In this document: positions 1 to 64,000 of the stretch, one piece after another | Layout: each line of letters begins with the position of its first letter | Position numbering within the stretch: the first letter of the stretch is position 1 | Source: Deltaproteobacteria bacterium | GTDB lineage: Bacteria > UBA10199 > JACPAL01 | Assembly: GCA_016180855.1 (NCBI GenBank) | Contig: JACPAL010000010.1 | Coordinates: 1 to 64,000 of the forward strand | DNA: 64,000 nt | Reading direction: 5' to 3' | Notes under the pieces: generated by a model | Databases searched by the model: none | Told to the model about the DNA's origin: nothing | What the model saw: the letters and a program-made list of their open reading frames with translations, nothing else | Made by a program: the position numbers and the translations under genes

Positions 1-162
1 ACCGCCGACATGATCCAGACTCATGGTTCCATCGAGCTCTTACCGCCTGTGTTTTTGCCTCTCCGAGGACTCTTGGTACACTTTTCGGATAAGCATGTAA
101 GTCTATTACAATAACCTTCCCAATAGGACATAGATTTCTTCCGTCATATCGAGGGGTTATCT

Positions 163-513
163 ATGTCTGTGCGAATCGCATTGGGAGAGAGGACCAGGGC
201 ATTACGCGAGCAATCGGGACTGACCCAGCAGGAATTGGCCGAGGCCATAGGGGTGGAGAGCCCATCCTACATCTCCAAAATCGAAAGAGGGATGACATCG
301 CCCTCCTACGAACTCTTGGTCCGCATTGCCAGGGTGCTGAAGGTGGAGATCAAGGATCTTTTCGACGCCGATTTCAAAAGGGAAGGAAAACCGATGGAGG
401 CCTTGGATAAGTGGCTTTTGAAGTTCCGTTCTTTGCTGAAAGGGCGAAAAACCAAGGAAATCAAAATCGCCTACGATATCATCCGAAAGATCCTTTGCGC
501 CAAGAACGATTAA
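163..513 (+). CDS. XRE-family transcriptional regulator
   Basis: This 116-residue protein starts with a Cro/C1-type helix-turn-helix (about residues 5-65). The pattern is LTQQELAEAIGV followed by SYISKIERG, typical of XRE DNA-binding proteins. The C-terminal 45 residues are basic and match nothing I recognise. It probably represses its own or a neighbouring promoter. The DUF1016 nuclease gene lies convergent, five bases downstream, so the two are not co-transcribed. It sits at the edge of an accessory block with two nucleases and a lysozyme-like peptidase, which fits a mobile-element or defence-island regulator. The fold is clear; the target is unknown. Confidence 0.85.
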   Translation: MSVRIALGERTRALREQSGLTQQELAEAIGVESPSYISKIERGMTSPSYELLVRIARVLKVEIKDLFDADFKREGKPMEALDKWLLKFRSLLKGRKTKEIKIAYDIIRKILCAKND

Positions 514-518
514 AAATT

Positions 519-1592
519 TTAGTTTGTGGACGGGGGACTCGTCTGTTGCAACCGTGCACGCGCCAAGCGGACCGTATCGTGGAGTTTCTTTTCAAGTTCC
601 TTCTTGGGTAATACCTTCGTCCAGTAACTGGCGACATGGATGCCGCTCTTGGCTAGTTCAAGCAACTCGACGTGCTGCTGACTTTTGCCTGCACACAAAA
701 TGATGCCTAATGGTTCTTGATCCTTGGAATCGCACTCGTAACGCTTTAGCCAGTTGAGGTAGAGTTCCATCTGCCCTTTATCAGCCGCCTCGAAATTACC
801 GATTTTGAGTTCAATAGCCACCAACCGGTGCAGTTTACGGTGGTAGAAGAGCAAATCGAGATAATAGTCCTTATCGTCAATCTGCATTCGCTTCTGACGC
901 GCAACAAAGCAAAAACCGACACCGAGTTCCAAGATAAACGATTCCATTTCGCGCAGGATGGCAGCCTCCAAATCCTTTTCGGCATAGGTGTCTTTGAGCC
1001 CAAGAAAATCGAGGAAGTAAGGATCACGGAAGATGAGATCGGGTGTCAGCTTGTCTTCATCACGTAACTTTTTGAGTTCCAGCGCCGCAAGCTTCGCCGG
1101 TTTTTTCGAGAGTGCTGTCCGCTCAAAAAGCATCCCGCCTATTTTCTTTGCCAGGGTGCGGGTGTTCCAATTCTCGATGCGGCACATCTCCGCGTAAAAA
1201 TCGCGTTTGAGCGGTTCCCGAATTGGAATCAAGGATTTAAAATGAGACCACCCTAATTGTCGCTGCAGTGCGGCGACAATTCGTTCATCGGGGAAGACTT
1301 CGGCAAATTGCACCATGCGACGAATGTTCTTTTCACCAAAGCCCCGCCCGAATTCCCTCTCTAATTGTCGCCCCAGAGTGGCGATAATTTTCTCCCCATA
1401 CTCTGCCCGCTTTTCCCTGAGAATATCCTGCTGCACGCGGCGGCCCACGTGCCAGTAAAGAGTGGTCATCCCAGAATCCACGGCCCTTGCAACCCCTTCG
1501 CGAGCCCGCAAGATTATCTGCCGTACTTCTACAAACAGAGTTGACAGCCTAGAAGTGACCACAACCGCACGTGATCTCTTTTTGTCAGACAT
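519..1592 (-). CDS. DUF1016 (YhcG-type) PDDEXK nuclease
   Basis: The 357 residues have the two-part YhcG layout. An N-terminal DUF1016 helical domain (about 15-160) contains YWHVGRR, GRGFGEKNIRRM and LGWSHF. A C-terminal PDDEXK nuclease domain (about 180-335) has the Asp of DYYLDLLFYH and the Glu-x-Lys of AIELKIG as likely metal-binding residues. Family members are predicted DNA nucleases often carried near restriction systems and on mobile DNA; none has a settled physiological role that I can cite. Length is normal for the family, so it looks intact. A second DUF1016 domain, joined to a different nuclease, lies 1.7 kb downstream. Confidence 0.9.
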   Translation of the reverse strand: MSDKKRSRAVVVTSRLSTLFVEVRQIILRAREGVARAVDSGMTTLYWHVGRRVQQDILREKRAEYGEKIIATLGRQLEREFGRGFGEKNIRRMVQFAEVFPDERIVAALQRQLGWSHFKSLIPIREPLKRDFYAEMCRIENWNTRTLAKKIGGMLFERTALSKKPAKLAALELKKLRDEDKLTPDLIFRDPYFLDFLGLKDTYAEKDLEAAILREMESFILELGVGFCFVARQKRMQIDDKDYYLDLLFYHRKLHRLVAIELKIGNFEAADKGQMELYLNWLKRYECDSKDQEPLGIILCAGKSQQHVELLELAKSGIHVASYWTKVLPKKELEKKLHDTVRLARARLQQTSPPSTN

Positions 1593-1678
1593 GTCCCCAA
1601 CCTACGAAAACATCTGAACAATGTCTAGTTCTTGAATCTCGATCCGATTAATGATTATCTGCTACCCTGAGCCAGAAG

Positions 1679-2362
1679 ATGAAACTTATAAAACCCTTCA
1701 ATGAAATGTCCGTCCTGTTTCCTCTGCTAACCCTCTACACCCTCGCGTATCTGGCGCTCATGGGCTACGACTTTGCGGCCAAGGAAGTCTTTGAAATCCC
1801 GTCCGGATTGATGGCCGTTTACATCACCTTGGTTCTTGCCTACTCCGCAGATCGGGAGATCCGCCGGTGGATCGGGAAAGAGTTGCCGTTGCGGAAAGGG
1901 ACGTTGTTTGTTTATCTCTGGCTCGTCTTTTATCTGGTTGTCTTCATCATTCGAAGTCTCAAGCCGGAGTACGCTCTGCCAAATGATCTGACCAAGGTAA
2001 CATTACAGGTGTTGGGAATTTTTTTTGGATCCAAGCTGTCGAAGAAAATTTTTCAGGTCAAGAAGGGAACGGTCAAATCGGTTTTTTCGATCCTGAAAGG
2101 AGAAGAGGGAGCGATTCCAAAAACAGAAACTCCTAAAGAGACTGAAAAACCGACGGAGCCGACAAAAAATCCAGAAGAGGTTGTCCTGGATCTGATCCGA
2201 AAGAGTGGCCGGGCGAAGCGGGAGGAGTTGTTGCCAGTGACGGGGATGTCTAGAAGCAGTTTGGGGCGGCTTTTGGAACAGATGGAAAAGAAGGGGTCGA
2301 TTACCCAAGTGGGAAAGCTCAAGTGGAGCTATTACGTCATGGCCGGGTCAAAAGGGTCATAA
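1679..2362 (+). CDS. Membrane protein with C-terminal winged-helix domain
   Basis: I do not recognise the full protein. Residues 10-50 and 75-95 form hydrophobic membrane segments. They are followed by a proline/threonine/glutamate-rich linker (about 140-165, several PTE-type repeats) and a C-terminal winged helix (about 165-225; KREELLPVTGMSRSSLGRLLEQMEKKGSI) of the kind seen in MarR- or archaeal-type regulators. The layout suggests a membrane-anchored DNA-binding protein. The 17-bp motifs just downstream are candidate binding sites, but the link is only by position. The M15 peptidase gene follows in the same direction. Confidence 0.6.
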   Translation: MKLIKPFNEMSVLFPLLTLYTLAYLALMGYDFAAKEVFEIPSGLMAVYITLVLAYSADREIRRWIGKELPLRKGTLFVYLWLVFYLVVFIIRSLKPEYALPNDLTKVTLQVLGIFFGSKLSKKIFQVKKGTVKSVFSILKGEEGAIPKTETPKETEKPTEPTKNPEEVVLDLIRKSGRAKREELLPVTGMSRSSLGRLLEQMEKKGSITQVGKLKWSYYVMAGSKGS

Positions 2363-2497
2363 CAGGCCGAAAATGGGTCAAAGCTGGGTTAAACAGCTCA
2401 AAACAATGAGACCTGAATGACCCAGCTATAACCCGTCTATGACCCAAGATTGTAATATATTGATTTTGCTTTGTATTTTATAGCCCAGCTATGGCCC
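2345..2497. promoter_or_regulatory. Set of 17-bp operator-like motifs
   Basis: Three related 17-mers occur between the winged-helix gene and the M15 peptidase gene. They are at 2375-2391 (minus orientation, TAACCCAGCTTTGACCC), 2418-2434 (TGACCCAGCTATAACCC) and 2481-2497 (TAGCCCAGCTATGGCCC). Shorter GGGTCA/TGACCC pieces lie at 2345-2360 and 2439-2445. The shared form is a central CAGCT flanked by CCC on both sides, repeated at irregular spacing. This resembles a cluster of regulator binding sites, or less likely replication iterons. The adjacent winged-helix protein is the obvious candidate ligand by position. Confidence 0.55.
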
Positions 2498-2528
2498 AGC
2501 ACAAAAAAACCGCCAAGGGAGGTAAAAG

Positions 2529-3008
2529 ATGGCTCCAAAGAAGATCAAAATAACTAAGCTCTCGGGCCATTTCACGCTCGATGAACTGACCGCTTCTCAG
2601 ACGGCGATTCAACGGAACATCAAGAACGAACCGAACAGTGCCGAGCTAAAAAATCTGAAAAAACTCTGCCGAGATATTCTGGAACCGTTTCGTAATTTGG
2701 TGGGACCGCTTCATATCTCTTCCGGTTTCCGGTCCGAGGCCCTGAACCGGATTACGGGAGGGGTTCCCACGTCACAGCACCGGCTGGGACAAGCGGCCGA
2801 TATTTTGCCGATCAAAACCGAATTGAAAGCGGCTTATCTGAAGCTGGTCGATTCAAAAGTCCCGTTCGATCAGGCGATCTTTGAGTTTGGGCGGTGGATT
2901 CATCTCTCTTGGAGTCCAAAACCACGGCGACAGAGGTTAGTAGCTTCCAAACGAGCAGGGCAAACAGTTTACGCCACGCTCGAAAGCCACGGGGTCAAGA
3001 ATCTCTGA
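2529..3008 (+). CDS. M15-family peptidase (endolysin-like)
   Basis: The 159 residues match the zinc D-Ala-D-Ala carboxypeptidase/endopeptidase fold of peptidase family M15A. Key features are FTLDELTAS near the start, SSGFRSEALN, the zinc motif SQHRLGQAADI (His and Asp ligands, about residues 87-97) and WIHLSW with the third zinc ligand (about 124-129). Such proteins cleave peptidoglycan crosslinks and are common as phage endolysins. There is no signal peptide, which fits a phage-type lysin. A strong GGAGG ribosome site lies seven bases before the ATG. The 30-residue basic tail is unusual. A prophage remnant is possible, but no other phage gene is visible. Confidence 0.85.
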   Translation: MAPKKIKITKLSGHFTLDELTASQTAIQRNIKNEPNSAELKNLKKLCRDILEPFRNLVGPLHISSGFRSEALNRITGGVPTSQHRLGQAADILPIKTELKAAYLKLVDSKVPFDQAIFEFGRWIHLSWSPKPRRQRLVASKRAGQTVYATLESHGVKNL

Positions 3009-3025
3009 TTCGGAAGGATATCCCG

Positions 3026-3208
3026 TTAATTGACTTGAATATCCTGATCCAAAATTTCGAGAATATCGATGCCCATAAAGCGAACACCAGCCCTGAGCCG
3101 GACTCCAGGCCCCAAGGTGACTTTACCATTTGGGCCTTGGAGTGTGAGCTGCTGCTTGGGTTCGTAACTACCATCTGCATGCTGTACAAAGAAATCGCGG
3201 ACTTTCAT
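3026..3208 (-). CDS. Small conserved-looking hypothetical protein
   Basis: This 60-residue protein begins MKVRDFFVQHADGSYEP and continues with GPNGKVTLGPGVRLRAGVRFMGIDI. It resembles short bacterial proteins of unknown role that begin with MK-RDFF and end with a hydrophobic FMG(I/L)D segment. The start is supported by a near-perfect AAGGAGGTG ribosome site a few bases upstream. It lies 64 bp downstream of the DUF1016-SNase gene in the same direction and may be co-transcribed with it. It has no signal peptide or membrane segment. No function can be assigned. Confidence 0.65.
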   Translation of the reverse strand: MKVRDFFVQHADGSYEPKQQLTLQGPNGKVTLGPGVRLRAGVRFMGIDILEILDQDIQVN

Positions 3209-3272
3209 TCAACACCTCCTTGTGAGGTAAAATAAGCACGAGTTAATGAATGTCAATGGAACCGGAGAAAAA

Positions 3273-4145
3273 TTAGGTCAAAAGATCGGCTAGTCCTTCA
3301 GCGAGCAGTTCGGCATTGAGAAAGAATCCCTTCTCGTAAACATCCTCCTTCCTCTTGATCGTCGGATGGTAAAAGACATCGGCGACATAGCGGCCGTACA
3401 TATCGGTCTTGTAGGTTTTGATCACAATGAACTCAATATCTTTGAGCCTCCCCTCCACGAAGCTCTTGGCCTGGTCTGCACGGTCGGGGTCCTTGCCGGT
3501 CTTGATTCCGTTCTTGACGATCTCGGCGGTGTTGATTCCCCGAAAACGAATCCGCTGGTTGACCCAAACCTCAAAGCCCAAGTCGATCCGAACGAGGAGC
3601 GTATCACCATCCACGACCCTTTCGACCACCGCCTTGTAGATGTGGAGGGGATCGTCGCCTCGTTCCAAGGTTGCCGAGCCTGACTTCAATTTCTTTGGGG
3701 ATTTTTCAAGCGTATAAAAATCTTTCTGGATCGCCTTGCGCAAGGTATCCCGGCTCCATTCTTCTGTTGCTGCTTGCTGGAAATAAAAGTCTCTTTCCTT
3801 CTCATCTTTCACGGAAAGGAGTTCCGTGTAGTGGGCCCAACTGAGTTGCCCTGCCTCTTCCGGCTTGGGTACCTCATCGGGCCAATTTCGGTAAAACTGA
3901 ATGATCCGGTAGAGGAGGGTCTGGTCCAGATTGAGGTCTTCGGAAAGTTTGGCGGTGAGTCCGGTCGCTTGATCGGGATCGGCAAGTTCCTTCATCTCGG
4001 ACATTCTCTTTCCCATTTTCCAGTAAGTGGAAACGCGGATTTCATTTACGGCGTTGAGGGCGGCCTGTTGACCGCTCTCGATTAATTTTTTCAGGTCATC
4101 GAGGAGCTTTCCGTAAGACTCGGTTTCTGCGAGTTCGGTAGCCAT
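3273..4145 (-). CDS. DUF1016 N-domain fused to SNase-like nuclease
   Basis: Residues 1-150 form a DUF1016_N-type helical domain (STYWKMGKRM, LYRIIQFYRNWP, LSWAHYTELL, FYFQQAATEEWSRDTLRKAI), as in YhcG proteins. Instead of the usual PDDEXK domain, residues 165-290 match staphylococcal-nuclease folds: VVDGDTL, RIRFRGINTAEI, YKTDMYGRYVADV and LLAEGLADLL. The expected metal-binding Asp, two Arg and Glu are present; the second acidic position is Asn, a common variant. Calcium-dependent cleavage of DNA or RNA in the cytoplasm is inferred. The domain swap is unusual, and a normal YhcG-type protein is encoded in the same island. Confidence 0.8.
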   Translation of the reverse strand: MATELAETESYGKLLDDLKKLIESGQQAALNAVNEIRVSTYWKMGKRMSEMKELADPDQATGLTAKLSEDLNLDQTLLYRIIQFYRNWPDEVPKPEEAGQLSWAHYTELLSVKDEKERDFYFQQAATEEWSRDTLRKAIQKDFYTLEKSPKKLKSGSATLERGDDPLHIYKAVVERVVDGDTLLVRIDLGFEVWVNQRIRFRGINTAEIVKNGIKTGKDPDRADQAKSFVEGRLKDIEFIVIKTYKTDMYGRYVADVFYHPTIKRKEDVYEKGFFLNAELLAEGLADLLT

Positions 4146-4190
4146 TGATTGAATTTAACCATTTGATTTTACTTGGTCAATCTGTTTTCG

Positions 4191-4214
4191 CTAACTGCGC
4201 GTAAGCGCAGTTAG
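4191..4214. repeat. Perfect 10-bp inverted repeat
   Basis: CTAACTGCGC and GCGCAGTTAG are separated by GTAA, making a perfect hairpin just 45 bp upstream of the DUF1016-SNase start. There is no T-run, so it is more likely an operator or structural element than a terminator. Confidence 0.5.
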
Positions 4215-5067
4215 TCTTCGCTTTTCGCCCCTCCCAAACGGCCGGGGTGGGAGCCGGGGGCGAACGACGCCGGCGGGGCGGGATGGCGAAGGCACCTCTC
4301 CTTAATCAATTCCAAAGTCAGGTGCGGCCGGTTCCTTTAAGTAGTACCGGCCAGCCAACGCGACCGGAGTGAAACGGAGGGCGCGACGTGCCACCCAAGC
4401 AACGCACTTCACGAAAGATGGGACGAGAACAAGACTGGGCGTAGCGGCTTTTGATTTGCTACCACGGATCGGGTTCGGAGGGTGCGGGGGGAGAACCCGA
4501 TCCGTGGCCCCGGCGTCACTTTGGTTTTTCCCCTTGGGGCGAGTCGCTGGGTCCGCCAGAGGCGGACAGGGAAGGCCAAGGGAAACAGCGGAGACTGCAA
4601 AAGCCATGACTGACGACGGAGGAGGAAGGCGTGGCTTTTGCGTCGACCATCGGCGACACTCGGCACAGCAAAAGGCGTGACGGCGGTTTTTTGCCGGCGC
4701 GGCTTTTGCGACGTCCAATGGCAACCACGGCGTTGCAAACCGCATGACGGAGCCGAAGGCGACGGCGGGCGGTTTGCGCCATCGAGCACCGGGTCATCCA
4801 ATTGGTTGCCGGTGATCGTGTCCCACATCGGGTTTTTCCCATCCCATTCGGGAAAATTATTTTCCAACTTCCCGCGCAAGATTTAAATTTTCGCTATAGA
4901 CTTTTCAGCGCATTTGACTGAAAAAAGGTTCGAACTTCGGTCCAAAGGGGACCCAGAAAATTTGGCGCCAGCCAAATTTTCCCCGAAGAACAAAGAACGT
5001 GAACGGGGAATACTGGCGCCAAATTTCGTTTTTACGTTATTCGACCACGCGCTTTGGGAGATTGACT
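4215..5067. repeat. Gene-free palindrome array
   Basis: About 850 bp without a convincing gene. It is GC-rich up to about 4840 and built of consecutive inverted repeats: 15-bp perfect arms at 4462-4476/4493-4507; CCCTTGG/CCAAGGG arms around an inner GTCCGCC/GGCGGAC hairpin (4531-4582); three modules bounded by GCAAAAG or GCAAACCGC and their complements (4597-4641, 4668-4709, 4735-4777); a 10-bp hairpin at 4957-4980; and a 14-bp arm pair at 4958-4971/5013-5026. Open frames crossing it are rich in Arg, Pro and Ser and lack ribosome sites, so I treat them as spurious. It could be REP-like repeats, a structured RNA, or the remains of a mobile array. Confidence 0.55.
4844..4896 (-). repeat. 53-bp dispersed repeat, copy A
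   Basis: Read on the minus strand, this 53-bp stretch matches 32716-32768 on the plus strand at 46 of 53 positions by eye. The core is AAAATTTAAATC, TGCGCGGGAA, AATAATTTT and CGAATGG. No coding frame explains the conservation. Confidence 0.6.
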
Positions 5068-5754
5068 ATGAAAATCCTCTGCATCATACATGCCAATTTT
5101 GAAACATCAGGTGTTATTGCCGATTGGGCAAGAAAGCGTGACCATTCTTTTTCAGTTATAAGACCGTATACGGGTGAAGATTGTCCGAATATTCAGGGAT
5201 ATGACTTCCTCATTGTGATGGGTGGTCCTCAAAGTCCCTTAGAGATTAAGAAGTACCCCTACCTTAAAAACGAGATTGGACTGATCCAGCAAGCGTTGGA
5301 GCAAAATAAAACCATCCTTGGTTTCTGTCTTGGTGCACAGTTGATTGGTGAGGCGTTGGGTACTAACACAGAGCGAAGCCCGGAAAAAGAAGTGGGCATT
5401 TTTCCCGTTGAACTTACAGCAGAGGCGGCAAATGATCCCCTATTCGTAGGTCTTCCTTCCAAATTACCCGTCATTCACTGGCATAATGACATGCCGGGCC
5501 TAACTAAAGACTCGATTCTCTTGGCTTCGAGCAAAGGATGTCCACGGCAGGTTGTTCGATATCGGAATAGGGTTTATGGTTTTCAGTGTCATTTGGAAAT
5601 CACTCAAGAAGGTATCAAAACAATGGTGGAGGCCTGTCCAGGCGACCTCAAACCGAGCCGTTTTACACAAAGTAAGGCAGAGCTCTTAGAGCAAGACTAT
5701 ACCGGCATCAATAAAGTTATGCTTACCATTTTGGACCGCTTGGTAGCCATCTAG
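5068..5754 (+). CDS. Class I glutamine amidotransferase
   Basis: This 228-residue protein has the class I GATase fold: GYDFLIVMGGPQSP (about residues 43-57), the nucleophile Cys in GFCLGAQLIG (about 88-97), and the His-x-Glu pair in YGFQCHLEIT (about 170-179). It should release ammonia from glutamine, or act as a related hydrolase on gamma-glutamyl compounds. It is a stand-alone GMP-synthase-like GATase with no synthase partner nearby, so the acceptor is unknown. I chose the ATG at 5068 because a GGGAG site precedes it and MKILCIIH is a normal family start; a longer frame opens at 4999. Confidence 0.85.
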   Translation: MKILCIIHANFETSGVIADWARKRDHSFSVIRPYTGEDCPNIQGYDFLIVMGGPQSPLEIKKYPYLKNEIGLIQQALEQNKTILGFCLGAQLIGEALGTNTERSPEKEVGIFPVELTAEAANDPLFVGLPSKLPVIHWHNDMPGLTKDSILLASSKGCPRQVVRYRNRVYGFQCHLEITQEGIKTMVEACPGDLKPSRFTQSKAELLEQDYTGINKVMLTILDRLVAI

Positions 5755-5758
5755 GCGT

Positions 5759-6268
5759 CTATCGCAATTTTGTACTCTCCTCGATCCACCGGATGATCTT
5801 CTGTTTCTCTTCCTCGGTGAGTTTTGATTCCCAGTGCAGGATCATGTAGTAAGAGGGGGGCATCGTGTTCTTCAAGATCGTTTGTTTGATGCCTTCAAGA
5901 TCTTCCTCAGGATTGCCATGTCCCTTGAATGGGAAATTGTCTGACATGTCGATGTGCTCTTTGGCTTCACGTATATCATGATCGATGAACTGCTTTATCC
6001 CCGGCACATGATAGTACCAGGGGTACTCTGTTTCGGAGCTATGGCAATTGAAACAGGCCCTCTGGAAAATTGGCCGAATCTCTTTTTGATAACGATTGTT
6101 GATCGTGGTCCAAACTTGATTCCCTTCGTGAGGTGATATTGCTTCGCCTTTGTTTTCCATCGGGAGAGGCTTGGCGTGATGTTTTTCATGGGCATCGGTG
6201 CTTATCGGGAAGGAGAGCAAGATGAAGAGGAGGGCCCACATCCTATTGTTCGAAGTGAAATTTTTCAT
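5759..6268 (-). CDS. Exported haem-binding protein (c-type)
   Basis: The 169 residues start with a Sec signal peptide (MKNFTSNNRMWALLFILLSFPISTDA). A single CxxCH haem-attachment motif follows (ACFNCHSSETEYPW), with the family pattern HDIREAKEHIDMS, GIKQTILKNTMPPSYYMILH and LTEEEKQKIIRWIE. This matches the haem-binding domain family PF14376, periplasmic monohaem proteins. The Met of MPP is a likely axial ligand. The ATG at 6268 is preceded by GGGAGC and lies inside the last codons of the FAD oxidoreductase gene (26-bp overlap), so the two are probably translated together and may pass electrons across the membrane indirectly. An upstream extension to 6541 lacks a signal peptide and is unlikely. 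Confidence 0.85.
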   Translation of the reverse strand: MKNFTSNNRMWALLFILLSFPISTDAHEKHHAKPLPMENKGEAISPHEGNQVWTTINNRYQKEIRPIFQRACFNCHSSETEYPWYYHVPGIKQFIDHDIREAKEHIDMSDNFPFKGHGNPEEDLEGIKQTILKNTMPPSYYMILHWESKLTEEEKQKIIRWIEESTKLR

Positions 6269-7565
6269 AAAGCTCCCGGAAGCGATTTTGGGGATCGGTT
6301 CGTTGCTTGATCTTTTCGTAATTTGGCCGATTGTAAATCTCCCAAAACCGCTCTTTTGAATAGGAGTTGTGGGAGATGAGCGTCTTGATTCCGTTACAGT
6401 CATAAACCATCTCTTCAAGGATCTGGTAGTAATTGAGGTCACGACGGCGGTTCTTGAGGCCATAGACCGCCAGGTCAATAAAGAGAGGATCTCCGATCCG
6501 TTTGTCGTATTCTTCGTTGATCCATGGATACTTCTGGACACGACGGTATGGGACGATCCACAACGGGTAATAGTTTATCTCGGCCTGGTAACGACGATAG
6601 AATTTTTCGAACCGATTCCAGGGGATAAAAACATCCACTACCACATCGGGACGCTTGTCGAACCGGAGGAGTGGGGCGAGCCGTTTGGACCAACCGAGAA
6701 GATTGGTGGAGGAGAGGATCTGTTTCCCCAAAAGGAGACGAAGCAGTTTGGTTTCCATCCCCGGAATCGAGCGGGACAACCAGTGACATTCTGTGTCGTA
6801 CCGAAAGAGATAGTTCGTGGTGGTCAGGTAGTCATGGGATTTTTCACGAGTACTTTTGTAGTAGATATGGAGCCAGGTGTAGTCGCTTGTGTATGGAGCC
6901 TGATTGACGAACTCTCCCAGGCAAAGAGTATAGTTATCCGGTGCGTGAATGATCCCATCCAGAAAATCGGCCTGACCCAACTGTATTTGTTGACGCAGGG
7001 TCGTCGCAAACTGGTCAAAAGTCCGGTAACGAAGGTATTCGATTTTCACAAACGGTTTTGCTGCAATCAGTTTGAATTTTAATTTGGAGATGATGCCCAG
7101 GGTCCCATAAGAGCCATGGATCATATGAAAGAGATCGGCGTTTTGGTCCGAGGAACAGGTCAACACCTCGCCGGTTCCTGTAATAATCTCATACTCCAGA
7201 CAGCTGTCGTGAAAACCACCATACTTGTATGACATTGACTCCACGGAACAGCCGGAAACGGCGCCGCCGATCGTGATTGTTTTAAGCTCCGGAACAAGGA
7301 GGGGGACTAAATTCAAGGGAATGGTTTTTTGGACGAGATCAAAAAAGGTGACGCCGGGTTCTGCCTCGCAGATTTTTTCCTGCAGGTCGATCCGGAGAAT
7401 TTCATTCAACCCCCGGAGATTAACCTTTTGGTCGCGATGTTTGGGATCGTGAGGGTTCGGAACGACATGAGAGACGGCATCTTTTTGAAGAGAGAGGGGA
7501 CCTTTTGTTGGGGCATGATTCTTCAGCTGCTCAACAATCCTTTGCACCTTTTCCTGGTGATTCAT
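6243..7565 (-). CDS. FAD-binding oxidoreductase, DHCR24-like
   Basis: A 440-residue flavoprotein with a PCMH-type FAD domain (about residues 20-210: CEAEPGVTFFDLV, TIGGAVSGCSVESMSYKYGGFHDSCLEYEIITGTGEVL). The C-terminal half resembles delta-24-sterol reductase/alditol-oxidase-like proteins (FIPWNRFEKFYRRY, ISHNSYSKERFWEIYNRPNYEKIKQRTDP). It is probably cytoplasmic; the substrate is unknown. The ATG at 7565 fits the family start, whereas an in-frame ATG at 7640 would run into the divergent promoter at 7634-7669. It is first in a two-gene unit with the haem-binding protein and divergent from the sugar ABC operon. Confidence 0.85.
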   Translation of the reverse strand: MNHQEKVQRIVEQLKNHAPTKGPLSLQKDAVSHVVPNPHDPKHRDQKVNLRGLNEILRIDLQEKICEAEPGVTFFDLVQKTIPLNLVPLLVPELKTITIGGAVSGCSVESMSYKYGGFHDSCLEYEIITGTGEVLTCSSDQNADLFHMIHGSYGTLGIISKLKFKLIAAKPFVKIEYLRYRTFDQFATTLRQQIQLGQADFLDGIIHAPDNYTLCLGEFVNQAPYTSDYTWLHIYYKSTREKSHDYLTTTNYLFRYDTECHWLSRSIPGMETKLLRLLLGKQILSSTNLLGWSKRLAPLLRFDKRPDVVVDVFIPWNRFEKFYRRYQAEINYYPLWIVPYRRVQKYPWINEEYDKRIGDPLFIDLAVYGLKNRRRDLNYYQILEEMVYDCNGIKTLISHNSYSKERFWEIYNRPNYEKIKQRTDPQNRFRELYEKFHFEQ

Positions 7566-7633
7566 AAGAGGGTCTTTTTTGCCAAATGAATTGAAACTAC
7601 GCAAGGCGAAGAGAGAACGGTTTTTAAAACAGG

Positions 7634-7669
7634 TTGACATATCTAAATCGATTCAGATACGTTTATACA
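7634..7669 (+). promoter_or_regulatory. Promoter with LacI-type operator in its spacer
   Basis: A consensus -35 hexamer TTGACA (7634-7639) is followed by the near-palindrome CTAAATCGATTCAG (7643-7656) and AT-rich -10-like sequence (7657-7669). A GGGAGG ribosome site and the ATG at 7687 come next. The palindrome matches 12 of 14 positions of the two operators before the HAD-type gene and resembles sites of Cra/FruR and ScrR regulators. The LacI-family gene at 11409 is the likely ligand. A repressor bound here would block RNA polymerase. Confidence 0.65.
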
Positions 7670-7686
7670 GTGTTGGGAGGTGAGTT

Positions 7687-8625
7687 ATGAAAAACCGACA
7701 ATTAATTCTTTGTTGCCTTGCCTTGTTTATCTTCAATCTGTTTTTTATCTCGATGGCAGAGGCAGGGAGAGGAAAAACGATTGGTGTCTCGCTCCTGACA
7801 CTGGCAAACCCTTTTTTCAAGGAAATGGGTGATGCCATCAAGGGCGAAGCGAAGAAGAATGGTTACGAAGTCATTATTGTGAGTGGTGATCTGGATCCGG
7901 CCAGACAAAGAGAACAGATCAAAGATTTTATTGCCAGAAAGGTGGATGCGATTCTTTTGACTCCCTGCGATTCGAAGGCGATTGGTTCACCGATCAAAGA
8001 TGCCAATCAGGCCGGCATTCCTGTTTTCACTGCTGACATTGCCAGCATGGACAAAGAGGCCAAAGTTGTCTCTCACATTGCCACAAACAATTATGAAGGA
8101 GGTCGTCAGGCCGCCAAGGCCATGATGATCGCCTTGCAGGGAAAGGTGGATCCTAAGGTCGTTGTAATTGGGCATCCCGAAGTTGAATCCGTGATCCTTC
8201 GTGAGAAAGGATTTCGAGATGAAATTCGTGATGCCAAATCAAATATCAGAATTATCGGAAGTTGGCCCGGTGGCGGAGACAAGGCGAAAAGTTTTACAGT
8301 GACCCAGGAGATTCTTCAGTCCCATCCTGACCTGGCAGGATTCTTTTGTATTAACGACCCAACTGCTTTAGGGGCCACTGCGGCCATTGAGATTGCCAAA
8401 AAGACAGGCCAGATTATTGTGGTTGGCTTTGATGGTCAACCAGAAGGAAAAAAGGCAATTAAAGAAGGCAAGATATTTGCCGATCCCATTCAATTTCCCG
8501 ACGAGATCGGTCGCCAGAGCGTTCAAAATATAGTCAAATATTTCTATGGCGAGAAAGTTCCTCCACAACTGTTGATTCCGACAAAACTTTATTTAAAGGC
8601 GGATGCCGAAAAAGAATTAAAATGA
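7687..8625 (+). CDS. Sugar ABC transporter substrate-binding protein
   Basis: A 312-residue periplasmic binding protein of the ribose/fructose (RbsB, FrcB) type. It has a Sec signal (about residues 1-26, cleavage after AEA), then GKTIGVSLLTLANPFFKEMGDAIKGEAKKNG, DFIARKVDAILLTPCDSKAI and GFFCINDPTALGATAAI, as in CUT2-family proteins. It should deliver a monosaccharide to the membrane transporter. It is first of five collinear genes; its stop overlaps the next start by four bases. Fructose is inferred from the fructokinase-like kinase and Cra-like regulator downstream, not from the binding site itself. Confidence 0.9.
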   Translation: MKNRQLILCCLALFIFNLFFISMAEAGRGKTIGVSLLTLANPFFKEMGDAIKGEAKKNGYEVIIVSGDLDPARQREQIKDFIARKVDAILLTPCDSKAIGSPIKDANQAGIPVFTADIASMDKEAKVVSHIATNNYEGGRQAAKAMMIALQGKVDPKVVVIGHPEVESVILREKGFRDEIRDAKSNIRIIGSWPGGGDKAKSFTVTQEILQSHPDLAGFFCINDPTALGATAAIEIAKKTGQIIVVGFDGQPEGKKAIKEGKIFADPIQFPDEIGRQSVQNIVKYFYGEKVPPQLLIPTKLYLKADAEKELK

Positions 8626-10109
8626 ACAAGCAGCCCTTGTTACGGCTTCGGGGAATTAGCAAAAGCTTTCCTGGCGTCCAGGCACTGGGGAAAGTTGATC
8701 TTGATCTCTATGCTGGAGAAGTCTTGGCCCTTGTAGGGGAAAACGGGGCAGGAAAGAGCACATTAATTAAAATTATTGCGGGCCATTATCTTCCAGACAA
8801 CGGGACGATCGAATTAGAGGGAGAAAAAGTCATTTTCAGAACACCTGTCGATTCTGCTCAGAGTGGCGTTGCGGTGATTTACCAAGAGTTAAATATTATT
8901 CCCCATTTATCGGCATCAGAAAATATTCATCTTGGTCGTGAAAAAAGTAGCTTAGGTTTTCTGTCTAAGAAAAAGGAAGGAGCGGAGGCCGCCGCTCTTC
9001 TTCGAGAGCTTGGTTCTCATAGGGATCCCCAAACATTATGCAAGGATCTTTCTGTTTCGGAACAACAGATTGTTGAAATTGCAAAATCACTTTCTCGGAA
9101 GGCTAAAATTATCATCATGGATGAACCAACAGCAATGCTGACTGAAAGAGAAACGAAGAGACTCTTCAAAATTATTCTGGAACTCAAGAGAAACGGGGTC
9201 GGCATCATTTATGTCAGTCATCGCCTCGATGAGATCTATACGATAGCCGATCGTATCATGGTGTTGCGTGATGGAAATCACGTTAAGAGTGCCATGGTTT
9301 CAGAGATTAATCGTCGAGAGTTGATCGAATGGATGGTTGGTCGGGAGATAAAAGATGAATTTCCCAAGCGGGTTTCTCAAAAGGGGGCCTTGAAATTATC
9401 CGTGAGAAATTTAAGCAAAAAAGGACGCCTCAAAAATGTTTCTTTTGATGTTTTTTCAGGAGAGATCCTGGGATTGGCCGGGCTTGTTGGGGCCGGGAGA
9501 ACCGATATTGCCAGAATCCTGTTTGGGGCTGATCGGGCTGACTCCGGATCGGTAGAGCTTAATGGCAAGGCCTTGAATATTAAAACTCCGAAGGGGTCGC
9601 TAAAAAACGGCATCTGTCTTGTGCCGGAAAATAGAAAAGAAGAAGGGCTTGTCCTTTCCTTGTCAACGCGTGAAAATTTTGCACTTCCCAATTTAGGCGC
9701 CTTGGCCAAGCATGGCCTTCTGTCAAAAAGAGGAGAAAAAAGGTCATTTAAGAAACATTGGGACCGGCTCAAGATTAAGGTTTCAAGCCCAGACGATCCC
9801 GTGCTCAATCTTTCCGGAGGGAATCAGCAAAAAATTGTTTTGGCAAAATGGCTGGAACGCCATTTTGAAGTGATTATCCTGGATGAACCGACACGCGGTA
9901 TTGATGTTGGTGCAAAATATGAGATCTATCAACTGATCCAGCAGTTGGCGGATCGAGGGAAAGCGGTGATATTGATCAGTTCGGAACTTCCCGAGCTTTT
10001 AAATCTAAGTGATAGAATTATCGTTATGCACGAAGGAAGAATGACAGGGGAAATAAAAAATCTGCAAGGAGTGACGCAAGAAGAAGTGCTTCACCTTGCT
10101 ATGGATTGA
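8622..10109 (+). CDS. Sugar ABC transporter ATP-binding protein
   Basis: The 495 residues contain two tandem ABC ATPase domains, as in RbsA/MglA/FrcA. The first has Walker A GENGAGKST (about 38-46), signature LSVSEQQ (about 142-148) and Walker B IIIMDEPTA. The second has a degenerate Walker A region GLVGAGRTD, signature LSGGNQQK (about 400) and Walker B VIILDEPTRGID. Degeneration of the second P-loop is normal in this family. It powers monosaccharide import with the neighbouring binding protein and permease. Four-base overlaps on both sides indicate translational coupling. Length is typical (about 500). Confidence 0.95.
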   Translation: MNKQPLLRLRGISKSFPGVQALGKVDLDLYAGEVLALVGENGAGKSTLIKIIAGHYLPDNGTIELEGEKVIFRTPVDSAQSGVAVIYQELNIIPHLSASENIHLGREKSSLGFLSKKKEGAEAAALLRELGSHRDPQTLCKDLSVSEQQIVEIAKSLSRKAKIIIMDEPTAMLTERETKRLFKIILELKRNGVGIIYVSHRLDEIYTIADRIMVLRDGNHVKSAMVSEINRRELIEWMVGREIKDEFPKRVSQKGALKLSVRNLSKKGRLKNVSFDVFSGEILGLAGLVGAGRTDIARILFGADRADSGSVELNGKALNIKTPKGSLKNGICLVPENRKEEGLVLSLSTRENFALPNLGALAKHGLLSKRGEKRSFKKHWDRLKIKVSSPDDPVLNLSGGNQQKIVLAKWLERHFEVIILDEPTRGIDVGAKYEIYQLIQQLADRGKAVILISSELPELLNLSDRIIVMHEGRMTGEIKNLQGVTQEEVLHLAMD

Positions 10110-11419
10110 ACAGTATGAAAGGCAATTTTTTTCTTTCAAACTATGGGATGCTTTTTGTTTTATTATTGCTTGGCGTGTACTACAGTTTTACCACTCGAAC
10201 CGAACAGCATTCGGTCGGAACCGAGGCGGCCACGGAAGTTTTTGCTCAAATCGCCTCATATCCTATAGACACAAAGATCCTGATTCTTGCCAGCGAAGGT
10301 CAAGAAGAGGCAGAGTTTTCAGAGTTCACGGAGCATCTCCTCAAGGAAGCGAATTTTTCAAAAGTTAATATTTTCCGAGGGACTCCTTTTGAAATGAGGG
10401 AGGCGTTGAAGCTGTTCGAAAAGACTGCGGATCGTTACGGGGTTATTGCCGCTACTGTCAAAACATTAAAACTCCCTTTTATTGAAGAGATTCAAGACAG
10501 GACAAAGATCATTTCTCCTCGGTCAAGAGACTTCCCCAGCTTCTTAAAGCAAGGAAACCTGATTGCCATTGCTGATCGGATCGTCGTTATTGCGATCATA
10601 GCCATTGGTATGACCCTTGTGGTTCTGACGGGTGGAATCGATCTCTCGGTGGGGAGCCTCATTGCATTGTCGGCCGTTCTATTTACTTCTTCGATACGTT
10701 ATGCAGGGGGTGTCTTGGCTAGCTCCGGGGCGGTCTGGTTAGGTTTGTTCGCAGCCCTTGGGGCTTGCGCTCTGATAGGCCTTTTCTCGGGGGTCATGAT
10801 AACAAGATTTTCTATACCACCCTTTATTGTGACACTTGCAATGATGATGGTCGCAAGCGGGCTTGCCTTTATCCTTTCGAGGGGGCAGTCGATCTATGAA
10901 GTGCCGGACTCGATTACCTGGTTGGGGAGGGAAAGCATTGCCTGGGGTTTACCGAACACTGTTTGGTTGATGGCTGTTTTATATCTCTTGGGTTATATCA
11001 TGATGTCGTATACCGTTCTTGGACGCTACATTTATGCAACCGGTGGCAATAGAGAGGCTTCAAGACTTTCCGGTGTCCCTGTCAATAAGGTCCTTCTTTT
11101 TGTTTATACGGTCTGTGCGATGTTGGGAGGGCTGGGTGGTATTATACAGGTCTCCCAACTAAAGAGCGGAGCCCCTACCTATGGTTCTACTTATGAGCTT
11201 TATGTCATCGCAGCTGTTGTTGTTGGAGGAGCAAGTCTTTCGGGGGGGCAGGGAAAGATCCTGGGCACTTTGATTGGAGCTCTTATCATCGCTGTTATCC
11301 AGAATGGGATGAATCTGACGGGCGTTGAGAGTTACACGCAAAAGGTCGTGCTGGGCTTGGTCATCTTAGGTGCTGTGTTAGTCGACAAGCTGAGAATGGG
11401 GGCTCGTTATGGCAAGTAA
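10106..11419 (+). CDS. Sugar ABC transporter permease with soluble insert
   Basis: A 437-residue CUT2-type permease (RbsC/FrcC). Conserved parts include MTLVVLTGGIDLSVGSLIALSAV (about 165-190), PPFIVTLAMMMVASGLAFILSRGQSI and VVGGASLSGGQGKILGTLIGALIIAVIQNGMNL. Typical members have about 320-340 residues. The surplus is a hydrophilic stretch of roughly 120 residues (about 30-150) between the first membrane helix and the rest; it is predicted to lie outside the bilayer and resembles nothing I know. The start is a TTG overlapping the ATPase stop, or an ATG three codons later. The LacI regulator gene overlaps its 3' end by 11 bp. Confidence 0.9.
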   Translation: MNSMKGNFFLSNYGMLFVLLLLGVYYSFTTRTEQHSVGTEAATEVFAQIASYPIDTKILILASEGQEEAEFSEFTEHLLKEANFSKVNIFRGTPFEMREALKLFEKTADRYGVIAATVKTLKLPFIEEIQDRTKIISPRSRDFPSFLKQGNLIAIADRIVVIAIIAIGMTLVVLTGGIDLSVGSLIALSAVLFTSSIRYAGGVLASSGAVWLGLFAALGACALIGLFSGVMITRFSIPPFIVTLAMMMVASGLAFILSRGQSIYEVPDSITWLGRESIAWGLPNTVWLMAVLYLLGYIMMSYTVLGRYIYATGGNREASRLSGVPVNKVLLFVYTVCAMLGGLGGIIQVSQLKSGAPTYGSTYELYVIAAVVVGGASLSGGQGKILGTLIGALIIAVIQNGMNLTGVESYTQKVVLGLVILGAVLVDKLRMGARYGK

Positions 11420-12404
11420 TATTGAAGAAATAGCCAAAATGGCCGGCGTCTCTAAAACAACTGTTAGTATGGTGATGAACGGTAAGGCCGCACAATATGG
11501 CATTAATCAGGAAACGGCAGAAAAAATAAAAAAGATCGCCCAAAAGTTTCATTATGTTCCCAACAATATGGCACGAGGATTAAGACTCCAACGGATCGAT
11601 GCCTTTGGCCTCATTGTTCCTGATTTAAACAACTGGTTTTTTTCGCAACTCGCCCATTCGCTCGAAAATGTTCTACGAAAAAAGGGCTTTAGGCTTTATG
11701 TGACCTCTTCGCATTATGACGAAGAAGCGGAATACAAGAATATCAATGATCTGATCTCTTGGCATGTGGACGGGCTCATTGTGGCGAGTGTGATGAGGCA
11801 AGACAAGATTACAAAGGAGTTTTCCTCTTTAAAAATTCCGGTCGTTTATGTGGACAGAATTATCGAGAGTGAAAAGATATCCTGGATCTCCAGTGACAAT
11901 TTTCAGGGTGCCTATGATCTTGTGAGTTACCTTTGCTCAAAAGGGGTTAAGGAGGTTTATTATCTGGGAGGAGAAAGAACTGTTTCAACCCTCATGAACC
12001 GCGTGAACGGATACAAAAAGGCGCTAGAGGACCACAAGATCCCTTATAGGAGTGAATATGTTTTCGAAAAGGGCTCCACCCCTGACGATGCCTATGAATT
12101 GATGAAAATCGTCTACAAAAAGTGTCGCGGATTTCCGGAGGCGATGTTTTTGGCCTCCTGTGATTATATGACCGGGATTCTGCGTTTTTTCAAAGAGACC
12201 AACGACGCCAAAATTCCGCCAAAATTTCTGGTCGGAACATTTGATAATGAGCCATTGCTTGATTTTTTGTCAGTCAAAATTCCCTCTGTGCAGCAAGATA
12301 CCGAGGCAATGGCCGAGGCTGCCGTCTCGATCATTGAACAAGTACAACAGGGGGTGAAAGACGTTAAGCCTGTTTTAGTGAAGCCAAAACTTATTATAAG
12401 GTAG
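11409..12404 (+). CDS. LacI-family regulator, FruR/ScrR-like
   Basis: A 331-residue LacI-family protein. The N-terminal helix-turn-helix (NIEEIAKMAGVSKTTVSMVMNGKAAQYGINQETAEKI) is closest in pattern to Cra/FruR and ScrR (compare their NGKAKQYRVSDKT). A periplasmic-binding-protein-like effector domain follows (DAFGLIVPDLNNWFF, HVDGLIVAS, VGTFDNEPLLDF). Cra/ScrR proteins bind TGAATCGATTCA-like palindromes. Matching sites lie in the promoters at 7634 and 14398, so it probably controls its own operon and the HAD-type gene. The effector is inferred to be fructose or its phosphate. It lies within the operon, between permease and kinase. Confidence 0.9.
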   Translation: MASNIEEIAKMAGVSKTTVSMVMNGKAAQYGINQETAEKIKKIAQKFHYVPNNMARGLRLQRIDAFGLIVPDLNNWFFSQLAHSLENVLRKKGFRLYVTSSHYDEEAEYKNINDLISWHVDGLIVASVMRQDKITKEFSSLKIPVVYVDRIIESEKISWISSDNFQGAYDLVSYLCSKGVKEVYYLGGERTVSTLMNRVNGYKKALEDHKIPYRSEYVFEKGSTPDDAYELMKIVYKKCRGFPEAMFLASCDYMTGILRFFKETNDAKIPPKFLVGTFDNEPLLDFLSVKIPSVQQDTEAMAEAAVSIIEQVQQGVKDVKPVLVKPKLIIR

Positions 12405-12407
12405 CTT

Positions 12408-13331
12408 ATGAAGCATACAATTGTGGGAATAGGGGAAATACTCTGGGATTATTTTCCGGATGGCAAAAAGGTCGGTGGTGCGCCGACCAATTTTGCCTAC
12501 CATGCGGATCGGCTTGGTGCCAAAGGTGTTGTTGTCTCAAAAATAGGTAATGATACGGCTGGAAGGGAAATTTTAAAGAAGCTTAAAAAGGATTCTTTGA
12601 CCACAGATTACCTTGAAAAAGATCCTTTGTATCCTACTGGCTTGGTGAGAATCAAACTCTCTCAAGACCGGGATGCCGAATATGAGATAGAAAATGATGT
12701 TGCTTGGGACAATATTCGAGAATCGGATCCATTAGACGAACTGGCTCATCGCGCCGATGCCGTTTGTTTTGGAACCCTAGCCCAGAGAAGTGTCGTCTCA
12801 AGAAAGACGATCCAGTCATTTGTGAAACGATGTCATTCAACAGCCCTCAAAATATTTGACCTGAACCTGAGGGGGTTTTTCTATTCAAGAGAGGTTATCC
12901 TGGAATCACTGGCGCTTGCCAATGTCGTGAAGGTGAGCGAGGCCGAGTTGAGAATTGTTGCTTATCTTCTTTTACTGAAGGGCGAAGATCGGGATGTTTT
13001 AAAAGAACTTTCGGAGCGATTTAATTTAAAACTTCTGGCCTTGACGAAAGGAAGATCAGGAAGTGTCCTTTATGCACAAGGAGAGATTTCGGAACACCGA
13101 CCTTTCCCCTCAAAAATAATTGACACGGTCGGCACAGGGGATTCATTTGCCGCCGCCTTGGCAGTCGGGATGTTGAGTGGGGGGATGACTTTGGGTCGTC
13201 TCAATCGATTTGCCAATCAGGTTGCCTCGCTTGTCTGTGCCTCGCGTGGGGGGATGCCTCGTCTCTCTTTCAAGGAATGGAATTTTCTGAAGGGGGGGCT
13301 ACTGAAGGACTTAACGAAAAATACTGATTAG
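12408..13331 (+). CDS. PfkB-family sugar kinase, fructokinase-like
   Basis: A 307-residue ribokinase-fold kinase. It has GIGEILWDYFPDGKKVGGAPTNFAYHADRLGA at the start, VCFGTLAQRS, FDLNLRGFFYS and the C-terminal PfkB signature DTVGTGDSFAAALAVGML with the catalytic Asp (about residue 246). The N-terminal pattern is that of bacterial fructokinases/hexokinase-like PfkB proteins. It should phosphorylate the imported sugar with ATP. It starts three bases after the LacI gene and ends the five-gene unit. The gene overlaps the convergent LysR gene by four bases. Confidence 0.9.
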   Translation: MKHTIVGIGEILWDYFPDGKKVGGAPTNFAYHADRLGAKGVVVSKIGNDTAGREILKKLKKDSLTTDYLEKDPLYPTGLVRIKLSQDRDAEYEIENDVAWDNIRESDPLDELAHRADAVCFGTLAQRSVVSRKTIQSFVKRCHSTALKIFDLNLRGFFYSREVILESLALANVVKVSEAELRIVAYLLLLKGEDRDVLKELSERFNLKLLALTKGRSGSVLYAQGEISEHRPFPSKIIDTVGTGDSFAAALAVGMLSGGMTLGRLNRFANQVASLVCASRGGMPRLSFKEWNFLKGGLLKDLTKNTD

Positions 13332-14206
13332 TTTGAGATAAACTTTTGGCTTTCCTCACGGAGACAATGAATAAACTCTAACGCAAGGGGAGACAGAGGC
13401 TTTCCTTTTTTGTAGGCGATACCGACAGTTCGCCCGGCTTTCGTTGCCACCGGGATTGGGTAGACACGACCATTTTGCAAATCGGCCTGAACCGAATGAT
13501 ACGGTACAATCGAAAGGCCCAATCCGGCCTCAACCAATGAGACAATGGCGGATACCTTGATATTTTCAAATACAATTTTTGGTGTAAATCCCAAATGACG
13601 AAAAACATTGTCAATTTGAAAACGTGTTAAGGAACTACGGGGGAAGAGGATGAATTTTTCTTTTTTCAACTCGGCCTTTCTCTGAATAGCTGCGTGCTCT
13701 TTCGAGCCAATGAAAACCAGGGATTCTTTAAAGAGGGTTTCCGCACTCAACTCAGGCGGCAAATGATCGATGGTACAGATCGCAAAGTCTATCTTTTCGG
13801 CAAGAAGGTGTTGCACTGCTACGGAGGTTGCATAAATAGAGGGATGCACCTTGATATTTCTTCGTTTTGCCAGAAGTTTCTTTAATGCCTTTGGTACAAT
13901 CGATTCCATTGTTGAATCCACAGATGAAAATTTCAATTTTCCTTGGGTGATGTTCTCGAAACTGAATGCTTTCTCCAGTTTCTCGTATTGGACGAGTAGA
14001 TTTTTGGCTAGCCCATAGAGATGCTCGCCCTCCGGTGACAACTCCATGTTATTCCCCTTGCGTCGTAGAAGTGTTTTGCCAAACCGTTTTTCCAGAAAGC
14101 GAATGTGTTGTGTCAGGGCAGGTTGTGTTAAGTGAAGGCTCTTTGCGGCACGGCTCACTCCCCCGAGATCTACTATTTTTACTAATGACTTGAGTCGGTC
14201 CATCAT
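13328..14206 (-). CDS. LysR-family transcriptional regulator
   Basis: A 292-residue LysR-type regulator. It has an N-terminal winged helix (LKSLVKIVDLGGVSRAAKSLHLTQPALTQHIRFLEKRFGKTLLRRKGNNMELSPEGE, about residues 4-62) and a C-terminal effector-binding domain with ENIKVSAIVSLVEAGLGLSIVPY. It diverges from the HAD-type gene across 289 bp of AT-rich DNA, the classical arrangement for regulating the divergent target. That gene also carries LacI-type operators, so it may be under double control. The effector cannot be inferred. Confidence 0.9.
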   Translation of the reverse strand: MMDRLKSLVKIVDLGGVSRAAKSLHLTQPALTQHIRFLEKRFGKTLLRRKGNNMELSPEGEHLYGLAKNLLVQYEKLEKAFSFENITQGKLKFSSVDSTMESIVPKALKKLLAKRRNIKVHPSIYATSVAVQHLLAEKIDFAICTIDHLPPELSAETLFKESLVFIGSKEHAAIQRKAELKKEKFILFPRSSLTRFQIDNVFRHLGFTPKIVFENIKVSAIVSLVEAGLGLSIVPYHSVQADLQNGRVYPIPVATKAGRTVGIAYKKGKPLSPLALEFIHCLREESQKFISN

Positions 14207-14495
14207 ATAAATTATATTTATTTATTAATAAAAATTATTAATTTGTTTTATATATTTTTCTTTTCTAAGTCAACCTCTCAAGGCAAGAAGAATTTGGCAG
14301 GGAGGTTTTTTGAAAACCAGCTTAACAATAAAAAATATAAATAATATCAGTATGTTATTTATAGATAAGAAATTGAAAAAGACTAAATCGTTTTAGCTTG
14401 ACATTCTAAATCGTTTTAGATATTTATTAACAAAATTAAAACGATTTAGAACTGTACCAGGCGTTGGGGGAACCCGGTTACTAAGGAGGTGTTTT
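14207..14495. promoter_or_regulatory. Divergent regulatory region with three LacI-type operators
   Basis: This AT-rich interval holds three copies of one palindrome: CTAAATCGTTTTAG at 14383-14396 and again at 14406-14419, and TTAAAACGATTTAG in the opposite sense at 14436-14449. A TTGACA -35 box lies at 14398-14403, so the second copy fills the 17-bp promoter spacer, just as at 7634. The -10 (TATTTA, 14421-14426) is poor. An AAGGAGGTG ribosome site precedes the ATG at 14496. The first two operators are 23 bp apart and the third is 30 bp further, so looping or cooperative binding is possible. The left half near the LysR gene is a run of A/T with no other clear element. Confidence 0.7.
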
Positions 14496-16427
14496 ATGAC
14501 CGATAAAACCGCAGCCACAAGGCTTCCCTGGGCCAATATCCCCATCGTCAATGGGATCCCAGCCAACGAGGTCGCCCAATCATGGGATCTTAAGACCTCA
14601 AAAATTCAAGAGGTGTTTGGTTGTACCAGAGAAGAGGCAGAGGCTGTTATTGCCACATTAAACAGCCCGTCTTTAAAGAAAGAGGCAGAGGCTGGAACGG
14701 CCTTTGTTGATTTTGATCATGTCTCGATTTGTCGATCATTAGAGTCTGGTTCGGGGGCAAAATGTTATCAAAAACATCAACAATGTCGACCCTACTTTCC
14801 AAATGAAAGTTGTTTTTCAATCACGGTCAGCAAGGATTATTCAAAGATCCTCCCCATGGCCAATTGGAATCCTTACAACTATCAAAGAATCAGACAGTGG
14901 TTAAGCCGACTCGAGATGACTCGTGATGAGTCACAGCTGATCCTCTCTGATTATGACAGCACCTTGATTGTGGGGGATACCGGGCCGGTCGTGATGAAGA
15001 TAGCGGTTGAACGTGGTTATGCAAAATTCCGTGAGGGGGAACAGCCGTACATGCTGGAGCATTATAAGGAGCTCCATCCCGATTATCAATTCGACCCCGC
15101 CAAGGAGAATCCCTATACCTGGTGGAAACGATGGACAAAAGACAATCCCCAATTTGATGCCAACGCGCTGGCCATGGGATTTGCTGGCATGACCGTTAAA
15201 CAGATTGCAGAGTGCATCATGGCCGCAAAATACGACCCAGAATATCCGAAGGCCTTTCCTGAATTGAAAGACCTTTTTAATCATTTAATCAACAAAGGAA
15301 AGATTGTGGGTGTGATCTCGGCCAGCCCCTACCTTGCGGTTGCATTGACCTTGAAAGATAATGGGGTCAAGGTTCCTCTCTGGGCCGTTGAAGGGACTGA
15401 TTTTTATGTCAAACACCCAAAGAGTGGACAAGCTGTCTTATTATCTAATCTGGTCAATACGGAACTCTTGGCCAGAAATCCAAATGCCACCATTGAGGAT
15501 GTGATTAAGGAATATGGTGACCTTGTTGCGATGAGGGCGGTTCACGCGGTTCAACCGGGACAAAAGGGGAAGGGGGCCAGTGGTGTCGCGATCGCCTGGA
15601 GGGGCATTGACTATTGGAACAAACACAAAAGAGGTCATGGGGAGATGCCGCTGACTCTCGACCAGATGAGGTTGGTTGGTTATTTTGGTGATAACACGGC
15701 GCCGTTTAGCGATATGTTGGGGGACAATCCTGTCTCAGCCGGTAATGATCAAGGGCTGGCAAGGGTCTTGGTGCCGGAAAACCTATTGGTCGTCAACATC
15801 AACCGAGGGACTGATAAAGGGACAGGAGAGATCGATTTCAAAGAAAAGGTTCGGAACACAGAAAATTTCAGGGGATTTGTGGCGCAATTAAGACGAATCT
15901 ACGGCGGGGCGGTTGTATTGGAGCAGGACAGTATCTCCAAGGGGCCTGCCAAGGGGATCTTTTTGCCCAACCGTTTGAGTTCGCTCATCCCATTTATGAG
16001 AGATCGGTTTGAGGTGGAGTGTCGGCCAGAAGACGGCAATTACACCAAGATCAACTACCAGGGACGTTATGAGTACGATTTCGATAAACTGGTTTGTAAA
16101 TCACCAAGGCTAGGGGTTCCAGATTTTACGATTGGACGCGGATTACCTTACGGCCAACGGAGAGACACCGATATAGAGTGTTTCGATCGCGAAGAGGGGC
16201 TTTACCTAACCGAGCGCTCTCTGAGTGGGGGACTCACCTGCTATACAAGAAATAGGGAATTTGATTTTTGGCTTGAAGGAGTTCCCGAGGGGCTCGCCTT
16301 AAAAAGATACCATTCCTATCCCGGCGCTCTTGGTTCCTCCTTCATGAGATGGCTCTATAAGGGGTTAGAAAGGCTGATTGCACTTCGACCTGAAAATGAC
16401 CGATATGATCCTTATGTTTCTGATTAA
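14496..16427 (+). CDS. HAD-type phosphatase-like protein, 643 residues
   Basis: I do not recognise a family for the whole protein. The middle part has haloacid-dehalogenase motifs in order: motif I LILSDYDSTLIVGD (nucleophile Asp152 and acid/base Asp154, DxDST as in phosphoserine phosphatases); motif II VGVISASPYL (Ser275 or Ser277); candidate motif III Lys in QKGKGASGVAI (about 357-365); and motif IV GYFGDNTAPFSDMLG (Asp399, Asp406). About 145 residues before and 230 after are unexplained; the N-terminal part is Cys-rich (Cys79, 90, 97, 106). There is no signal peptide. LacI-type operators identical in form to those of the sugar operon suggest a role in metabolism of that sugar phosphate. 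The substrate is unknown. Confidence 0.6.
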   Translation: MTDKTAATRLPWANIPIVNGIPANEVAQSWDLKTSKIQEVFGCTREEAEAVIATLNSPSLKKEAEAGTAFVDFDHVSICRSLESGSGAKCYQKHQQCRPYFPNESCFSITVSKDYSKILPMANWNPYNYQRIRQWLSRLEMTRDESQLILSDYDSTLIVGDTGPVVMKIAVERGYAKFREGEQPYMLEHYKELHPDYQFDPAKENPYTWWKRWTKDNPQFDANALAMGFAGMTVKQIAECIMAAKYDPEYPKAFPELKDLFNHLINKGKIVGVISASPYLAVALTLKDNGVKVPLWAVEGTDFYVKHPKSGQAVLLSNLVNTELLARNPNATIEDVIKEYGDLVAMRAVHAVQPGQKGKGASGVAIAWRGIDYWNKHKRGHGEMPLTLDQMRLVGYFGDNTAPFSDMLGDNPVSAGNDQGLARVLVPENLLVVNINRGTDKGTGEIDFKEKVRNTENFRGFVAQLRRIYGGAVVLEQDSISKGPAKGIFLPNRLSSLIPFMRDRFEVECRPEDGNYTKINYQGRYEYDFDKLVCKSPRLGVPDFTIGRGLPYGQRRDTDIECFDREEGLYLTERSLSGGLTCYTRNREFDFWLEGVPEGLALKRYHSYPGALGSSFMRWLYKGLERLIALRPENDRYDPYVSD

Positions 16428-16451
16428 GGGTGTGTTGAAAAATGGCTTTTG

Positions 16452-16574
16452 GGGACTGTTCAAAAATGCCCAGCTGCAAGGCACCCCAAGGAGCCGCGAC
16501 GCAGGCGTACTTGAGGGTACGTCGAGGAGCCGGCGACGAGGGGAACGCAGCAGATGGCATTTTTCAACAGTCCC
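16452..16574. mobile_element. MITE-like palindromic element, 123 bp
   Basis: Terminal inverted repeats of 19 bp (GGGACTGTTCAAAAATGCC at the left, its complement with one change at the right) bound a GC-rich interior that is itself roughly palindromic, with CGTAC/GTACG at the centre. The element could fold into one long hairpin. A partial extra end (GTGTTGAAAAATGGC, about 16431-16445) precedes it. It has no coding capacity and sits between the HAD-type and aldehyde dehydrogenase genes. It has the form of a non-autonomous element moved by a transposase elsewhere, or of a REP-type repeat. Confidence 0.65.
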
Positions 16575-16624
16575 ATTAAGCGTCCTATTTGACAACCGAA
16601 GTCGTGGAAAGATAAGGGCTCTCC

Positions 16625-17989
16625 ATGGTCTATAGAACCTTAAATCCGGCCACGGAAGAACTTATCAAAACCTATCCCGAGATTGGATGGGATGAGGTCA
16701 AGAGGCGTGCTGAAAAGAGCCAGGAGGCGTTTCGGCAATGGCGGAAGAGCTCGCTTCCTCATCGTCGCGAACTTTTTATAAAACTGGCGAAGAGACTCCG
16801 TGAGGAAAAGTCAAGGCATGCGACAATCATGACGATGGAGATGGGGAAGCCGATTGTCGAAGCGGAGACAGAGATTGAGAAATGCGCCTTGGGTTGTGAA
16901 TTCTACGCTGAAAATTCAGAAAATTTTTTGAAAGAAGAGAGGCTTCAGAGTGACGCCAGCAAGAGCTATGTCCGTTTTGATCCGCTGGGAACGATCCTCA
17001 TCATCATGCCCTGGAATTTTCCCTATTGGCAGGCTTTTCGTTGTTCCATCCCGGCGATCATGGCGGGAAATGCCGTTCTTCTGAAGCATGCCCCGAATGT
17101 TCCGGATACAGCCCTTCATATAGAAAGTTTGTATCGGGAGGCCGGTTTTCCTGAAGGACTGTTTCAGAACCTCTTCTGCTCGAATGAGGTCGCGGCCCAG
17201 TTGATCGAGTCGCCTTATATCGAGGGTGTCTCACTGACCGGCAGTACGCGGGCGGGGAGTCAGGTTGCCTCGGTGGCGGGAAAATCAATCAAGAAAACGG
17301 TTTTGGAACTCGGGGGGTCGGATCCGTTCATTGTTTTTCCCGATGCCGATCTTGAAAAATGCATCCCGATGGCGCTTCGCTCCCGTTTCTTGAATGCGGG
17401 ACAGAGTTGTATTGCGGCGAAACGCTTTATCATCACCCAGGAGATTGCGCCTGCCTTTGAAGAGAAGTTTCTCCAGGCGATTGTCGCCCAGAAGGTGGGG
17501 AATCCGATGGAACGGGAGACCAAGATTGGTCCCATGGCACGGGAGGATCTGGTTGAGAATCTCTCACGGCAGGTTGAGGAATCAAAAAAGAAAGGTGCGG
17601 TTTGTCTGACGGGTGGGACGCGTCGCCCCGGAAAAGGTTATTTTTATCAACCAACTTTTCTGAAGGAGGTTCAATCGGAGATGGTGGTTTGTAAGGAAGA
17701 GACCTTTGGTCCGGTTGCCTCAATGATCGTTGTTAAAAATGAAGAAGAGGCGATCGATCTCGCGAATCGAACCCCTTATGGTTTGGGGGCGAGTATTTGG
17801 ACCCGCAACACCCATCGTGCGGAAGAGATTGCCAAGGGCATTGATGCCGGGAATGTCTTCATCAACGGAATGACCAAATCGGATCCCCGCCTGCCGTTTG
17901 GTGGATCAAAGCGCTCCGGTTACGGGCGGGAACTCTCGGTTTTCGGGATTCGGGAGTTTACGAATATCAAGACGGTCTGGATTGCCTAA
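16625..17989 (+). CDS. NAD(P)-dependent aldehyde dehydrogenase, succinate-semialdehyde type
   Basis: A 454-residue aldehyde dehydrogenase. It shows the cofactor-domain motif PWNFPYWQAFRCSIPAIMAGNAVLLKHA, SLTGSTRAGSQVA, the catalytic-site Glu in VLELGGSDPFIV (about residue 229), the nucleophile Cys in NAGQSCIAAKRFI (about 263) and ETFGPVASMIV. The short N-terminus and overall pattern fit the succinate-semialdehyde dehydrogenase (Sad/GabD-like) group, which oxidises the aldehyde to the acid in the cytoplasm. No GABA gene lies nearby, so the physiological substrate is open. It is transcribed alone; the MITE-like element lies just upstream. Confidence 0.88.
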   Translation: MVYRTLNPATEELIKTYPEIGWDEVKRRAEKSQEAFRQWRKSSLPHRRELFIKLAKRLREEKSRHATIMTMEMGKPIVEAETEIEKCALGCEFYAENSENFLKEERLQSDASKSYVRFDPLGTILIIMPWNFPYWQAFRCSIPAIMAGNAVLLKHAPNVPDTALHIESLYREAGFPEGLFQNLFCSNEVAAQLIESPYIEGVSLTGSTRAGSQVASVAGKSIKKTVLELGGSDPFIVFPDADLEKCIPMALRSRFLNAGQSCIAAKRFIITQEIAPAFEEKFLQAIVAQKVGNPMERETKIGPMAREDLVENLSRQVEESKKKGAVCLTGGTRRPGKGYFYQPTFLKEVQSEMVVCKEETFGPVASMIVVKNEEEAIDLANRTPYGLGASIWTRNTHRAEEIAKGIDAGNVFINGMTKSDPRLPFGGSKRSGYGRELSVFGIREFTNIKTVWIA

Positions 17990-17993
17990 AAAA

Positions 17994-19137
17994 TTACAAG
18001 AGTTTTTTTATTCTTAGCAGAACTTTTTTAATCCAATACCCCGGCTTTGTTTTAGAGAGTTCCTCCTCAATCCTTTGTTCGACCTTTTTCAACAACTCCT
18101 CTTGTTCCGTAATCTGTTTCTGAAGGGCGGCTTCCTCCCCGGTGAGAAGCGAAAGCAGGTTTTCGGTTACTTGTATCCTTTGCGTCACTTCCTCGGGGAT
18201 CTGGACCGCTGGTTCACCCCCAAAGGCATCGGGAGTGATCTCTGTCGAAAGGGTTATCTCCTCTTTAAGTCGTTCATAATCCTCCTCCAGGATCCCCCTC
18301 TTTTTCATGATGAGATCCCTTTGCTGGACGAGTAATTTGATTTCGGATTTGATCTGCCGGTTACGATGATAGAGCTGTTTTTGCTCTGGTTGGAGAGAGG
18401 CGATCTCTTTTTCAACTTCAAGGCGCTCAATGGTTCTTTGCATCGCCTGGAGAAGCAGGTCGCTTTGATTGATCTGTTCCTGAAGAAGGGTCTTTTTGAC
18501 GGCTCTCAATTGCGGATCTCCCCCTTCCTGGGGGAGCGACAACAACTCCCCTTCAAACTTCTGACGTTCTAATTTCAGGCCGGGTACCGTTTCTTGAAGC
18601 GTTTTGATTGCCTGCTCGTTTCTCTTTTGAGACCAAAGAGAGGTGGCTGCGAGCATCTCCCCCTCGCCGAAAAGACGTTCGACCCGACTTAATCCCCATT
18701 CAATCCCCCATAATTCTTTTTTGAACGAATTGGACGGTGAGAGAGGGGGTGTGAGGTGTCGATATTTCGCCTGGGCCCTCTTTTCACGTAGCCTGGACTC
18801 TTCGAGTCTTAACTCCACCTCGAGATAATCTTTTTCATCGAGTGTTGCATACCTCTTCAAAAAAACGTCATACGCCTGTTTTTTGAGATGAAACTCCTGA
18901 TCCTCCATCTCTTCGTGGGAGATCTGTTGCAGAACCATTCGGTACTGTTTTTCAAAAGATTTTTTTCTTGAGATGAGAGAGGAGAGTCGTTCCTTCCGGG
19001 CTGTCTCCCCCAGCCAGGGACTTGATCTCCTTTGAGGTGGAGGCCCATTGTTCACGAGAAGGAAAAGAGATATCCTCACCACGCAGCGGGAGTACCATCA
19101 AAACAAGCCCTAATGAGAAAAGAACTATTTGTTTCAT
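17994..19137 (-). CDS. Exported coiled-coil protein, frameshifted near 5' end
   Basis: The main frame (stop side at 17994, open to 19082) encodes a long, charged coiled coil rich in Glu, Lys, Arg, Gln and Leu, ending in KKVLLRIKKLL. Its apparent first 25 residues look out of frame. In another frame, an ATG at 19137 gives a good signal peptide (MKQIVLFSLGLVLMVLPLRG) continuing to SKEIKSLAGG. The two frames join smoothly if one base of the CCCCC run at 19007-19011 (GGGGG in the gene) is removed, giving SKEIKSLAGETARKERL. The gene is thus either disrupted, subject to slippage, or carries a sequencing error. No function is recognisable; an envelope location is inferred. Confidence 0.65.
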
Positions 19138-19224
19138 AAAGTAAGGAGCGATCACCTTACACCAGAAATGAGGTTGATTCAGCTTTTTTTTACAATTAAG
19201 AAGGAGGAGTTCTCGTGAGGCAGG

Positions 19225-19298
19225 GGGCCCGTAGCTCAGTGGATTAGAGCATCGCCCTTCTAAGGCGAGGGTCGCGCGTTCGAATCGCGCCGGGCCCG
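19225..19298 (+). tRNA. tRNA-Arg(TCT)
   Basis: A complete 74-nt cloverleaf: acceptor GGGCCCG/CGGGCCC, D arm GCTC/GAGC, anticodon stem TCGCC/GGCGA with loop CTTCTAA (anticodon TCT), T arm GCGCG/CGCGC with loop TTCGAAT, discriminator G. CCA is not encoded. It reads AGA/AGG arginine codons. Confidence 0.95.
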
Positions 19299-19308
19299 CA
19301 GTTTGTCT

Positions 19309-19348
19309 CCGCCAGAAAACCCTGCCATCTTGCCGCGGGGTTGTTCAT
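19309..19348. repeat. Short hairpin repeat, copy 1 (degenerate)
   Basis: Member of a 40-bp family with copies at 54701-54740 and 54791-54830. The shared form is CCGCCAGAAAACCC, an 8-10 bp stem around TCTTG, then GGG and GTTGTTCAT or similar. In this copy the left stem (CCTGCCA) and right stem (CCGCGGGG) are mismatched, as if recombined between two stem types. It abuts the 3' end of the PIN-domain gene. Confidence 0.55.
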
Positions 19349-19785
19349 AACTCATTGGGACACTTGACCGGAATCGGCAATTTACCCTCAAAATGTTTAA
19401 CATTCCATGTAATAAAACCTGAGAGATGATCCGTAAACCTTTCTACTACATAAGCGATTTGGGCATCCCCTAATGAATTTTTTCTTTGAACCTGTGAGAA
19501 AATAGTTGGGATATCGTATTGAAGATTTCCCGTAGAATCGGCCGGGAAGAGGATTTGGACGGGATATTCCTGGGTAAAGCCGGCGTAGAGATCGAATAAG
19601 TCTGTGGGGGAAAGATTGTAAGAGAGAATGCCACAGACCTCCAAAAGATTAAAAATAGAGGTACAGCCGTGGATCTTTTTTGCACGAACCTTGTCCAAAA
19701 ACCTTCTGTTGTTTTCGGTTAGAGAATCCCTTGGATAACGAAGATCACGTACAAAAATATCCGAATCGATAAATAGTCTCTTCAT
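19345..19785 (-). CDS. PIN-domain toxin, VapC-like
   Basis: A 146-residue PIN-domain protein. Acidic residues expected in the Mg-dependent RNase site are visible: FIDSDIFV (Asp near the N-terminus), NLLEVCG (Glu) and NSLGDAQIAYV (Asp), followed by FITWNVKHF in place of the usual terminal Asp motif. It probably cleaves RNA and is held inactive by the ribbon-helix-helix protein encoded immediately upstream with a four-base overlap, the standard antitoxin-first order. Part of a short hairpin repeat abuts its stop codon. Confidence 0.85.
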   Translation of the reverse strand: MKRLFIDSDIFVRDLRYPRDSLTENNRRFLDKVRAKKIHGCTSIFNLLEVCGILSYNLSPTDLFDLYAGFTQEYPVQILFPADSTGNLQYDIPTIFSQVQRKNSLGDAQIAYVVERFTDHLSGFITWNVKHFEGKLPIPVKCPNEL

Positions 19786-20072
19786 AAGGAGCGCCGACGA
19801 TGACGAATAACCTCTTCTTCAGGACTCATCCTCGTTTTTCCAGACAGTTTTTGTCGAAGCAGGGACCAATCAATCTTTCTTCTTGGTTTTTTGTTTTTCT
19901 TCATGCTTTCAGTTGCCTCGGCAATTCTTTCCAGGTGTGAGGTCTCTTCGGTTAATATCTTTTCAAGGGCTTGCCTTATGAGAGATCCCTTGGAACAACC
20001 TTTTTCAGAGGAGGCTTGCTCTAAACGATCGAGGAGTGATTCTGGAAGTTTCATTGTAAATACGTGAGACAT
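19782..20072 (-). CDS. Ribbon-helix-helix antitoxin
   Basis: A 96-residue protein with an N-terminal ribbon-helix-helix DNA-binding domain (FTMKLPESLLDRLEQASSEKGCSKGSLIRQALEKIL, about residues 5-40). A basic C-terminal tail (KKNKKPRRKIDWSLL) would wrap the toxin. It overlaps the PIN-domain gene by four bases. It should neutralise the toxin and repress the shared promoter, which lies in the AT-rich stretch at about 20073-20110. Confidence 0.85.
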   Translation of the reverse strand: MSHVFTMKLPESLLDRLEQASSEKGCSKGSLIRQALEKILTEETSHLERIAEATESMKKNKKPRRKIDWSLLRQKLSGKTRMSPEEEVIRHRRRSL

Positions 20073-20128
20073 GGTAATACCTTTTTAAATAATAGTAATA
20101 CTTCCTTGCCTTGAAATCAAGAGGCAAT

Positions 20129-21127
20129 TTAGCAAAAAATCGCTTCCAGTTCGCCTTGAAGGATGCCATCGCGCAGCGTGCAGTTGGTGGTGTAGACAAG
20201 GTCAGCACCCAGGAGATCGACAATCTCTTCGAGCAGGATTCCACCGGGGAGGATGAGGTCAGAACGTTTCGGATCCGTGCCCGGAATCTCCAAAATCTGC
20301 TCAGGACCCATCTCGCTTATGCGAGAGACGAGTTTGCTCAAAGCCTTCTTCTGGAATGGGTCGACACGGCTTCCGTTGTTTTTCATGATTTTACGAAACG
20401 CCCGGATCGTTCCGCTAGAGCCTATAATAGTTGGTACCTGAGGCCAATCACGTACCCGCGATATCCCTTTGATAATATCCCGGATATGGTTCTTGAGTTG
20501 AGAGAGGACCTCAGGTTTGGGTGTCTTGTTGCCCGTTACCTCCCGACACGGAAAGAGTTGATTCAAACGGTTCGCTCCCAGATTAAAGCTGTACCCATCC
20601 AACATCTTTTTATCCCGGCAGATACAGATCTCCGTGCTGCCTCCTCCAATATCAACAAGACCAAAAAGGCCATCGGGTGTCTTTTCATTGGCCAGGATTC
20701 CCTTTGCGATGAGATGGGCCTCTTCCTGCCCTGAGATTGTTTGGATGGTGATTTCTGTTCGTTCTGAAATTTTGGCAACAAGATCGGGGCCGTCTTTTGA
20801 TTCCCGAAGGGCGCTTGTCCCGAATGCCACTATTTTTTTAACATTAAACTTGTCCGCAACGGCATGGATCGCGTCAAATGCGTGGAGGGTGCGATCGACA
20901 GCGGCAGCCTGGAACCGGCCCGTGACAAAAATATCATCTCCCAGGCGGATCATCTGTCTCTCGCGATGAATCCGCTCTGTTTTATTCCTTCCTCGAACTT
21001 CATAGATATCAAAGCGAACGGAGTTGCTCCCCAGATCGACAATGCCAAAGCGGTAAGGGAGTTTAACTTTGCCTATCGGATTCTTTGCAATTTTATCGGT
21101 TGGATGAGACACGCCGGTTATCCTCAC
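20129..21127 (-). CDS. ppx: Exopolyphosphatase / Ppx-GppA phosphatase
   Basis: A 332-residue protein of the Ppx/GppA family (actin-like ATPase fold). It has the phosphate-1 loop RFGIVDLGSNSVRFDIYEV, GTSALRE, SGQEEAHLIAKG and the phosphate-2 loop GLFGLVDIGGGSTEI; Glu in QEEA is the likely catalytic base. It should hydrolyse polyphosphate or pppGpp in the cytoplasm. It has about the size of short, two-domain Ppx proteins. The start is a GTG directly after the porin stop, so the pair is probably one operon. Whether polyphosphate or pppGpp is the substrate cannot be told. Confidence 0.88.
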   Translation of the reverse strand: MRITGVSHPTDKIAKNPIGKVKLPYRFGIVDLGSNSVRFDIYEVRGRNKTERIHRERQMIRLGDDIFVTGRFQAAAVDRTLHAFDAIHAVADKFNVKKIVAFGTSALRESKDGPDLVAKISERTEITIQTISGQEEAHLIAKGILANEKTPDGLFGLVDIGGGSTEICICRDKKMLDGYSFNLGANRLNQLFPCREVTGNKTPKPEVLSQLKNHIRDIIKGISRVRDWPQVPTIIGSSGTIRAFRKIMKNNGSRVDPFQKKALSKLVSRISEMGPEQILEIPGTDPKRSDLILPGGILLEEIVDLLGADLVYTTNCTLRDGILQGELEAIFC

Positions 21128-21129
21128 TG

Positions 21130-22242
21130 TTAGAAAATGAAGTTCAGGGCCGATCGGACTCGGTGGTCATTTAAGTTCTGACCCCGGTTGTTGGGCAGAA
21201 AGGCATAATCTGTTTGTAGTTTGATACCGTGTCCCTTGATAAAGTAATTTAAAACAAGGGCGTATTCATACTGATTGACGGCCCCGTTGGAAAAGATTGC
21301 TCCAGAGGTACGGCTGGCAACCTCAATCACTTTGGGGAGGAAAAAATAACCGATTTGCCCGTTGTAGCCCCAATTGGTGAGTCTTACTCCCTCCACCGTT
21401 CGCGTGAGCATTCCGGCACCCTGAAATGATAATCCTCGATGTTTATAACCGACATCGATAGTCCCATGATGAGCCTTTGTTCCTGCAGCAATAGTGCTAT
21501 TTTGTGAGGTAACACCACTTTCATTGAAGGCATAAGCAAGACCAAAACCTAAGTTTGGCTGCTCTGAGTGAGCGACATCTGATTCCGATGGATTGTATTC
21601 TCCAACGAGGGAGACCTCGATTCTTGTTCCCGTCAATAAAGCCTTATTGTTTCGATTGAAACTATTTGCCCCCTCACCATTCATGACAAAGATTTCATAG
21701 TTCATTCTATTCTCCAAAATCTTTCCATGGATCGATAGGCCGATATCACGACCGAAGTTAAAAATGTCTGTTGCCATGGAGCGATCAATAAATTGCTGTT
21801 TGATAGCTCCGACCAGCTGCTGCATGAGAAAGGGAACCTTGAACTGTCCTGCTTGTAGTCCAAAGGTCGGTGTGGGGATCCAATCGACATAGTAATCGTT
21901 GAGTGAGGCAAGGCCGCTGGTACTTTCTGTAGTGATCGCGTTGGCAGTTGTCGTTGCCTGGTTACGCGTGGCTAGATTCATTTCAAAGCCGTAGTAGAGT
22001 TTTTTCTCCAAAGTAAAGCCGTCGAGGCGAATCTCTCCTCGTGTTACGGCAAAGCTGTTTGTATCAAAGGCCTGTTCGAGTCCATTGAAGGTGAAGCGAC
22101 TCTGAAACCGCCCTTGAATGTGGACGAGATTATTGTCATCTCCGATATAGAGTCCTTCCCCGACTTTGTATTGAAGGGGTAATTTCACCTCTTCAGCAGT
22201 ATAAGCGGTAGAAACTATTCCCAGGATCGGAACAATCCTCAT
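21130..22242 (-). CDS. OprP/OprO-type outer-membrane porin
   Basis: A 370-residue beta-barrel of the phosphate-selective porin O/P type: VHIQGRFQSRFTFNG, VTRGEIRLDGFTLEKKLYYGFEMNLA, DYYVDWIPTPTFGLQAGQFKVPF, RDIGLSIHGKILENRMNYEIFVMNGEG, and a C-terminal aromatic (NFIF). The ATG at 22242 gives a short export signal. An in-frame CTG at 22275, seven bases after a strong AGGAGGAG site, would give a classic signal peptide (MNKLKKCLITIMRIVPIL) and may be the real start. The downstream gene is Ppx, so a phosphate role is plausible. A second porin of the same type is at 31400. Confidence 0.85.
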   Translation of the reverse strand: MRIVPILGIVSTAYTAEEVKLPLQYKVGEGLYIGDDNNLVHIQGRFQSRFTFNGLEQAFDTNSFAVTRGEIRLDGFTLEKKLYYGFEMNLATRNQATTTANAITTESTSGLASLNDYYVDWIPTPTFGLQAGQFKVPFLMQQLVGAIKQQFIDRSMATDIFNFGRDIGLSIHGKILENRMNYEIFVMNGEGANSFNRNNKALLTGTRIEVSLVGEYNPSESDVAHSEQPNLGFGLAYAFNESGVTSQNSTIAAGTKAHHGTIDVGYKHRGLSFQGAGMLTRTVEGVRLTNWGYNGQIGYFFLPKVIEVASRTSGAIFSNGAVNQYEYALVLNYFIKGHGIKLQTDYAFLPNNRGQNLNDHRVRSALNFIF

Positions 22243-22387
22243 TATGGTTATGAGACATTTTTTTAATTTATTCAGATCTTCTCCTCCTCATGAAAAGCAT
22301 TCCTCACCTTGTCGACTCGATAAAAACGCTCAAAAAGATGAGGCTCTTGTGTTACATCGATATGACAAGAATGTGAAATAAGAAAAA

Positions 22388-22858
22388 ATGACTCCTCTCG
22401 ATGAGAAATTCATGAAGGCGGCCCTCCGGGAGGCCGAAAAGGCGTATGCCAAGGATGAGGTGCCGATTGGAGCGGTGGCGGTCACAGAAGGCAAGATCGT
22501 GGCGCGAGCCCACAATATTCGTGAATTAACACAAGATCCATTGGGTCACGCCGAAATTTTACTACTCAAGAAGCTATCTCGAAAACTTGGGTCATGGCGA
22601 TTGCCTAACCTGACAATCTACGTCACCTTAGAACCTTGTCTTATGTGTATGGGGGCACTTCTGCAGGCGCGAATTCATCGTCTGGTTTTTGGTGTTATGG
22701 ACCCAAAGGCGGGGGCGTGTGGCTCGCTCTACGATCTTTCCAGGGATTTAAGGTTGAATCATCGTTTTCAAACTACGAAGGGGGTGTTGGCAGCAGATTG
22801 CTTGAAAATCCTCAAGGCGTTCTTTGTTCAAAGGCGTCGTGCTCGGGCTTTAAAATAG
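22388..22858 (+). CDS. tadA: tRNA adenosine-34 deaminase TadA
   Basis: A 156-residue zinc deaminase. It has the catalytic HAE (GHAEILLL, about residue 57-59) and zinc ligands in PCLMCMGAL (about 86-91), and the N-terminal AALREAEKAYAKDEVPIGAVAV. It converts A34 to inosine in tRNA-Arg(ACG), needed for CGN decoding. The family pattern ARIHRLVFGVMDPKAGACGSLYDL supports TadA over a free-nucleoside deaminase. The tRNA-Ser(GGA) gene follows 72 bp later, a common neighbourhood for tadA. Confidence 0.93.
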   Translation: MTPLDEKFMKAALREAEKAYAKDEVPIGAVAVTEGKIVARAHNIRELTQDPLGHAEILLLKKLSRKLGSWRLPNLTIYVTLEPCLMCMGALLQARIHRLVFGVMDPKAGACGSLYDLSRDLRLNHRFQTTKGVLAADCLKILKAFFVQRRRARALK

Positions 22859-22930
22859 TTGCAGGTCTAATAGGTGTAAGTTATTCCGTCTTCGTTCACG
22901 CTCGAGGTGAGTGAGCGAGGATCGGATTTC

Positions 22931-23018
22931 GGAGAGGTGGCCGAGCGGCCGAAGGCGCACGCTTGGAAAGCGTGTATACGTTAATCGCGTATCGTGGGTT
23001 CGAATCCCACCCTCTCCG
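22931..23018 (+). tRNA. tRNA-Ser(GGA)
   Basis: An 88-nt class II tRNA: acceptor GGAGAGG/CCTCTCC, anticodon stem CACGC/GCGTG with loop TTGGAAA (anticodon GGA), a long variable arm, T loop TTCGAAT, discriminator G. CCA is not encoded. The 5' flank shares TGAGCGARGATCGGATTTC with the tRNA-Ser(CGA) gene at 40438. Confidence 0.96.
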
Positions 23019-23019
23019 C

Positions 23020-23057
23020 AAAAATCGGCAAGCCCTTTTTGGGGCAAGCCGATTTTT
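23020..23057 (+). terminator. Terminator of tRNA-Ser(GGA)
   Basis: AAAAATCGGC (23020-23029) pairs with GCCGATTTTT (23048-23057), with an inner GCCC/GGGC stem and a terminal T-run, directly after the tRNA. Confidence 0.8.
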
Positions 23058-23180
23058 GGGGTGGGCGGGTGAGAACGGCGTTTTGCGCCGACCGATCAGG
23101 GAGGAAAAGCGAGCCAACTCCGGCGAGCGGCAGCAAGACGCCGACGCCCTGAGCGTAATTAACCTGCTTTTAGCGAAGGG
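23024..23180. other. Segment between the two tRNA-Ser 3'-end copies
   Basis: After the terminator stem this stretch is GC-rich and non-coding. It includes CGAGCGGC...GACGCCGACGCC, loosely similar to the body of a tRNA-Ser. It may be a decayed second tRNA-Ser or the scar of an integrated element. No integrase gene is present nearby. Confidence 0.35.
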
Positions 23181-23203
23181 CGAATCCCACCCTCTCCGCA
23201 AAA
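23181..23203 (+). repeat. Duplicate of tRNA-Ser 3' end (att-like)
   Basis: These 23 bases exactly repeat 23001-23023, covering the T-arm 3' half, acceptor 3' strand and trailing GCAAAA of tRNA-Ser(GGA), 180 bp apart. Such duplications mark insertion by tyrosine integrases into tRNA genes. The second copy is followed by its own terminator and then by the AAA ATPase gene. Confidence 0.7.
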
Positions 23204-23236
23204 CAACCAACCCCCCACGGAGGCTTGGTTGTTTTG
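23200..23236 (+). terminator. Terminator after the duplicated tRNA end
   Basis: A perfect 11-bp stem, AAAACAACCAA (23200-23210) with TTGGTTGTTTT (23225-23235), ends in a T-run. It differs in sequence from the first tRNA terminator. The remaining bases to 23414 hold no gene; the last 60 are AT-rich promoter-like DNA before the ATPase. Confidence 0.7.
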
Positions 23237-23414
23237 TTTAGCAGGGATTCGAAGCCGACCCGAAGCGCCGACCTCAAAAGCTGCGGTAATGTTTACAGGC
23301 GAAACTTGACGGCTCCCGCTGATATCTTGTCCGTCAAGTCGGTGACAAAAGACAAAAAACAAGTTTGGAAAACAAATACTTTACAAATATGTTAAATAAA
23401 TTTAATATATTAAT

Positions 23415-24773
23415 ATGATTGAAGAATTTATGAATCACAACCTCTTTTGGAAGGATCTAGAACTCTTCAAAAGGCAGGACCCGCATCTTTCTTTTCTCAA
23501 GGGGCTAAAATTTGTCCATCCCCTCGACTGGTGGCGGGAGATCGACTGGTCCCAGCCGGGGATCTACCTCCTAACAGGGGGGCGTCAGCTGGGCAAGACG
23601 ACTTCGACGAAGCTCCTGATTGACGATTCATTGAAAGCCAGCCGATTTTTTCCTCAAAATATTTTTTACCTCCCATGCGACCAACTGGAAAGCCATCTCG
23701 ACTTGGGACGGATGATCCGGCTTTTCTTGGAACAAATCAGCGGACCCTTCTTGATCATCGTTGATGAAGTGACCTACGTTCGGGAATGGGACCGGGCGAT
23801 CAAGGCCCTTGCCGACGAGGGTCAGTTTCGGAGGGGATTCTGCATTGTCACCGGTTCCGACAGCATTATTCTGAAAGAGGCGATGTCAAGATTTCCGGGC
23901 CGAAGGGGCGAGGCGGAAAAGACGGACTTCCACCTGACCCCCCTCGATTTCCGCGAATACCTTGAGCTCACCGATCCACCACTCCTTGCATCAGGTAATG
24001 CGGAAAAATTATTCGAACCCTTTGACGCTTATCTCCAGTGCGGGGGCTACCTCCGGGCTATCAATAACCTCCATCAGCAAGGAACCGTTTCTCCGGCCAC
24101 GTTTGCGACCTTCGAACAATGGATTCGCGGTGACTTTGAAAAAAGGGGGAAGAGTTCGGAGCAGCTTTGTCAGATCCTCAAGGCACTCCTCGAAACCCTT
24201 GGCTCTCAAGTGACTTTCTCAACGCTCGCCCAGAGGATCGGAGAGATCAGCAAACCGACCGTCATCGATTACTGTCAGATGCTGGAACGGCTCGATATCC
24301 TGTTTGACTTGCAGGCCTATGATCAAAACAAGAGGATCGGATTTCCGCGCAAGGCCAGGAAATTCCATTTTTGGGATCCGTTCATCCTCGAAACCGTATC
24401 CCGATGGCTCCGGCGGGATCTCCATCTGAAACAGGAGATTGATCTCACATCGGTAAAGGTGGAATCGGTGACGGCGTCAACCTTTAAGAGGCGATTTCCC
24501 ACTTTCTACCATAAAGGGAAAGGAGAGATCGATGTTGTGACGCTGGTCTACAAAAAGCCGGTCTGTCTCGAGGTCAAGTGGACCGGACAGATTCGATCCT
24601 GGGATTTAGAAGAGCTCCAAAAGAAAAAACCATCCTTTATACTCACCAAGATTTCTTCCCCAGGTATCCTTTCAGGTGTTCAGGCGATTCCGCTTCCCCT
24701 TTTTCTCATCAACTTCGAGAAGTTTATTGGGCCGGCTATGGACTCAAGGGAGTTTGCTGATAATCCGCGGTAG
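23415..24773 (+). CDS. AAA ATPase with DUF4143-like C-terminus
   Basis: A 452-residue protein of the AAA_14/DUF4143 group. Walker A is GGRQLGKTTST (about residues 55-65) and Walker B is FLIIVDEVTYVREWD (about 113-127). A sensor-like ITGSDS and a winged-helix region (FSTLAQRIGEISKPTVIDYCQMLERLDI) follow. A C-terminal PDDEXK-like stretch, GEIDVVTLVYKKPVCLEVKW, has possible Asp and Glu-x-Lys. Such proteins are common accessory ATPases of unknown role. It stands alone, just after the duplicated tRNA-Ser end, and may be cargo of a former integrated element. The upstream sequence is AT-rich. Confidence 0.8.
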   Translation: MIEEFMNHNLFWKDLELFKRQDPHLSFLKGLKFVHPLDWWREIDWSQPGIYLLTGGRQLGKTTSTKLLIDDSLKASRFFPQNIFYLPCDQLESHLDLGRMIRLFLEQISGPFLIIVDEVTYVREWDRAIKALADEGQFRRGFCIVTGSDSIILKEAMSRFPGRRGEAEKTDFHLTPLDFREYLELTDPPLLASGNAEKLFEPFDAYLQCGGYLRAINNLHQQGTVSPATFATFEQWIRGDFEKRGKSSEQLCQILKALLETLGSQVTFSTLAQRIGEISKPTVIDYCQMLERLDILFDLQAYDQNKRIGFPRKARKFHFWDPFILETVSRWLRRDLHLKQEIDLTSVKVESVTASTFKRRFPTFYHKGKGEIDVVTLVYKKPVCLEVKWTGQIRSWDLEELQKKKPSFILTKISSPGILSGVQAIPLPLFLINFEKFIGPAMDSREFADNPR

Positions 24774-24872
24774 GCTTTACAGCGGTCAACTCACATCCTC
24801 CTCAGAAAAAAACATATTTGTGGTCATACAATTTCATTGAATCATTAAACCATTTGTTTCAAACATGCTGGC

Positions 24873-25523
24873 ATGAGTTTTGCCGGTTTGATTGAGATAT
24901 TTCTCCATCTCGATGTTCATTTAAATGAATGGATTGGATTGTTAGGCCCCTGGATCTATCTTTTATTGTTTCTCATCATCTTCTGCGAGACGGGGTTAGT
25001 GATAACTCCCTTCCTACCCGGAGATTCTCTGCTATTTGCCTTGGGGGCGCTCGCGGCGACTGATCAGGCGGTCTTGAGGCTCCCGTTATTGATGATCCTG
25101 CTTATGGCTGCCGCCGTCTTGGGTGATGCCGTCAACTATTCGATAGGGAGACGCATTGGTCCGAAGGTCTTTCGAGAAGGGGCCCGTTGGTGGCTGAGCA
25201 AAAAACATCTTTTGGCAACGGAGGCGTTTTATGAACGTCATGGAGGCAAGACGATCGTGATCGCCCGGTTCATGCCGATCATCCGGACCTTCGCCCCTTT
25301 CGTGGCCGGCGTTGGTACGATGACGTATCGTCGGTTTGCGGTTTTTAATGTGGCAGGGGCCCTCCTTTGGGTCTTCGCCTTTCTGCTCGGTGGCTATTAT
25401 TTTGGGAATATCCCTGCGGTGAAGAGAAACTTCGAATTTGTCATCCTGGGGATTGTTGCTCTCTCTTGTATGCCACTTTTCTTAAGGCTTGTTAAAGGAT
25501 TGAGAAAGGCCAAGCGCCTCTGA
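24873..25523 (+). CDS. DedA-family membrane protein
   Basis: A 216-residue inner-membrane protein. It has FCETGLVITPFLPGDSLLFALGALAA (about residues 38-63), GDAVNYSIGRRIG, FYERHGGKTIVIARFMPIIRTFAPFVAGVGTMTYRRF and four to five hydrophobic helices, all typical of DedA proteins. These act in membrane homeostasis; several are undecaprenyl-phosphate or phospholipid flippases. The E and D/R residues used by the family are present. Its 3' end overlaps the convergent subtilase gene by 42 bp. Confidence 0.92.
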   Translation: MSFAGLIEIFLHLDVHLNEWIGLLGPWIYLLLFLIIFCETGLVITPFLPGDSLLFALGALAATDQAVLRLPLLMILLMAAAVLGDAVNYSIGRRIGPKVFREGARWWLSKKHLLATEAFYERHGGKTIVIARFMPIIRTFAPFVAGVGTMTYRRFAVFNVAGALLWVFAFLLGGYYFGNIPAVKRNFEFVILGIVALSCMPLFLRLVKGLRKAKRL

Positions 25524-28500
25524 AATCTCCTGACCCCTCGTTCTCGATTCGGCAAAGGCGGCCAACGCGATTGCCCGCCTTGGATCAATCTGGCCGGCCC
25601 CCTCCTCTTTCTCCGAGAATCCGGTCAGGTGGTGAGCAGAGAGTCTCAGGATCCTCCGGACCTCCTCAGGTCTCAAAGAGGGGTTTACCTGATACATGAT
25701 TTGGATCAACCCTGCGACGAATGGCGCCGCAAATGAGGTCCCAGACGTGATTTCATATTTATTGTCGGGAGTCGCTACGAGCAGGTCAGATCCTGGGGCG
25801 ATCAGGAGGCTTTGCTGACCCAAATGCCCCGCCCTTGAGGAGAAAGAGGCGACCTCGTCGTCGTAGGCCTCAGCCGTTTCCCGTGTATCCGAGGCACCGA
25901 CCACAAGAACTTTTTCCTCAAAAAGACCCCAAAAATTCAAATTTCCGAGCGGGCCCCACTCGTCTATATTTCTGTTCCCCGCTCCAACGACGAGGAGAAT
26001 CCCAACCTTTTCCAACCGATCAAGATTTGCTTGTAGCCGTTGATACTGCGGGGATTGTTGAAAGACGGCGACATCCTGTCCCCCAAGGAATTGATTGCTC
26101 CAGACGGAGATATTAATGACCCGAAGTGATGGATCTTTTTCCTTTTGTCTCGCGGCCCATTCATAGAGAGAGCTCAGGGAATCAACCCAGTCATGGAAGG
26201 TCATCCTCTCAAAGGGGAGATTAATGCCAATTACGCGGGATCCCGGGGCGACACCGGTTGTTTCCCCTGCCAGGACAGATGCGATATTGACCCCATGCGT
26301 GGTCTGAGGTTCGCGTCCTGGGACCGGTCTCAACCTCTTTTGAATCGGGACAAGGTCTGACGCCTCTTCGACCCTCATACGACCTGACAGCCCACCCCCT
26401 CCATGGAGTCCTGGAAAGTCGGGATCGATGATGATCGAGGATTGACCTTGGCCCGTTAGCTTCAAACCTGTTCTTGGATCAACCCGCTCATGAATCTCTT
26501 CCAGTCCGAGCGGGAGGGTGTGCGCCTCATCAACCGCCTTGTTCCCCCCAGATTGGAAGAGTCTGTTGTAGTGGCTTGTTTGAGCCATTGCAGAGATCTC
26601 TTTGAGGCTCTCTTCACTGAAAAGGGGCCTGAGCTCAGCGATCGCCTCTTCCATGCCTTCAAGGTCACCGAGGAGGATTCTCGTAGCTTGTACCGCTCGT
26701 CTCATTCCCCGCTGTGGATGGCTTTTCTCAATAGTTCTGAGTCTCGGGATCCAGGCAGGGTCCTCTGTATAAACGATATTCGACAGCAGCAATTTGGCCT
26801 GTCCTGGGTCGGCTATTTTAACCAGAAGTTGGTAGAACGGTTTCGGGTGTCTTTTGAGAGATCGTAACAATAGATCATCTATTATCTCCTTATGGGGGCC
26901 ATTCGCTAGTTTTTGGATCATCGGGAGATGGGCGATCATTTTGGCGGCCGCCTGGGGATTGGAGGCAAAAGAGAGCAGATAAAGGGTCGTCACGAGCCTT
27001 TCATCCTGCATCGCTGCATCGGGAAGGGGAGAGGCGACAAATCGATCTAAACGCTCAAACCATTCTGTTCCGATTTGTTCGGGGGCTGGTGTGAAGATTT
27101 TATCAAATGAACCCAAAAGATAGGTGAATCGGGTTGGATTCGCCTCAATGGTACGGGCGACCAATGACAACGCAGGGGCGACGAATTCGACCTGGGGAAA
27201 TCTGTTGGCCAGCCCGACAAACTCCATGGCGGTGTCTGAGAAACCGCCTCTTCGGGATCCCACGTCCAAATTGGTCCCCGGAGGGCGTGTCAGGAGTCCC
27301 AAGACTTTTTGGGTCCACTCTTTTGGTGGCAGATGAGGTTTCCAGGCGATGAGGAGGTCGTAGAGGTGTCGGCTGTATTTCTCCTGCCGGTAAACGGTTT
27401 CAAAGAAGGGAGCGATTGCCGGCTCTTCATGGATGTGGCGGGCCAGGATGGTAAAAAGTGGTTTTACTCCAAACAAGAGGGTTTTATAGGTGAGGAAAGT
27501 ACCTTGGGCCCGCTGCAAGATAAGGGATATCATCTCTCGGTCCTCAAGGTGGTACTCTTCTACAATATTCAGGACGCCGGGGTCCTCCTGGCGAATCCCT
27601 TCGAGGACAATCTCCCGGATCTTTTGTCGATCGACCTCGGTCGCGATTTCATTCTTAAGAAGGTACTTGGCCGCCTTCAGGCGCGTGTGGAACGGCTCTG
27701 CCGGTTCCAGATACCGGGTGATTTTTTGAGACATCTCATCGGGAGAGACAAAACCGATCTGTAAAAAGAGGTCGAGTTTTTCCTCGTGTTGGCCGGTCTG
27801 CCGGAAGGCGGCATCAAGCAGGATCGGGAGTGCCTCACGTCGTCGGGAATTGGCTAATCCCACCAGAAGGACCTCTCTCTTATGCCGATTCTCATCAAGG
27901 GCATTGGCGTAGGCGTGCCTTTTGTCATCGGGTTCAGGTCCGTTAAGCAGGAGAGCCTCTTTCTGCTGTTCAAGTTTCTTGTGGGCCTCAATGAGAAGAC
28001 TCAACGCCTTGTCATTTTTGTAGGCGAGCGCCGAAATAGCGATCAGAGTCGGGTTGTCCGCGACCCCCTCCCGTACCTCTTTGCTAAACTGTTGGATCAG
28101 CCAGACATCCCCAAGATCCCCGAGCGTGATAATCGCCACATCCCTTCTCTCTTCAGAGGCCTCTTTGGCAACCTTCCTCAAGAACGGGATGAAGGAGGGG
28201 TCATAAAATGAACCGATTCGTACCAGAAGCTCTGCCTTGAGATATTCATCCGATGTTGCCTTGTAGATTTTTGGCAGAAAGACGGGTGGCATGAGACCGA
28301 GGAGAGATTCAATCTTGAAGAGCTGTTCCTCGTTGGTCGGATCGATTGACTCAAAAATTGAGAGATCCGGCTGTTTCAAGAGGGGACTCAGTTTTTGCTG
28401 TTGATAGGCCTTGGCAAGGCTCTTTCTGAGGATGTCTCTTAAGGCGGGTGTCCAGACGGCAGGATCATGAATGAACTCCCGTAAGGTGAGTCGGGCGTCT

Positions 28501-28721
28501 TTATTTGTATCGAGTTGATGGGCCTTGTTGATTGCCTGACAGTAAAGATCGGTCTGTCCGCAAGAATTGGGCTGTTTGGGTAATCTGAATCGATTGTTTT
28601 CAAATGGGAAAGAGGGGATCGGGAGCGTTCTTTCTCGAACCTTGCCTGTCATGGGGTTATTATCGGGAATTAAGTGGGGAATGTTGTTAATGGTTTCCCA
28701 GGAACCGACCGACCTTTTCAA
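25482..28721 (-). CDS. HEAT-repeat protein with S8 subtilase domain
   Basis: A 1079-residue protein. After about 60 residues comes one EF-hand-like loop (DTNKDARLTLREF). A long alpha-helical region with HEAT-like repeats runs roughly from 130 to 740. The C-terminal 320 residues form a subtilisin-fold peptidase with likely Asp in SSIIIDPDFPGLHG, His in THGVNIASVLAG, the oxyanion Asn in VVGAGNRNID and Ser in ITSGTSFAAPFVAGL. No signal peptide is seen from this ATG or from an inner ATG at 28652, so the protein may be cytosolic or exported by another route. The start lies inside the upstream aminotransferase gene (35-bp overlap). Large HEAT-subtilase fusions are unusual. Confidence 0.8.
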   Translation of the reverse strand: MKRSVGSWETINNIPHLIPDNNPMTGKVRERTLPIPSFPFENNRFRLPKQPNSCGQTDLYCQAINKAHQLDTNKDARLTLREFIHDPAVWTPALRDILRKSLAKAYQQQKLSPLLKQPDLSIFESIDPTNEEQLFKIESLLGLMPPVFLPKIYKATSDEYLKAELLVRIGSFYDPSFIPFLRKVAKEASEERRDVAIITLGDLGDVWLIQQFSKEVREGVADNPTLIAISALAYKNDKALSLLIEAHKKLEQQKEALLLNGPEPDDKRHAYANALDENRHKREVLLVGLANSRRREALPILLDAAFRQTGQHEEKLDLFLQIGFVSPDEMSQKITRYLEPAEPFHTRLKAAKYLLKNEIATEVDRQKIREIVLEGIRQEDPGVLNIVEEYHLEDREMISLILQRAQGTFLTYKTLLFGVKPLFTILARHIHEEPAIAPFFETVYRQEKYSRHLYDLLIAWKPHLPPKEWTQKVLGLLTRPPGTNLDVGSRRGGFSDTAMEFVGLANRFPQVEFVAPALSLVARTIEANPTRFTYLLGSFDKIFTPAPEQIGTEWFERLDRFVASPLPDAAMQDERLVTTLYLLSFASNPQAAAKMIAHLPMIQKLANGPHKEIIDDLLLRSLKRHPKPFYQLLVKIADPGQAKLLLSNIVYTEDPAWIPRLRTIEKSHPQRGMRRAVQATRILLGDLEGMEEAIAELRPLFSEESLKEISAMAQTSHYNRLFQSGGNKAVDEAHTLPLGLEEIHERVDPRTGLKLTGQGQSSIIIDPDFPGLHGGGGLSGRMRVEEASDLVPIQKRLRPVPGREPQTTHGVNIASVLAGETTGVAPGSRVIGINLPFERMTFHDWVDSLSSLYEWAARQKEKDPSLRVINISVWSNQFLGGQDVAVFQQSPQYQRLQANLDRLEKVGILLVVGAGNRNIDEWGPLGNLNFWGLFEEKVLVVGASDTRETAEAYDDEVASFSSRAGHLGQQSLLIAPGSDLLVATPDNKYEITSGTSFAAPFVAGLIQIMYQVNPSLRPEEVRRILRLSAHHLTGFSEKEEGAGQIDPRRAIALAAFAESRTRGQEISEALGLSQSFNKP

Positions 28722-29841
28722 GCCCGGTTTGGAGTCTCTCTTCCTCTGTGAGGCAGGAGATCACAAAATGGATCCCATGATCATAGTCGTAGAAGTAGCC
28801 CGGATGGACAAAGATTCCCTCCTCCTTCATGAGCCGGATGACGAATTCCTCTTCGGAAAGCCCAATCCCTTTCTTCACCTCGGCCATGAGATAAAAACCA
28901 CCCTGAGGGGGGACAAAACGGACTGATTCGATCGATCGCAACATCTGTACCGCCGCTTCCCGACGATCGGAGACCATCTGCCGGTAGATCCGCAAGAAAT
29001 CGTTCCCCTGTTTAAAAAGTTGGGGGAGCCCTTTTTGAATTGGAATGTGGGAGGAGAGAAAGGTGTCTGCCGTCGTCTCTAGCCAATCAACTTTTTCTGC
29101 CGCGAGTCGTCTTTCTCCCGTTACAACGATCCAGCCCAATTTGAGGGCAGGGAGCGCAAACATCTTGGAAATGCCGTTCAGGGTGAAGGCAAGATGAGGT
29201 TTCCCCGCAGAGATCAACCGCGGAAACTTTCCTTCTCCAAAATAGAATTCGGAGAAGACCTCGTCAGTTATAATCGGAAGTCCCCTTTCATTGGCCCATT
29301 CGATGAGATCACCAAGTTGATGAGAAGAGATAACGGAGCCGGTCGGGTTGTGTGGTGAAATGAGAATAAGACCCTTTGTTTTAGGATTAGCCGCTCTTTT
29401 GATCGATTCCAGATCAACCGACCAATGATTCTCCTCCTGCAGGTGATAGTGCCGGAGTTCAACGTGTGTCAGATGGGCAATCCAGTCAAAGAGGGGATAG
29501 GAGGGGTTGGGGGTTAAAAAATTTTCTCCCGGTTTTGCCAAAAGGGAGAAGAGATAGAAGAAAGATTCACTTGTCCCCGAGGTGAGGATGATATTTTCGG
29601 GGTCGACCGAAACTCCCTGTTCGGCATAGTAGGCTGCGATCGCCTCCCGCGCTATGAGCAATCCTTTGGGATGAGGAGAATACTCCTGGCATCTGAAATA
29701 ATCCTGATAGATCTCCTGCAGTATCTCTGGTGGGAACCGGATTCCCTGTTCATTCGGATTTCCTGAGAAGAGACGGAGGATCTCGTGCCCCTCAGTCTGG
29801 AGCTGTCTGAAGGTTTTTTCAATAGAATTGATAGAATCCAT
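28687..29841 (-). CDS. Class I/II PLP-dependent aminotransferase
   Basis: A 384-residue fold-type I aminotransferase. It has SGTSESFFYLFSLLAKPG (cofactor phosphate region), NPSYPLF, ISPHNPTGSV, ITDEVFSEFYFG, the Schiff-base Lys in NGISKMFALPALKLGW (about residue 235) and GGFYLMAEV. The pattern is that of the alanine/aspartate aminotransferase group; the substrate cannot be named. I use the ATG at 29841, where homology begins; a GTG at 29919 would add 26 unmatched residues. It is followed by the HEAT-subtilase gene with overlap. Confidence 0.88.
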   Translation of the reverse strand: MDSINSIEKTFRQLQTEGHEILRLFSGNPNEQGIRFPPEILQEIYQDYFRCQEYSPHPKGLLIAREAIAAYYAEQGVSVDPENIILTSGTSESFFYLFSLLAKPGENFLTPNPSYPLFDWIAHLTHVELRHYHLQEENHWSVDLESIKRAANPKTKGLILISPHNPTGSVISSHQLGDLIEWANERGLPIITDEVFSEFYFGEGKFPRLISAGKPHLAFTLNGISKMFALPALKLGWIVVTGERRLAAEKVDWLETTADTFLSSHIPIQKGLPQLFKQGNDFLRIYRQMVSDRREAAVQMLRSIESVRFVPPQGGFYLMAEVKKGIGLSEEEFVIRLMKEEGIFVHPGYFYDYDHGIHFVISCLTEEERLQTGLEKVGRFLGNH

Positions 29842-29958
29842 GTAATTACAAAATTGGCAGAGAGAGCTGTAATCGTGACTTAAGGTCAGAGGTGCAACCG
29901 ACGTATGATTTAGAGTCACAACATTCGAGAATGTAGACGTAGTGCATCATAGTGTATC

Positions 29959-30019
29959 CCGCCTTCGCGAGCTACAGCGGACCTTGTCCGCCGTAGCCCG
30001 CTATGGCGGGCGAAGGCGG
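29959..30019. repeat. Palindromic repeat abutting tRNA-Ser(TGA)
   Basis: The outer arms CCGCCTTCGC and GCGAAGGCGG (30010-30019) enclose an inner 12-bp stem (29971-29982 with 29986-29997, one mismatch, loop CTT). The outer right arm runs into the 3' end of the tRNA-Ser(TGA) gene, including its discriminator base. It looks like a dispersed REP-type element inserted right at the tRNA end. Confidence 0.6.
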
Positions 30020-30103
30020 AGAGGGTGAGATTCGAACTCACGGTACCCTTGCGGGTACGCCAGTTTTCAAGACTGGTGCCTTAAACCGCTCGGCCACCTC
30101 TCC
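30017..30103 (-). tRNA. tRNA-Ser(TGA)
   Basis: An 87-nt class II tRNA on the minus strand: acceptor GGAGAGG/CCTCTCC, anticodon stem CCAGT/ACTGG with loop CTTGAAA (anticodon TGA), long variable arm with GTACCCGCAAGGGTAC, T loop TTCGAAT, discriminator G. CCA is not encoded. The 240 bp upstream (to 30344) hold no gene; CTCAAGTATTATCTC at about 30293 recurs upstream of the tRNA-Ser(CGA) gene. Confidence 0.96.
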
Positions 30104-30344
30104 ATTTTTGTTGGGGGGATCGCTGCCCCACCTCACTCACGTTCGGTGTTGGCCCCATCCCCCCAATACCCCTCGGCGTCGCACGGGGCAACCCCGATGC
30201 TCCGCCGCAATCCTTACCGACTTGCTCCTCTCTCTGACCCTTCTCCATTAAGCGGGGCTACCTTCCTTCGCTTGCACGAATTTGGCTGCCGCCTCAAGTA
30301 TTATCTCTCTCCCCCCTTGAAAGAGTAGAGAGATTGCCGTTAAA

Positions 30345-31358
30345 TTGTCGTTTATGAATATCATCAGGATACTGGCTCTTGTTTTGTTCATCAGTTTTAT
30401 AGGAGGATGTCACAACATGTCGGAGACGAGAAGAATTTCAAGGCCTGATGAGGCAACTTTAAAGAAACAGCTCTCTCCCCTCCAATACTATGTCACCCAG
30501 AAGGAAGGGACGGAGCCCCCGTTTCAAAATGAGTATTGGAACAACAAGGAGGACGGGATCTATGTCGATGTGGTCACGGGTGAGCCGCTGTTTAGTTCAG
30601 AGGACAAGTTTGATTCGGGGACAGGATGGCCCAGTTTCACAAAGCCGATTGAGGCATCGACACTTAAAACGCATGAAGACAACCAGTTCATGATGAGCCG
30701 GACGGAGGTAAGGTCCAAAGTGGGAAACTCCCACCTGGGCCATGTTTTCTCCGACGGTCCCGGTCCGACAGGACTTCGCTATTGTATCAATTCAGCCTCT
30801 CTTCGCTTCATTCCGGCAAGCAAGCTGGAGGCGGAGGGGTACGGCCAGTACCTGCTTCTCTTTAAAAAACTGGGTCGTGAGACCGCCACATTGGCGGGCG
30901 GCTGTTTTTGGGGTGTTGAAGAGATTGTCCGCAATCTTCCCGGTGTGGTGGAGACGTCTGTCGGCTATACAGGAGGTGTTTTTAAAAATCCGACCTATCG
31001 TGATGTGACGACGGGTGAAACCGGCCATGCCGAAGCGGTTCAGGTTATTTATGATCCTTCCAAAATCAGTTACGAGGAGCTCCTGAGATATTTTTTCAGA
31101 TTGCACGACCCGACAACCTTAAACCAACAAGGACATGACAGGGGGACTCAGTATCGTTCGGCGATTTTCTATCACAGTGAAGAACAAAGAAAGATCGCTT
31201 TAAAAGTCTTTGGTGAAGTCGATCGCTCAGGGAAATGGAAAAGAGCTCTCGTGACCGAGATTGTCCCGGCCGCTGAATTTTATCCCGCTGAAGATTATCA
31301 CCAGGAGTATCTCCAAAAAAATCCTGGCGGATATACCTGTCATTACCTGAGGGATTAA
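30345..31358 (+). CDS. MsrB-MsrA fused methionine sulfoxide reductase lipoprotein
   Basis: A 337-residue bifunctional repair enzyme. A lipoprotein signal with lipobox IGGC (about residues 19-22) is followed by an MsrB domain (about 40-170; [19 protein letters not shown], catalytic Cys in [11 protein letters not shown]). An MsrA domain follows (about 178-330; catalytic Cys in [22 protein letters not shown]). It reduces both stereoisomers of methionine sulfoxide in exported proteins. The structural zinc CxxC pairs of many MsrB proteins are absent. The start is TTG at 30345 or ATG at 30354. It is followed by a porin gene. Confidence 0.93.
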
Positions 31359-31399
31359 AAAGTACGTACCTTATATCATGAAGCCACGATAATACGTTC

Positions 31400-32566
31400 G
31401 TGAGCCGCGGCGCCCAAAAAACCGAGAGAAAGATTGTATGGCCAGTGGTCCTCGGGTTGTTCCTCATCCTCCAGGTCGCACCAAAGATCGCTCAGGCATT
31501 AAACGCCGGATATGATAAGGGATTTTACCTTCTCTCCGATGATGAAAAATTCAAGTTTCAGATCAATCTTCGGGTCATCCCCCAGTACCAATTTGAGCAC
31601 AAGGAGGCCCGTTTGGACGGAAGCACCTTCCAATTTGAGTCGGTTCAAACATTTTTCAGGGGGCATAGCTTCTCTCCTAAGGTTCAATACACGATATCGC
31701 TCGAATATGCCGATGGGGGGGCATCACTCAAAGACGCCTATGTTGATCTAAAGCTCTCCGACCCCTTCAGTATGCAGGTGGGTCAATTCTATCTGCCGAT
31801 CAACCGGGAGGATTATTACGTCGATTTCGGTCACCAGATGATCACCGTCTCGATTGTCTCGGAGCATTTCGGGCTCGGTCGTGATCGAGGCATTTCGTTT
31901 TATGGGAGTCCCCCCGTTCCGCTGACCTATTATTTCTTCTTCACAAACGGCGACGGGGAAAATGCCGCCAACAAAAACAAGGAGGTCCTGGTCGGGAGCC
32001 GTCTAGAATACGCCCTCATGGGGGAGATCACCGGTTATCAGGGGGACCCTGATTATTCCGACAAGCCGAATCTGGGATTTGGCGGGACGATTCTTTATGA
32101 TTTTGGAAGCGCCGGAGAGACAGACGGTTTCGATGATGATATTGCCGCAGGGATCCGACCGAATGAGAACCGGCTTGTTCGCGGAGATATCGACGGGGCA
32201 TTTACCTGGATGGGATTCAATCTGTTAGGTCAGTGGCAGTTTATCTACAATAACCGCTTTCGGGCCGTCGATCATGGTTATCTGGTACAATCCGGTTTCT
32301 ACGTCGTTCCGCACCGACTTGAAGCGGCCGGACGATACGCCGTTGTCGTTCCCGATTTTCCAACACCGGCCCTCGCCCTCACAGGGATTACCTCGGAGAA
32401 TGAAGGGAGTCCGAACCCCGTTCATGAATTCGCCGGTGGTCTGAACTACTACTTCAAGGGAGACAAGCTGAAACTCCAGGGGGAGTACAAACAGATCATC
32501 AATGTGAACGGCATCCGGAATCTCAATGACCAGGTGATTCGCGCCCAGCTGTTTTTGGAATTCTGA
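31400..32566 (+). CDS. OprP/OprO-type outer-membrane porin
   Basis: A 388-residue beta-barrel. It has an N-terminal signal (about residues 12-34, VVLGLFLILQVAPKIAQA), then FKFQINLRVIPQYQFE, QTFFRGHSFSPKVQYTISLEYADGGASLKDAYVDL, QVGQFYLPINREDYYV, RDRGISFYG, and the C-terminal phenylalanine (QLFLEF) used for outer-membrane assembly. It matches the phosphate-selective porin O/P group and resembles the porin at 21130. The first codon is GTG without a clear ribosome site. Anion or nutrient uptake is likely; specificity is unknown. Confidence 0.85.
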   Translation: MSRGAQKTERKIVWPVVLGLFLILQVAPKIAQALNAGYDKGFYLLSDDEKFKFQINLRVIPQYQFEHKEARLDGSTFQFESVQTFFRGHSFSPKVQYTISLEYADGGASLKDAYVDLKLSDPFSMQVGQFYLPINREDYYVDFGHQMITVSIVSEHFGLGRDRGISFYGSPPVPLTYYFFFTNGDGENAANKNKEVLVGSRLEYALMGEITGYQGDPDYSDKPNLGFGGTILYDFGSAGETDGFDDDIAAGIRPNENRLVRGDIDGAFTWMGFNLLGQWQFIYNNRFRAVDHGYLVQSGFYVVPHRLEAAGRYAVVVPDFPTPALALTGITSENEGSPNPVHEFAGGLNYYFKGDKLKLQGEYKQIINVNGIRNLNDQVIRAQLFLEF

Positions 32567-32815
32567 AACCTCCTACATCCTGCTCACGGACGCCGATTAC
32601 GGCCTGCTGTTTGATATCAATTATTCGTTTTGACCGGACCGGGTACACATCTATTGATAAATATTGCAGAACCTGGGGGACAAAATTCGAACATATTTTA
32701 TCGCGACAATTTCTTTAGTGAAAATTTAAATCCTGCGCGGGAAAATGGGAAATAATTTTTTCGAATGGTATTCCCTCTTCCATTATCACTTGGGGGAGGG
32801 TAAAATACGAGGTCG
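32567..32815. other. Intergenic region with dispersed repeat copy B
   Basis: No gene is visible. The stretch includes the 53-bp repeat at 32716-32768 (partner at 4844-4896 on the other strand), and the GTG start of the DUF4215 protein follows 47 bp after it. The repeat could therefore be part of a promoter or leader, but the other copy has no gene in the matching position. Confidence 0.5.
32716..32768 (+). repeat. 53-bp dispersed repeat, copy B
   Basis: Matches the minus strand of 4844-4896 at 46 of 53 positions by eye, including AAAATTTAAATC, TGCGCGGGAA and AATAATTTT. Confidence 0.6.
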
Positions 32816-35446
32816 GTGAGTGCCCTATTCAAGAGCCTTTCGTTTTTCGTCTTCATTTTGTTCCTGGGTTTTCCGGGTGATCTTTCAGGTCAAACGTCAG
32901 CTAGGGGAGACGTTCGAAAAAAAACTGTCCTTCTCGCCGGAGACTTTCTCGGGCGGACACGGGATTGGTTGAAGAAAGCTCTCGAGAGTCCCAGGCGGAA
33001 GCGCCCGGCCATGACAAAAACGAATGAGTCCTCCTCTCTTCCTTTGAGTTGCGGAAACGGCACCCTGGATGGGGATGAACTGTGTGATGACGGCAACCGC
33101 CGGTCCGGAGATGGCTGCAGTCCCGATTGCGAGATTGAGTGTAAAAATCCTCCCTGCTCTGCAACCTGCGGGAACGGCATTTTGGAGACAGGGGAGGCGT
33201 GTGACCAGGGGGAAGCCAACAACGGGCGTGCCGGTCGCCATGGGGAGACCTGCCGCAATAACTGCCGCTTTGCCCGATGTGGCGACGGAATTGTCGATCG
33301 GGAGTCCGGTGAGGAGTGTGACGGAACGCCTGCTTGCCGGACTGATTGTACACAAACGATTTGTGGGGATGGTATTGTTGAAGGAAGCGAACAGTGTGAT
33401 GACGGAGCCTCCAACAGCAATAACTCCGGTATTCATGGGGAGACCTGCCGCAATAACTGCCGCCTTGCCCGGTGTGGCGATGGAATTATCGATGAAACAG
33501 AGGAATGCGATGGCGGTCCGACCTGTTGGAGCTGTGTTCGGCGACCCACAACGCTGTATATCTCGCCGGGCGGTTCCAATCTTGCCAACCGCAACTCACG
33601 TGAAGAACCGTGGAAGACATGGGACTTTGCTCTCCAGCAACTCCAGCCAGGCGACACATTGATCGTGATGAACGGTACGTGGTCCCGAACCGGTTGTGAC
33701 GAAGACGATCCAATACCCTGTCTGGGAGGATCTCCTCCCACACCGATGCCCTATGTCGAGTGTGCCACTTTCTATCCCTATTACCGAAACGGCACAGAAG
33801 AGCTCCCGATCACCATCCGTGCCGAAAATGAGCGCAGGGTGCTTCTCAAGTCGTCCGGCTGTGAGGAAGCCTTCACACTCAAAAACTGTTCCTACTGGAG
33901 GGTTGAGGGGCTGAGGGCTGAATCAAGAGATGCCAGCGAGGGGGAGTGTGGAGGTCCTTTCGGAAAATCGCTCTTCGAAGTCCACCACTCCGATTATATT
34001 GAGCTTCGTCGCCTTCTCGGAAAAACAAACAACCGCTATTTCAACACACATATCGTCAATGTCGTCAATTCATCTCACACCTTGATCGAAGAGATCGAGG
34101 CATACAACTTTCACCGCCACGGCATCAGTGTTAGCAATTCATCAAACGTCACCGTTCGACGCGCCTATGTTCATTCCCGCGGAAGGGATGATATTGAGAG
34201 TGGATACGGATCCCATGATATCAGCCAACACGAAGGGGATGAAGGAATCACCCTCTACTTTTCCGACAACTCCTTGATCGAAAATTCCATCGCGGAACAG
34301 AGCGAGGGGATCCAGGCGACCGGCTCATGGAACCACCTTTATGGAAACATGACAATCGACGGGCAGATTGCCTTTAACTTCCAGTCAAACTGCCAGGCGA
34401 CCGGCAACCAACAACGGTGCCCATCCGACCTGAGCCTCTACGCACGGCATAACCACGGTGAGAATCTGCTCGCGTTACGCCCGGGCTATTCGGGCCTGAG
34501 CTGTGTGACAGCGGGTGATTGTGTCTGGAAAAATGCGACCGTTGTCGGCGCCGTAGGCGCTTGGGGTTTTCTGGCCAAGGACAGTATTGCCATGAATGGT
34601 TACGATACGAGCCTCACTCTCCAAAATATCCTCATCCTCAACGGGACACGTCCCAATAATTTCGGCTTCTTTGTCCAGACCGGCGATCCCCGACGGGAAC
34701 CCTTAGCAGTGACTGGACCGTGGGGGGGAGAAAATTTAAACGCCCACAATAACTACATAAACTACCGTCCGATTGATTCGGCCGAAACGGGTGCCTGGAG
34801 TAACCACTCTTCCGTCGATCCTCAACTCGGCGGTTGTCTCGTTTACATCCCGGACGACTCCCCCATGCAGCTTGGAGGAGGTGAAAAAATCGGGGCGGAA
34901 ATTCTCTATCGCTACGAAAATGGTCAGCTCACCGATGAGCCGCTTTGGAACCCGGTAACAGGCCAGTTCCCCTGCGGAGCAATCGTCTCCGGCGTCAACG
35001 ACATGCCCGGTCAATCCTGCTTTGACGTCCATGAAAGGCTCCATGTCAAGACAAACGGCTGCAACCTTCCGGTGGACTACGGTGCCTCCGCATCGCCCGT
35101 TCAGACAACCGCGGAGCAAGAAAACCATCCGTTTCGGATTGTTTCCGCCTCTCGAGTGACACAACGCATCTCGCGGGACGAGGTTTTTGATGAGATTTAT
35201 ATACGCTTCTCCCATGCCATCGTGGGAACTCTCAATGCGCAAGACTACTCCCTCTGTCCCGGTTCAGGAAACGGCGGCTGTCTCCCGATCTCCTCCGTGG
35301 AACGACTGAATTTTGACCGGGGGCGAATGGTACGACTCCGACTCGGTCGACAGATGTCCTCTTCCGATTCATACATTCTGACGGTGGGATCGGTAACAAA
35401 TAGTACCGGCAGTACCCTGACAAACCTTTCCACGACACTCCCATAA
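32816..35446 (+). CDS. Secreted DUF4215-repeat / parallel beta-helix protein
   Basis: An 876-residue exported protein. It has a signal peptide (about 1-26), then four to five Cys-rich repeats (about 80-235) of the Myxococcus DUF4215 type: CGNGTLDGDELCDDGN, CGNGILETGEACDQG, CGDGIVDRESGEECDG, CGDGIVEGSEQCDDG, CGDGIIDETEECDGG. A right-handed beta-helix region follows (about 245-680; YISPGGSNLANRNSREEPWKTWDFAL, ADDS-like turns, NVTVRRAYVHSRGRDDIESG), as in pectate-lyase-like proteins. The C-terminal part has a beta-sandwich pattern. It probably works at the cell surface on glycans, but no catalytic residues can be assigned. A clear terminator follows. The start is GTG. Confidence 0.8.
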   Translation: MSALFKSLSFFVFILFLGFPGDLSGQTSARGDVRKKTVLLAGDFLGRTRDWLKKALESPRRKRPAMTKTNESSSLPLSCGNGTLDGDELCDDGNRRSGDGCSPDCEIECKNPPCSATCGNGILETGEACDQGEANNGRAGRHGETCRNNCRFARCGDGIVDRESGEECDGTPACRTDCTQTICGDGIVEGSEQCDDGASNSNNSGIHGETCRNNCRLARCGDGIIDETEECDGGPTCWSCVRRPTTLYISPGGSNLANRNSREEPWKTWDFALQQLQPGDTLIVMNGTWSRTGCDEDDPIPCLGGSPPTPMPYVECATFYPYYRNGTEELPITIRAENERRVLLKSSGCEEAFTLKNCSYWRVEGLRAESRDASEGECGGPFGKSLFEVHHSDYIELRRLLGKTNNRYFNTHIVNVVNSSHTLIEEIEAYNFHRHGISVSNSSNVTVRRAYVHSRGRDDIESGYGSHDISQHEGDEGITLYFSDNSLIENSIAEQSEGIQATGSWNHLYGNMTIDGQIAFNFQSNCQATGNQQRCPSDLSLYARHNHGENLLALRPGYSGLSCVTAGDCVWKNATVVGAVGAWGFLAKDSIAMNGYDTSLTLQNILILNGTRPNNFGFFVQTGDPRREPLAVTGPWGGENLNAHNNYINYRPIDSAETGAWSNHSSVDPQLGGCLVYIPDDSPMQLGGGEKIGAEILYRYENGQLTDEPLWNPVTGQFPCGAIVSGVNDMPGQSCFDVHERLHVKTNGCNLPVDYGASASPVQTTAEQENHPFRIVSASRVTQRISRDEVFDEIYIRFSHAIVGTLNAQDYSLCPGSGNGGCLPISSVERLNFDRGRMVRLRLGRQMSSSDSYILTVGSVTNSTGSTLTNLSTTLP

Positions 35447-35474
35447 AAAGGTGTCACGCCTTGACACCTTTTTT
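35445..35474 (+). terminator. Rho-independent terminator
   Basis: AGGTGTCA and TGACACCT separated by CGCCT form a perfect 8-bp stem followed by TTTTT, starting at the stop codon of the DUF4215 gene. The flanking A-run could make it serve the convergent gene too. Confidence 0.85.
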
Positions 35475-35480
35475 GTACAA

Positions 35481-35996
35481 TTACCAACGGAAGCCCACAT
35501 TCAGAGGGGCAATCGCAAAATCACCGTCAGAGGCGATTGTGAAATGCAAAAAATCGAGATAGAGTGATGTATTGTCCGGATTATAAGTGATTGAGGCAGA
35601 AGCGGCGTAGAGAAAGCGGACCACATCCTCGAGCCGACTTCTGTCTGGACCCTTTTCGGCATAGACGTAATCGGCCATGAGTCCCACCGGGGCCACCCTT
35701 AAGTGCATTGTTTTAGCAAAAGGGACAAAACGCAAATCGGGTCCCAAAAATCCCCGGAGTCCGGAAATGCCTCTTTCTACTCGAGCCCCCTTGTCGTTTT
35801 CAGAATAAACCCTCGAAACACCATATTGACTGACGCTCATACGATAACCGATCATGAGGGGAAGTTTTTCTAGCGGCCACGCGGCTCCTTGAACCAAATG
35901 TTCTCCGGAGACCCTGTCATACCCTTCCACTGCTCCCACCACACCAGGAAAAGGAGCGGAGATGCCAACTTCCATTGTACCGATGAGATCTGACAT
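35481..35996 (-). CDS. Small beta-barrel-like protein without signal peptide
   Basis: I do not recognise a family. The 171 residues show alternating hydrophobic/polar strands separated by short charged loops and end in an aromatic residue (NVGFRW), as outer-membrane barrels do. The N-terminus (MSDLIGTMEVGISAPFPGVVGAVEGYD) is not a signal peptide. It could be the 3' part of a longer lost gene, or belong to the same style of signal-less barrel-like proteins as those at 56834, 58532 and 59287. It is convergent with the DUF4215 gene and shares its terminator. Confidence 0.5.
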   Translation of the reverse strand: MSDLIGTMEVGISAPFPGVVGAVEGYDRVSGEHLVQGAAWPLEKLPLMIGYRMSVSQYGVSRVYSENDKGARVERGISGLRGFLGPDLRFVPFAKTMHLRVAPVGLMADYVYAEKGPDRSRLEDVVRFLYAASASITYNPDNTSLYLDFLHFTIASDGDFAIAPLNVGFRW

Positions 35997-36094
35997 AATT
36001 GCCTATATGGTCTTGGAAGACCCTCACTTATGTTAACTGGGAAATCGCCAAGGGGAGACCGGTGTTGCCTCGATTCTCTATTTTTCTCCTCAGA

Positions 36095-36140
36095 AACCGC
36101 GTTCTGTTGTACGCGGTTTTTGACCCCACACGCACGGGGT
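36095..36140. repeat. Two adjacent hairpins
   Basis: AAACCGCGT and ACGCGGTTT around TCTGTTGT (36095-36120) end in a T-run. A smaller ACCCC/GGGGT hairpin follows (36123-36140). A 21-bp piece (36100-36120) is repeated exactly at 37996-38016, where the left arm is lost. These bracket the three-gene set of small membrane proteins. Confidence 0.5.
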
Positions 36141-36248
36141 TTCACAACTCTCATCGACAGTTGGCGAGAGTCATCTCGATCGTTTTTGAAAAAGTTTCAA
36201 GATTCCGCAACTGCAGAATCTTGGAAGAAGAAAAGCAAGGAGGAGAGA

Positions 36249-36779
36249 ATGGCGGACAGAATTACGGATAACCCGACAACAGACCATTATAGCCCATTGG
36301 GAAGCCTGGTTGGTATGGCAGCTACAGGCATGATCCAGGTGAAATCAGCAGAGCGATTGAAATTGACTTGTAGTTCTGTGGAAAAAACTTGTCCTTCTGC
36401 GATGCGTACTGTCTTGGGATGGTCCGTTGGAAGGACGACACTTAAATTCGCTCTCTGGGGAGCCGTTTTCGGCGGATTTTTCCGGTTTGTTTTTGGTGCA
36501 ACGGCGTATTGGGAGGCTGTTAGCGATTCAAAGATGTCAAACGCTGAGGCCTTCGTTCATCTCCTGGCAGAGACACCAGTCTCTGCCGCTGCAGGGGCCG
36601 TTGGGGCTGCGATTGGAGGAATTGTCGGGATAAAATTGTTGTATCGCAGTTTGAATCACTGGGGAACCCTGATGGGTGCCGGTGTGGGTGCTAGGGTTGC
36701 CGGGTTTCTCGAGGGCGGGGGGCTCAAGGTGGTCGCCCCCCCCACCCAGCCCGGCAAGGGTCATCTCGATATGTTTTGA
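36249..36779 (+). CDS. Small glycine-rich membrane protein, gene 1 of 3
   Basis: Function unknown. The 176 residues start at the ATG at 36249, directly after AAGGAGGAGAGA; upstream in-frame codons lack a ribosome site. There are two Gly/Ala-rich hydrophobic stretches (about residues 57-80 and 100-135, AAAGAVGAAIGGIVGIKLL) that could form paired membrane helices or a glycine zipper. There is no signal peptide. It is the first of three adjacent unknown genes, each preceded by a related leader of the form TTTTGAAAAA-(n)-CTTTT-(n)-AAGGAG. Its own last codons and stop overlap the leader of the next gene. Confidence 0.55.
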   Translation: MADRITDNPTTDHYSPLGSLVGMAATGMIQVKSAERLKLTCSSVEKTCPSAMRTVLGWSVGRTTLKFALWGAVFGGFFRFVFGATAYWEAVSDSKMSNAEAFVHLLAETPVSAAAGAVGAAIGGIVGIKLLYRSLNHWGTLMGAGVGARVAGFLEGGGLKVVAPPTQPGKGHLDMF

Positions 36780-36810
36780 AAAAAACTTTTAAAATAAGGA
36801 GGGAAAAAAT
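36761..36810 (+). repeat. Repeated leader sequence (second of three)
   Basis: TCATCTCGAT followed by a TTTTGAAAAA and AAGGAGG stretch occurs here and, in altered form, at 36171-36213. A shorter version lies at 37379-37414. Each copy ends shortly before a start codon of the three small membrane-protein genes. Duplication of a gene plus its leader is the simplest origin. Confidence 0.5.
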
Positions 36811-37362
36811 ATGGGTAACCGCTGTGTGGGACAACAGTCCAATGATAACATCGCATCCGCTTTGATTCGGTATTTCGAACAATGGGCCAGCATGGAGCCG
36901 CCCAAAGGGAAGGCTTATTATGTGGGGAACTACAAGAGGCACCTTGACGACTTTGGGCCGTTGGTAAAACAGCTTGAAAGGACGATCGGTCGATGGGGGA
37001 AGTATCGAGCAATCAGGACAGCCGTCGGGCAAGAGATGGCAGAATACAAAAGGCTGCTCGGTCGGAATTGTGCTTCAGGCAGATTTGACGTGGCTCACTT
37101 TGTCGAATCAAGGGCCGCATTGGCAAAAAAGGCATTGGAACGGGCCGACCTGTTATTGAAAGGGGTTCCAATACCTATTGGAAGTTTCCCCCGTGTTGTC
37201 ACTCTGGACACACTTGTTCATGATTATTTCAAGAACCTTGGTTTGCGTAGATTGCTTTATGTTAATTCCATTGGTTCTATCGGGGCTGCCAGCCTCCTGA
37301 TTGGAGTGGCAACTCTCTTTATGTTGCAAGGAACGCCTGATGTCGGGGTGGCAGCAGCTTGA
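36811..37362 (+). CDS. Unknown protein with C-terminal membrane anchor, gene 2 of 3
   Basis: Function unknown. The 183 residues are mostly helical and charged (about 1-145; YKRHLDDFGPLVKQLERTIGRWGKYRAIRTAVGQEMAEYKRLLGRN), with one hydrophobic C-terminal segment (about 150-178, SIGSIGAASLLIGVATLFML). There is no signal peptide, so it is probably a tail-anchored inner-membrane protein. An AAGGAGGG site precedes the ATG. It is 31 bp downstream of the first gene of the set and in the same direction. Confidence 0.55.
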   Translation: MGNRCVGQQSNDNIASALIRYFEQWASMEPPKGKAYYVGNYKRHLDDFGPLVKQLERTIGRWGKYRAIRTAVGQEMAEYKRLLGRNCASGRFDVAHFVESRAALAKKALERADLLLKGVPIPIGSFPRVVTLDTLVHDYFKNLGLRRLLYVNSIGSIGAASLLIGVATLFMLQGTPDVGVAAA

Positions 37363-37414
37363 TCCCGTAACTTGCCAGGTTGTTTTGAAAAACTTTTGAA
37401 ATAAGGAGAAAAAA

Positions 37415-37804
37415 ATGAGAGTTCAAGCGACAGTAGTTGCCGGCGCAACGCTATTCCCGAACACTAGGTATCCTATTGATATTAGGAAGGTGGTACGATC
37501 TTTGGAGTCCAGTGTTTCTGCCGTGGGATTGGTGCCGATTCAAGTTCGGTCCTTTCTGTGGACTTTTGCCAGTGTGGCAGTGGCTGCCGTTGCCATTAAC
37601 GCTCTAGCGGATCGGCCGAAAAGCAGCCGAGGAATGTTTGAAGAGATGGCGGGGGTAACAACTGCCGGCTCAGTCTTGAGTTACGGATTGATGTACTTCT
37701 TTGATCGACCCACTTTTCAAAGAACACCCCTTCTCTATGTCGGGCTCTTCTCATCTTTCACTAGCGTACTACTCATGAGCGATATGGGGGCAAGCTGCCA
37801 ATGA
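37415..37804 (+). CDS. Small membrane protein, gene 3 of 3
   Basis: Function unknown. The 129 residues contain two to three hydrophobic stretches (about 45-65, 82-98 and 105-125) and no signal peptide. An AAGGAG site precedes the ATG. It follows gene 2 by 52 bp, with the third copy of the repeated leader between them. The three genes do not look like close paralogues by sequence, but they share size, membrane helices and leader. Confidence 0.5.
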   Translation: MRVQATVVAGATLFPNTRYPIDIRKVVRSLESSVSAVGLVPIQVRSFLWTFASVAVAAVAINALADRPKSSRGMFEEMAGVTTAGSVLSYGLMYFFDRPTFQRTPLLYVGLFSSFTSVLLMSDMGASCQ

Positions 37805-38053
37805 TCCTGAAGATTGTGCCGGGAACGACGATTAGGGAATTATCTTAATCTTGGCCCTCAGGGCTTCTCGAAACCTTGTAAGTGCCAGATTGCAGGCAAC
37901 AGGATACTGACCTTGCTGCAATGGTGTTAAATAAGGATTGTCGGTCATCGTGGCTCCCTTGGGACCGTCACGCCTCAATTACAGATCAAAATCCACGTTC
38001 TGTTGTACGCGGTTTTGTACGCAACCAAACCTTCATCGTAGTCGATACGTGTC
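37805..38053. other. Intergenic region before the TIGR02147 gene
   Basis: No gene is visible in these 249 bp. It contains an exact 21-bp copy (37996-38016) of part of the hairpin at 36095-36120. Confidence 0.4.
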
Positions 38054-38905
38054 TTGCCTATGGACACCGGTATCGACATCTACGATTACACGGACTACCG
38101 GAAGCTTCTGAAGGATTATTACGAGCGCAAACGGGCAAAAACGGGGCGTTTTTCTTACCGTCTGTTTCTCCGATGTGCCGGGTTCCGGGCAACCAACTTT
38201 CTCTCCCTCGTCATTAATGGAAAGCGAAATCTGGGAATGTCCAGTGTCCAACGGTTCGCGCGGGTCATGGGGTTGGCGCCACGAGAAAAACTCTTTTTTG
38301 GGTCACTGGTCCATCTCAATCAGGCCAATACCCCTCTTGAAATCGAAGAGGCACTGAACCGGTTAGCCGAATTTCGGGAGTTTCGCGAGGCGAGAAAACT
38401 TGATGGTGAGCTCGATATTTATTTTTCCCAATGGTATTTTCCCGTCGTCCGGGAGCTGGTTCGTGTCGAAGGTTTTTCGGAAAGACCTGCCTGGATTTCC
38501 CAAAAGCTGGCCGGTCTCATTTCAGCTGATCAGGCGCGAGAGGCGCTCGATACCCTGCAACGTATCGGACTCCTGAAGAAGAACGATGCCGGAAAACTGG
38601 AGCTGTCTGATTCTCACCTCACCACCGATCACGAACCGAAATCATCGACACTCGCACAGTACCACTACAAAATGATGGAATATGGCCAGCGGCAGCTCCG
38701 GGCCTCGCCGCGGCAGAGGGAAATATCGGCACTCACGATGTCCCTCTCTCCGGAACAGTTTCAGGAGATCCGAAAACGGGTTCGGGATTTCCAGTCCGAT
38801 ATCCAAAAATTTCTGGCCAACAACAAAAATGGGAGACCCGCAGCCGTCTGTCAGCTTAATTTTCAGCTCTTCAATTTTTCAACGGATGGGGGCGAGAAAA
38901 GATGA
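38054..38905 (+). CDS. TIGR02147-family regulator-like protein
   Basis: A 283-residue protein starting DIYDYTDYRKLLKDYYERKRAKTGRFSYRLFLRCAGFRATNFLSLVINGKRNLG. This is the typical N-terminus of the TIGR02147 family, which is abundant in Fibrobacter and Bdellovibrio relatives. The segment includes a helix-turn-helix-like region (about 30-75), and the rest is helical (EALDTLQRIGLLKKNDAGKLELSD reads like a winged helix). The role is inferred to be regulatory. The start is TTG at 38054 or ATG at 38060. It overlaps the lipoprotein gene by four bases, a pairing worth noting since the two would be made together. Confidence 0.8.
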   Translation: MPMDTGIDIYDYTDYRKLLKDYYERKRAKTGRFSYRLFLRCAGFRATNFLSLVINGKRNLGMSSVQRFARVMGLAPREKLFFGSLVHLNQANTPLEIEEALNRLAEFREFREARKLDGELDIYFSQWYFPVVRELVRVEGFSERPAWISQKLAGLISADQAREALDTLQRIGLLKKNDAGKLELSDSHLTTDHEPKSSTLAQYHYKMMEYGQRQLRASPRQREISALTMSLSPEQFQEIRKRVRDFQSDIQKFLANNKNGRPAAVCQLNFQLFNFSTDGGEKR

Positions 38906-40359
38906 CAAGAAGAATAGTCCCCTTTTTCGGACTTCTACTCATCTCATCCGGGCTTCTCTTTCCCGCTTGCTACAATCGGGCGCCTGTTGAGGAACAAGAT
39001 TCGGCTCCTGAATCGATCCTTGTTGAGACAGATCATGCCGCTTCGGGAGAGGATGATGGAGAAACGTCTGACGATGGAGAAACGTCCAAAGACGGTGGAG
39101 CCAGCAGTACGCATGCCGGGAATCCCCCCGCCTTCCGTCTCAAGGGAGGCGGGGTACTCGCTCTCCTCCAGGAGCGAACCGGTCCCGACGGAAGCAATCT
39201 TGTCCAGCTCGTCGACAACCAGATCGAGGAGGTGATTATTCCTGAGAGAGAAGGTGTCGATGCGGAAGACCCCTCCCGTCTTCCACTGGTCAACAAAATG
39301 TTTACAGGCCCGGAAGGAATCGTCGTTCTCCTTCTCCAGGAACCGATCAATATCGGCGAGACAGCCTGTCAACTGATCCGGCTCTCTGAAGGGGGAAACA
39401 GGCAGACCTGTATCGATCCCCGGGTGACTGAGCTTTCTGATCTTCTGACCCCGCATTTCATTTTTGGAATTCCGGGGGGACACAGGGCGGTTCAATTCGA
39501 TGCCGCAGGAAATATCTACTATGCTAGTTCGCAGTCACTTTATCGCTGGGAGATGATCACAGGTCTCATTGAAACCGTGACCGACCAGAATCAGGTTGTT
39601 GAAGATTATCTCTTTGTTGGGGGATCCGGACTCTTTGTCAGGGGAACTCGTCAAAATGGATCAGAAAAGTTCTTTCAGTGCCTTCATTCCGATGGAGGAA
39701 TCCGGGAGATCGAAGTGGCGTGGGACATTTCTCACTTTGATCTCGTCGGCTTTGATCGACTCGGCCTCTTTTCCTTTCGCCCCTCGGGCAAGCCGATCAC
39801 CCGTCTCGACCTGATCTCACTGGATGACATAGAAATCGAGTCAACTCGTTTCTACCCCAATTTTTTGTATGACCTTCAAAGAAACGAAAATGGAGAGGCA
39901 TTTGCCTTGATCGGTGGGAGCCGGGGAATCGAGATGAACCGCGTGATTGTTAACCTGACAGATCGCAATCTTCGTTATTTTATCTTTCCCGACAACATTC
40001 CATTGATCGTCCAACAGGAAATATTCGGATTTCATGACTCAAGACTTTGGAAAAATGTCCCCCGGGTAAACTTCTTCAAGTTCTCCGGAAACATGGTTTA
40101 CATTGCCGGAACGGCTCCGAATGGCGCCCCCTTCTTCATCAAAAGAATTCCGGGCAATCCAGCTTCAACTGTCGATCTGCTCGGTGAAGCGGATATTGAA
40201 ATAAGAGATTTTATGGTTGTCCAAGGCATTGTCTATTTCCATGGTCAACACGCCGCCGATGGCTCTCAGATCCTGGGTCAAATTGATGAGGAGAGCGGAG
40301 AGGTGACAGAGCTCGACGAATCCCGCGACTCCGTTATTGGTCTCGAGCCGCTCTACTAG
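38902..40359 (+). CDS. Lipoprotein paired with TIGR02147 protein
   Basis: A 485-residue predicted lipoprotein. The signal ends in a lipobox-like LLFPAC (about residues 18-23). An acidic, repetitive linker follows (DDGETSDDGETSKDGG, about 51-66), then a region of repeated beta strands (about 75-480; VQFDAAGNIYYAS, LFVRGTRQNGSEKFF, VYIAGTAPNGAPFF, VYFHGQHAADGSQIL) that reads like a beta-propeller. No enzyme motif is visible. Translation is coupled to the TIGR02147 gene. An outer-membrane or surface location is likely; the role is unknown. Confidence 0.7.
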   Translation: MTRRIVPFFGLLLISSGLLFPACYNRAPVEEQDSAPESILVETDHAASGEDDGETSDDGETSKDGGASSTHAGNPPAFRLKGGGVLALLQERTGPDGSNLVQLVDNQIEEVIIPEREGVDAEDPSRLPLVNKMFTGPEGIVVLLLQEPINIGETACQLIRLSEGGNRQTCIDPRVTELSDLLTPHFIFGIPGGHRAVQFDAAGNIYYASSQSLYRWEMITGLIETVTDQNQVVEDYLFVGGSGLFVRGTRQNGSEKFFQCLHSDGGIREIEVAWDISHFDLVGFDRLGLFSFRPSGKPITRLDLISLDDIEIESTRFYPNFLYDLQRNENGEAFALIGGSRGIEMNRVIVNLTDRNLRYFIFPDNIPLIVQQEIFGFHDSRLWKNVPRVNFFKFSGNMVYIAGTAPNGAPFFIKRIPGNPASTVDLLGEADIEIRDFMVVQGIVYFHGQHAADGSQILGQIDEESGEVTELDESRDSVIGLEPLY

Positions 40360-40405
40360 GAGCCTGTCGGAGAAATAGATTTTCCTCCTAATTTTGAATC
40401 GACCC

Positions 40406-40430
40406 AAAAAGCCCCCGAAGGGGCATTTTC
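40406..40430 (-). terminator. Terminator of tRNA-Ser(CGA)
   Basis: On the minus strand GCCCC and GGGGC enclose TTCG and are followed by TTTTT, eight bases past the tRNA 3' end. Confidence 0.8.
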
Positions 40431-40437
40431 GTTGGTG

Positions 40438-40524
40438 CGGAGAGGGTGGGATTCGAACCCACGATGCCCTTGCGGGCATATCGGTTTTCGAGACCGACGC
40501 CTTCGGCCACTCGGCCACCTCTCC
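40438..40524 (-). tRNA. tRNA-Ser(CGA)
   Basis: An 87-nt class II tRNA on the minus strand: acceptor GGAGAGG/CCTCTCC, anticodon stem TCGGT/ACCGA with loop CTCGAAA (anticodon CGA), long variable arm, T loop TTCGAAT, discriminator G, CCA not encoded. The 5' flank (to about 40548) is nearly the same as that of tRNA-Ser(GGA), and a TTGAGA/GATAGA promoter-like pair lies further upstream at about 40566-40594. Confidence 0.96.
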
Positions 40525-40682
40525 GAAATCCGATCTTCGCTCACCTCCAAACTTCGTTCCACGTTCACGTCTATCGTTGATCGGGTTCGCGTCTCAAGTA
40601 TTATCTCCACCCTCTCCCTTGTTTCATTTATTCCCTTGTCTGCCCGCACACCATTCACTATGGATCATGCACAGAACGGTTT

Positions 40683-41474
40683 ATGCCTCCTCAAATCTCC
40701 CTCATTCTTCCGATCTATCGTGCGGCCTCCTTTCTTTCAGAGAGCCTTAAGTTGCTTCACAGTTCTCTCTCGCAGGAGCTGGATTCATGGGAATTAATCC
40801 TTGTTGTCGATGGTAGTCCCGATCATTCCCTGGAGATTTGCCGCGAATTTGTCTCAAAAGAGCGTCCTTATAAGGTTCGCATTTTGGAACATGAAAGGAA
40901 TAAGGGGAAGGGGGCTGCGATTCGCCACGGGATGCTGGCGGCAAGAGGCCAGTTTCGTATTTTTACCGATTGTGATCTTTCATTTACAATCACAGAGGTC
41001 AAAAAAATCCTGTTGGCCTTGAAACAGGGAAGCGATCTCGCCATTGCCTCGAGGGTCAAAAAGGAATCGAGTTATTCGACCGAAGTACAAAAACTGACCT
41101 CTTTGAGGATACGGCACTTTTACGGTCGGACCTTCAACCGGTTGACCCGTCAGATCGTTCCGATTGGTTTTGAAGATACCCAAGCCGGGTTGAAGGGTTT
41201 CAGTGGTCCCGCAGCGGAATTTCTTTTTTCTAATCTCCGGTTGAACGGTTTCAGTTTTGATGTGGAGCTCCTTTATTTGGCACAATGGGCCGGCCTCAAA
41301 ATTGCCGAGATACCGGTCCATTTTTCTTTTCGGGATGGCTCCACATTGAATTATCTTGTCGATGGGTTTCAAATGTTCATCGATCTCTTCCGGATAAGAT
41401 ACTGGACCCACCGCAGGAAATACGTTAAAACCGCTCTTTCCTATGGAAAAGAAGTTGGTGATCAATGCGGATGA
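40683..41474 (+). CDS. Family 2 glycosyltransferase, DPG-synthase-like
   Basis: A 263-residue GT-A fold transferase. It has SLILPIYRAASFLSESL, LILVVDGSPDHSLEICREF (nucleotide binding), NKGKGAAIRHGMLAARGQFRIFTDCDLSFT with the DxD-type metal site, and DTQAGLKGFSG. The pattern is that of dolichyl/undecaprenyl-phosphate glucose or mannose synthases, which load a sugar onto a polyprenyl phosphate at the cytoplasmic face. It has no membrane helices. It is first of three overlapping genes with a ChbG-type deacetylase and a GT39-type membrane transferase, suggesting a glycolipid or surface-glycan pathway. Confidence 0.88.
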   Translation: MPPQISLILPIYRAASFLSESLKLLHSSLSQELDSWELILVVDGSPDHSLEICREFVSKERPYKVRILEHERNKGKGAAIRHGMLAARGQFRIFTDCDLSFTITEVKKILLALKQGSDLAIASRVKKESSYSTEVQKLTSLRIRHFYGRTFNRLTRQIVPIGFEDTQAGLKGFSGPAAEFLFSNLRLNGFSFDVELLYLAQWAGLKIAEIPVHFSFRDGSTLNYLVDGFQMFIDLFRIRYWTHRRKYVKTALSYGKEVGDQCG

Positions 41475-42270
41475 TTTTGGACTGAGTGAACCGATTACTC
41501 GCGGGATTCTGGCAGGGTTTGAAGCAGGAAGCATTACAGCCGCTAGTGCCTTGGTGAATCTTCCGTTTGCTCGGCAGGCGTTACAATGGGCGAAAGGACA
41601 GGGTTACGATCTGGGATGGCATTTCAACCTGACACTGGGGAGACCTCTTTCACCTCCCGAAAAACTCACCACCCTCGTTGACAGAAACGGTTCCTTTCTC
41701 CCCTTAAATCAGCTTATTCAAAAAACCGTTTTACACCGGATACGTCCTCAAGAGATTGATCTTGAACTCCAGGCCCAATGGGATTTTTTCTGTTCCTATG
41801 GAGGAAAACCAACCCACCTGGATGGGCATCAGCATGTTCATGTCCTGCCCGTCATTTGTGAGCGGGTTAGAGATTGTATCAAACGGTTTCAAATACCGTT
41901 CCTCAGAATCCCTATTGAAAAAATCGCGCCATGGCGCCGTCTGCCAGTCCGTACCTTTCTTTTTTTACAAAAGGGGGCCCGACCAAGGTTCTGGTCTGGC
42001 ATTCCCGTAAGGTCACTCCCTTTCTTCGGTTTCTCTCTGCAAGGGGAAGGCGGCTTGGCCTCTTGGGAATCTCTGCTCAAAAAAAACCGGTGGCATGAGG
42101 CGGAGGTGATGGTTCATGCTGGTTACTCTTCCCGGCAGGAGGAATTGTTAGGAGATGACTTTCCGGGTGATCGTCAAAAAGAGCTCCAGTTGCTTTTGGA
42201 TCCGTCCTGGAAGCGGCTTCTTGCACAATCCGGTTTTCGTCCAGTCTCATTTAGAGAGCTTCTAACATGA
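41443..42270 (+). CDS. ChbG/HpnK-family carbohydrate deacetylase
   Basis: A 275-residue YdjC-type protein. It has VINADDFGLSEPITRGI (metal-binding Asp), GWHFNLTLGRPL (His), PTHLDGHQHVHVLP (His cluster) and VMVHAGYSSRQEELLGDDF. Family members remove acetyl groups from N-acetylated sugars: ChbG from diacetylchitobiose, HpnK from hopanoid GlcNAc. Here it lies between two glycosyltransferase genes, overlapping the first by 32 bp and the next by 4 bp. It therefore probably deacetylates a lipid-linked amino sugar. Confidence 0.88.
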   Translation: MEKKLVINADDFGLSEPITRGILAGFEAGSITAASALVNLPFARQALQWAKGQGYDLGWHFNLTLGRPLSPPEKLTTLVDRNGSFLPLNQLIQKTVLHRIRPQEIDLELQAQWDFFCSYGGKPTHLDGHQHVHVLPVICERVRDCIKRFQIPFLRIPIEKIAPWRRLPVRTFLFLQKGARPRFWSGIPVRSLPFFGFSLQGEGGLASWESLLKKNRWHEAEVMVHAGYSSRQEELLGDDFPGDRQKELQLLLDPSWKRLLAQSGFRPVSFRELLT

Positions 42271-43820
42271 CACGGTCTCGGTGGACGTGTTTTCTCCTTG
42301 TTGTTCTTTCTCTGCTCGTAACCCGACTTCCCCTCCTATGGGAGCCACTCATTCATGTCGATGAGGCGATTTTTTCGATCTTTGCCGAGATTTGGCAGAG
42401 AGGCGGTATTCCTTATGTCGACATTATTGAAACGAAACCGATGGGGATCTACTACTTCTATGTTCTCGCCTCATGGCTTTCGGGCAGCCTCCCCAAAATC
42501 AATATGATCTCTGTTCATGCCTTGACGATCGTCTGGACCTTACTCACGGCGGCTACCTTGGGAATGATCGCCACGCGCCTCCGTTCCTCGCAGGCTGGTT
42601 TTATTGCCGCCCTTTTCTTTGTGGTTTTTTCAGGGAGCTTTTCGCCAAAGATTGTCTCGACGAGCCTGGAGGTTGTTCTGATCTTGCCGGCAACGCTGGC
42701 GATCTTTTTTTTAAGCCCTCCGATTTCCCGTTTATCTTTATGGCACACCGTTGCAGCGGGTCTCCTTTCCTCCTCGGCCCTGTTAGTGAAACAGCAAGGC
42801 GGGATACTGATTCCTGTGGCTTTGTTCTATTTAGCCGTTTACCTCCCCTGGGTTGAACCGGAATGGTGCTGGAAAAGGGCGATCCAACATTCCCTGACCT
42901 TTCTGCTGGCCTCTTTTCCTCTGCCTTGTCTCATGATGGGACAGCTCTATCCCGCATCGCTTGACGGATTTCTTTTCTGGAATTTTCAAGGGAGCTGGAA
43001 CTTGATCCGCGGAGGTCAGGAGACGATTTCCTTGGGACACAAGTTTTTGACGCGCATCTTTCCCTTTCTGCTTTCGACGGCCCTTCTTTGGTTTCTGGTT
43101 GGGGAGAGGTTCTATCAACGGATTTCAAGAAAACTTCATGCAACTCCTCAGGAAACGCTTCTCCGGATCTGGCTTTTCTTGACTTTTTTTGCCGTAGCAG
43201 CCGGCAAAAAATTCTATGAACATTATTTTGTCCTTCTTTTTCCTCCCCTCTCGCTTTTGGCAGCGATAGCCCTCGACAGCTGGTCACCAGAACGGAAGCA
43301 GCGATTTAAAAAGGTTATTATGATTGCGATCCTTGCCCCCTTTTTGGGATTTTCACTCGCCCGTTATTTTATCCATCCCCTTTTCTCCTATTTCAAACAG
43401 GAAGACATGATCTCCTATAAGATTTATGGCGACTATCTTCGAGAACGGACAGAACCTGATGATAAAATTCTTGTCTGGGGCTTTACCCCCGCGGTCTATT
43501 GGTATGCCGATCGTCTGCCGGCCACCCGGTTTGTCTTGAGTGATTATCTGGTGGGGAGGGTCCCCGGGGCCTTGGAGGGCCCTACGCAGATTGAACGGTC
43601 GGAGAGGTTTGTGATGCCGGAGGCATGGGAGATGTTGATGGCTGATTTACATAAACATCCACCCGCCTATATTATGGATACGGCACCGACAGGTCTCCAT
43701 GGTTACTCCCGGTTTCCAATCCGGAATTATCCTGAAGTGATGGAGTTTATCAAAAGGCACTATGTTGAAGAACCCGCTTATCAAGAGGCGTCTATTTGGC
43801 GTCTGGCAACCTTAAGATAG
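42267..43820 (+). CDS. GT39/ArnT-like membrane glycosyltransferase
   Basis: A 517-residue polytopic membrane protein with about eleven hydrophobic helices. The first periplasmic loop (HVDEAIFSIFAEIWQRGGIPYVDIIETKPMGIYYFY) carries the acidic residues typical of GT-C transferases of the PMT/ArnT group. The C-terminal soluble part (ILVWGFTPAVYWYADRLPATRF) is common in these proteins. It should transfer a sugar from a polyprenyl-phosphate donor, presumably made by the neighbouring GT2 enzyme, to an acceptor in the periplasm. It is the last gene of the three-gene unit. Confidence 0.85.
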   Translation: MTRSRWTCFLLVVLSLLVTRLPLLWEPLIHVDEAIFSIFAEIWQRGGIPYVDIIETKPMGIYYFYVLASWLSGSLPKINMISVHALTIVWTLLTAATLGMIATRLRSSQAGFIAALFFVVFSGSFSPKIVSTSLEVVLILPATLAIFFLSPPISRLSLWHTVAAGLLSSSALLVKQQGGILIPVALFYLAVYLPWVEPEWCWKRAIQHSLTFLLASFPLPCLMMGQLYPASLDGFLFWNFQGSWNLIRGGQETISLGHKFLTRIFPFLLSTALLWFLVGERFYQRISRKLHATPQETLLRIWLFLTFFAVAAGKKFYEHYFVLLFPPLSLLAAIALDSWSPERKQRFKKVIMIAILAPFLGFSLARYFIHPLFSYFKQEDMISYKIYGDYLRERTEPDDKILVWGFTPAVYWYADRLPATRFVLSDYLVGRVPGALEGPTQIERSERFVMPEAWEMLMADLHKHPPAYIMDTAPTGLHGYSRFPIRNYPEVMEFIKRHYVEEPAYQEASIWRLATLR

Positions 43821-43827
43821 GGTGCGG

Positions 43828-45639
43828 CTAGGGTGCAGGAGCTGTTACATCTCGTGTGATTTTGATTCGTGCCTGATTGCCGGAGGGACCAATCGATTGC
43901 TCCAAAAGTTCCACACGGATGTTGTGGTACGTATCGATAAATGGAAAGCCAGATTGGATGACGGCATTACCCGTACGAAGTGTATCAAGCGCATAAAACC
44001 AGTCTATTCTGAGCCGAATCTGGGCGGCGTCGCGGATAGGACGCCATCCACTGGAATAGGCCCAATCGTCAAATCCAACCGGTTTTCGATACTCCAGAAA
44101 ATAGTAATATCCGTTTCCCACCGGAATTCGGACTTGCTTAATACCTTCAGATACCACCTCGGTTGCATCCAGGAGATATTCATATTCTCCAGGCGCCTCA
44201 GGAGCTGTGGCGATTTGGGAGTCTCTTAAAAATCCCATCTTCCATTTGTGGTAGGTATCAAAGTGAAAACTGTTAGCTGCCCCCATGGGAGAGAAGGTGT
44301 CACCATAATCAGAGACTAAGCATCCACCAGCGGATAGATTATTGAAATCAGGTCCTGGTCCATCGCCAGGGCAAGACCAGGAGCCGGCATGAAAATGGGC
44401 CCCTAGGGCATGTCCCAGTTCATGAACGAGATTCCCCGGCAAGTAGCCACCTTCCTGATTTTGAAATGAGCTGGTCTGCATGATGATGAGGCGATTGTTC
44501 GGGTCTTCGCTATTGGCAAAACTTCCTCCCGCGCTGTCTTCTCCCCACCCATTGAGGACCAGGATCACAATATCGGTATCTGAAAAATCGATTGCCGGAT
44601 CAGCAAGGGTCCTCAAATCACTCATGGCCCGACCAAAGCCGCTGCTGCAAGAAGAGGCGTTAGGGGCTCCGCTCCCACAGTAGCTACTCATTGTTCCAGG
44701 AAGAACGTACGGGCCGTAGGATGCCCCTGTAAGATTTGATTGACCGTAGGAATTCTCCTGCAGGTGAGCGTTTAGGGAGTGAGAATCGGTAAAAATAAGG
44801 TTATTAAAACGAGTTGTCTCGAGTCTCCTTCCTGCTGAATCAGTGAGGTCATCGGTAAAATCAGCGAATTTGGCGTAGATCACTTTTACATTGAAGGTCG
44901 GGCGAGGAGGCCAGCAATCCGGAATGGTTGCCGACTCTTCATCACTCCCCAGGCTCCCACCAGTCGCATTAAAAGCCTCTACCCGATAAATATGTGAGGC
45001 GTTGTGTGGCACGGCATAATCATAAAGATTGTTGGAGGCCTCGGTTCTTGTAAAGAGCGGGTTTCCATCCCGAGAGATTCGAATTTGGGAAGTTCCACAA
45101 ACAGTCCAGCCTTGTTCCCAAACAAGATGAACGGCGGAACAGCCAAGAACCTCTGCCGATGTTATTCTGGGAATGCAGACAGATGTTGAATCACAGGCAT
45201 CGCCCAAGCCATCCCGATCGGCATCCAGCTGATCGGGGTTGGCGATTAATGGACAGTTGTCGGATAAGTCCAGATCCCCGTCGTTATCATCGTCCGTATC
45301 ACAGGCGTTGCCCGTCCCATCCCTATCTGTATCAAGCTGCTTGGCGTTCGCTGTCGTTGGGCAGTTGTCGCAGAGGTCTCCCTTTCCGTCCGAGTCGGTG
45401 TCCGATTGGCTTGGATTGTGCCTTTTTGGGCAATTGTCACAAACATCGCCAACGCGATCCCTGTCTCCATCTCGTTGGTCTGGATTATAAGTTCGAGGAC
45501 AGTTATCTCGCCCGTATGGGATTTTATCACGGTCATCCATCTTGAGAAATGCTGTACTGGGAGGAGGTGCAGGCAAAGTTCGGGGTAGAATGATTGTCCC
45601 CAAAAAGAGAAAAACTAAAAGCAAAACGTGCTTGCCCAT
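43828..45639 (-). CDS. Secreted metzincin protease with thrombospondin-3 repeats
   Basis: A 603-residue exported protein. It has a signal peptide (about 1-23), then four thrombospondin type 3 calcium-binding repeats (about 40-155; [23 protein letters not shown] and variants), a beta-sandwich/fibronectin-like region (about 155-240), and a zinc peptidase domain (about 245-560). The latter has the full metzincin motif [10 protein letters not shown] and a Met-turn ([10 protein letters not shown]). The pattern is closest to gametolysin-type M11 peptidases. It should be a calcium-stabilised extracellular protease. Its gene is convergent with the GT39 gene (7 bp apart). Confidence 0.88.
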
Positions 45640-45830
45640 AGTAACTTGTCTGCCTGCCGAATAGCTCCGAAAGAGCTTGCCCGTCTCTCTGGGGATATAT
45701 TAAACTATCTTGCTAATTTTAAAAAGTATTTGTTTATGCCGACGGGGTACAAGTTATCATTATGATAAGCATGATAATAGCGAAGCGCCTTGACAGTCTC
45801 AGTCAAGGCGGAGTTTAACCCTGTTCTCTC
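45640..45830. promoter_or_regulatory. Divergent promoter region upstream of dnaX
   Basis: The region holds the dyad TTATCATTATGATAA (45754-45768) followed by another ATGATAA (45771-45777), and a 9-bp hairpin CGCCTTGAC/GTCAAGGCG (45786-45810) just before the dnaX start. They could be a regulator site and an mRNA leader hairpin. I looked for the SRP RNA often found near dnaX and did not see its conserved core. Confidence 0.4.
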
Positions 45831-47372
45831 ATGTCCAATAAGGTACTCGCACTCAAATATCGGCCACAAACATTTGAGGATGTGGTCGGCCAGGAAACCA
45901 CGGTTCGTATTTTGAAAAATCTTTTAACCGGTGATCATCATCACCCCGCCTCCCTTTTCACCGGTTCCCGGGGGATTGGCAAGACGTCGCTCGCCCGTAT
46001 CTTTGCGAAGGCACTGAATTGTGCCAACGGGCCGACCCCAACGCCGTGCGGCACATGTAATTCCTGCATGGAAATAACCGAGGGACGCTCCCTTTCTGTC
46101 ATTGAGATTGATGGGGCTTCCAACACCTCGGTTGATGATGTCCGGGATCTGCGTGAGAAGGTCCGCTATCTGCCACCGGGCGGACGATACAAGATCTATA
46201 TTATCGATGAAGTGCATATGCTGTCCAACGCCGCCTTCAATGCCCTTCTAAAAACGTTGGAGGAACCTCCGGCCCATGCCCTCTTTATCTTTGCGACAAC
46301 GGAACCACAAAAGGTCCCGGTGACCGTCATCTCCCGCTGTCTCCGTTTTGATTTGAGGCCGATTACGATCGGCCTGATTGTAGATCGTCTTCGGAAGATT
46401 GCCGGGCAGGAATCGATTCAGGTGGAGGAGGGGGCCCTCTACGAGATAGCCCGGCAGGCGCTTGGGGGACTGCGAGATGCCTTGGGGCTTCTGGACCAGA
46501 TTGCCTCTTTTTGCGAAGGCGAAGTGACCCTGCAGGGGGTAGAACAGGTGCTTGGGGGATCGCCAAGACGTTTTTTAAGAGAGATCCTCTCTGCCATTCT
46601 TTCGGGTGATGCCCCTACTCTCCTCAAGACGCTTGATCGTATGTCGCAGTCGGGGATCGATCCAAAACGTTTTGTTGTGGAGCTCCTGGAGACGGTTCGT
46701 CATCTTCTTGTGGTTCGTGTGAGTCAGGAGCCTTCTCTTTTCGATCTCCCCGCCGATGAAATCCGCTCTCTTCAGGAGATCGCCGCGATGGCTTCCGAAA
46801 GAAGATTGGACCAGATTTTTCAGATGTTGCAGAAGGGAATCCCCGATCTACTGAGGTCGCCCTCTCCCCGGATTCTTCTGGATGTATTGTTATTGCGATT
46901 GGCTCATTCCGCAGAGATGGAGTCGATTGAGACCCTTCTTCAGCGCTTGGAAGAGATCAGTGGTAAAGGGCCGACGACCCTTCCCGCCCCTCGACCTCCC
47001 GTGAGTGGAGTCGAACCAAAAAAAGAGAAACAACCTCAACACGGAAAGAGTTGGAATGATTTTATCAAACATCTTTCGGTCAAAAAACCCCAGCTCTCAT
47101 CGATTCTGGAGCATTCCCTCTCCGCCGTTATCGGGAAAGAATCTATTCTTGTGACCTTTCCCAGGTCTTCGATCCATCTTGAAATGCTCAAGGATCGTGA
47201 TCGGGTAGCACAGTTAGAAGGGCTGATCGTCGATTTTTGGGGTCAGCCGATGAAATTTCAACTTCAGGAGGGGGAGGCGAAGGAAGAACCAGGGATGCGC
47301 TCTTCCGATTTGATTGACGAGGCAGTCTCTATTTTTAACCCCCGATCAACGAGAACGGTTCCGTCACCATGA
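45831..47372 (+). CDS. dnaX: DNA polymerase III subunit gamma/tau
   Basis: A 513-residue clamp-loader ATPase: LALKYRPQTFEDVVGQE at the start, Walker A GSRGIGKTS (about residues 45-53), a zinc site made by Cys in NCANGPTPTPCGTCNSC, Walker B IIDEVHML, sensor motif TTEPQKVP and the SRC arginine-finger motif (VISRCLRFDLRPI). The C-terminal 130 residues are a short variant of the tau tail. It loads the sliding clamp at replication forks. recR overlaps its stop by four bases. The ybaB/ebfC gene that usually sits between the two is absent here. Confidence 0.95.
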   Translation: MSNKVLALKYRPQTFEDVVGQETTVRILKNLLTGDHHHPASLFTGSRGIGKTSLARIFAKALNCANGPTPTPCGTCNSCMEITEGRSLSVIEIDGASNTSVDDVRDLREKVRYLPPGGRYKIYIIDEVHMLSNAAFNALLKTLEEPPAHALFIFATTEPQKVPVTVISRCLRFDLRPITIGLIVDRLRKIAGQESIQVEEGALYEIARQALGGLRDALGLLDQIASFCEGEVTLQGVEQVLGGSPRRFLREILSAILSGDAPTLLKTLDRMSQSGIDPKRFVVELLETVRHLLVVRVSQEPSLFDLPADEIRSLQEIAAMASERRLDQIFQMLQKGIPDLLRSPSPRILLDVLLLRLAHSAEMESIETLLQRLEEISGKGPTTLPAPRPPVSGVEPKKEKQPQHGKSWNDFIKHLSVKKPQLSSILEHSLSAVIGKESILVTFPRSSIHLEMLKDRDRVAQLEGLIVDFWGQPMKFQLQEGEAKEEPGMRSSDLIDEAVSIFNPRSTRTVPSP

Positions 47373-47956
47373 ATCCCCTGGAACATCTTGCAACGGTTCT
47401 CACCAAGCTCCCGGGTTTGGGAAAAAAGTCGGCGATGCGACTCGCCCTGTTTCTCGTTAAGGAAGAGAAAGGGATTACCCAGGAACTTGGCCAGGCCCTC
47501 CTTCGGATGAAGGAGAAGGTGCGGTTTTGTCGCCTCTGTCAAAATTTAACCGAGGAGGAGGTTTGTCATCTCTGCCGCGATGACCGACGCCACCGGAATC
47601 AGCTTTGCGTTGTCGAGGGACCTTCTGATTTGATAACGGTCGAGAAGACCGGTCAATACCGGGGGCTTTATTATCTGTTGCATGGGACTATTTCGCCGCT
47701 GGATGGAGTAGGGCCGGAGGAGCTTAAACTTGATCGCCTGGTCAAGAGAATCAGAGAGGGGAAGTTTTCAGAGGTTATTCTTGCGACCAATCCCAATGTC
47801 GAGGGGGAGGCGACGGCGCTCTACCTCAAAAAACTTCTCACACCGCTCAAGGTCAAGATGACCCGTATTGCCTCCGGGGTACCGATTGGCGGGACGCTCG
47901 AGTATACCGATGCCCAGACGATGGCCCAGTCACTGCTGACGAGGCGGGAGTTTTAG
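47369..47956 (+). CDS. recR: Recombination protein RecR
   Basis: A 195-residue protein with the RecR layout: helix-hairpin-helix (LPGLGKKSAMRLALFLV), a zinc finger with four Cys (CRLCQNLTEEEVCHLC, about residues 54-69), a Toprim domain (LCVVEGPSDLITVEKTGQYRGLYYLLHGTISPLDGVGP) and the Walker-like tail (ATNPNVEGEATALYL). It loads RecA onto gaps with RecO/RecF. Length is normal. It is co-translated with dnaX. The DUF559 cassette lies directly downstream. Confidence 0.95.
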   Translation: MNPLEHLATVLTKLPGLGKKSAMRLALFLVKEEKGITQELGQALLRMKEKVRFCRLCQNLTEEEVCHLCRDDRRHRNQLCVVEGPSDLITVEKTGQYRGLYYLLHGTISPLDGVGPEELKLDRLVKRIREGKFSEVILATNPNVEGEATALYLKKLLTPLKVKMTRIASGVPIGGTLEYTDAQTMAQSLLTRREF

Positions 47957-47996
47957 TATCCCCCTCCCTCGGAAGTCATTAGATCACGATGTCGAT

Positions 47997-48054
47997 GTCC
48001 CCCTTAAATTAAGGGGGACATCTGGTGTTCTCGATCGTCATGGAAGGGGGATAT
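47997..48054 (+). repeat. 58-bp direct repeat, left copy
   Basis: It matches 48470-48527 at 54 of 58 positions by eye. It contains the near-palindrome CCCCCTTAAATTAAGGGGG followed by TCTCGATCGTCATGG and AGGGGGATAT. The two copies flank the DUF559 gene exactly. Confidence 0.8.
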
Positions 48055-48075
48055 TTACTCTCCGTCGGAGGTATT

Positions 48076-48459
48076 ATGCGAGATAGGATTGTATTCAACA
48101 ACCCCATCTTAAAAGACCGGAGAAGGCAACTACGTCAGGATCAAACGGATGCAGAACGTCTTCTTTGGCGCTTGATCAGGAACAAGAATTTAAAAGGTCT
48201 CAAATTTTGGAGACAGTATAGTGTGGGACCTTACATTCTGGACTTTTATTGTCCTTCGCAGAGACTAGCAGTTGAATTGGATGGAGGTCAGCATGCAGAA
48301 CAGTTCATTATTGAATATGACCAGGAAAGAACAGATTTTTTGAAATCTAGATCGATTCGTGTTCTGAGATTTTGGAACAGCGAATTTTTAACAAATCCGG
48401 AAGGAGTCTTGGAAAAGATTCTTGAGTCCTTGGATATCCCCCTTTCAAGACTGTCGTGA
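48076..48459 (+). CDS. DUF559 endonuclease-like protein
   Basis: A 127-residue protein starting at the ATG at 48076 (MRDRIVFNNPILKDRRRQLRQDQTDAERLLWRLIRNKNL). It continues KFWRQYSVGPYILDFYCPSQRLAVELDGGQHAE, the DUF559 pattern related to very-short-patch-repair endonucleases (Vsr fold): Asp in ILDFYC and Glu-x-Asp in AVELDGGQH are the likely metal ligands. DUF559 genes are short, often stand alone and occur beside repeats. This one lies between two 58-bp direct repeats separating recR from mglA, as if it were moved as a cassette. Activity is inferred. Confidence 0.85.
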   Translation: MRDRIVFNNPILKDRRRQLRQDQTDAERLLWRLIRNKNLKGLKFWRQYSVGPYILDFYCPSQRLAVELDGGQHAEQFIIEYDQERTDFLKSRSIRVLRFWNSEFLTNPEGVLEKILESLDIPLSRLS

Positions 48460-48469
48460 TTTCCTTTTC

Positions 48470-48527
48470 GTCCCCCTTAAATTAAGGGGGACGTCTAGCC
48501 TTCTCGATCGTCATGGAAGGGGGATAT
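48470..48527 (+). repeat. 58-bp direct repeat, right copy
   Basis: Second copy of the repeat at 47997-48054 (four mismatches). Part of it in inverted form, GATATCCCCCTTTC, also overlaps the last codons of the DUF559 gene (about 48434-48447). Confidence 0.8.
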
Positions 48528-48567
48528 CGCGGTTGACATCGATGGGGGGATATTTCAAAGTACCCCC

Positions 48568-49146
<579 letters not shown>

Positions 49147-49151
49147 GATTC

Positions 49152-49796
49152 CTACTTCGGTACCTTCTCCCAATCTTTTAAAAACTTTTCAATGCCGGCA
49201 TCGGTCAACGGGTGTTTTGAGAGTTGCAACAGGACGTTGTAAGGGATCGTGGCGACGTCGGCACCGATCAGTGCGGCATCCCGCACGTGGATCGGATGTC
49301 TTACCGAGGCAACAAGGATCTTTGTCTTGAAATCGTAGTTGTCGTAGATCTGTCGGATGTGACGGATCACTTCCATCCCTTCCTCCGAGATGTCGTCGAG
49401 GCGACCGACAAACGGGCTCACGTACGTTGCCCCTGCCTTGGCGATCAGCAGGGCCTGATTAGCCGTAAACGTGACGGTGACGTTGGTCTTGATGCCATCC
49501 TTGGAGCACTGTTTGACCGCCTTTAATCCTGTCGGGGTCATCGGGATCTTTACGACGATATTTTTGTGTATTTTTGCAAAGTGATACGCCTCCCTCATCA
49601 TCCCCTCAAAATCGAGGGAAATCGTCTCGGCACTAATCGGGCCGTCGACGATACCGGCGATCTCCTTGATCGTCTCATTGTAGTTTCGGCCGGTCTTGGC
49701 GGCGAGTGACGGATTGGTCGTGACGCCGTCGATAACCCCCATCTCCCAGCAGTCACGGATCTCCTTCACGTCGGCACTGTCGATAAAGAATTGCAT
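49152..49796 (-). CDS. fsa: Fructose-6-phosphate aldolase / transaldolase-like
   Basis: A 214-residue TalC/FSA-type aldolase: [37 protein letters not shown], the Schiff-base Lys in [16 protein letters not shown] (about residue 83), [31 protein letters not shown] and [15 protein letters not shown]. It cleaves or forms fructose-6-phosphate, or acts as a short transaldolase, in central sugar metabolism. I chose the ATG at 49796, 11 bp after the folK stop; the longer frame would overlap folK. It is last in the dapL-folK-fsa run. Confidence 0.9.
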
Positions 49797-49807
49797 GGAG
49801 AGGGGGT

Positions 49808-50278
49808 TTACAAAGGAGACGGGATGTTTTGCAACAGTTCTTTTATTGATTTTTTCAAGACCGGATGCAGCCACTCCTGATTTAAATCCGCCATCGGCCT
49901 CAGAACAAACCACCGCTTAGGGATCTCGGGGTGGGGGATTTTGAGATTGGGTGTCACAATGACTTCGTTTCCGTAAAAAAGAATGTCGAGATCGATTGTT
50001 CGTGGTTGCCAGTTTCTCTTTGCTGTGCGGCCGAGCTCTCTTTCAATTGTTTCGAGTGTTGCCAAGAGTTCAGGTGGGGCCAGTTGGGTCTCAATCTCAA
50101 GGACACCATTGAGATAGGGCGGGGCGGTCTCCTGGTTTCGTGTGAGAGATTCTGTTTTATAGAGAGGAGATTGGTGACGTATCGAGATTCCTGATTGTTC
50201 CATCAAGCGGCAGGCGGCCTGGATGTTTTTCTCTCGGTTCCCCAAATTAGAACCGACGGCGATGTAGGTGATCGTCAA
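49808..50278 (-). CDS. folK: 6-hydroxymethyl-7,8-dihydropterin pyrophosphokinase
   Basis: A 156-residue [27 protein letters not shown] at the start, [23 protein letters not shown], and the signature [16 protein letters not shown] with the two catalytic Asp residues (about 94-96), then [16 protein letters not shown]. It transfers pyrophosphate from ATP to the pterin in folate synthesis. It overlaps the dapL stop by four bases. Length is normal. Confidence 0.95.
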
Positions 50279-51438
50279 ACTTGAACCCTTTTCAAGCGCT
50301 CCAACGCCTCCGCCAATCTCTCATCCGCACAGGTGAGAGAGATCCGGACATATCCTTCTCCTGCCTCACCAAAACCGTTGCCAGGGGTGAGCACGACACC
50401 ACATTCCTCCAGGACCTTTTTGGAGAATTCTTTTGACTTAAAACATTTTGGAGTGGCAACCCAGAGGGTGATTCCACCTGAGCAAGAAGCAACATCCCAC
50501 CCTAATTTTTTTAGGCCTTCCTTCATCAGGTTTCGGCGTTGACGGTAAACCTGTCGCATCCCCTCCACGCATTTCTGGTCTCCCTCCAACGCTGCAATCC
50601 CGGCCCATTGAACCGCCTGAAAAATGCCGGAATCGATATTGGTCTTGATCTTTCCCAGTCCGGCGACGAGCTCCAGATTACCGCAGGCAAAACCGATCCG
50701 CCAACCGGTCATGTTGTAGGTCTTGGAGAGTGAATGAAATTCGATGCCGATCTCCATTGCGCCGGGAAATTCCAGGAAAGAGGGGGGAGGCTCTTTGTCG
50801 TACTGTTCGCAGTAGGCGGCATCATGGCAAACAATGATCTCGTGTTTTTTGGCAAATGCCACGACCTTCTCATAATAGTCACGTGGGGCAGTGGCTGCCG
50901 TTGGATTATTCGGATAATTAAGATGCATCACCTTCGCCTGGCGGGCGACCGATTCGGGGACTGCATTGAGATCAGGCAAGAACTTGTTCTCCCGATGAAG
51001 TGGCATAAAATAGGGCGTTCCACCGGCAAAGAGGGTACCGCTCGTTGTGGGGGGATAACCGGGCGAGGGAATGAGCACGACATCGCCTGGATCGACAAAC
51101 GCCAGCGGGAAATTGGAGATCCCTTCCTTGGAACCAATCAAGGAAACAACCTCCTGCAACGGATCGACTTTCACGCCAAATCGCCTCTTCATCCATCCAG
51201 CGGCCGCCTCGCGGAACCGGTTGAGTCCGCTGTAACTCGGATATCGGTGATTGGCCGGATCCTCGGCCGCTCTCTGGAGCGCGGCAATAATGTGGGGAGG
51301 TGTTGGGAGATCGGGATCGGCGACCCCCAAATCGATCACATCAACCCCTTTCCGGATCCGTTCGGCCTTTAACCGATCGAGTTCAGCGAAGAGATAGGGC
51401 GGGAGCTGGATTATTCGTTTGGAAGTGAGGATTTTCAT
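50275..51438 (-). CDS. dapL: LL-diaminopimelate aminotransferase
   Basis: A 387-residue class I/II aminotransferase: DLGVADPDLPTPPHII, SLIGSKEGISNFPLAFVDPGD, NYPNNPTAATA, the PLP Lys in HSLSKTYNMTGWRIGFACGN (about residue 235), and GFGEAGEGYVRISLT. The pattern is that of DapL, which makes LL-diaminopimelate from tetrahydrodipicolinate in one step. The clustering with dapA, dapB, dapF and lysA supports this; no dapD, dapC or dapE is present. The related AlaC-type transaminase is the alternative. Confidence 0.9.
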   Translation of the reverse strand: MKILTSKRIIQLPPYLFAELDRLKAERIRKGVDVIDLGVADPDLPTPPHIIAALQRAAEDPANHRYPSYSGLNRFREAAAGWMKRRFGVKVDPLQEVVSLIGSKEGISNFPLAFVDPGDVVLIPSPGYPPTTSGTLFAGGTPYFMPLHRENKFLPDLNAVPESVARQAKVMHLNYPNNPTAATAPRDYYEKVVAFAKKHEIIVCHDAAYCEQYDKEPPPSFLEFPGAMEIGIEFHSLSKTYNMTGWRIGFACGNLELVAGLGKIKTNIDSGIFQAVQWAGIAALEGDQKCVEGMRQVYRQRRNLMKEGLKKLGWDVASCSGGITLWVATPKCFKSKEFSKKVLEECGVVLTPGNGFGEAGEGYVRISLTCADERLAEALERLKRVQV

Positions 51439-51483
51439 CGTGATGGCGATCTAGCAGGGGGATAGGATTCAAGTCAAACCGGA

Positions 51484-53967
51484 TCAATTCCAGGTTGGTG
51501 CAAAGCCGATAAACTCTCGGGCAATCCTTCTGAGCTGATTCAACCGGTCAGAGATCCTGCGGATTCTCATTCGGTCATAAAGATTATCTCTGCCTTTGAG
51601 TTCGGTTTCCCTTTGCTGGCAGAACTCAACCATTCGTTCAATCGAGGGATAGACCTCATTAATAAAGGTGGTACGGTCAACCGTTGCCTTGAAGCGCGCC
51701 TGCCACTGGTCCAAGCTCCCTTCCTTTAATGCAGTTTGACGAAGGATATTGAGTCGTCTTGTGAGAAAATCAATTTGGGCAAACAGGGTATCGGCAAAAT
51801 GACGTTCAAGCGGGCCCCACCTTTCCTTGGTTATAATCCTGCCGGACAGTGAATCGATGGAGTGAGCGGCAAAGCCGGTTGTTATCAGGACGTCATACAG
51901 GAGCCGGTCCGGTGAGGGGGGAGGTTGTACCTGGTCGACCCCATCGGCCTGAGCGACCCTGACCGGTATTCGGTGAGGGTTCGCATTCAATTTCTGTTGA
52001 ATATGGAGACCAATGAGTTCACCTAGTTTTCTTTTCTGATGGCTTTTGGCGATGTCATCCACGAGACCTTTATTATCTCCCGCGAGAAACCGGAGTAATA
52101 CTCGTGATACTTCATGGGTCGAGAGGGGGTGATCATAGGTGAGATCTCGCTGGAATGATTCAATGCCTTGCGCCTCCGGTCCCGCTTCACCCCATTGCCG
52201 CCTCACCATCTCCAGTTGCTCAATCTCTGAGAGATAGAGTTTTTCGATCTCTAAGGTCGCCTCTTCACGAACGAGATAGTCCAGCAGGGCCTGTTGGAGC
52301 GATCTTGAGGCCTTGCCGATCTCCGGATTGACAAACCACTCGGCATAACTGGCTGACCCCCAATATTTTAAGGGTGAGAAGGAGAGAGAGGTGTAGAGTA
52401 ATTGGTTCAATGAACCATCAAGTCGCATCTTCATGAACGCCTCGGCCGATTCTGCAACGGCCTCATTAGATTTTAATTGCTCTCGTACATGCCTCTCTGA
52501 ATAGAGCAGCAGTGTTGTTCGGTTATAGAGGGTTGGTAATTGATTGGACCCAAATTGAGGCTCGGCCTCCACCTCAAGAGAGCGATTCAAGGTTTTTAAG
52601 ATATTCAATCCCGTTGCCCTCCAGCCTGGGAGTTCGTCAAACATCCCTCTCATCCCGATCTTTGCAAGGCGTGGCTTTGAACGGAGAGCCTCAACAAACT
52701 CCGAGTAATGGGGAACGACATCGGTGCCAAACCAAAGAACGCCGGTTAGGGTGTTGGTTGTAACAAGCCCCAATTCCTTCTGAAACCTCTTCCATCCATC
52801 GAGTGCGTCGAACCGTTTTGAGAATTCCGGGATCGAAGGGGCGTTCTCTTGACGATTAGGAGAGGGCCAGATCGATTGGAATTGTTCGTAAAACTGCTTT
52901 GCTTGGGAGAGGAGTCCCGCATCCGGCCATCCCTGAGAGAGAAAGCGGGCCTCGACCATTTGCTCATCAAAGGTCTGGAGTGCCTGCTGTTCTTCAAACT
53001 GCATCGATTCCATTCTCGTCTTTAAGCCCGGTAAATGGTGAGGGAGGATCTTGCCACCCAGGTGCAGTTTGCCAAACTCCCAGGTCTCATTTCCGACACG
53101 CGTAAAATAAGAGTTTAGAGCTTCATCCGACCAGAAGTCGTCTTGAGAAAACAGCTGCATGATGCTGGAGGCGGCGATGGTTTCGGCGGACCAGGCATAA
53201 AATCGTCCTGCCGTGTTGGTTTTGATCTGCAAGGCATGACTGAAATCGGCCCTGGGGCTGTTTTGAAAAATAGAACGGGAGGCGATTGATCGACCGAGCC
53301 CCGTCAGGCCGACCATTTTTTGTGTCACCATGAAGAGGGCAAGGTGGTGGGCCTGGCCGAAGAAATCATTGAAAGCCTCTTCCTGTCCCAGGAGAAAACG
53401 CTGTCCCAAACAGGAGACGGTGTGTGTCGTCAACGCGAACGCCTCGATACCGAGACCACTCACGACGATTCGGGTCACTGTTTGTGCGGCATGGGATGCG
53501 GCGGTTCCGACGAGCGGAGTTTGTGTTGTGATCCAACTGGTCAGTTTCCCGGTGAGGGGTGAAAGGGCAAGTCTTGAGGCAACCCGGCTCGAGACAAAGA
53601 GGCTGGCCGGTCCTCCACAGAGCCCGGCAAAGACCATCACGGAGTTTTGAAAGAGGAGGCCCCCGCCTTCCATAAGAACCGCGCCTGTCGTGACGCTTGC
53701 ACCGGACTCATACGCCCTTCGGATCTGTTCCCGATGGGTTCGGAATGTTGCAAAGAGAGAGCCTCCCGCAATTGCTGTCGCGATGGCGATCGTTCGTCCG
53801 CCCGCCAACGCCGCGGCTGCTGAGAAGGCGAGGGAGTACCAGAGTTGTTTGTCACCGGGGGTTGTCTGGGCGAGATGGATCGTCTCCTTGGCCGCCTCGA
53901 AGATCCCGCCCGAACCTGGGAAGTAGAGAGTCGTTGTGATGATTGGTCCGACAGCCGGTCTCTGCAT
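51484..53967 (-). CDS. Unknown 827-residue protein with hydrophobic N-terminal third
   Basis: I do not recognise any family. Residues 45-260 hold several Gly/Ala-rich hydrophobic stretches (SLAFSAAAALAGGRTIAIATAIAGGSLFA, MVFAGLCGGPASLFVSS, VVSGLGIEAFALTTHTV) that could form membrane helices. The remaining 550 residues are charged and mostly helical. The N-terminus (MQRPAVGPIITTTLYFPGSGG) is not a signal peptide. It sits between dapL and dapB on the same strand, and 46 bp separate its stop from the dapL start. Base use is like its neighbours. It may be a lineage-specific membrane-associated protein like the short ones at 36249-37804. Confidence 0.6.
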   Translation of the reverse strand: MQRPAVGPIITTTLYFPGSGGIFEAAKETIHLAQTTPGDKQLWYSLAFSAAAALAGGRTIAIATAIAGGSLFATFRTHREQIRRAYESGASVTTGAVLMEGGGLLFQNSVMVFAGLCGGPASLFVSSRVASRLALSPLTGKLTSWITTQTPLVGTAASHAAQTVTRIVVSGLGIEAFALTTHTVSCLGQRFLLGQEEAFNDFFGQAHHLALFMVTQKMVGLTGLGRSIASRSIFQNSPRADFSHALQIKTNTAGRFYAWSAETIAASSIMQLFSQDDFWSDEALNSYFTRVGNETWEFGKLHLGGKILPHHLPGLKTRMESMQFEEQQALQTFDEQMVEARFLSQGWPDAGLLSQAKQFYEQFQSIWPSPNRQENAPSIPEFSKRFDALDGWKRFQKELGLVTTNTLTGVLWFGTDVVPHYSEFVEALRSKPRLAKIGMRGMFDELPGWRATGLNILKTLNRSLEVEAEPQFGSNQLPTLYNRTTLLLYSERHVREQLKSNEAVAESAEAFMKMRLDGSLNQLLYTSLSFSPLKYWGSASYAEWFVNPEIGKASRSLQQALLDYLVREEATLEIEKLYLSEIEQLEMVRRQWGEAGPEAQGIESFQRDLTYDHPLSTHEVSRVLLRFLAGDNKGLVDDIAKSHQKRKLGELIGLHIQQKLNANPHRIPVRVAQADGVDQVQPPPSPDRLLYDVLITTGFAAHSIDSLSGRIITKERWGPLERHFADTLFAQIDFLTRRLNILRQTALKEGSLDQWQARFKATVDRTTFINEVYPSIERMVEFCQQRETELKGRDNLYDRMRIRRISDRLNQLRRIAREFIGFAPTWN

Positions 53968-54107
53968 GGCCTCACTATCGAAGGAGGGGCAAAAAAGGTT
54001 GCCACGATTTCACAGCTAACTGTTGCCAGTCCCGCCCAGAAGAAGGAATTGACGTACCTTCAAAAAAGACCTATATTCAGGTCCATCTAACTACACAGGA
54101 GGCTTCA

Positions 54108-54380
54108 ATGAAAAAGATCCTTTCTCTGTCGGAAGCGAAGATGAGGCTTAACCATCTGGTTGATAAAGTAATCGATCAGGATGACGAATATATTATTACC
54201 AAAAACGGCAGTCCGGCCGCCGTGTTGCTTTCGGCCGAGACTTATGAGGGATGGAAGGAAACGGAAGAGATCAAAGCGGATCGCGAATTTTATGATGAGG
54301 TGAAAAAGGGCATAGCCAAACTTAAAAAAGGGAGGCGGCGTTATTCTTTTGAAGATGTCTTCGGTGAAAAGATTAAATGA
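54108..54380 (+). CDS. Phd/YefM-family antitoxin
   Basis: A 90-residue antitoxin. KKILSLSEAKMRLNHLVDKVIDQDDEYIITKNGSPAAVLLSAETYEGWKET is the Phd/YefM DNA-binding fold, and an acidic/basic tail follows. The ATG at 54108 is preceded by CAGGAGG; the upstream open frame has no ribosome site. The next gene, a RelE-type toxin, overlaps it by four bases. It should neutralise the toxin and repress the pair. Confidence 0.9.
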   Translation: MKKILSLSEAKMRLNHLVDKVIDQDDEYIITKNGSPAAVLLSAETYEGWKETEEIKADREFYDEVKKGIAKLKKGRRRYSFEDVFGEKIK

Positions 54381-54679
54381 TCTACCGGATCGATTTCGAT
54401 GAGGAGACCCGTGTCGCCTTAAGCCACATGATGCCTGTTTTAAAAAGGCATGTGAAAGAGTCGCTTCGGCAAATTGCCAAAAACCCACATGAAGGGAAGC
54501 CTTTGGAGGAGGATTTAAAAGGGTATTTTACTTACCGAGTCGGAAAGCTCAGAATTATCTATGCCATTGATTCTTCCAAGAAGGCGGTTCATGTCGTGGC
54601 GATTGGCCCTCGGCGTGTCATCTACGAAGAACTTTCCAAGCGCTTGAAAACGAGAAGCCCGTTGATGGGATGCCGTTAG
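54377..54679 (+). CDS. RelE/ParE-family toxin
   Basis: A 100-residue RelE/ParE-fold protein: YRIDFDEETRVALSHM, RQIAKNPHEGKPLEEDLKGYFTYRVGKLRIIYAIDSSKKAVHVVAIGPRRVIYEEL. It is probably an mRNA interferase or gyrase-type toxin, held by the Phd-like partner upstream. A short hairpin repeat starts 22 bp after its stop. The pair is oriented against the surrounding lysine genes, consistent with insertion. Confidence 0.9.
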   Translation: MIYRIDFDEETRVALSHMMPVLKRHVKESLRQIAKNPHEGKPLEEDLKGYFTYRVGKLRIIYAIDSSKKAVHVVAIGPRRVIYEELSKRLKTRSPLMGCR

Positions 54680-54700
54680 GAGCGAGGCCTTTATCCGCCT

Positions 54701-54740
54701 CGGCCAGAAAACCCTGCCGTCTTGCGGCAGGGGATGAATG
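54701..54740. repeat. Short hairpin repeat, copy 2
   Basis: CCCTGCCG (54712-54719) and CGGCAGGG (54725-54732) form a perfect stem around TCTTG, flanked by CGGCCAGAAAA and ATGAATGG. Other copies are at 19309 and 54791. Confidence 0.7.
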
Positions 54741-54779
54741 GTCCGGAGATCCGAAGCATTGGCAGAGGAGGGTCGGTGG

Positions 54780-55475
54780 CTACGGGGATTCCGCCAAGAA
54801 ACCCCGCGGTCTTGCCGCGGGGTTGTTCATTCCCAACACATCGGCCATGCTGTAAAGCCCATTGGGTTTGCCGGTAATCCATTGGGTGGCCCTGAGGGCC
54901 CCCAAGGCAAAGGTGTCGCGGGATTTTGCGCGGTGGGTCAGTTCCAGGATATCGCCGGCCGTTTCAAAGATCACGGTATGATCCCCTACCACCTCTCCCT
55001 CACGGATCGATTCGATCGGTATCTTGTCCGGTGTTGTTTGGCGAACGGCCGCGAGGATCTTTGCTATCTGCAGGGCGGTCCCGGACGGGGCGTCCTTTTT
55101 ATGGATGTGGTGCGCTTCACGAACCTTAACCTGAAATTCAGCTCCCAAGAGATGAGCCGACTGCTCCAGGAGCTTCCAGAACAGGTTCACACCGACGCTT
55201 GTATTGGGGGAAAAAACGAGCGGGATCTGCCTTCCCATTTTTTCGATCTCTTCTCTCTGTTTTGGGGAATGACCCGTTGTACCGACCACGGCCGCTTTTT
55301 TTGCGGCCTTTACCGTTTGGAGATTAGGAACAGTCGCATCGGGATGTGAGAAGTCGATCATCACATCCGCCTCTTCGATTGTCGGGACGATTCGAAAAAC
55401 AGGATCCCTCTCTGCCAAGGCGGAGATCCTGCTCCCCATCTTTCCGGAGGCCCCTTTGATAACAATCTTGATCAC
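54780..55475 (-). CDS. dapB: 4-hydroxy-tetrahydrodipicolinate reductase
   Basis: A 231-residue DapB: GASGKMGSRISALAERDP (NAD(P)-binding), DFSHPDAT, VVGTTGHS, SPNTSVGVNLFWKLL, and the catalytic segment EAHHIHKKDAPSGTAL with His and Lys. It makes tetrahydrodipicolinate for lysine and diaminopimelate. The GTG at 55475 fits the family N-terminus; the frame continues upstream to 55622 without homology. The normal end, GLYSMADVLG, is extended by about 15 residues (MNNPAARPRGFLAESP) that are encoded by a copy of the short hairpin repeat, so repeat insertion has added a tail. Confidence 0.93.
   Translation of the reverse strand: MIKIVIKGASGKMGSRISALAERDPVFRIVPTIEEADVMIDFSHPDATVPNLQTVKAAKKAAVVGTTGHSPKQREEIEKMGRQIPLVFSPNTSVGVNLFWKLLEQSAHLLGAEFQVKVREAHHIHKKDAPSGTALQIAKILAAVRQTTPDKIPIESIREGEVVGDHTVIFETAGDILELTHRAKSRDTFALGALRATQWITGKPNGLYSMADVLGMNNPAARPRGFLAESP
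54791..54830. repeat. Short hairpin repeat, copy 3, inside dapB 3' end
   Basis: AACCCCGCGG (54800-54809) and CCGCGGGGTT (54815-54824) form a perfect 10-bp stem around TCTTG, flanked by CCGCCAAGAA and GTTCAT. Stem bases differ from copy 2 in a compensated way. The repeat supplies the last codons and tail of dapB. Confidence 0.75.
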
Positions 55476-55542
55476 GATCTGGGTCTTAAATGAGAGGTTT
55501 GCCGGTTCGCAACTAATATCTTGTTCCCCCCGATAAACACTT

Positions 55543-56751
55543 ATGGGAATGGAGCAATCCATGGAGGGTCGAATCCGGGTTGGTGCCAAGGGGCCGTCGT
55601 ACGAGCCTTTGGTGCCTGTCATCGATGATAAACCGGGTGTTCACTCCCCCTCTACGTTTTCCGTTGTTGCTGCGGCACCTCGCTCCTCTGCGACCGTATC
55701 GGTGCCAGCCGTTCTCTCCGATTCTGTTCCCTCGATTGATGCCTCAGCTGTTTTTCGGGACTGGAACCGGCGTGGCCTGAAGGTATCGGTCGATCGCTTT
55801 CATGAGCAGGCGTATGGTTTTGAGGTTCAGTCCAATCCCCAATTTTCGCAGATGGTTACTCCCTTTCATAAGGTCAATCTCAAAGGTCACGCTGATCTCA
55901 TCGTCCCCTGGTCCGATCCATACCTCTTGATGGAGTGGGAGTCGGTCCTGATCGACGCGGGGGCAGGGCGTCAGGCGAGAAAAGAAGGAAATAGCCTCAT
56001 TGTCGTCTATTCATTTAAAGGGAGAGATTTTCTCAAGGTGACGGAAACCCCTGAGAACGTCTCTTTCTTATTTATCGGTCGGTCGGGGCAAAGGCTCGGC
56101 GCAAAAACGGTGCTGAAACCGGAAGAGAGAGAGGTTCTGATCAGTAAACCGGCCCCTGTCCCTGCGGATGCGACGAAAGAGACCACTCAGTCTCAAATCT
56201 ACAAGATTCATTTTGATAAAGATGAGATCCTCGTTGAGACCTATTTCCCAGCCTCGGTTTCGGAAGAGAAAAGGTTTCAGACCGTCTCCGAATTGGCACT
56301 GCTCCTACAGGCGCTTCCCTCCAGGATGGTATTGCCGTTTTTTCAGGGAGAGGATGGAAAACTTCCCCTTCTCTTTGTGCTTGCCCCCCAGAAGACGGCG
56401 GAGTCCTTGAAGGTCAAGGACGGCAATCCGGCGGGCGGCAACTACAACTATTCGATAAATAGGGTCTGGATCGATCTAGATCCGGAGGGCTCAATGATCC
56501 GTTCGACCTTCCTACACGAGGTAACGGGCCATGGCACCTCGGACTTTTTTGTTCCCTCAAATGAAAATCGGATTACGGAGCCGGATCGTAGTGGTCTCCG
56601 TGATTACTATGCCTTGAGCCTCCAGAGTTGTCTTACCCCCCAGGAGTTGGCGAACTATATGGAGCTCAGTCGCCTGATCAGAAATAAGGAGGATTTTCCA
56701 GGCCTATCGCACGAAAGGAGAAGAATGCTTTGTCTCAGGCTATGCGATTGA
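55543..56751 (+). CDS. Predicted zinc metallopeptidase, 5' part of a frameshifted gene
   Basis: A 402-residue frame of no known family. Residues 1-70 look disordered (Pro/Ser/Val-rich) and there is no signal peptide. Residues 70-300 appear as mixed beta strands. A zinc-protease motif HEVTGH is found in RSTFLHEVTGHGTSDFF (about 325-331). The last ten residues (SHERRRMLCLRLCD) look out of frame. The neighbouring frame, starting right at 56699, continues sensibly as QAYRTKGEECFVSGYAIEGSDGIREEL and runs on into the next entry. One extra base in TTTTCC at 56694-56699 would explain this. The full protein would be about 670 residues. Confidence 0.65.
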   Translation: MGMEQSMEGRIRVGAKGPSYEPLVPVIDDKPGVHSPSTFSVVAAAPRSSATVSVPAVLSDSVPSIDASAVFRDWNRRGLKVSVDRFHEQAYGFEVQSNPQFSQMVTPFHKVNLKGHADLIVPWSDPYLLMEWESVLIDAGAGRQARKEGNSLIVVYSFKGRDFLKVTETPENVSFLFIGRSGQRLGAKTVLKPEEREVLISKPAPVPADATKETTQSQIYKIHFDKDEILVETYFPASVSEEKRFQTVSELALLLQALPSRMVLPFFQGEDGKLPLLFVLAPQKTAESLKVKDGNPAGGNYNYSINRVWIDLDPEGSMIRSTFLHEVTGHGTSDFFVPSNENRITEPDRSGLRDYYALSLQSCLTPQELANYMELSRLIRNKEDFPGLSHERRRMLCLRLCD

Positions 56752-56833
56752 GGGATCGGACGGGATACGTGAGGAGCTGAATGAACCTCATGAAGATTTC
56801 GCGGAGGTACGCGAGGCGTTCTATTCGCTCCTC

Positions 56834-57553
56834 TTGCGGGAGAAACCGGATCTGACCTTTCATGCCGTTCGCAGACGAGACAAGCTCCTTTCTCTGGTGG
56901 GGCTTCTTTACCTGTTTGAAGAATATGGTGTTCCCTCGTTAGGAGATATCTCCAGGGAGGATCTCTTTTTACGGGAATCGTTCCAAAAAGTTCTGGGTGT
57001 TACGCTCAAGCCCGTTGATCCGGAGAAAGTGGTTCAAGGGGTCCCCATTGATGACAGGGCGCTCCGCTGGGTTTTAAAACGGGAGGCGCCTCTCTTCCAG
57101 CTTCAACTGGGGCTTTTGACAGAGAGTATTGATGAGGGGGGGAGGGAAAGATCCTTTCAGGGACTTTCATCCGGACTCCGTCTCGGGAAGAGCTATGGGA
57201 GAAATGCGTTTGGTCTCGCCTTTCTTTACGGCGACTCTTTATCTAACGACGGTAGGAGGTCTGAGAGGGGAAGAAGCTATACCGGGGCACTTTGGTGGGA
57301 TCGCAACTTCGGTTCGGAGATCGTCTCCTTCGTAGTGGGTCCCGCGATCGGTGCAAGAAAACTTTATCTCTCCCGATCGGAGGGTGATCCTGTCGGTCTT
57401 TTCGGTGCTATAAGAGGCGAGGTCTCTTTTTTGTATCGAATCGTGGGGCTCTACCTCCAGGCAGATTGGACGAAGGGAGATGGCTATGAGCAAGAGGGAT
57501 TTCAGGGAGGAACTGTGATCGATTTTTACCGTATGATCGCTTTACTGAGATGA
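56834..57553 (+). CDS. Beta-barrel-like C-terminal part of the frameshifted gene
   Basis: This 239-residue frame is open well before its first ATG, back to at least 56699, where it joins the metallopeptidase frame. The first 90 residues are helical. From about residue 90 (LFQLQLGLLTESIDEGG) the sequence is amphipathic strands with short turns (LRLGKSYGRNAFGLAFLYGDS, YTGALWWDRNFG, VVGPAIGARKLYLSR, GEVSFLYRIVGLYLQADW), resembling an outer-membrane barrel. A protease joined to a barrel recalls autotransporters, but the order is protease first and no signal peptide is present. It lies between dapB and dapA on the opposite strand. Confidence 0.6.
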   Translation: MREKPDLTFHAVRRRDKLLSLVGLLYLFEEYGVPSLGDISREDLFLRESFQKVLGVTLKPVDPEKVVQGVPIDDRALRWVLKREAPLFQLQLGLLTESIDEGGRERSFQGLSSGLRLGKSYGRNAFGLAFLYGDSLSNDGRRSERGRSYTGALWWDRNFGSEIVSFVVGPAIGARKLYLSRSEGDPVGLFGAIRGEVSFLYRIVGLYLQADWTKGDGYEQEGFQGGTVIDFYRMIALLR

Positions 57554-57560
57554 TCGCTCT

Positions 57561-58442
57561 TCAGATCAGTTGATACTCTTTTAAAACATGAAGCAGCTTT
57601 TCCCGATTCTGTTTCCCCATTTCGCAAAGCGGGAGTCGCCACTCCTCTTCGCACCTTCCCATGAGGGCGACAGCGGTCTTGACGGGGATCGGGTTTGTCT
57701 CGAAAAACATCGCCTCATGAAGGGGGAGCAGCGCCTCATGGATCCCTCTTGCCTCTTCTTTTTTACCGGAGGCATAGCGATCCCACATCCTGGCCAGTCT
57801 TTGTGGAACGACATTGGCCGTTACAGAGATCATTCCGCGTCCTCCCAATGCAATAATCTCGAAATTTTGTGCATCCTCGCCGGAGAGGACCGTAAAGTCA
57901 CGGCCGCAGAGTTCAATCACCTTTTTGATCTGCGTGAGGTTACCACACGCCTCTTTGATCCCGACAATGTTCTTGATACCGGCGAGTCGTACCACGGTTT
58001 CCGGCAGGATGTTGACGGAGGTACGACCCGGGACATTGTAAAGGATGAGTGGAAGGCCGACCGATTCGGCAATCGCCTTATAATGACGATAAAGCCCCTC
58101 CTGGGTCGGTTTGTTATAGTAGGGTGAGACAAGCAGGGCGCCGTCCGCCCCGACCCTCTCCGCATGACGTGTGATTTGGATCGCCTCGGCGGTTGCATTG
58201 GAACCGGTTCCGGCCAGGACCCTCACACGCCCCTTGACCTGTTTTACAACGATCTCAATGACCCGGTCATGCTCTTCGTAATCAAGGGTGGCTGACTCGC
58301 CGGTCGTTCCGCAGGGAACGATCCCGTCGGTCCCCTCCGCAATATGCCACTCGACGAGTTTTTTTAGTGCCTCTTCATCGACCTTTCCTTTTTTGAACGG
58401 GGTAATGAGTGCAACGAGAGAGCCTTGAAAGGGATGGTCCAT
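57561..58442 (-). CDS. dapA: 4-hydroxy-tetrahydrodipicolinate synthase
   Basis: A 293-residue DapA: GSLVALITPFKKGKVDEEALKKLVEWHIAEGTDGIVPCGTTGES, the catalytic Tyr in PLILYNVPGRTSVNI (about residue 134), the Schiff-base Lys in NIVGIKEACGNLTQI (about 162) and VLSGEDAQNF. It condenses pyruvate with aspartate semialdehyde, the first step to lysine and diaminopimelate. I use the ATG at 58442; 13 more codons are open upstream without homology. Plus-strand genes have come to lie on both sides. Confidence 0.95.
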   Translation of the reverse strand: MDHPFQGSLVALITPFKKGKVDEEALKKLVEWHIAEGTDGIVPCGTTGESATLDYEEHDRVIEIVVKQVKGRVRVLAGTGSNATAEAIQITRHAERVGADGALLVSPYYNKPTQEGLYRHYKAIAESVGLPLILYNVPGRTSVNILPETVVRLAGIKNIVGIKEACGNLTQIKKVIELCGRDFTVLSGEDAQNFEIIALGGRGMISVTANVVPQRLARMWDRYASGKKEEARGIHEALLPLHEAMFFETNPIPVKTAVALMGRCEEEWRLPLCEMGKQNREKLLHVLKEYQLI

Positions 58443-58531
58443 ATTGGAGAAGGGGCTACCAGCGGTGGAGAAACCGCGCAACTGTTTTTGGGACGGAGAC
58501 GAGACACATAGTACGAGAGAAGGGAGGCTTT

Positions 58532-59149
58532 ATGCCAAGACCTGTTCGTCACGGACAACGACATCATTCTCACAGGAAGGTCGGTTTAGATGATAGTCAA
58601 CCGGCTCTTCCGGACAGACAGCGGCATCATTTGTATGCGGAGGTCGGTTTAGACTATGGTCAACTGGCACTTCCGCAAGGGAATGGTCGGGACCACCGTG
58701 GAGAATCGCAGCTTTATTCTGACAGTGGTATTTTGGCCGGTGTTCGGTGGATTGATCGTCCCTATGAGAGGCTCTCCCTTGAGGCCGCGACCCACCTTAT
58801 CAATGTTAGGGGACGTGGTGATACCGATACCTATGAGATAATCGCCGATGTTGAACTGGGTGGGAGGGTGAGGTTTTATCAGGGACGTCGACTTGACCTT
58901 TCGCTCTTTGGGGGTGGGCTTGCGGCGGCAGGGGCTGAGTTTGGATATGATTATAGTGCCCCTCAGTTTATGTCGCGGACTGGAGGGGTTGTTCGAGGTG
59001 TGATCGATCTCAAGGACCATTCGAGAATTCCTGTGGCGTATTTCGGATTGGGGGCGCTTGGAGGAGGCTCCGTTATTAATTCTGATGGAGTAACCTTTCT
59101 AGGAGGCTTCTGGTCTGTGATGGGAACCTTCGGGCTCAGATTTTATTGA
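58532..59149 (+). CDS. Beta-barrel-like protein without signal peptide, paralogue 1
   Basis: A 205-residue protein of unknown family, starting at the ATG at 58532 (AGGGAGG site). Residues 7-27 and 28-48 are a tandem duplication of 21 residues (HGQRHHSHRKVGLDDSQPALP, then DRQRHHLYAEVGLDYGQLALP). The remaining part is amphipathic beta strands (LAGVRWIDRPYERLSLEAATHLI, ADVELGGRVRFYQGRRLDLSLFGGGLAAAG) ending in an aromatic residue (FGLRFY). No signal peptide is seen. It resembles the next gene in the LELGGRLRLL...SLSVFGG region. It is inserted between dapA and dapF on the opposite strand. Confidence 0.55.
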   Translation: MPRPVRHGQRHHSHRKVGLDDSQPALPDRQRHHLYAEVGLDYGQLALPQGNGRDHRGESQLYSDSGILAGVRWIDRPYERLSLEAATHLINVRGRGDTDTYEIIADVELGGRVRFYQGRRLDLSLFGGGLAAAGAEFGYDYSAPQFMSRTGGVVRGVIDLKDHSRIPVAYFGLGALGGGSVINSDGVTFLGGFWSVMGTFGLRFY

Positions 59150-59286
59150 GGCTGTTAGACTCGTACTCCCCCAGAGTACGTTTTTATCTGTCAAACAACA
59201 TTTCAAGGCATCTTTGAAGATCTAAGCTCGATCTCTCTTGCAGCGGCAGATCGGACGATATTTTAACCTATAGGAGGAGGTATTTT

Positions 59287-59901
59287 ATGGGGTCTGAAAA
59301 GATTTCAGCTCGGGATGATAGGAGTATTGAGGAAGAGACGCGATTAGCGGATCGTCAGCAACCGCATTTTTTTGCAGGTCTTGACATTGGGGTCGGAGAA
59401 ACTTTTTTGCCAAGGGGGCGTAGTGGAAATAATATTAATCCCAAGGCATCGTTGAACAACACCCTCAGATGGGGGGTGAGCGGGATAGCCGATCCCGATC
59501 AGTTTCTTTCTGGTGAGGGAGCACTTCATTTACTTGTTCGTACCACAGATGGGGGAGCCTTGCATCGGCAAGCAAAGATCAATGAGGTGGGTGGTGATCT
59601 GGAATTGGGTGGAAGGTTGAGGCTTTTAGATAGTCGTCGGGTGTCCCTATCTGTTTTTGGCGGGATGTTGGCTGAGTGGGGGGTTAATTTTGGCGATAGG
59701 GTGGATGATGAAGCGATGCCAGAGAAACGTTATGGGGGTATTGCCAGATTGATTTTAGGATTTAATGATTATTATGGAATTCCAAAATGGAATGTGAGCC
59801 TTGCGACTAGCGGAGGGAGCTATCTACTCGGTTCAGATGCCTATGGTCCTGCAGGGCGGTTCTATTCGTATTTTCTAGGGTTTGAACGTCGATATCAATA
59901 G
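59287..59901 (+). CDS. Beta-barrel-like protein without signal peptide, paralogue 2
   Basis: A 204-residue protein of unknown family with a strong AGGAGGAGG site. A charged N-terminus (MGSEKISARDDRSIEEETRLAD) replaces a signal peptide. Strand-like segments follow: HFFAGLDIGVGE, GVSGIADPDQFLSGEGALHLLV, GDLELGGRLRLLDSRRVSLSVFGGMLAEWG, GIARLILGFNDYYGIP, and an aromatic C-terminal region (SYFLGFERRYQ). It shares the order of strands and several short motifs with the preceding gene, so the two are diverged duplicates. Location and role are unknown. Confidence 0.55.
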   Translation: MGSEKISARDDRSIEEETRLADRQQPHFFAGLDIGVGETFLPRGRSGNNINPKASLNNTLRWGVSGIADPDQFLSGEGALHLLVRTTDGGALHRQAKINEVGGDLELGGRLRLLDSRRVSLSVFGGMLAEWGVNFGDRVDDEAMPEKRYGGIARLILGFNDYYGIPKWNVSLATSGGSYLLGSDAYGPAGRFYSYFLGFERRYQ

Positions 59902-59907
59902 TAGCAA

Positions 59908-60729
59908 CTATAACTCAATCTTCCCTTCAAAAACGGTTGTGGCCGGACCGGTCATATAAACGCTGTCTTCGGCCCGGTTCCATTCGATCTCGAGAGTGCC
60001 GCCTGGCAGCTTAACCTCCACCTTTCTCTCGGTTTTGCCGTTTAAATGGGAGGCGACCGCGGCGGCACAGGCACCGCTTCCGCAGGCAAGTGTCTCACCG
60101 GCGCCACGCTCCCAGACCCTCATCTCGATTTTCTTTTTGGAAATCACCTTCACAAATTCGACATTTGTCCGGTTGGGGAAGAGGTAGTAGTTTTCAATGA
60201 GTGGCCCCTTTTCATGGACTGGGTACTCTTTGAGATTGTCGATAAACAGGACGCAGTGCGGATTCCCCATCGAGACACAGGTCATCCGGTATTCGATCCC
60301 GTGGATTCGGAGGGGATGATTGATGATGCGTCCTTTCAGTTTGACCGGGATCTCTTCCCCTTTGAGGATCGCCCTCCCCATATTGACCTGGATCTGACCG
60401 TCTCCCAGAATCCTGACCGTTTGAACGCCGGCGATTGTCTCGACACGGACCTCCTGTTCCCCGCTCCCATGATTTGAGACGTACTGGGCGACACAGCGGA
60501 TCCCGTTTCCACACATCTCCACCTGGCTTCCGTCGGCATTGTAGATCTGCATCTGGACATCCGCCTTTTTGGATGGCTCGAGGAGGAGGAGCTGGTCGGC
60601 GCCGACACCGAGGCGTCGATCACAAAGAAGCTTCGCCGCCTTGGCCATCTCGGGAAGTTTCCTCTTCCTTCCATCGATGACAATAAAGTCGTTACCGAGA
60701 CCGTGCATTTTGGTGAAAGAGATGTTCAT
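59908..60729 (-). CDS. dapF: Diaminopimelate epimerase
   Basis: A 273-residue DapF: FTKMHGLGNDFIVIDG at the start, NADGSQVEMCGNGIRCVAQYV with the first catalytic Cys (about residue 73), VSMGNPHCVLFID, and the second catalytic Cys in ETLACGSGACAAAVA (about 218). It interconverts LL- and meso-diaminopimelate, supplying both lysine and peptidoglycan. It overlaps the lysA stop by four bases. Confidence 0.96.
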   Translation of the reverse strand: MNISFTKMHGLGNDFIVIDGRKRKLPEMAKAAKLLCDRRLGVGADQLLLLEPSKKADVQMQIYNADGSQVEMCGNGIRCVAQYVSNHGSGEQEVRVETIAGVQTVRILGDGQIQVNMGRAILKGEEIPVKLKGRIINHPLRIHGIEYRMTCVSMGNPHCVLFIDNLKEYPVHEKGPLIENYYLFPNRTNVEFVKVISKKKIEMRVWERGAGETLACGSGACAAAVASHLNGKTERKVEVKLPGGTLEIEWNRAEDSVYMTGPATTVFEGKIEL

Positions 60730-61982
60730 ATTAAAAACTTCGGGACATGCTCCCCTTTGAGCAGATCTTTATACTCCTCTCTCTGTCTGATCACAAAAAA
60801 TTGCTCACCCTGCACTAACACCTCCGGTATTCGCGGTCTGGAGTTATAATTGGAGGCCATCACAAAACCGTACGCCCCGGCACTCATGACGGCCAGAAGG
60901 TCCGAGGGACGTGCAGCAGGCAGGCGGCGATCTTTCGCTAAAAAATCGCCCGATTCACAGACAGGTCCGACCACGTCCACTTTTTCTTTTTTGACCTTTC
61001 TCTTTTCAACGGGCCAGATCTCATGATGGGAACCGTAGAGGGAAGGACGGATCAGGTCGTTCATCCCCCCATCGACAACCACAAAGATTTTATTCCCCTG
61101 CCTCTTTCGATAGAGGACCTTGGTGAGCAGGATTCCGGCATTGCCGGAAATGACGCGCCCCGGTTCCAAAAGGAGCGTGACATTCCGCTTTTTCAACTCC
61201 GGGGCGATCGCCTTGGCGTACTCCGCCGGTGAAGGAGGGGATTCCTTGTCATACGGAATGCCGAGCCCTCCACCTAAATCGAGAAAGCGAATCGTGAGCC
61301 CCAGTTTTTTCAACGTGCTCACCAACGCCCCCAGTTTTTTAACGGTCTCAACAAACGGTTTGACCCGGGTGATTTGGGAACCGATATGACAACTGACTCC
61401 CTGGACCTCAATTCCGGGCAACTCCCTGGCGATCCTGTAGAGTCGAACACTCTCACGGATCTGGACGCCAAATTTGCTCTTCTTGAGACCTGTGGAGATA
61501 TAAGGATGGGTCTTGGGATTGATATCCGGGTTCACCCGAATGGCAATCGGGGCTGCTCTTCCACAATCTTTGGCGACGTTTGACAGCTTGATGAGCTCCT
61601 CTTCCGATTCGATGTTGAAGAGAAGGATTCGTTCCCGTAATCCGTGTCGCATCTCCTGTTCCGTCTTGCCGACGCCTGAAAAAACGATCCGATTGGCCGG
61701 CACACCGGCGGTCCGCGAACGGAAGAGCTCACCGCCGGAGACGATATCAACACCCCCCCCCCACTGGGAGATCGCCCGGAGGATGGCGATGTTTGAATTT
61801 GCCTTTACCGCAAAACAGGTGAGATGGGGGATTTCTGAAAACGCACCGTCGAATACCTTGAAGTGACGCTCGAACGTCGCATAGCTGTAAATGTAAGCCG
61901 GGGAACCAACCGCCTCGGCGATTTTGCGAAGTGGCACCGATTCGCAATGGAGTTCATTTTTAACGTAATGAAAATGATGCAA
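60726..61982 (-). CDS. lysA: Diaminopimelate decarboxylase
   Basis: A 418-residue PLP fold-type III decarboxylase: CFAVKANSNIAIL with the PLP Lys (about residue 52), VQGVSCHIGSQIT, DLGGGLGIPYD, LLEPGRVISGNAGILL, GPVCESGDFLAKDR with the substrate-site Cys, and AGAYGFVMASNYNSRPR. It makes lysine from meso-diaminopimelate. I prefer the TTG at 61982, seven bases after a GGAG site, which overlaps argH by 23 bp; an upstream frame to 62036 lacks homology. Confidence 0.94.
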   Translation of the reverse strand: MHHFHYVKNELHCESVPLRKIAEAVGSPAYIYSYATFERHFKVFDGAFSEIPHLTCFAVKANSNIAILRAISQWGGGVDIVSGGELFRSRTAGVPANRIVFSGVGKTEQEMRHGLRERILLFNIESEEELIKLSNVAKDCGRAAPIAIRVNPDINPKTHPYISTGLKKSKFGVQIRESVRLYRIARELPGIEVQGVSCHIGSQITRVKPFVETVKKLGALVSTLKKLGLTIRFLDLGGGLGIPYDKESPPSPAEYAKAIAPELKKRNVTLLLEPGRVISGNAGILLTKVLYRKRQGNKIFVVVDGGMNDLIRPSLYGSHHEIWPVEKRKVKKEKVDVVGPVCESGDFLAKDRRLPAARPSDLLAVMSAGAYGFVMASNYNSRPRIPEVLVQGEQFFVIRQREEYKDLLKGEHVPKFLI

Positions 61983-63351
61983 GCCGCTTCTCCAGTCTCT
62001 TGATCTCTTTTTTGACTGCCTCCGGGGCGGTGCCACCGGTCTTGTTTCGGAGCGCGATGGAGGCCTCGGGCTTCAGGATCTTTAGAACCCCCAGATCGAA
62101 TTTTTTTGAGAATTTTCGAAATTCTACCAGGGAGAGCTCCGTCAGTTCTTTCCCGTGTTCTTCCGCATACCGAACCAGTTGGGAGACAATCCCATGAGAC
62201 GACCGAAAATCAACTCCCCGGCGAACGAGCCAGTCGGCGATATCGGTTGCGAGCAGAAAACTGTCCTGCAACGCCTCTCGCATTCGCTCTCTGTTTGGTT
62301 TCATTTTTGGAAACAGCTCGGCCATCATGTCGACACAATCGATCACGGTATCCAGGAGATCAAAAACCGCCTCCTTATCCTCCTGCATATCTTTGTTGTA
62401 GGCGAGTGGCAGTGACTTCATGAGTGTCAAAAGCGAGAAGAGGTGCCCATACACACGACCCGTTTTTCCGCGGATCAGTTCGAGGACATCCGGATTTATC
62501 TTCTGTGGCATCATGGAGGAGCCGGTGCAGAACTCTTCCGGCAGATCAATAAATGAATACTCCTTTGAGCTCCAAAGAATCAGTTCTTCCGCAAGCCGTG
62601 AGAGATGCATCATCAAGAGGGAAGCGACCGAACCACTCTCGATTACGAAATCACGATCCGAGACCGCATCAAGGCTGTTATGCGTTACATCGATGAACCC
62701 AAGCTCCCCGGCCACTTTCTCCCGATCGATCGGATAACTGGTGCCGGCAAGTGCCCCAGATCCCAACGGGCAGACGTTCATTCGCCGATGGCATTCCAGG
62801 GTTCGAGATCGATCCCTCTCCCACATCTCTACGTAAGCGAGGAGGTAATGGGAAAAGAGGATCGGTTGTGCTGGTTGCAGGTGGGTGTAGCCGGGCATCA
62901 TGATATCGAGATTTTTTTTGGCCAGTGTCAGGGCAGATTTTTCCAGATGAAGGAGTGAACTATGAAGCTCTTCGAGGCGGTCCCGACAATAGAGCCGGAG
63001 ATCGAGTGTCACCTGATCATTCCGGCTTCGGCCGGTATGGATCTTTCCTCCGAGGGGGCCGAGGTGTTTGATCAGGAGGGCTTCAATATTGAGATGGACA
63101 TCCTCCAGATCCTCTCTGAATTCCACTCTCCCGGAATCGACATCCTTGAGGATTTTTTTTAAGGCTGCCATGAGACGACTCTTCTCTCGTGTCGAGAGGA
63201 GGCCGGCGCGTGCCAAACCATTGACATGGGCGATACTTCCCAACACATCGTAATAATAGAGCTTTTTATCGAACGAGACCGACTGGGTGAAGTCGAGCGC
63301 GAGTGGACTTAAACCCTTCTCAAAACGGTTACTCCATTTCTTGGGGGACAT
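61960..63351 (-). CDS. argH: Argininosuccinate lyase
   Basis: A 463-residue fumarase-superfamily lyase: HTGRSRNDQVTLDLRLYCRD, MPGYTHLQPAQPILFSHYLLAY with the catalytic His, and the signature GSSMMPQKINPDVLELIRGK (about residues 282-301) with the catalytic Ser. It splits argininosuccinate into arginine and fumarate. It heads the lysA-dapF series, an argH-lysA link also seen in other deltaproteobacteria-like genomes. Length is typical. Confidence 0.96.
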   Translation of the reverse strand: MSPKKWSNRFEKGLSPLALDFTQSVSFDKKLYYYDVLGSIAHVNGLARAGLLSTREKSRLMAALKKILKDVDSGRVEFREDLEDVHLNIEALLIKHLGPLGGKIHTGRSRNDQVTLDLRLYCRDRLEELHSSLLHLEKSALTLAKKNLDIMMPGYTHLQPAQPILFSHYLLAYVEMWERDRSRTLECHRRMNVCPLGSGALAGTSYPIDREKVAGELGFIDVTHNSLDAVSDRDFVIESGSVASLLMMHLSRLAEELILWSSKEYSFIDLPEEFCTGSSMMPQKINPDVLELIRGKTGRVYGHLFSLLTLMKSLPLAYNKDMQEDKEAVFDLLDTVIDCVDMMAELFPKMKPNRERMREALQDSFLLATDIADWLVRRGVDFRSSHGIVSQLVRYAEEHGKELTELSLVEFRKFSKKFDLGVLKILKPEASIALRNKTGGTAPEAVKKEIKRLEKRLASFSLR

Positions 63352-63435
63352 AGGTGGCCAATATGCTCAAGCGCTCCGCTTCTTGTCAAGGAAAGCACGG
63401 GTGACAACAACTTATCCCGGATGCCGATAATAAAA

Positions 63436-64000
63436 ATGCTCATGATTCAATCCGTTTCAAATCGCGGGAACAGCCCAGTTGCTTCAGAAGAGGGCGTTGG
63501 GATCCCCGCCCCTCTTATCGCCCTCTCGGCCGTGTCGGCCTTCGGTATTGTCTTTGCCGATGCCTGGCTCGCCCAGCGACTTGGTCAGGCACGAGTGATC
63601 GCCTCTCGTCTCTGGACGGCCGGGCCTCCCGTCGATCATGCCGCGCGACTCCGGTTTCTCTTTGAAGAGCTGTTTTATTCCAAAATGTATCGTCAGGGCG
63701 AATGTGGAAGAAACATCATCGAGTTCATTGATGAGGCTCGTGCAAGGGGGATCTCCCTGTCTCAAGCCTCGGTCCTGTTGGTCTACAACCAAGAGAGGTA
63801 TGGCCTGATACCTCGGTGTGCCAGAGGTGGCACATTTCTCTGGGAGGAGTCGATTATATGGAGTGGAGGGTGGCATGCCGTCTTAAAACATCCCTCGGGG
63901 ATCTTTGATTTTGATTTTACGAATACCCCTCGCGTGCCCTCCCTCAGGGAATATTTTAAAGAGATGTTCGGATTTTCATCCCGCTCACCAAAAGAGACAA
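63436..64000 (+). CDS. Unknown protein, truncated by window end
   Basis: An open frame runs from an ATG at 63436 (or 63442) to the last base, 188 codons, and continues beyond. Residues 1-25 are polar, then a hydrophobic segment follows (PAPLIALSAVSAFGIVFADAWL, about 24-45). The rest looks globular and includes MYRQGECGRNIIEF, SGGWHAVLKHPSGIFDFDFTN and FKEMFGF. A Cys, then a His, then an Asp in this order recall papain-like or transglutaminase-like folds, but the match is weak. It diverges from argH. There is no clear ribosome site. Confidence 0.55.
   Translation, partial: MLMIQSVSNRGNSPVASEEGVGIPAPLIALSAVSAFGIVFADAWLAQRLGQARVIASRLWTAGPPVDHAARLRFLFEELFYSKMYRQGECGRNIIEFIDEARARGISLSQASVLLVYNQERYGLIPRCARGGTFLWEESIIWSGGWHAVLKHPSGIFDFDFTNTPRVPSLREYFKEMFGFSSRSPKET

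Follow-up and report, generated by a model that had tools for sequence, protein, structure and literature searches.

The closest solved relative of the protein described here is the phosphorylcholine phosphatase PchP of Pseudomonas aeruginosa (PDB: 4as2, 4as3), an exported enzyme that is regulated with choline and combines a HAD core with a large cap. Its HAD motif residues are D31, D33, T35, S166, K242, D262 and D267, and E42/E43 are implicated in alkylammonium binding (residue numbering from PMC3170909). AraL of Bacillus subtilis is a HAD sugar phosphatase within a sugar-induced regulon, for which the draining of sugar phosphates has been argued to be the reason for repression (PMC3207120). 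AraL is a NagD-type HAD protein with a different cap, and it resembles the protein described here in proposed role only.

In the window (the whole 64,000-nucleotide stretch of DNA that was analysed), gene P0001 encodes a HAD-type protein of 643 residues (Table 1). The original prediction of a real open reading frame of this type stands: the frame is open, a strong Shine-Dalgarno sequence fixes the start codon and four HAD motifs are present. P0001 is a single-copy gene in its own 2.2-Mb genome (genome search). Judged by eye, the N-terminus (MTDKTAATRLPWANIP) is not hydrophobic and thus lacks the signal peptide that periplasmic export of the PchP type would call for. Upstream lie a sugar transporter operon and, as had been noted, a LysR gene that diverges from P0001. 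The sugar permease (10106-11419) has an unusual N-terminal extension of ~140 residues before its BPD_transp_2 domain, with no Pfam match. Downstream, an inverted repeat at 16445-16581 (26-nt arms, 85% complementary, 85 nt apart) separates P0001 from an aldehyde dehydrogenase gene. An aldehyde dehydrogenase is also encoded near the P0001 relative in genome G001; a common pathway was considered and rejected, since the arrangements differ and the gene is several kilobases off in G001. Elsewhere in the window, two overlapping small genes at 19345-20072 (-) resemble, by eye, a PIN-type toxin and a ribbon-helix-helix antitoxin (no Pfam match at E <= 1e-3), the gene at 3273-4145 (-) encodes a DUF1016 N-terminal domain and, after it, a nuclease-like stretch (SNase match), and the product of the gene at 25482-28721 (-), 1079 residues long, has a subtilase domain at its C-terminal end and matches HEAT repeats weakly.

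Table 1. Coordinates of the features at the P0001 locus and its sugar operon (positions in the window).
Feature	Position	Strand	Basis
RbsB/RbsA/RbsC-type sugar ABC transporter, three genes	7687..11419	+	model/structure matches
LacI-family regulator; scores 257.8 bits, under the cut-off, with its best NCBIfam model, TIGR02417 (D-fructose-responsive)	11409..12404	+	
PfkB kinase, closest solved structure fructokinase 2qhp (E=2.8e-63)	12408..13331	+	
Divergent LysR-family regulator	13328..14206	-	model match
P0001, HAD-type protein, 643 aa	14496..16427	+	open reading frame of 643 codons
Aldehyde dehydrogenase, best model of succinate-semialdehyde type; co-transcription with P0001 uncertain	16625..17989	+	
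Matching operator TCTAAATCGATTCAGA upstream of transporter operon; TTGACA (7634-7639) ends 2 nt before it	7642..7657	.	genome search
LacI-type operator, outer bases imperfect	14382..14397	.	sequence read and site search
TTGACA, presumed -35	14398..14403	+	read directly
Perfect LacI-type operator TCTAAATCGTTTTAGA, inside presumed promoter spacer	14405..14420	.	read and genome search
Third LacI-type operator	14435..14450	.	sequence read and site search
Shine-Dalgarno AAGGAGG, 6 nt 5' of P0001 ATG	14483..14489	+	read directly
N-terminal domain, residues ~18-145, specific to the family, matching no known domain	14547..14930	+	21-30% identity to three relatives
HAD motif I, D152-Y-D154-S-T156	14949..14963	+	family and PchP alignments; agrees with DxDx(T/V)
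Cap W209-W210-K211, aligned with PchP Y82-Y83-Y84	15120..15128	+	profile alignment to 4as2; numbering PMC3170909
HAD motif II, I-S275-A-S	15315..15326	+	family alignments
HAD motif III, K359	15570..15572	+	family and PchP-like alignments
HAD motif IV, G398-D399-N ... G-N-D418, ~16-residue insertion inside	15687..15749	+	alignments
Family-conserved C-terminal extension, residues ~426-490	15771..15965	+	27-35% identity in three relatives
C-terminal tail, residues ~491-643, relative not found	15966..16424	+	tail searches

Exact copies of the 16-bp operator TCTAAANCGNTTNAGA are limited to two sites in the whole 2.2-Mb genome, 7642 and 14405; the remaining near-matches lie inside open reading frames or beside unrelated genes. 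The layout at P0001 (TTGACA-T-TCTAAATCGTTTTAGATA) parallels that at the transporter operon (TTGACA-TA-TCTAAATCGATTCAGATA), and the TTGACA at 14398 is presumed to be a -35 element because of this parallel; a sigma-70 scan did not call a promoter there, and the -10 element, TATTTA, is weak. The operators are even palindromes of 16 bp with a central CG, 140-30 bp from the start codon, and size, centre and distance are all typical of LacI-family sites (PMC4052901). The tie to sugar uptake that had been proposed from the operators is strengthened, the exact operator being shared, genome-wide, with the sugar ABC operon alone. We infer that P0001 and the transporter operon share one repressor and form a LacI-type regulon.

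Since the regulator is most similar to TIGR02417 and the kinase to fructokinase, the transported sugar is probably a hexose, fructose or a related one. The regulator resembles the fructose and sucrose regulators FruR and ScrR (TIGR02417) in its best model and in having an operator of 16 bp, an even palindrome centred on CG, but differs from that class in scoring under the curated cut-off. The binding protein of the operon is closest to ribose-binding proteins, and ribose or allose may be the sugar. A search of 45 further genomes of the phylum gave no relative of the LacI gene at E <= 1e-20, so that the regulatory link appears specific to the genome of P0001. The comparison suggests an acquired sugar block, to which the phosphatase was recruited.

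HAD motifs I (DYDST), II (ISAS) and IV (GDN), recognized at the outset, are present in P0001 and kept by its relatives, and K359, which had gone unnamed, supplies motif III. P0001 has the motif II serine (S275), the motif III lysine and both motif IV acids (D399, D418) of the HAD superfamily. The catalytic motif residues are invariant in three relatives from other genomes at 28-32% identity (four divergent members in all), hence the motif match is not due to chance. The second acid of motif IV had been taken to be the nearer aspartate, D406, which is likewise conserved in the family; the profile, however, aligns D418 (GNDQG) with D267 of PchP, and D418 is now the most likely candidate. Pfam PF12710 matches residues 149-292 at 23.1 bits (E = 1.1e-4), below its cut-off of 27, no NCBIfam model matches P0001, and a PDB search with the single sequence gave nothing useful. 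Two AlphaFold2 models, calculated from a two-row alignment, have a mean pLDDT of 37 and are too poor for a check of the Rossmannoid fold and its cap. The conserved motifs indicate that P0001 is probably an active, phosphate-removing HAD enzyme.

A profile of four members (P0001 and the three relatives), built without any PchP-like sequence, finds Pseudomonas PchP (4as2) at E = 1.8e-5. Profile-profile comparison (hhalign) against three PchP-like proteins, one of them a paralog on contig 2 of P0001's own genome (G000:C2), gives 98.3% and E = 1.9e-14, and a joint profile aligns the whole core to 4as2 at E = 1.4e-18, a score owed in part to its PchP-like members. The seven PchP residues listed above correspond, in order, to D152, D154, T156, S275, K359, D399 and D418. 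The match is confined to the HAD core, and the residues associated with choline differ, so that no full-length match to a characterized family unrelated to sugars was found. E42/E43 of PchP are replaced by G163/P164, and in the cap the aromatic pair of Y82-Y83-Y84 is kept in W209-W210 while the third residue is changed to K211. These replacements do not favour a positively charged substrate and argue against choline; a sugar ring could possibly stack on the tryptophans. P0001 also differs from PchP in that it is not exported, has ~120-145 extra N-terminal and >150 extra C-terminal residues, carries the ~16-residue insertion within motif IV and is controlled together with sugar uptake, not choline. 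The PchP-like HAD protein 4gxt and the G000:C2 paralog belong to the same HAD group but lack the N-terminal domain of the P0001 family; the paralog keeps a glutamate at the E43 position. Phosphoserine phosphatase is a more distant characterized relative.

Identity within the family extends over residues ~18-490 of P0001 and reaches 48-59% in the motif IV region. The original prediction that the flanks match nothing known holds against Pfam, NCBIfam and PDB, none of which gave a match to the N-terminal domain, but relatives of that domain do occur within one class. On present sequences it is a genuine domain of a small family, so far of one bacterial class. Similarly, ~230 C-terminal residues had been called unexplained; this remains so for ~153 of them (~491-643), which have no counterpart in the family alignment, whereas the part up to ~490 is family-conserved. 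Matches to the tail only (best outside match E = 0.0097) were weak and chance-like and were dropped after inspection of the alignments. Residues 1-145 contain five cysteines (43, 79, 90, 97 and 106) rather than the four first counted. Across the family C106 alone is conserved, and C90 and C97 are located within or next to an insertion private to P0001. The stretch C79-x10-C90-x3-H94-x2-C97-x8-C106 (window 14730-14813) is rich in Cys and His and might form a metal site private to P0001.

In a sample of 46 genomes of the phylum, sequence search identified three relatives: L002 (G001, same family, 483 aa), L003 (G041, 487 aa) and L004 (G019, 633 aa), the contig of L004 apparently being JAJFLL010000081.1 from an uncultured 'Deltaproteobacteria' MAG. 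The four-member profile adds five more (L009-L013, in G013-G017). Outside the phylum, several hundred genomes were searched by profile and ~85,000 solely with exact peptide patterns, a scope in which members may be missed; profile matches in other phyla are confined to the HAD core, and the peptide patterns recovered from the genome contigs only a relative already known. No relative was found in phage, plasmid and viral collections or in PHROGs. In the five added proteins the DxDxT of motif I is replaced by SGEG(T/S/G), SDEGS or EGQDT. Those of G013-G016 have a Pro/Ala/Lys-rich linker in place of the cap and a degraded motif IV; that of G017, cut off by the contig end, still has a cap-like stretch. 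All five start with an apparent lipoprotein signal and retain the N-terminal domain. This domain is under purifying selection in the G013-G016 relatives: codon comparison of the four proteins gives dN/dS of 0.05-0.26 for the N-terminal domain, 0.17-0.56 for the remnant HAD region and 0.07-0.58 for the C-terminal extension, ratios that are rough because several dS values are near saturation. Retention of the N-terminal domain after loss of the active site points to a role independent of catalysis, and the domain probably has a use of its own.

The whole is best explained if P0001 is a Mg2+-dependent, PchP-like HAD phosphomonoesterase under LacI control that acts on a hexose or related sugar phosphate, an account that we credit and doubt in equal measure. 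The protein would have the HAD fold with a large C1 cap and probably depend on Mg2+; D152 would attack the phosphate with D154 as general acid/base, S275 and K359 would hold the phosphate, and D399 and D418 the metal. The LacI repressor from the adjacent RbsABC-PfkB operon would occupy the three operators over the P0001 promoter until entry of the transported sugar (fructose or related) releases it, and P0001 would hydrolyse a hexose phosphate or related sugar phosphate derived from that sugar. Its purpose would most likely be to avoid sugar-phosphate build-up or to salvage sugar, as for AraL, and for an enzyme that might drain sugar phosphates, three operators giving tight repression would make sense. 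Of this account, the sequence itself shows the HAD motifs, the kinship with PchP and the shared operators; activity, metal, pairing of repressor with operators, class of substrate and purpose are inferred. P0001 has no Pfam or NCBIfam match of the AraL/NagD sugar phosphatase type; it is probably a cytosolic sugar-phosphate phosphatase, AraL-like in its working but outside the AraL family. It may, as first suggested, perform a new sugar-phosphate step. A literature search for fructose, LacI and HAD together found nothing. The PfkB kinase of the same regulon would phosphorylate the sugar, so that a phosphatase acting on the kinase product would work against the kinase.

Against a sugar substrate, no feature of the P0001 sequence points to one, its closest characterized enzyme acts on phosphorylcholine, and family members elsewhere have no sugar neighbours (G001, G041 and G016). 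The restriction of the regulatory link to the genome of P0001 also counts against the sugar account. The relation to PchP, the neighbourhoods of the relatives and the fact that several relatives look exported, as PchP is, favour an alternative in which P0001, still a PchP-like phosphatase, hydrolyses a phosphomonoester other than a sugar phosphate, for instance a nucleotide, glycerol phosphate or a phospholipid head group like phosphoethanolamine, and is co-induced with sugar uptake by coincidence. Loss of the E42/E43 pair, a protein with no signal peptide and an operator common to sugar uptake alone are less easily reconciled with it, and we consider this substrate class unlikely, though a serious contender. 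The HAD superfamily includes mutases, and a sugar regulon could use one, but the nearest characterized relatives of P0001, near and distant, are hydrolases and no mutase model of Pfam or NCBIfam matched it; a phosphotransferase or mutase-like enzyme acting on a sugar is thus very improbable.

The five relatives that have lost motif I, four of them together with the cap, while keeping an N-terminal domain of low dN/dS in the four compared, raise the idea that P0001 itself is a poor enzyme, or a binding or scaffold protein that works through its N-terminal domain, as those relatives presumably do. However, P0001 and three others keep every catalytic residue, which at ~30% identity would be unlikely without selection for catalysis, and we judge this improbable. 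Returning to the sugar-phosphate phosphatase, a wider picture can be drawn, tentatively and with more doubt than belief: a new family, restricted to one class, would join a PchP-like phosphatase to a new N-terminal domain; one member would have become cytosolic and been recruited into an acquired fructose-type regulon for a sugar phosphate outside the known HAD families, and others would have become catalytically dead lipoproteins with a functional N-terminal domain.

The operator, nearly unique in the genome, ties a PchP-like HAD phosphatase to sugar uptake and makes the question of its substrate directly testable. The family, defined by a new N-terminal domain, holds both apparently active enzymes and apparent pseudo-enzymes and is useful for finding the role of that domain.
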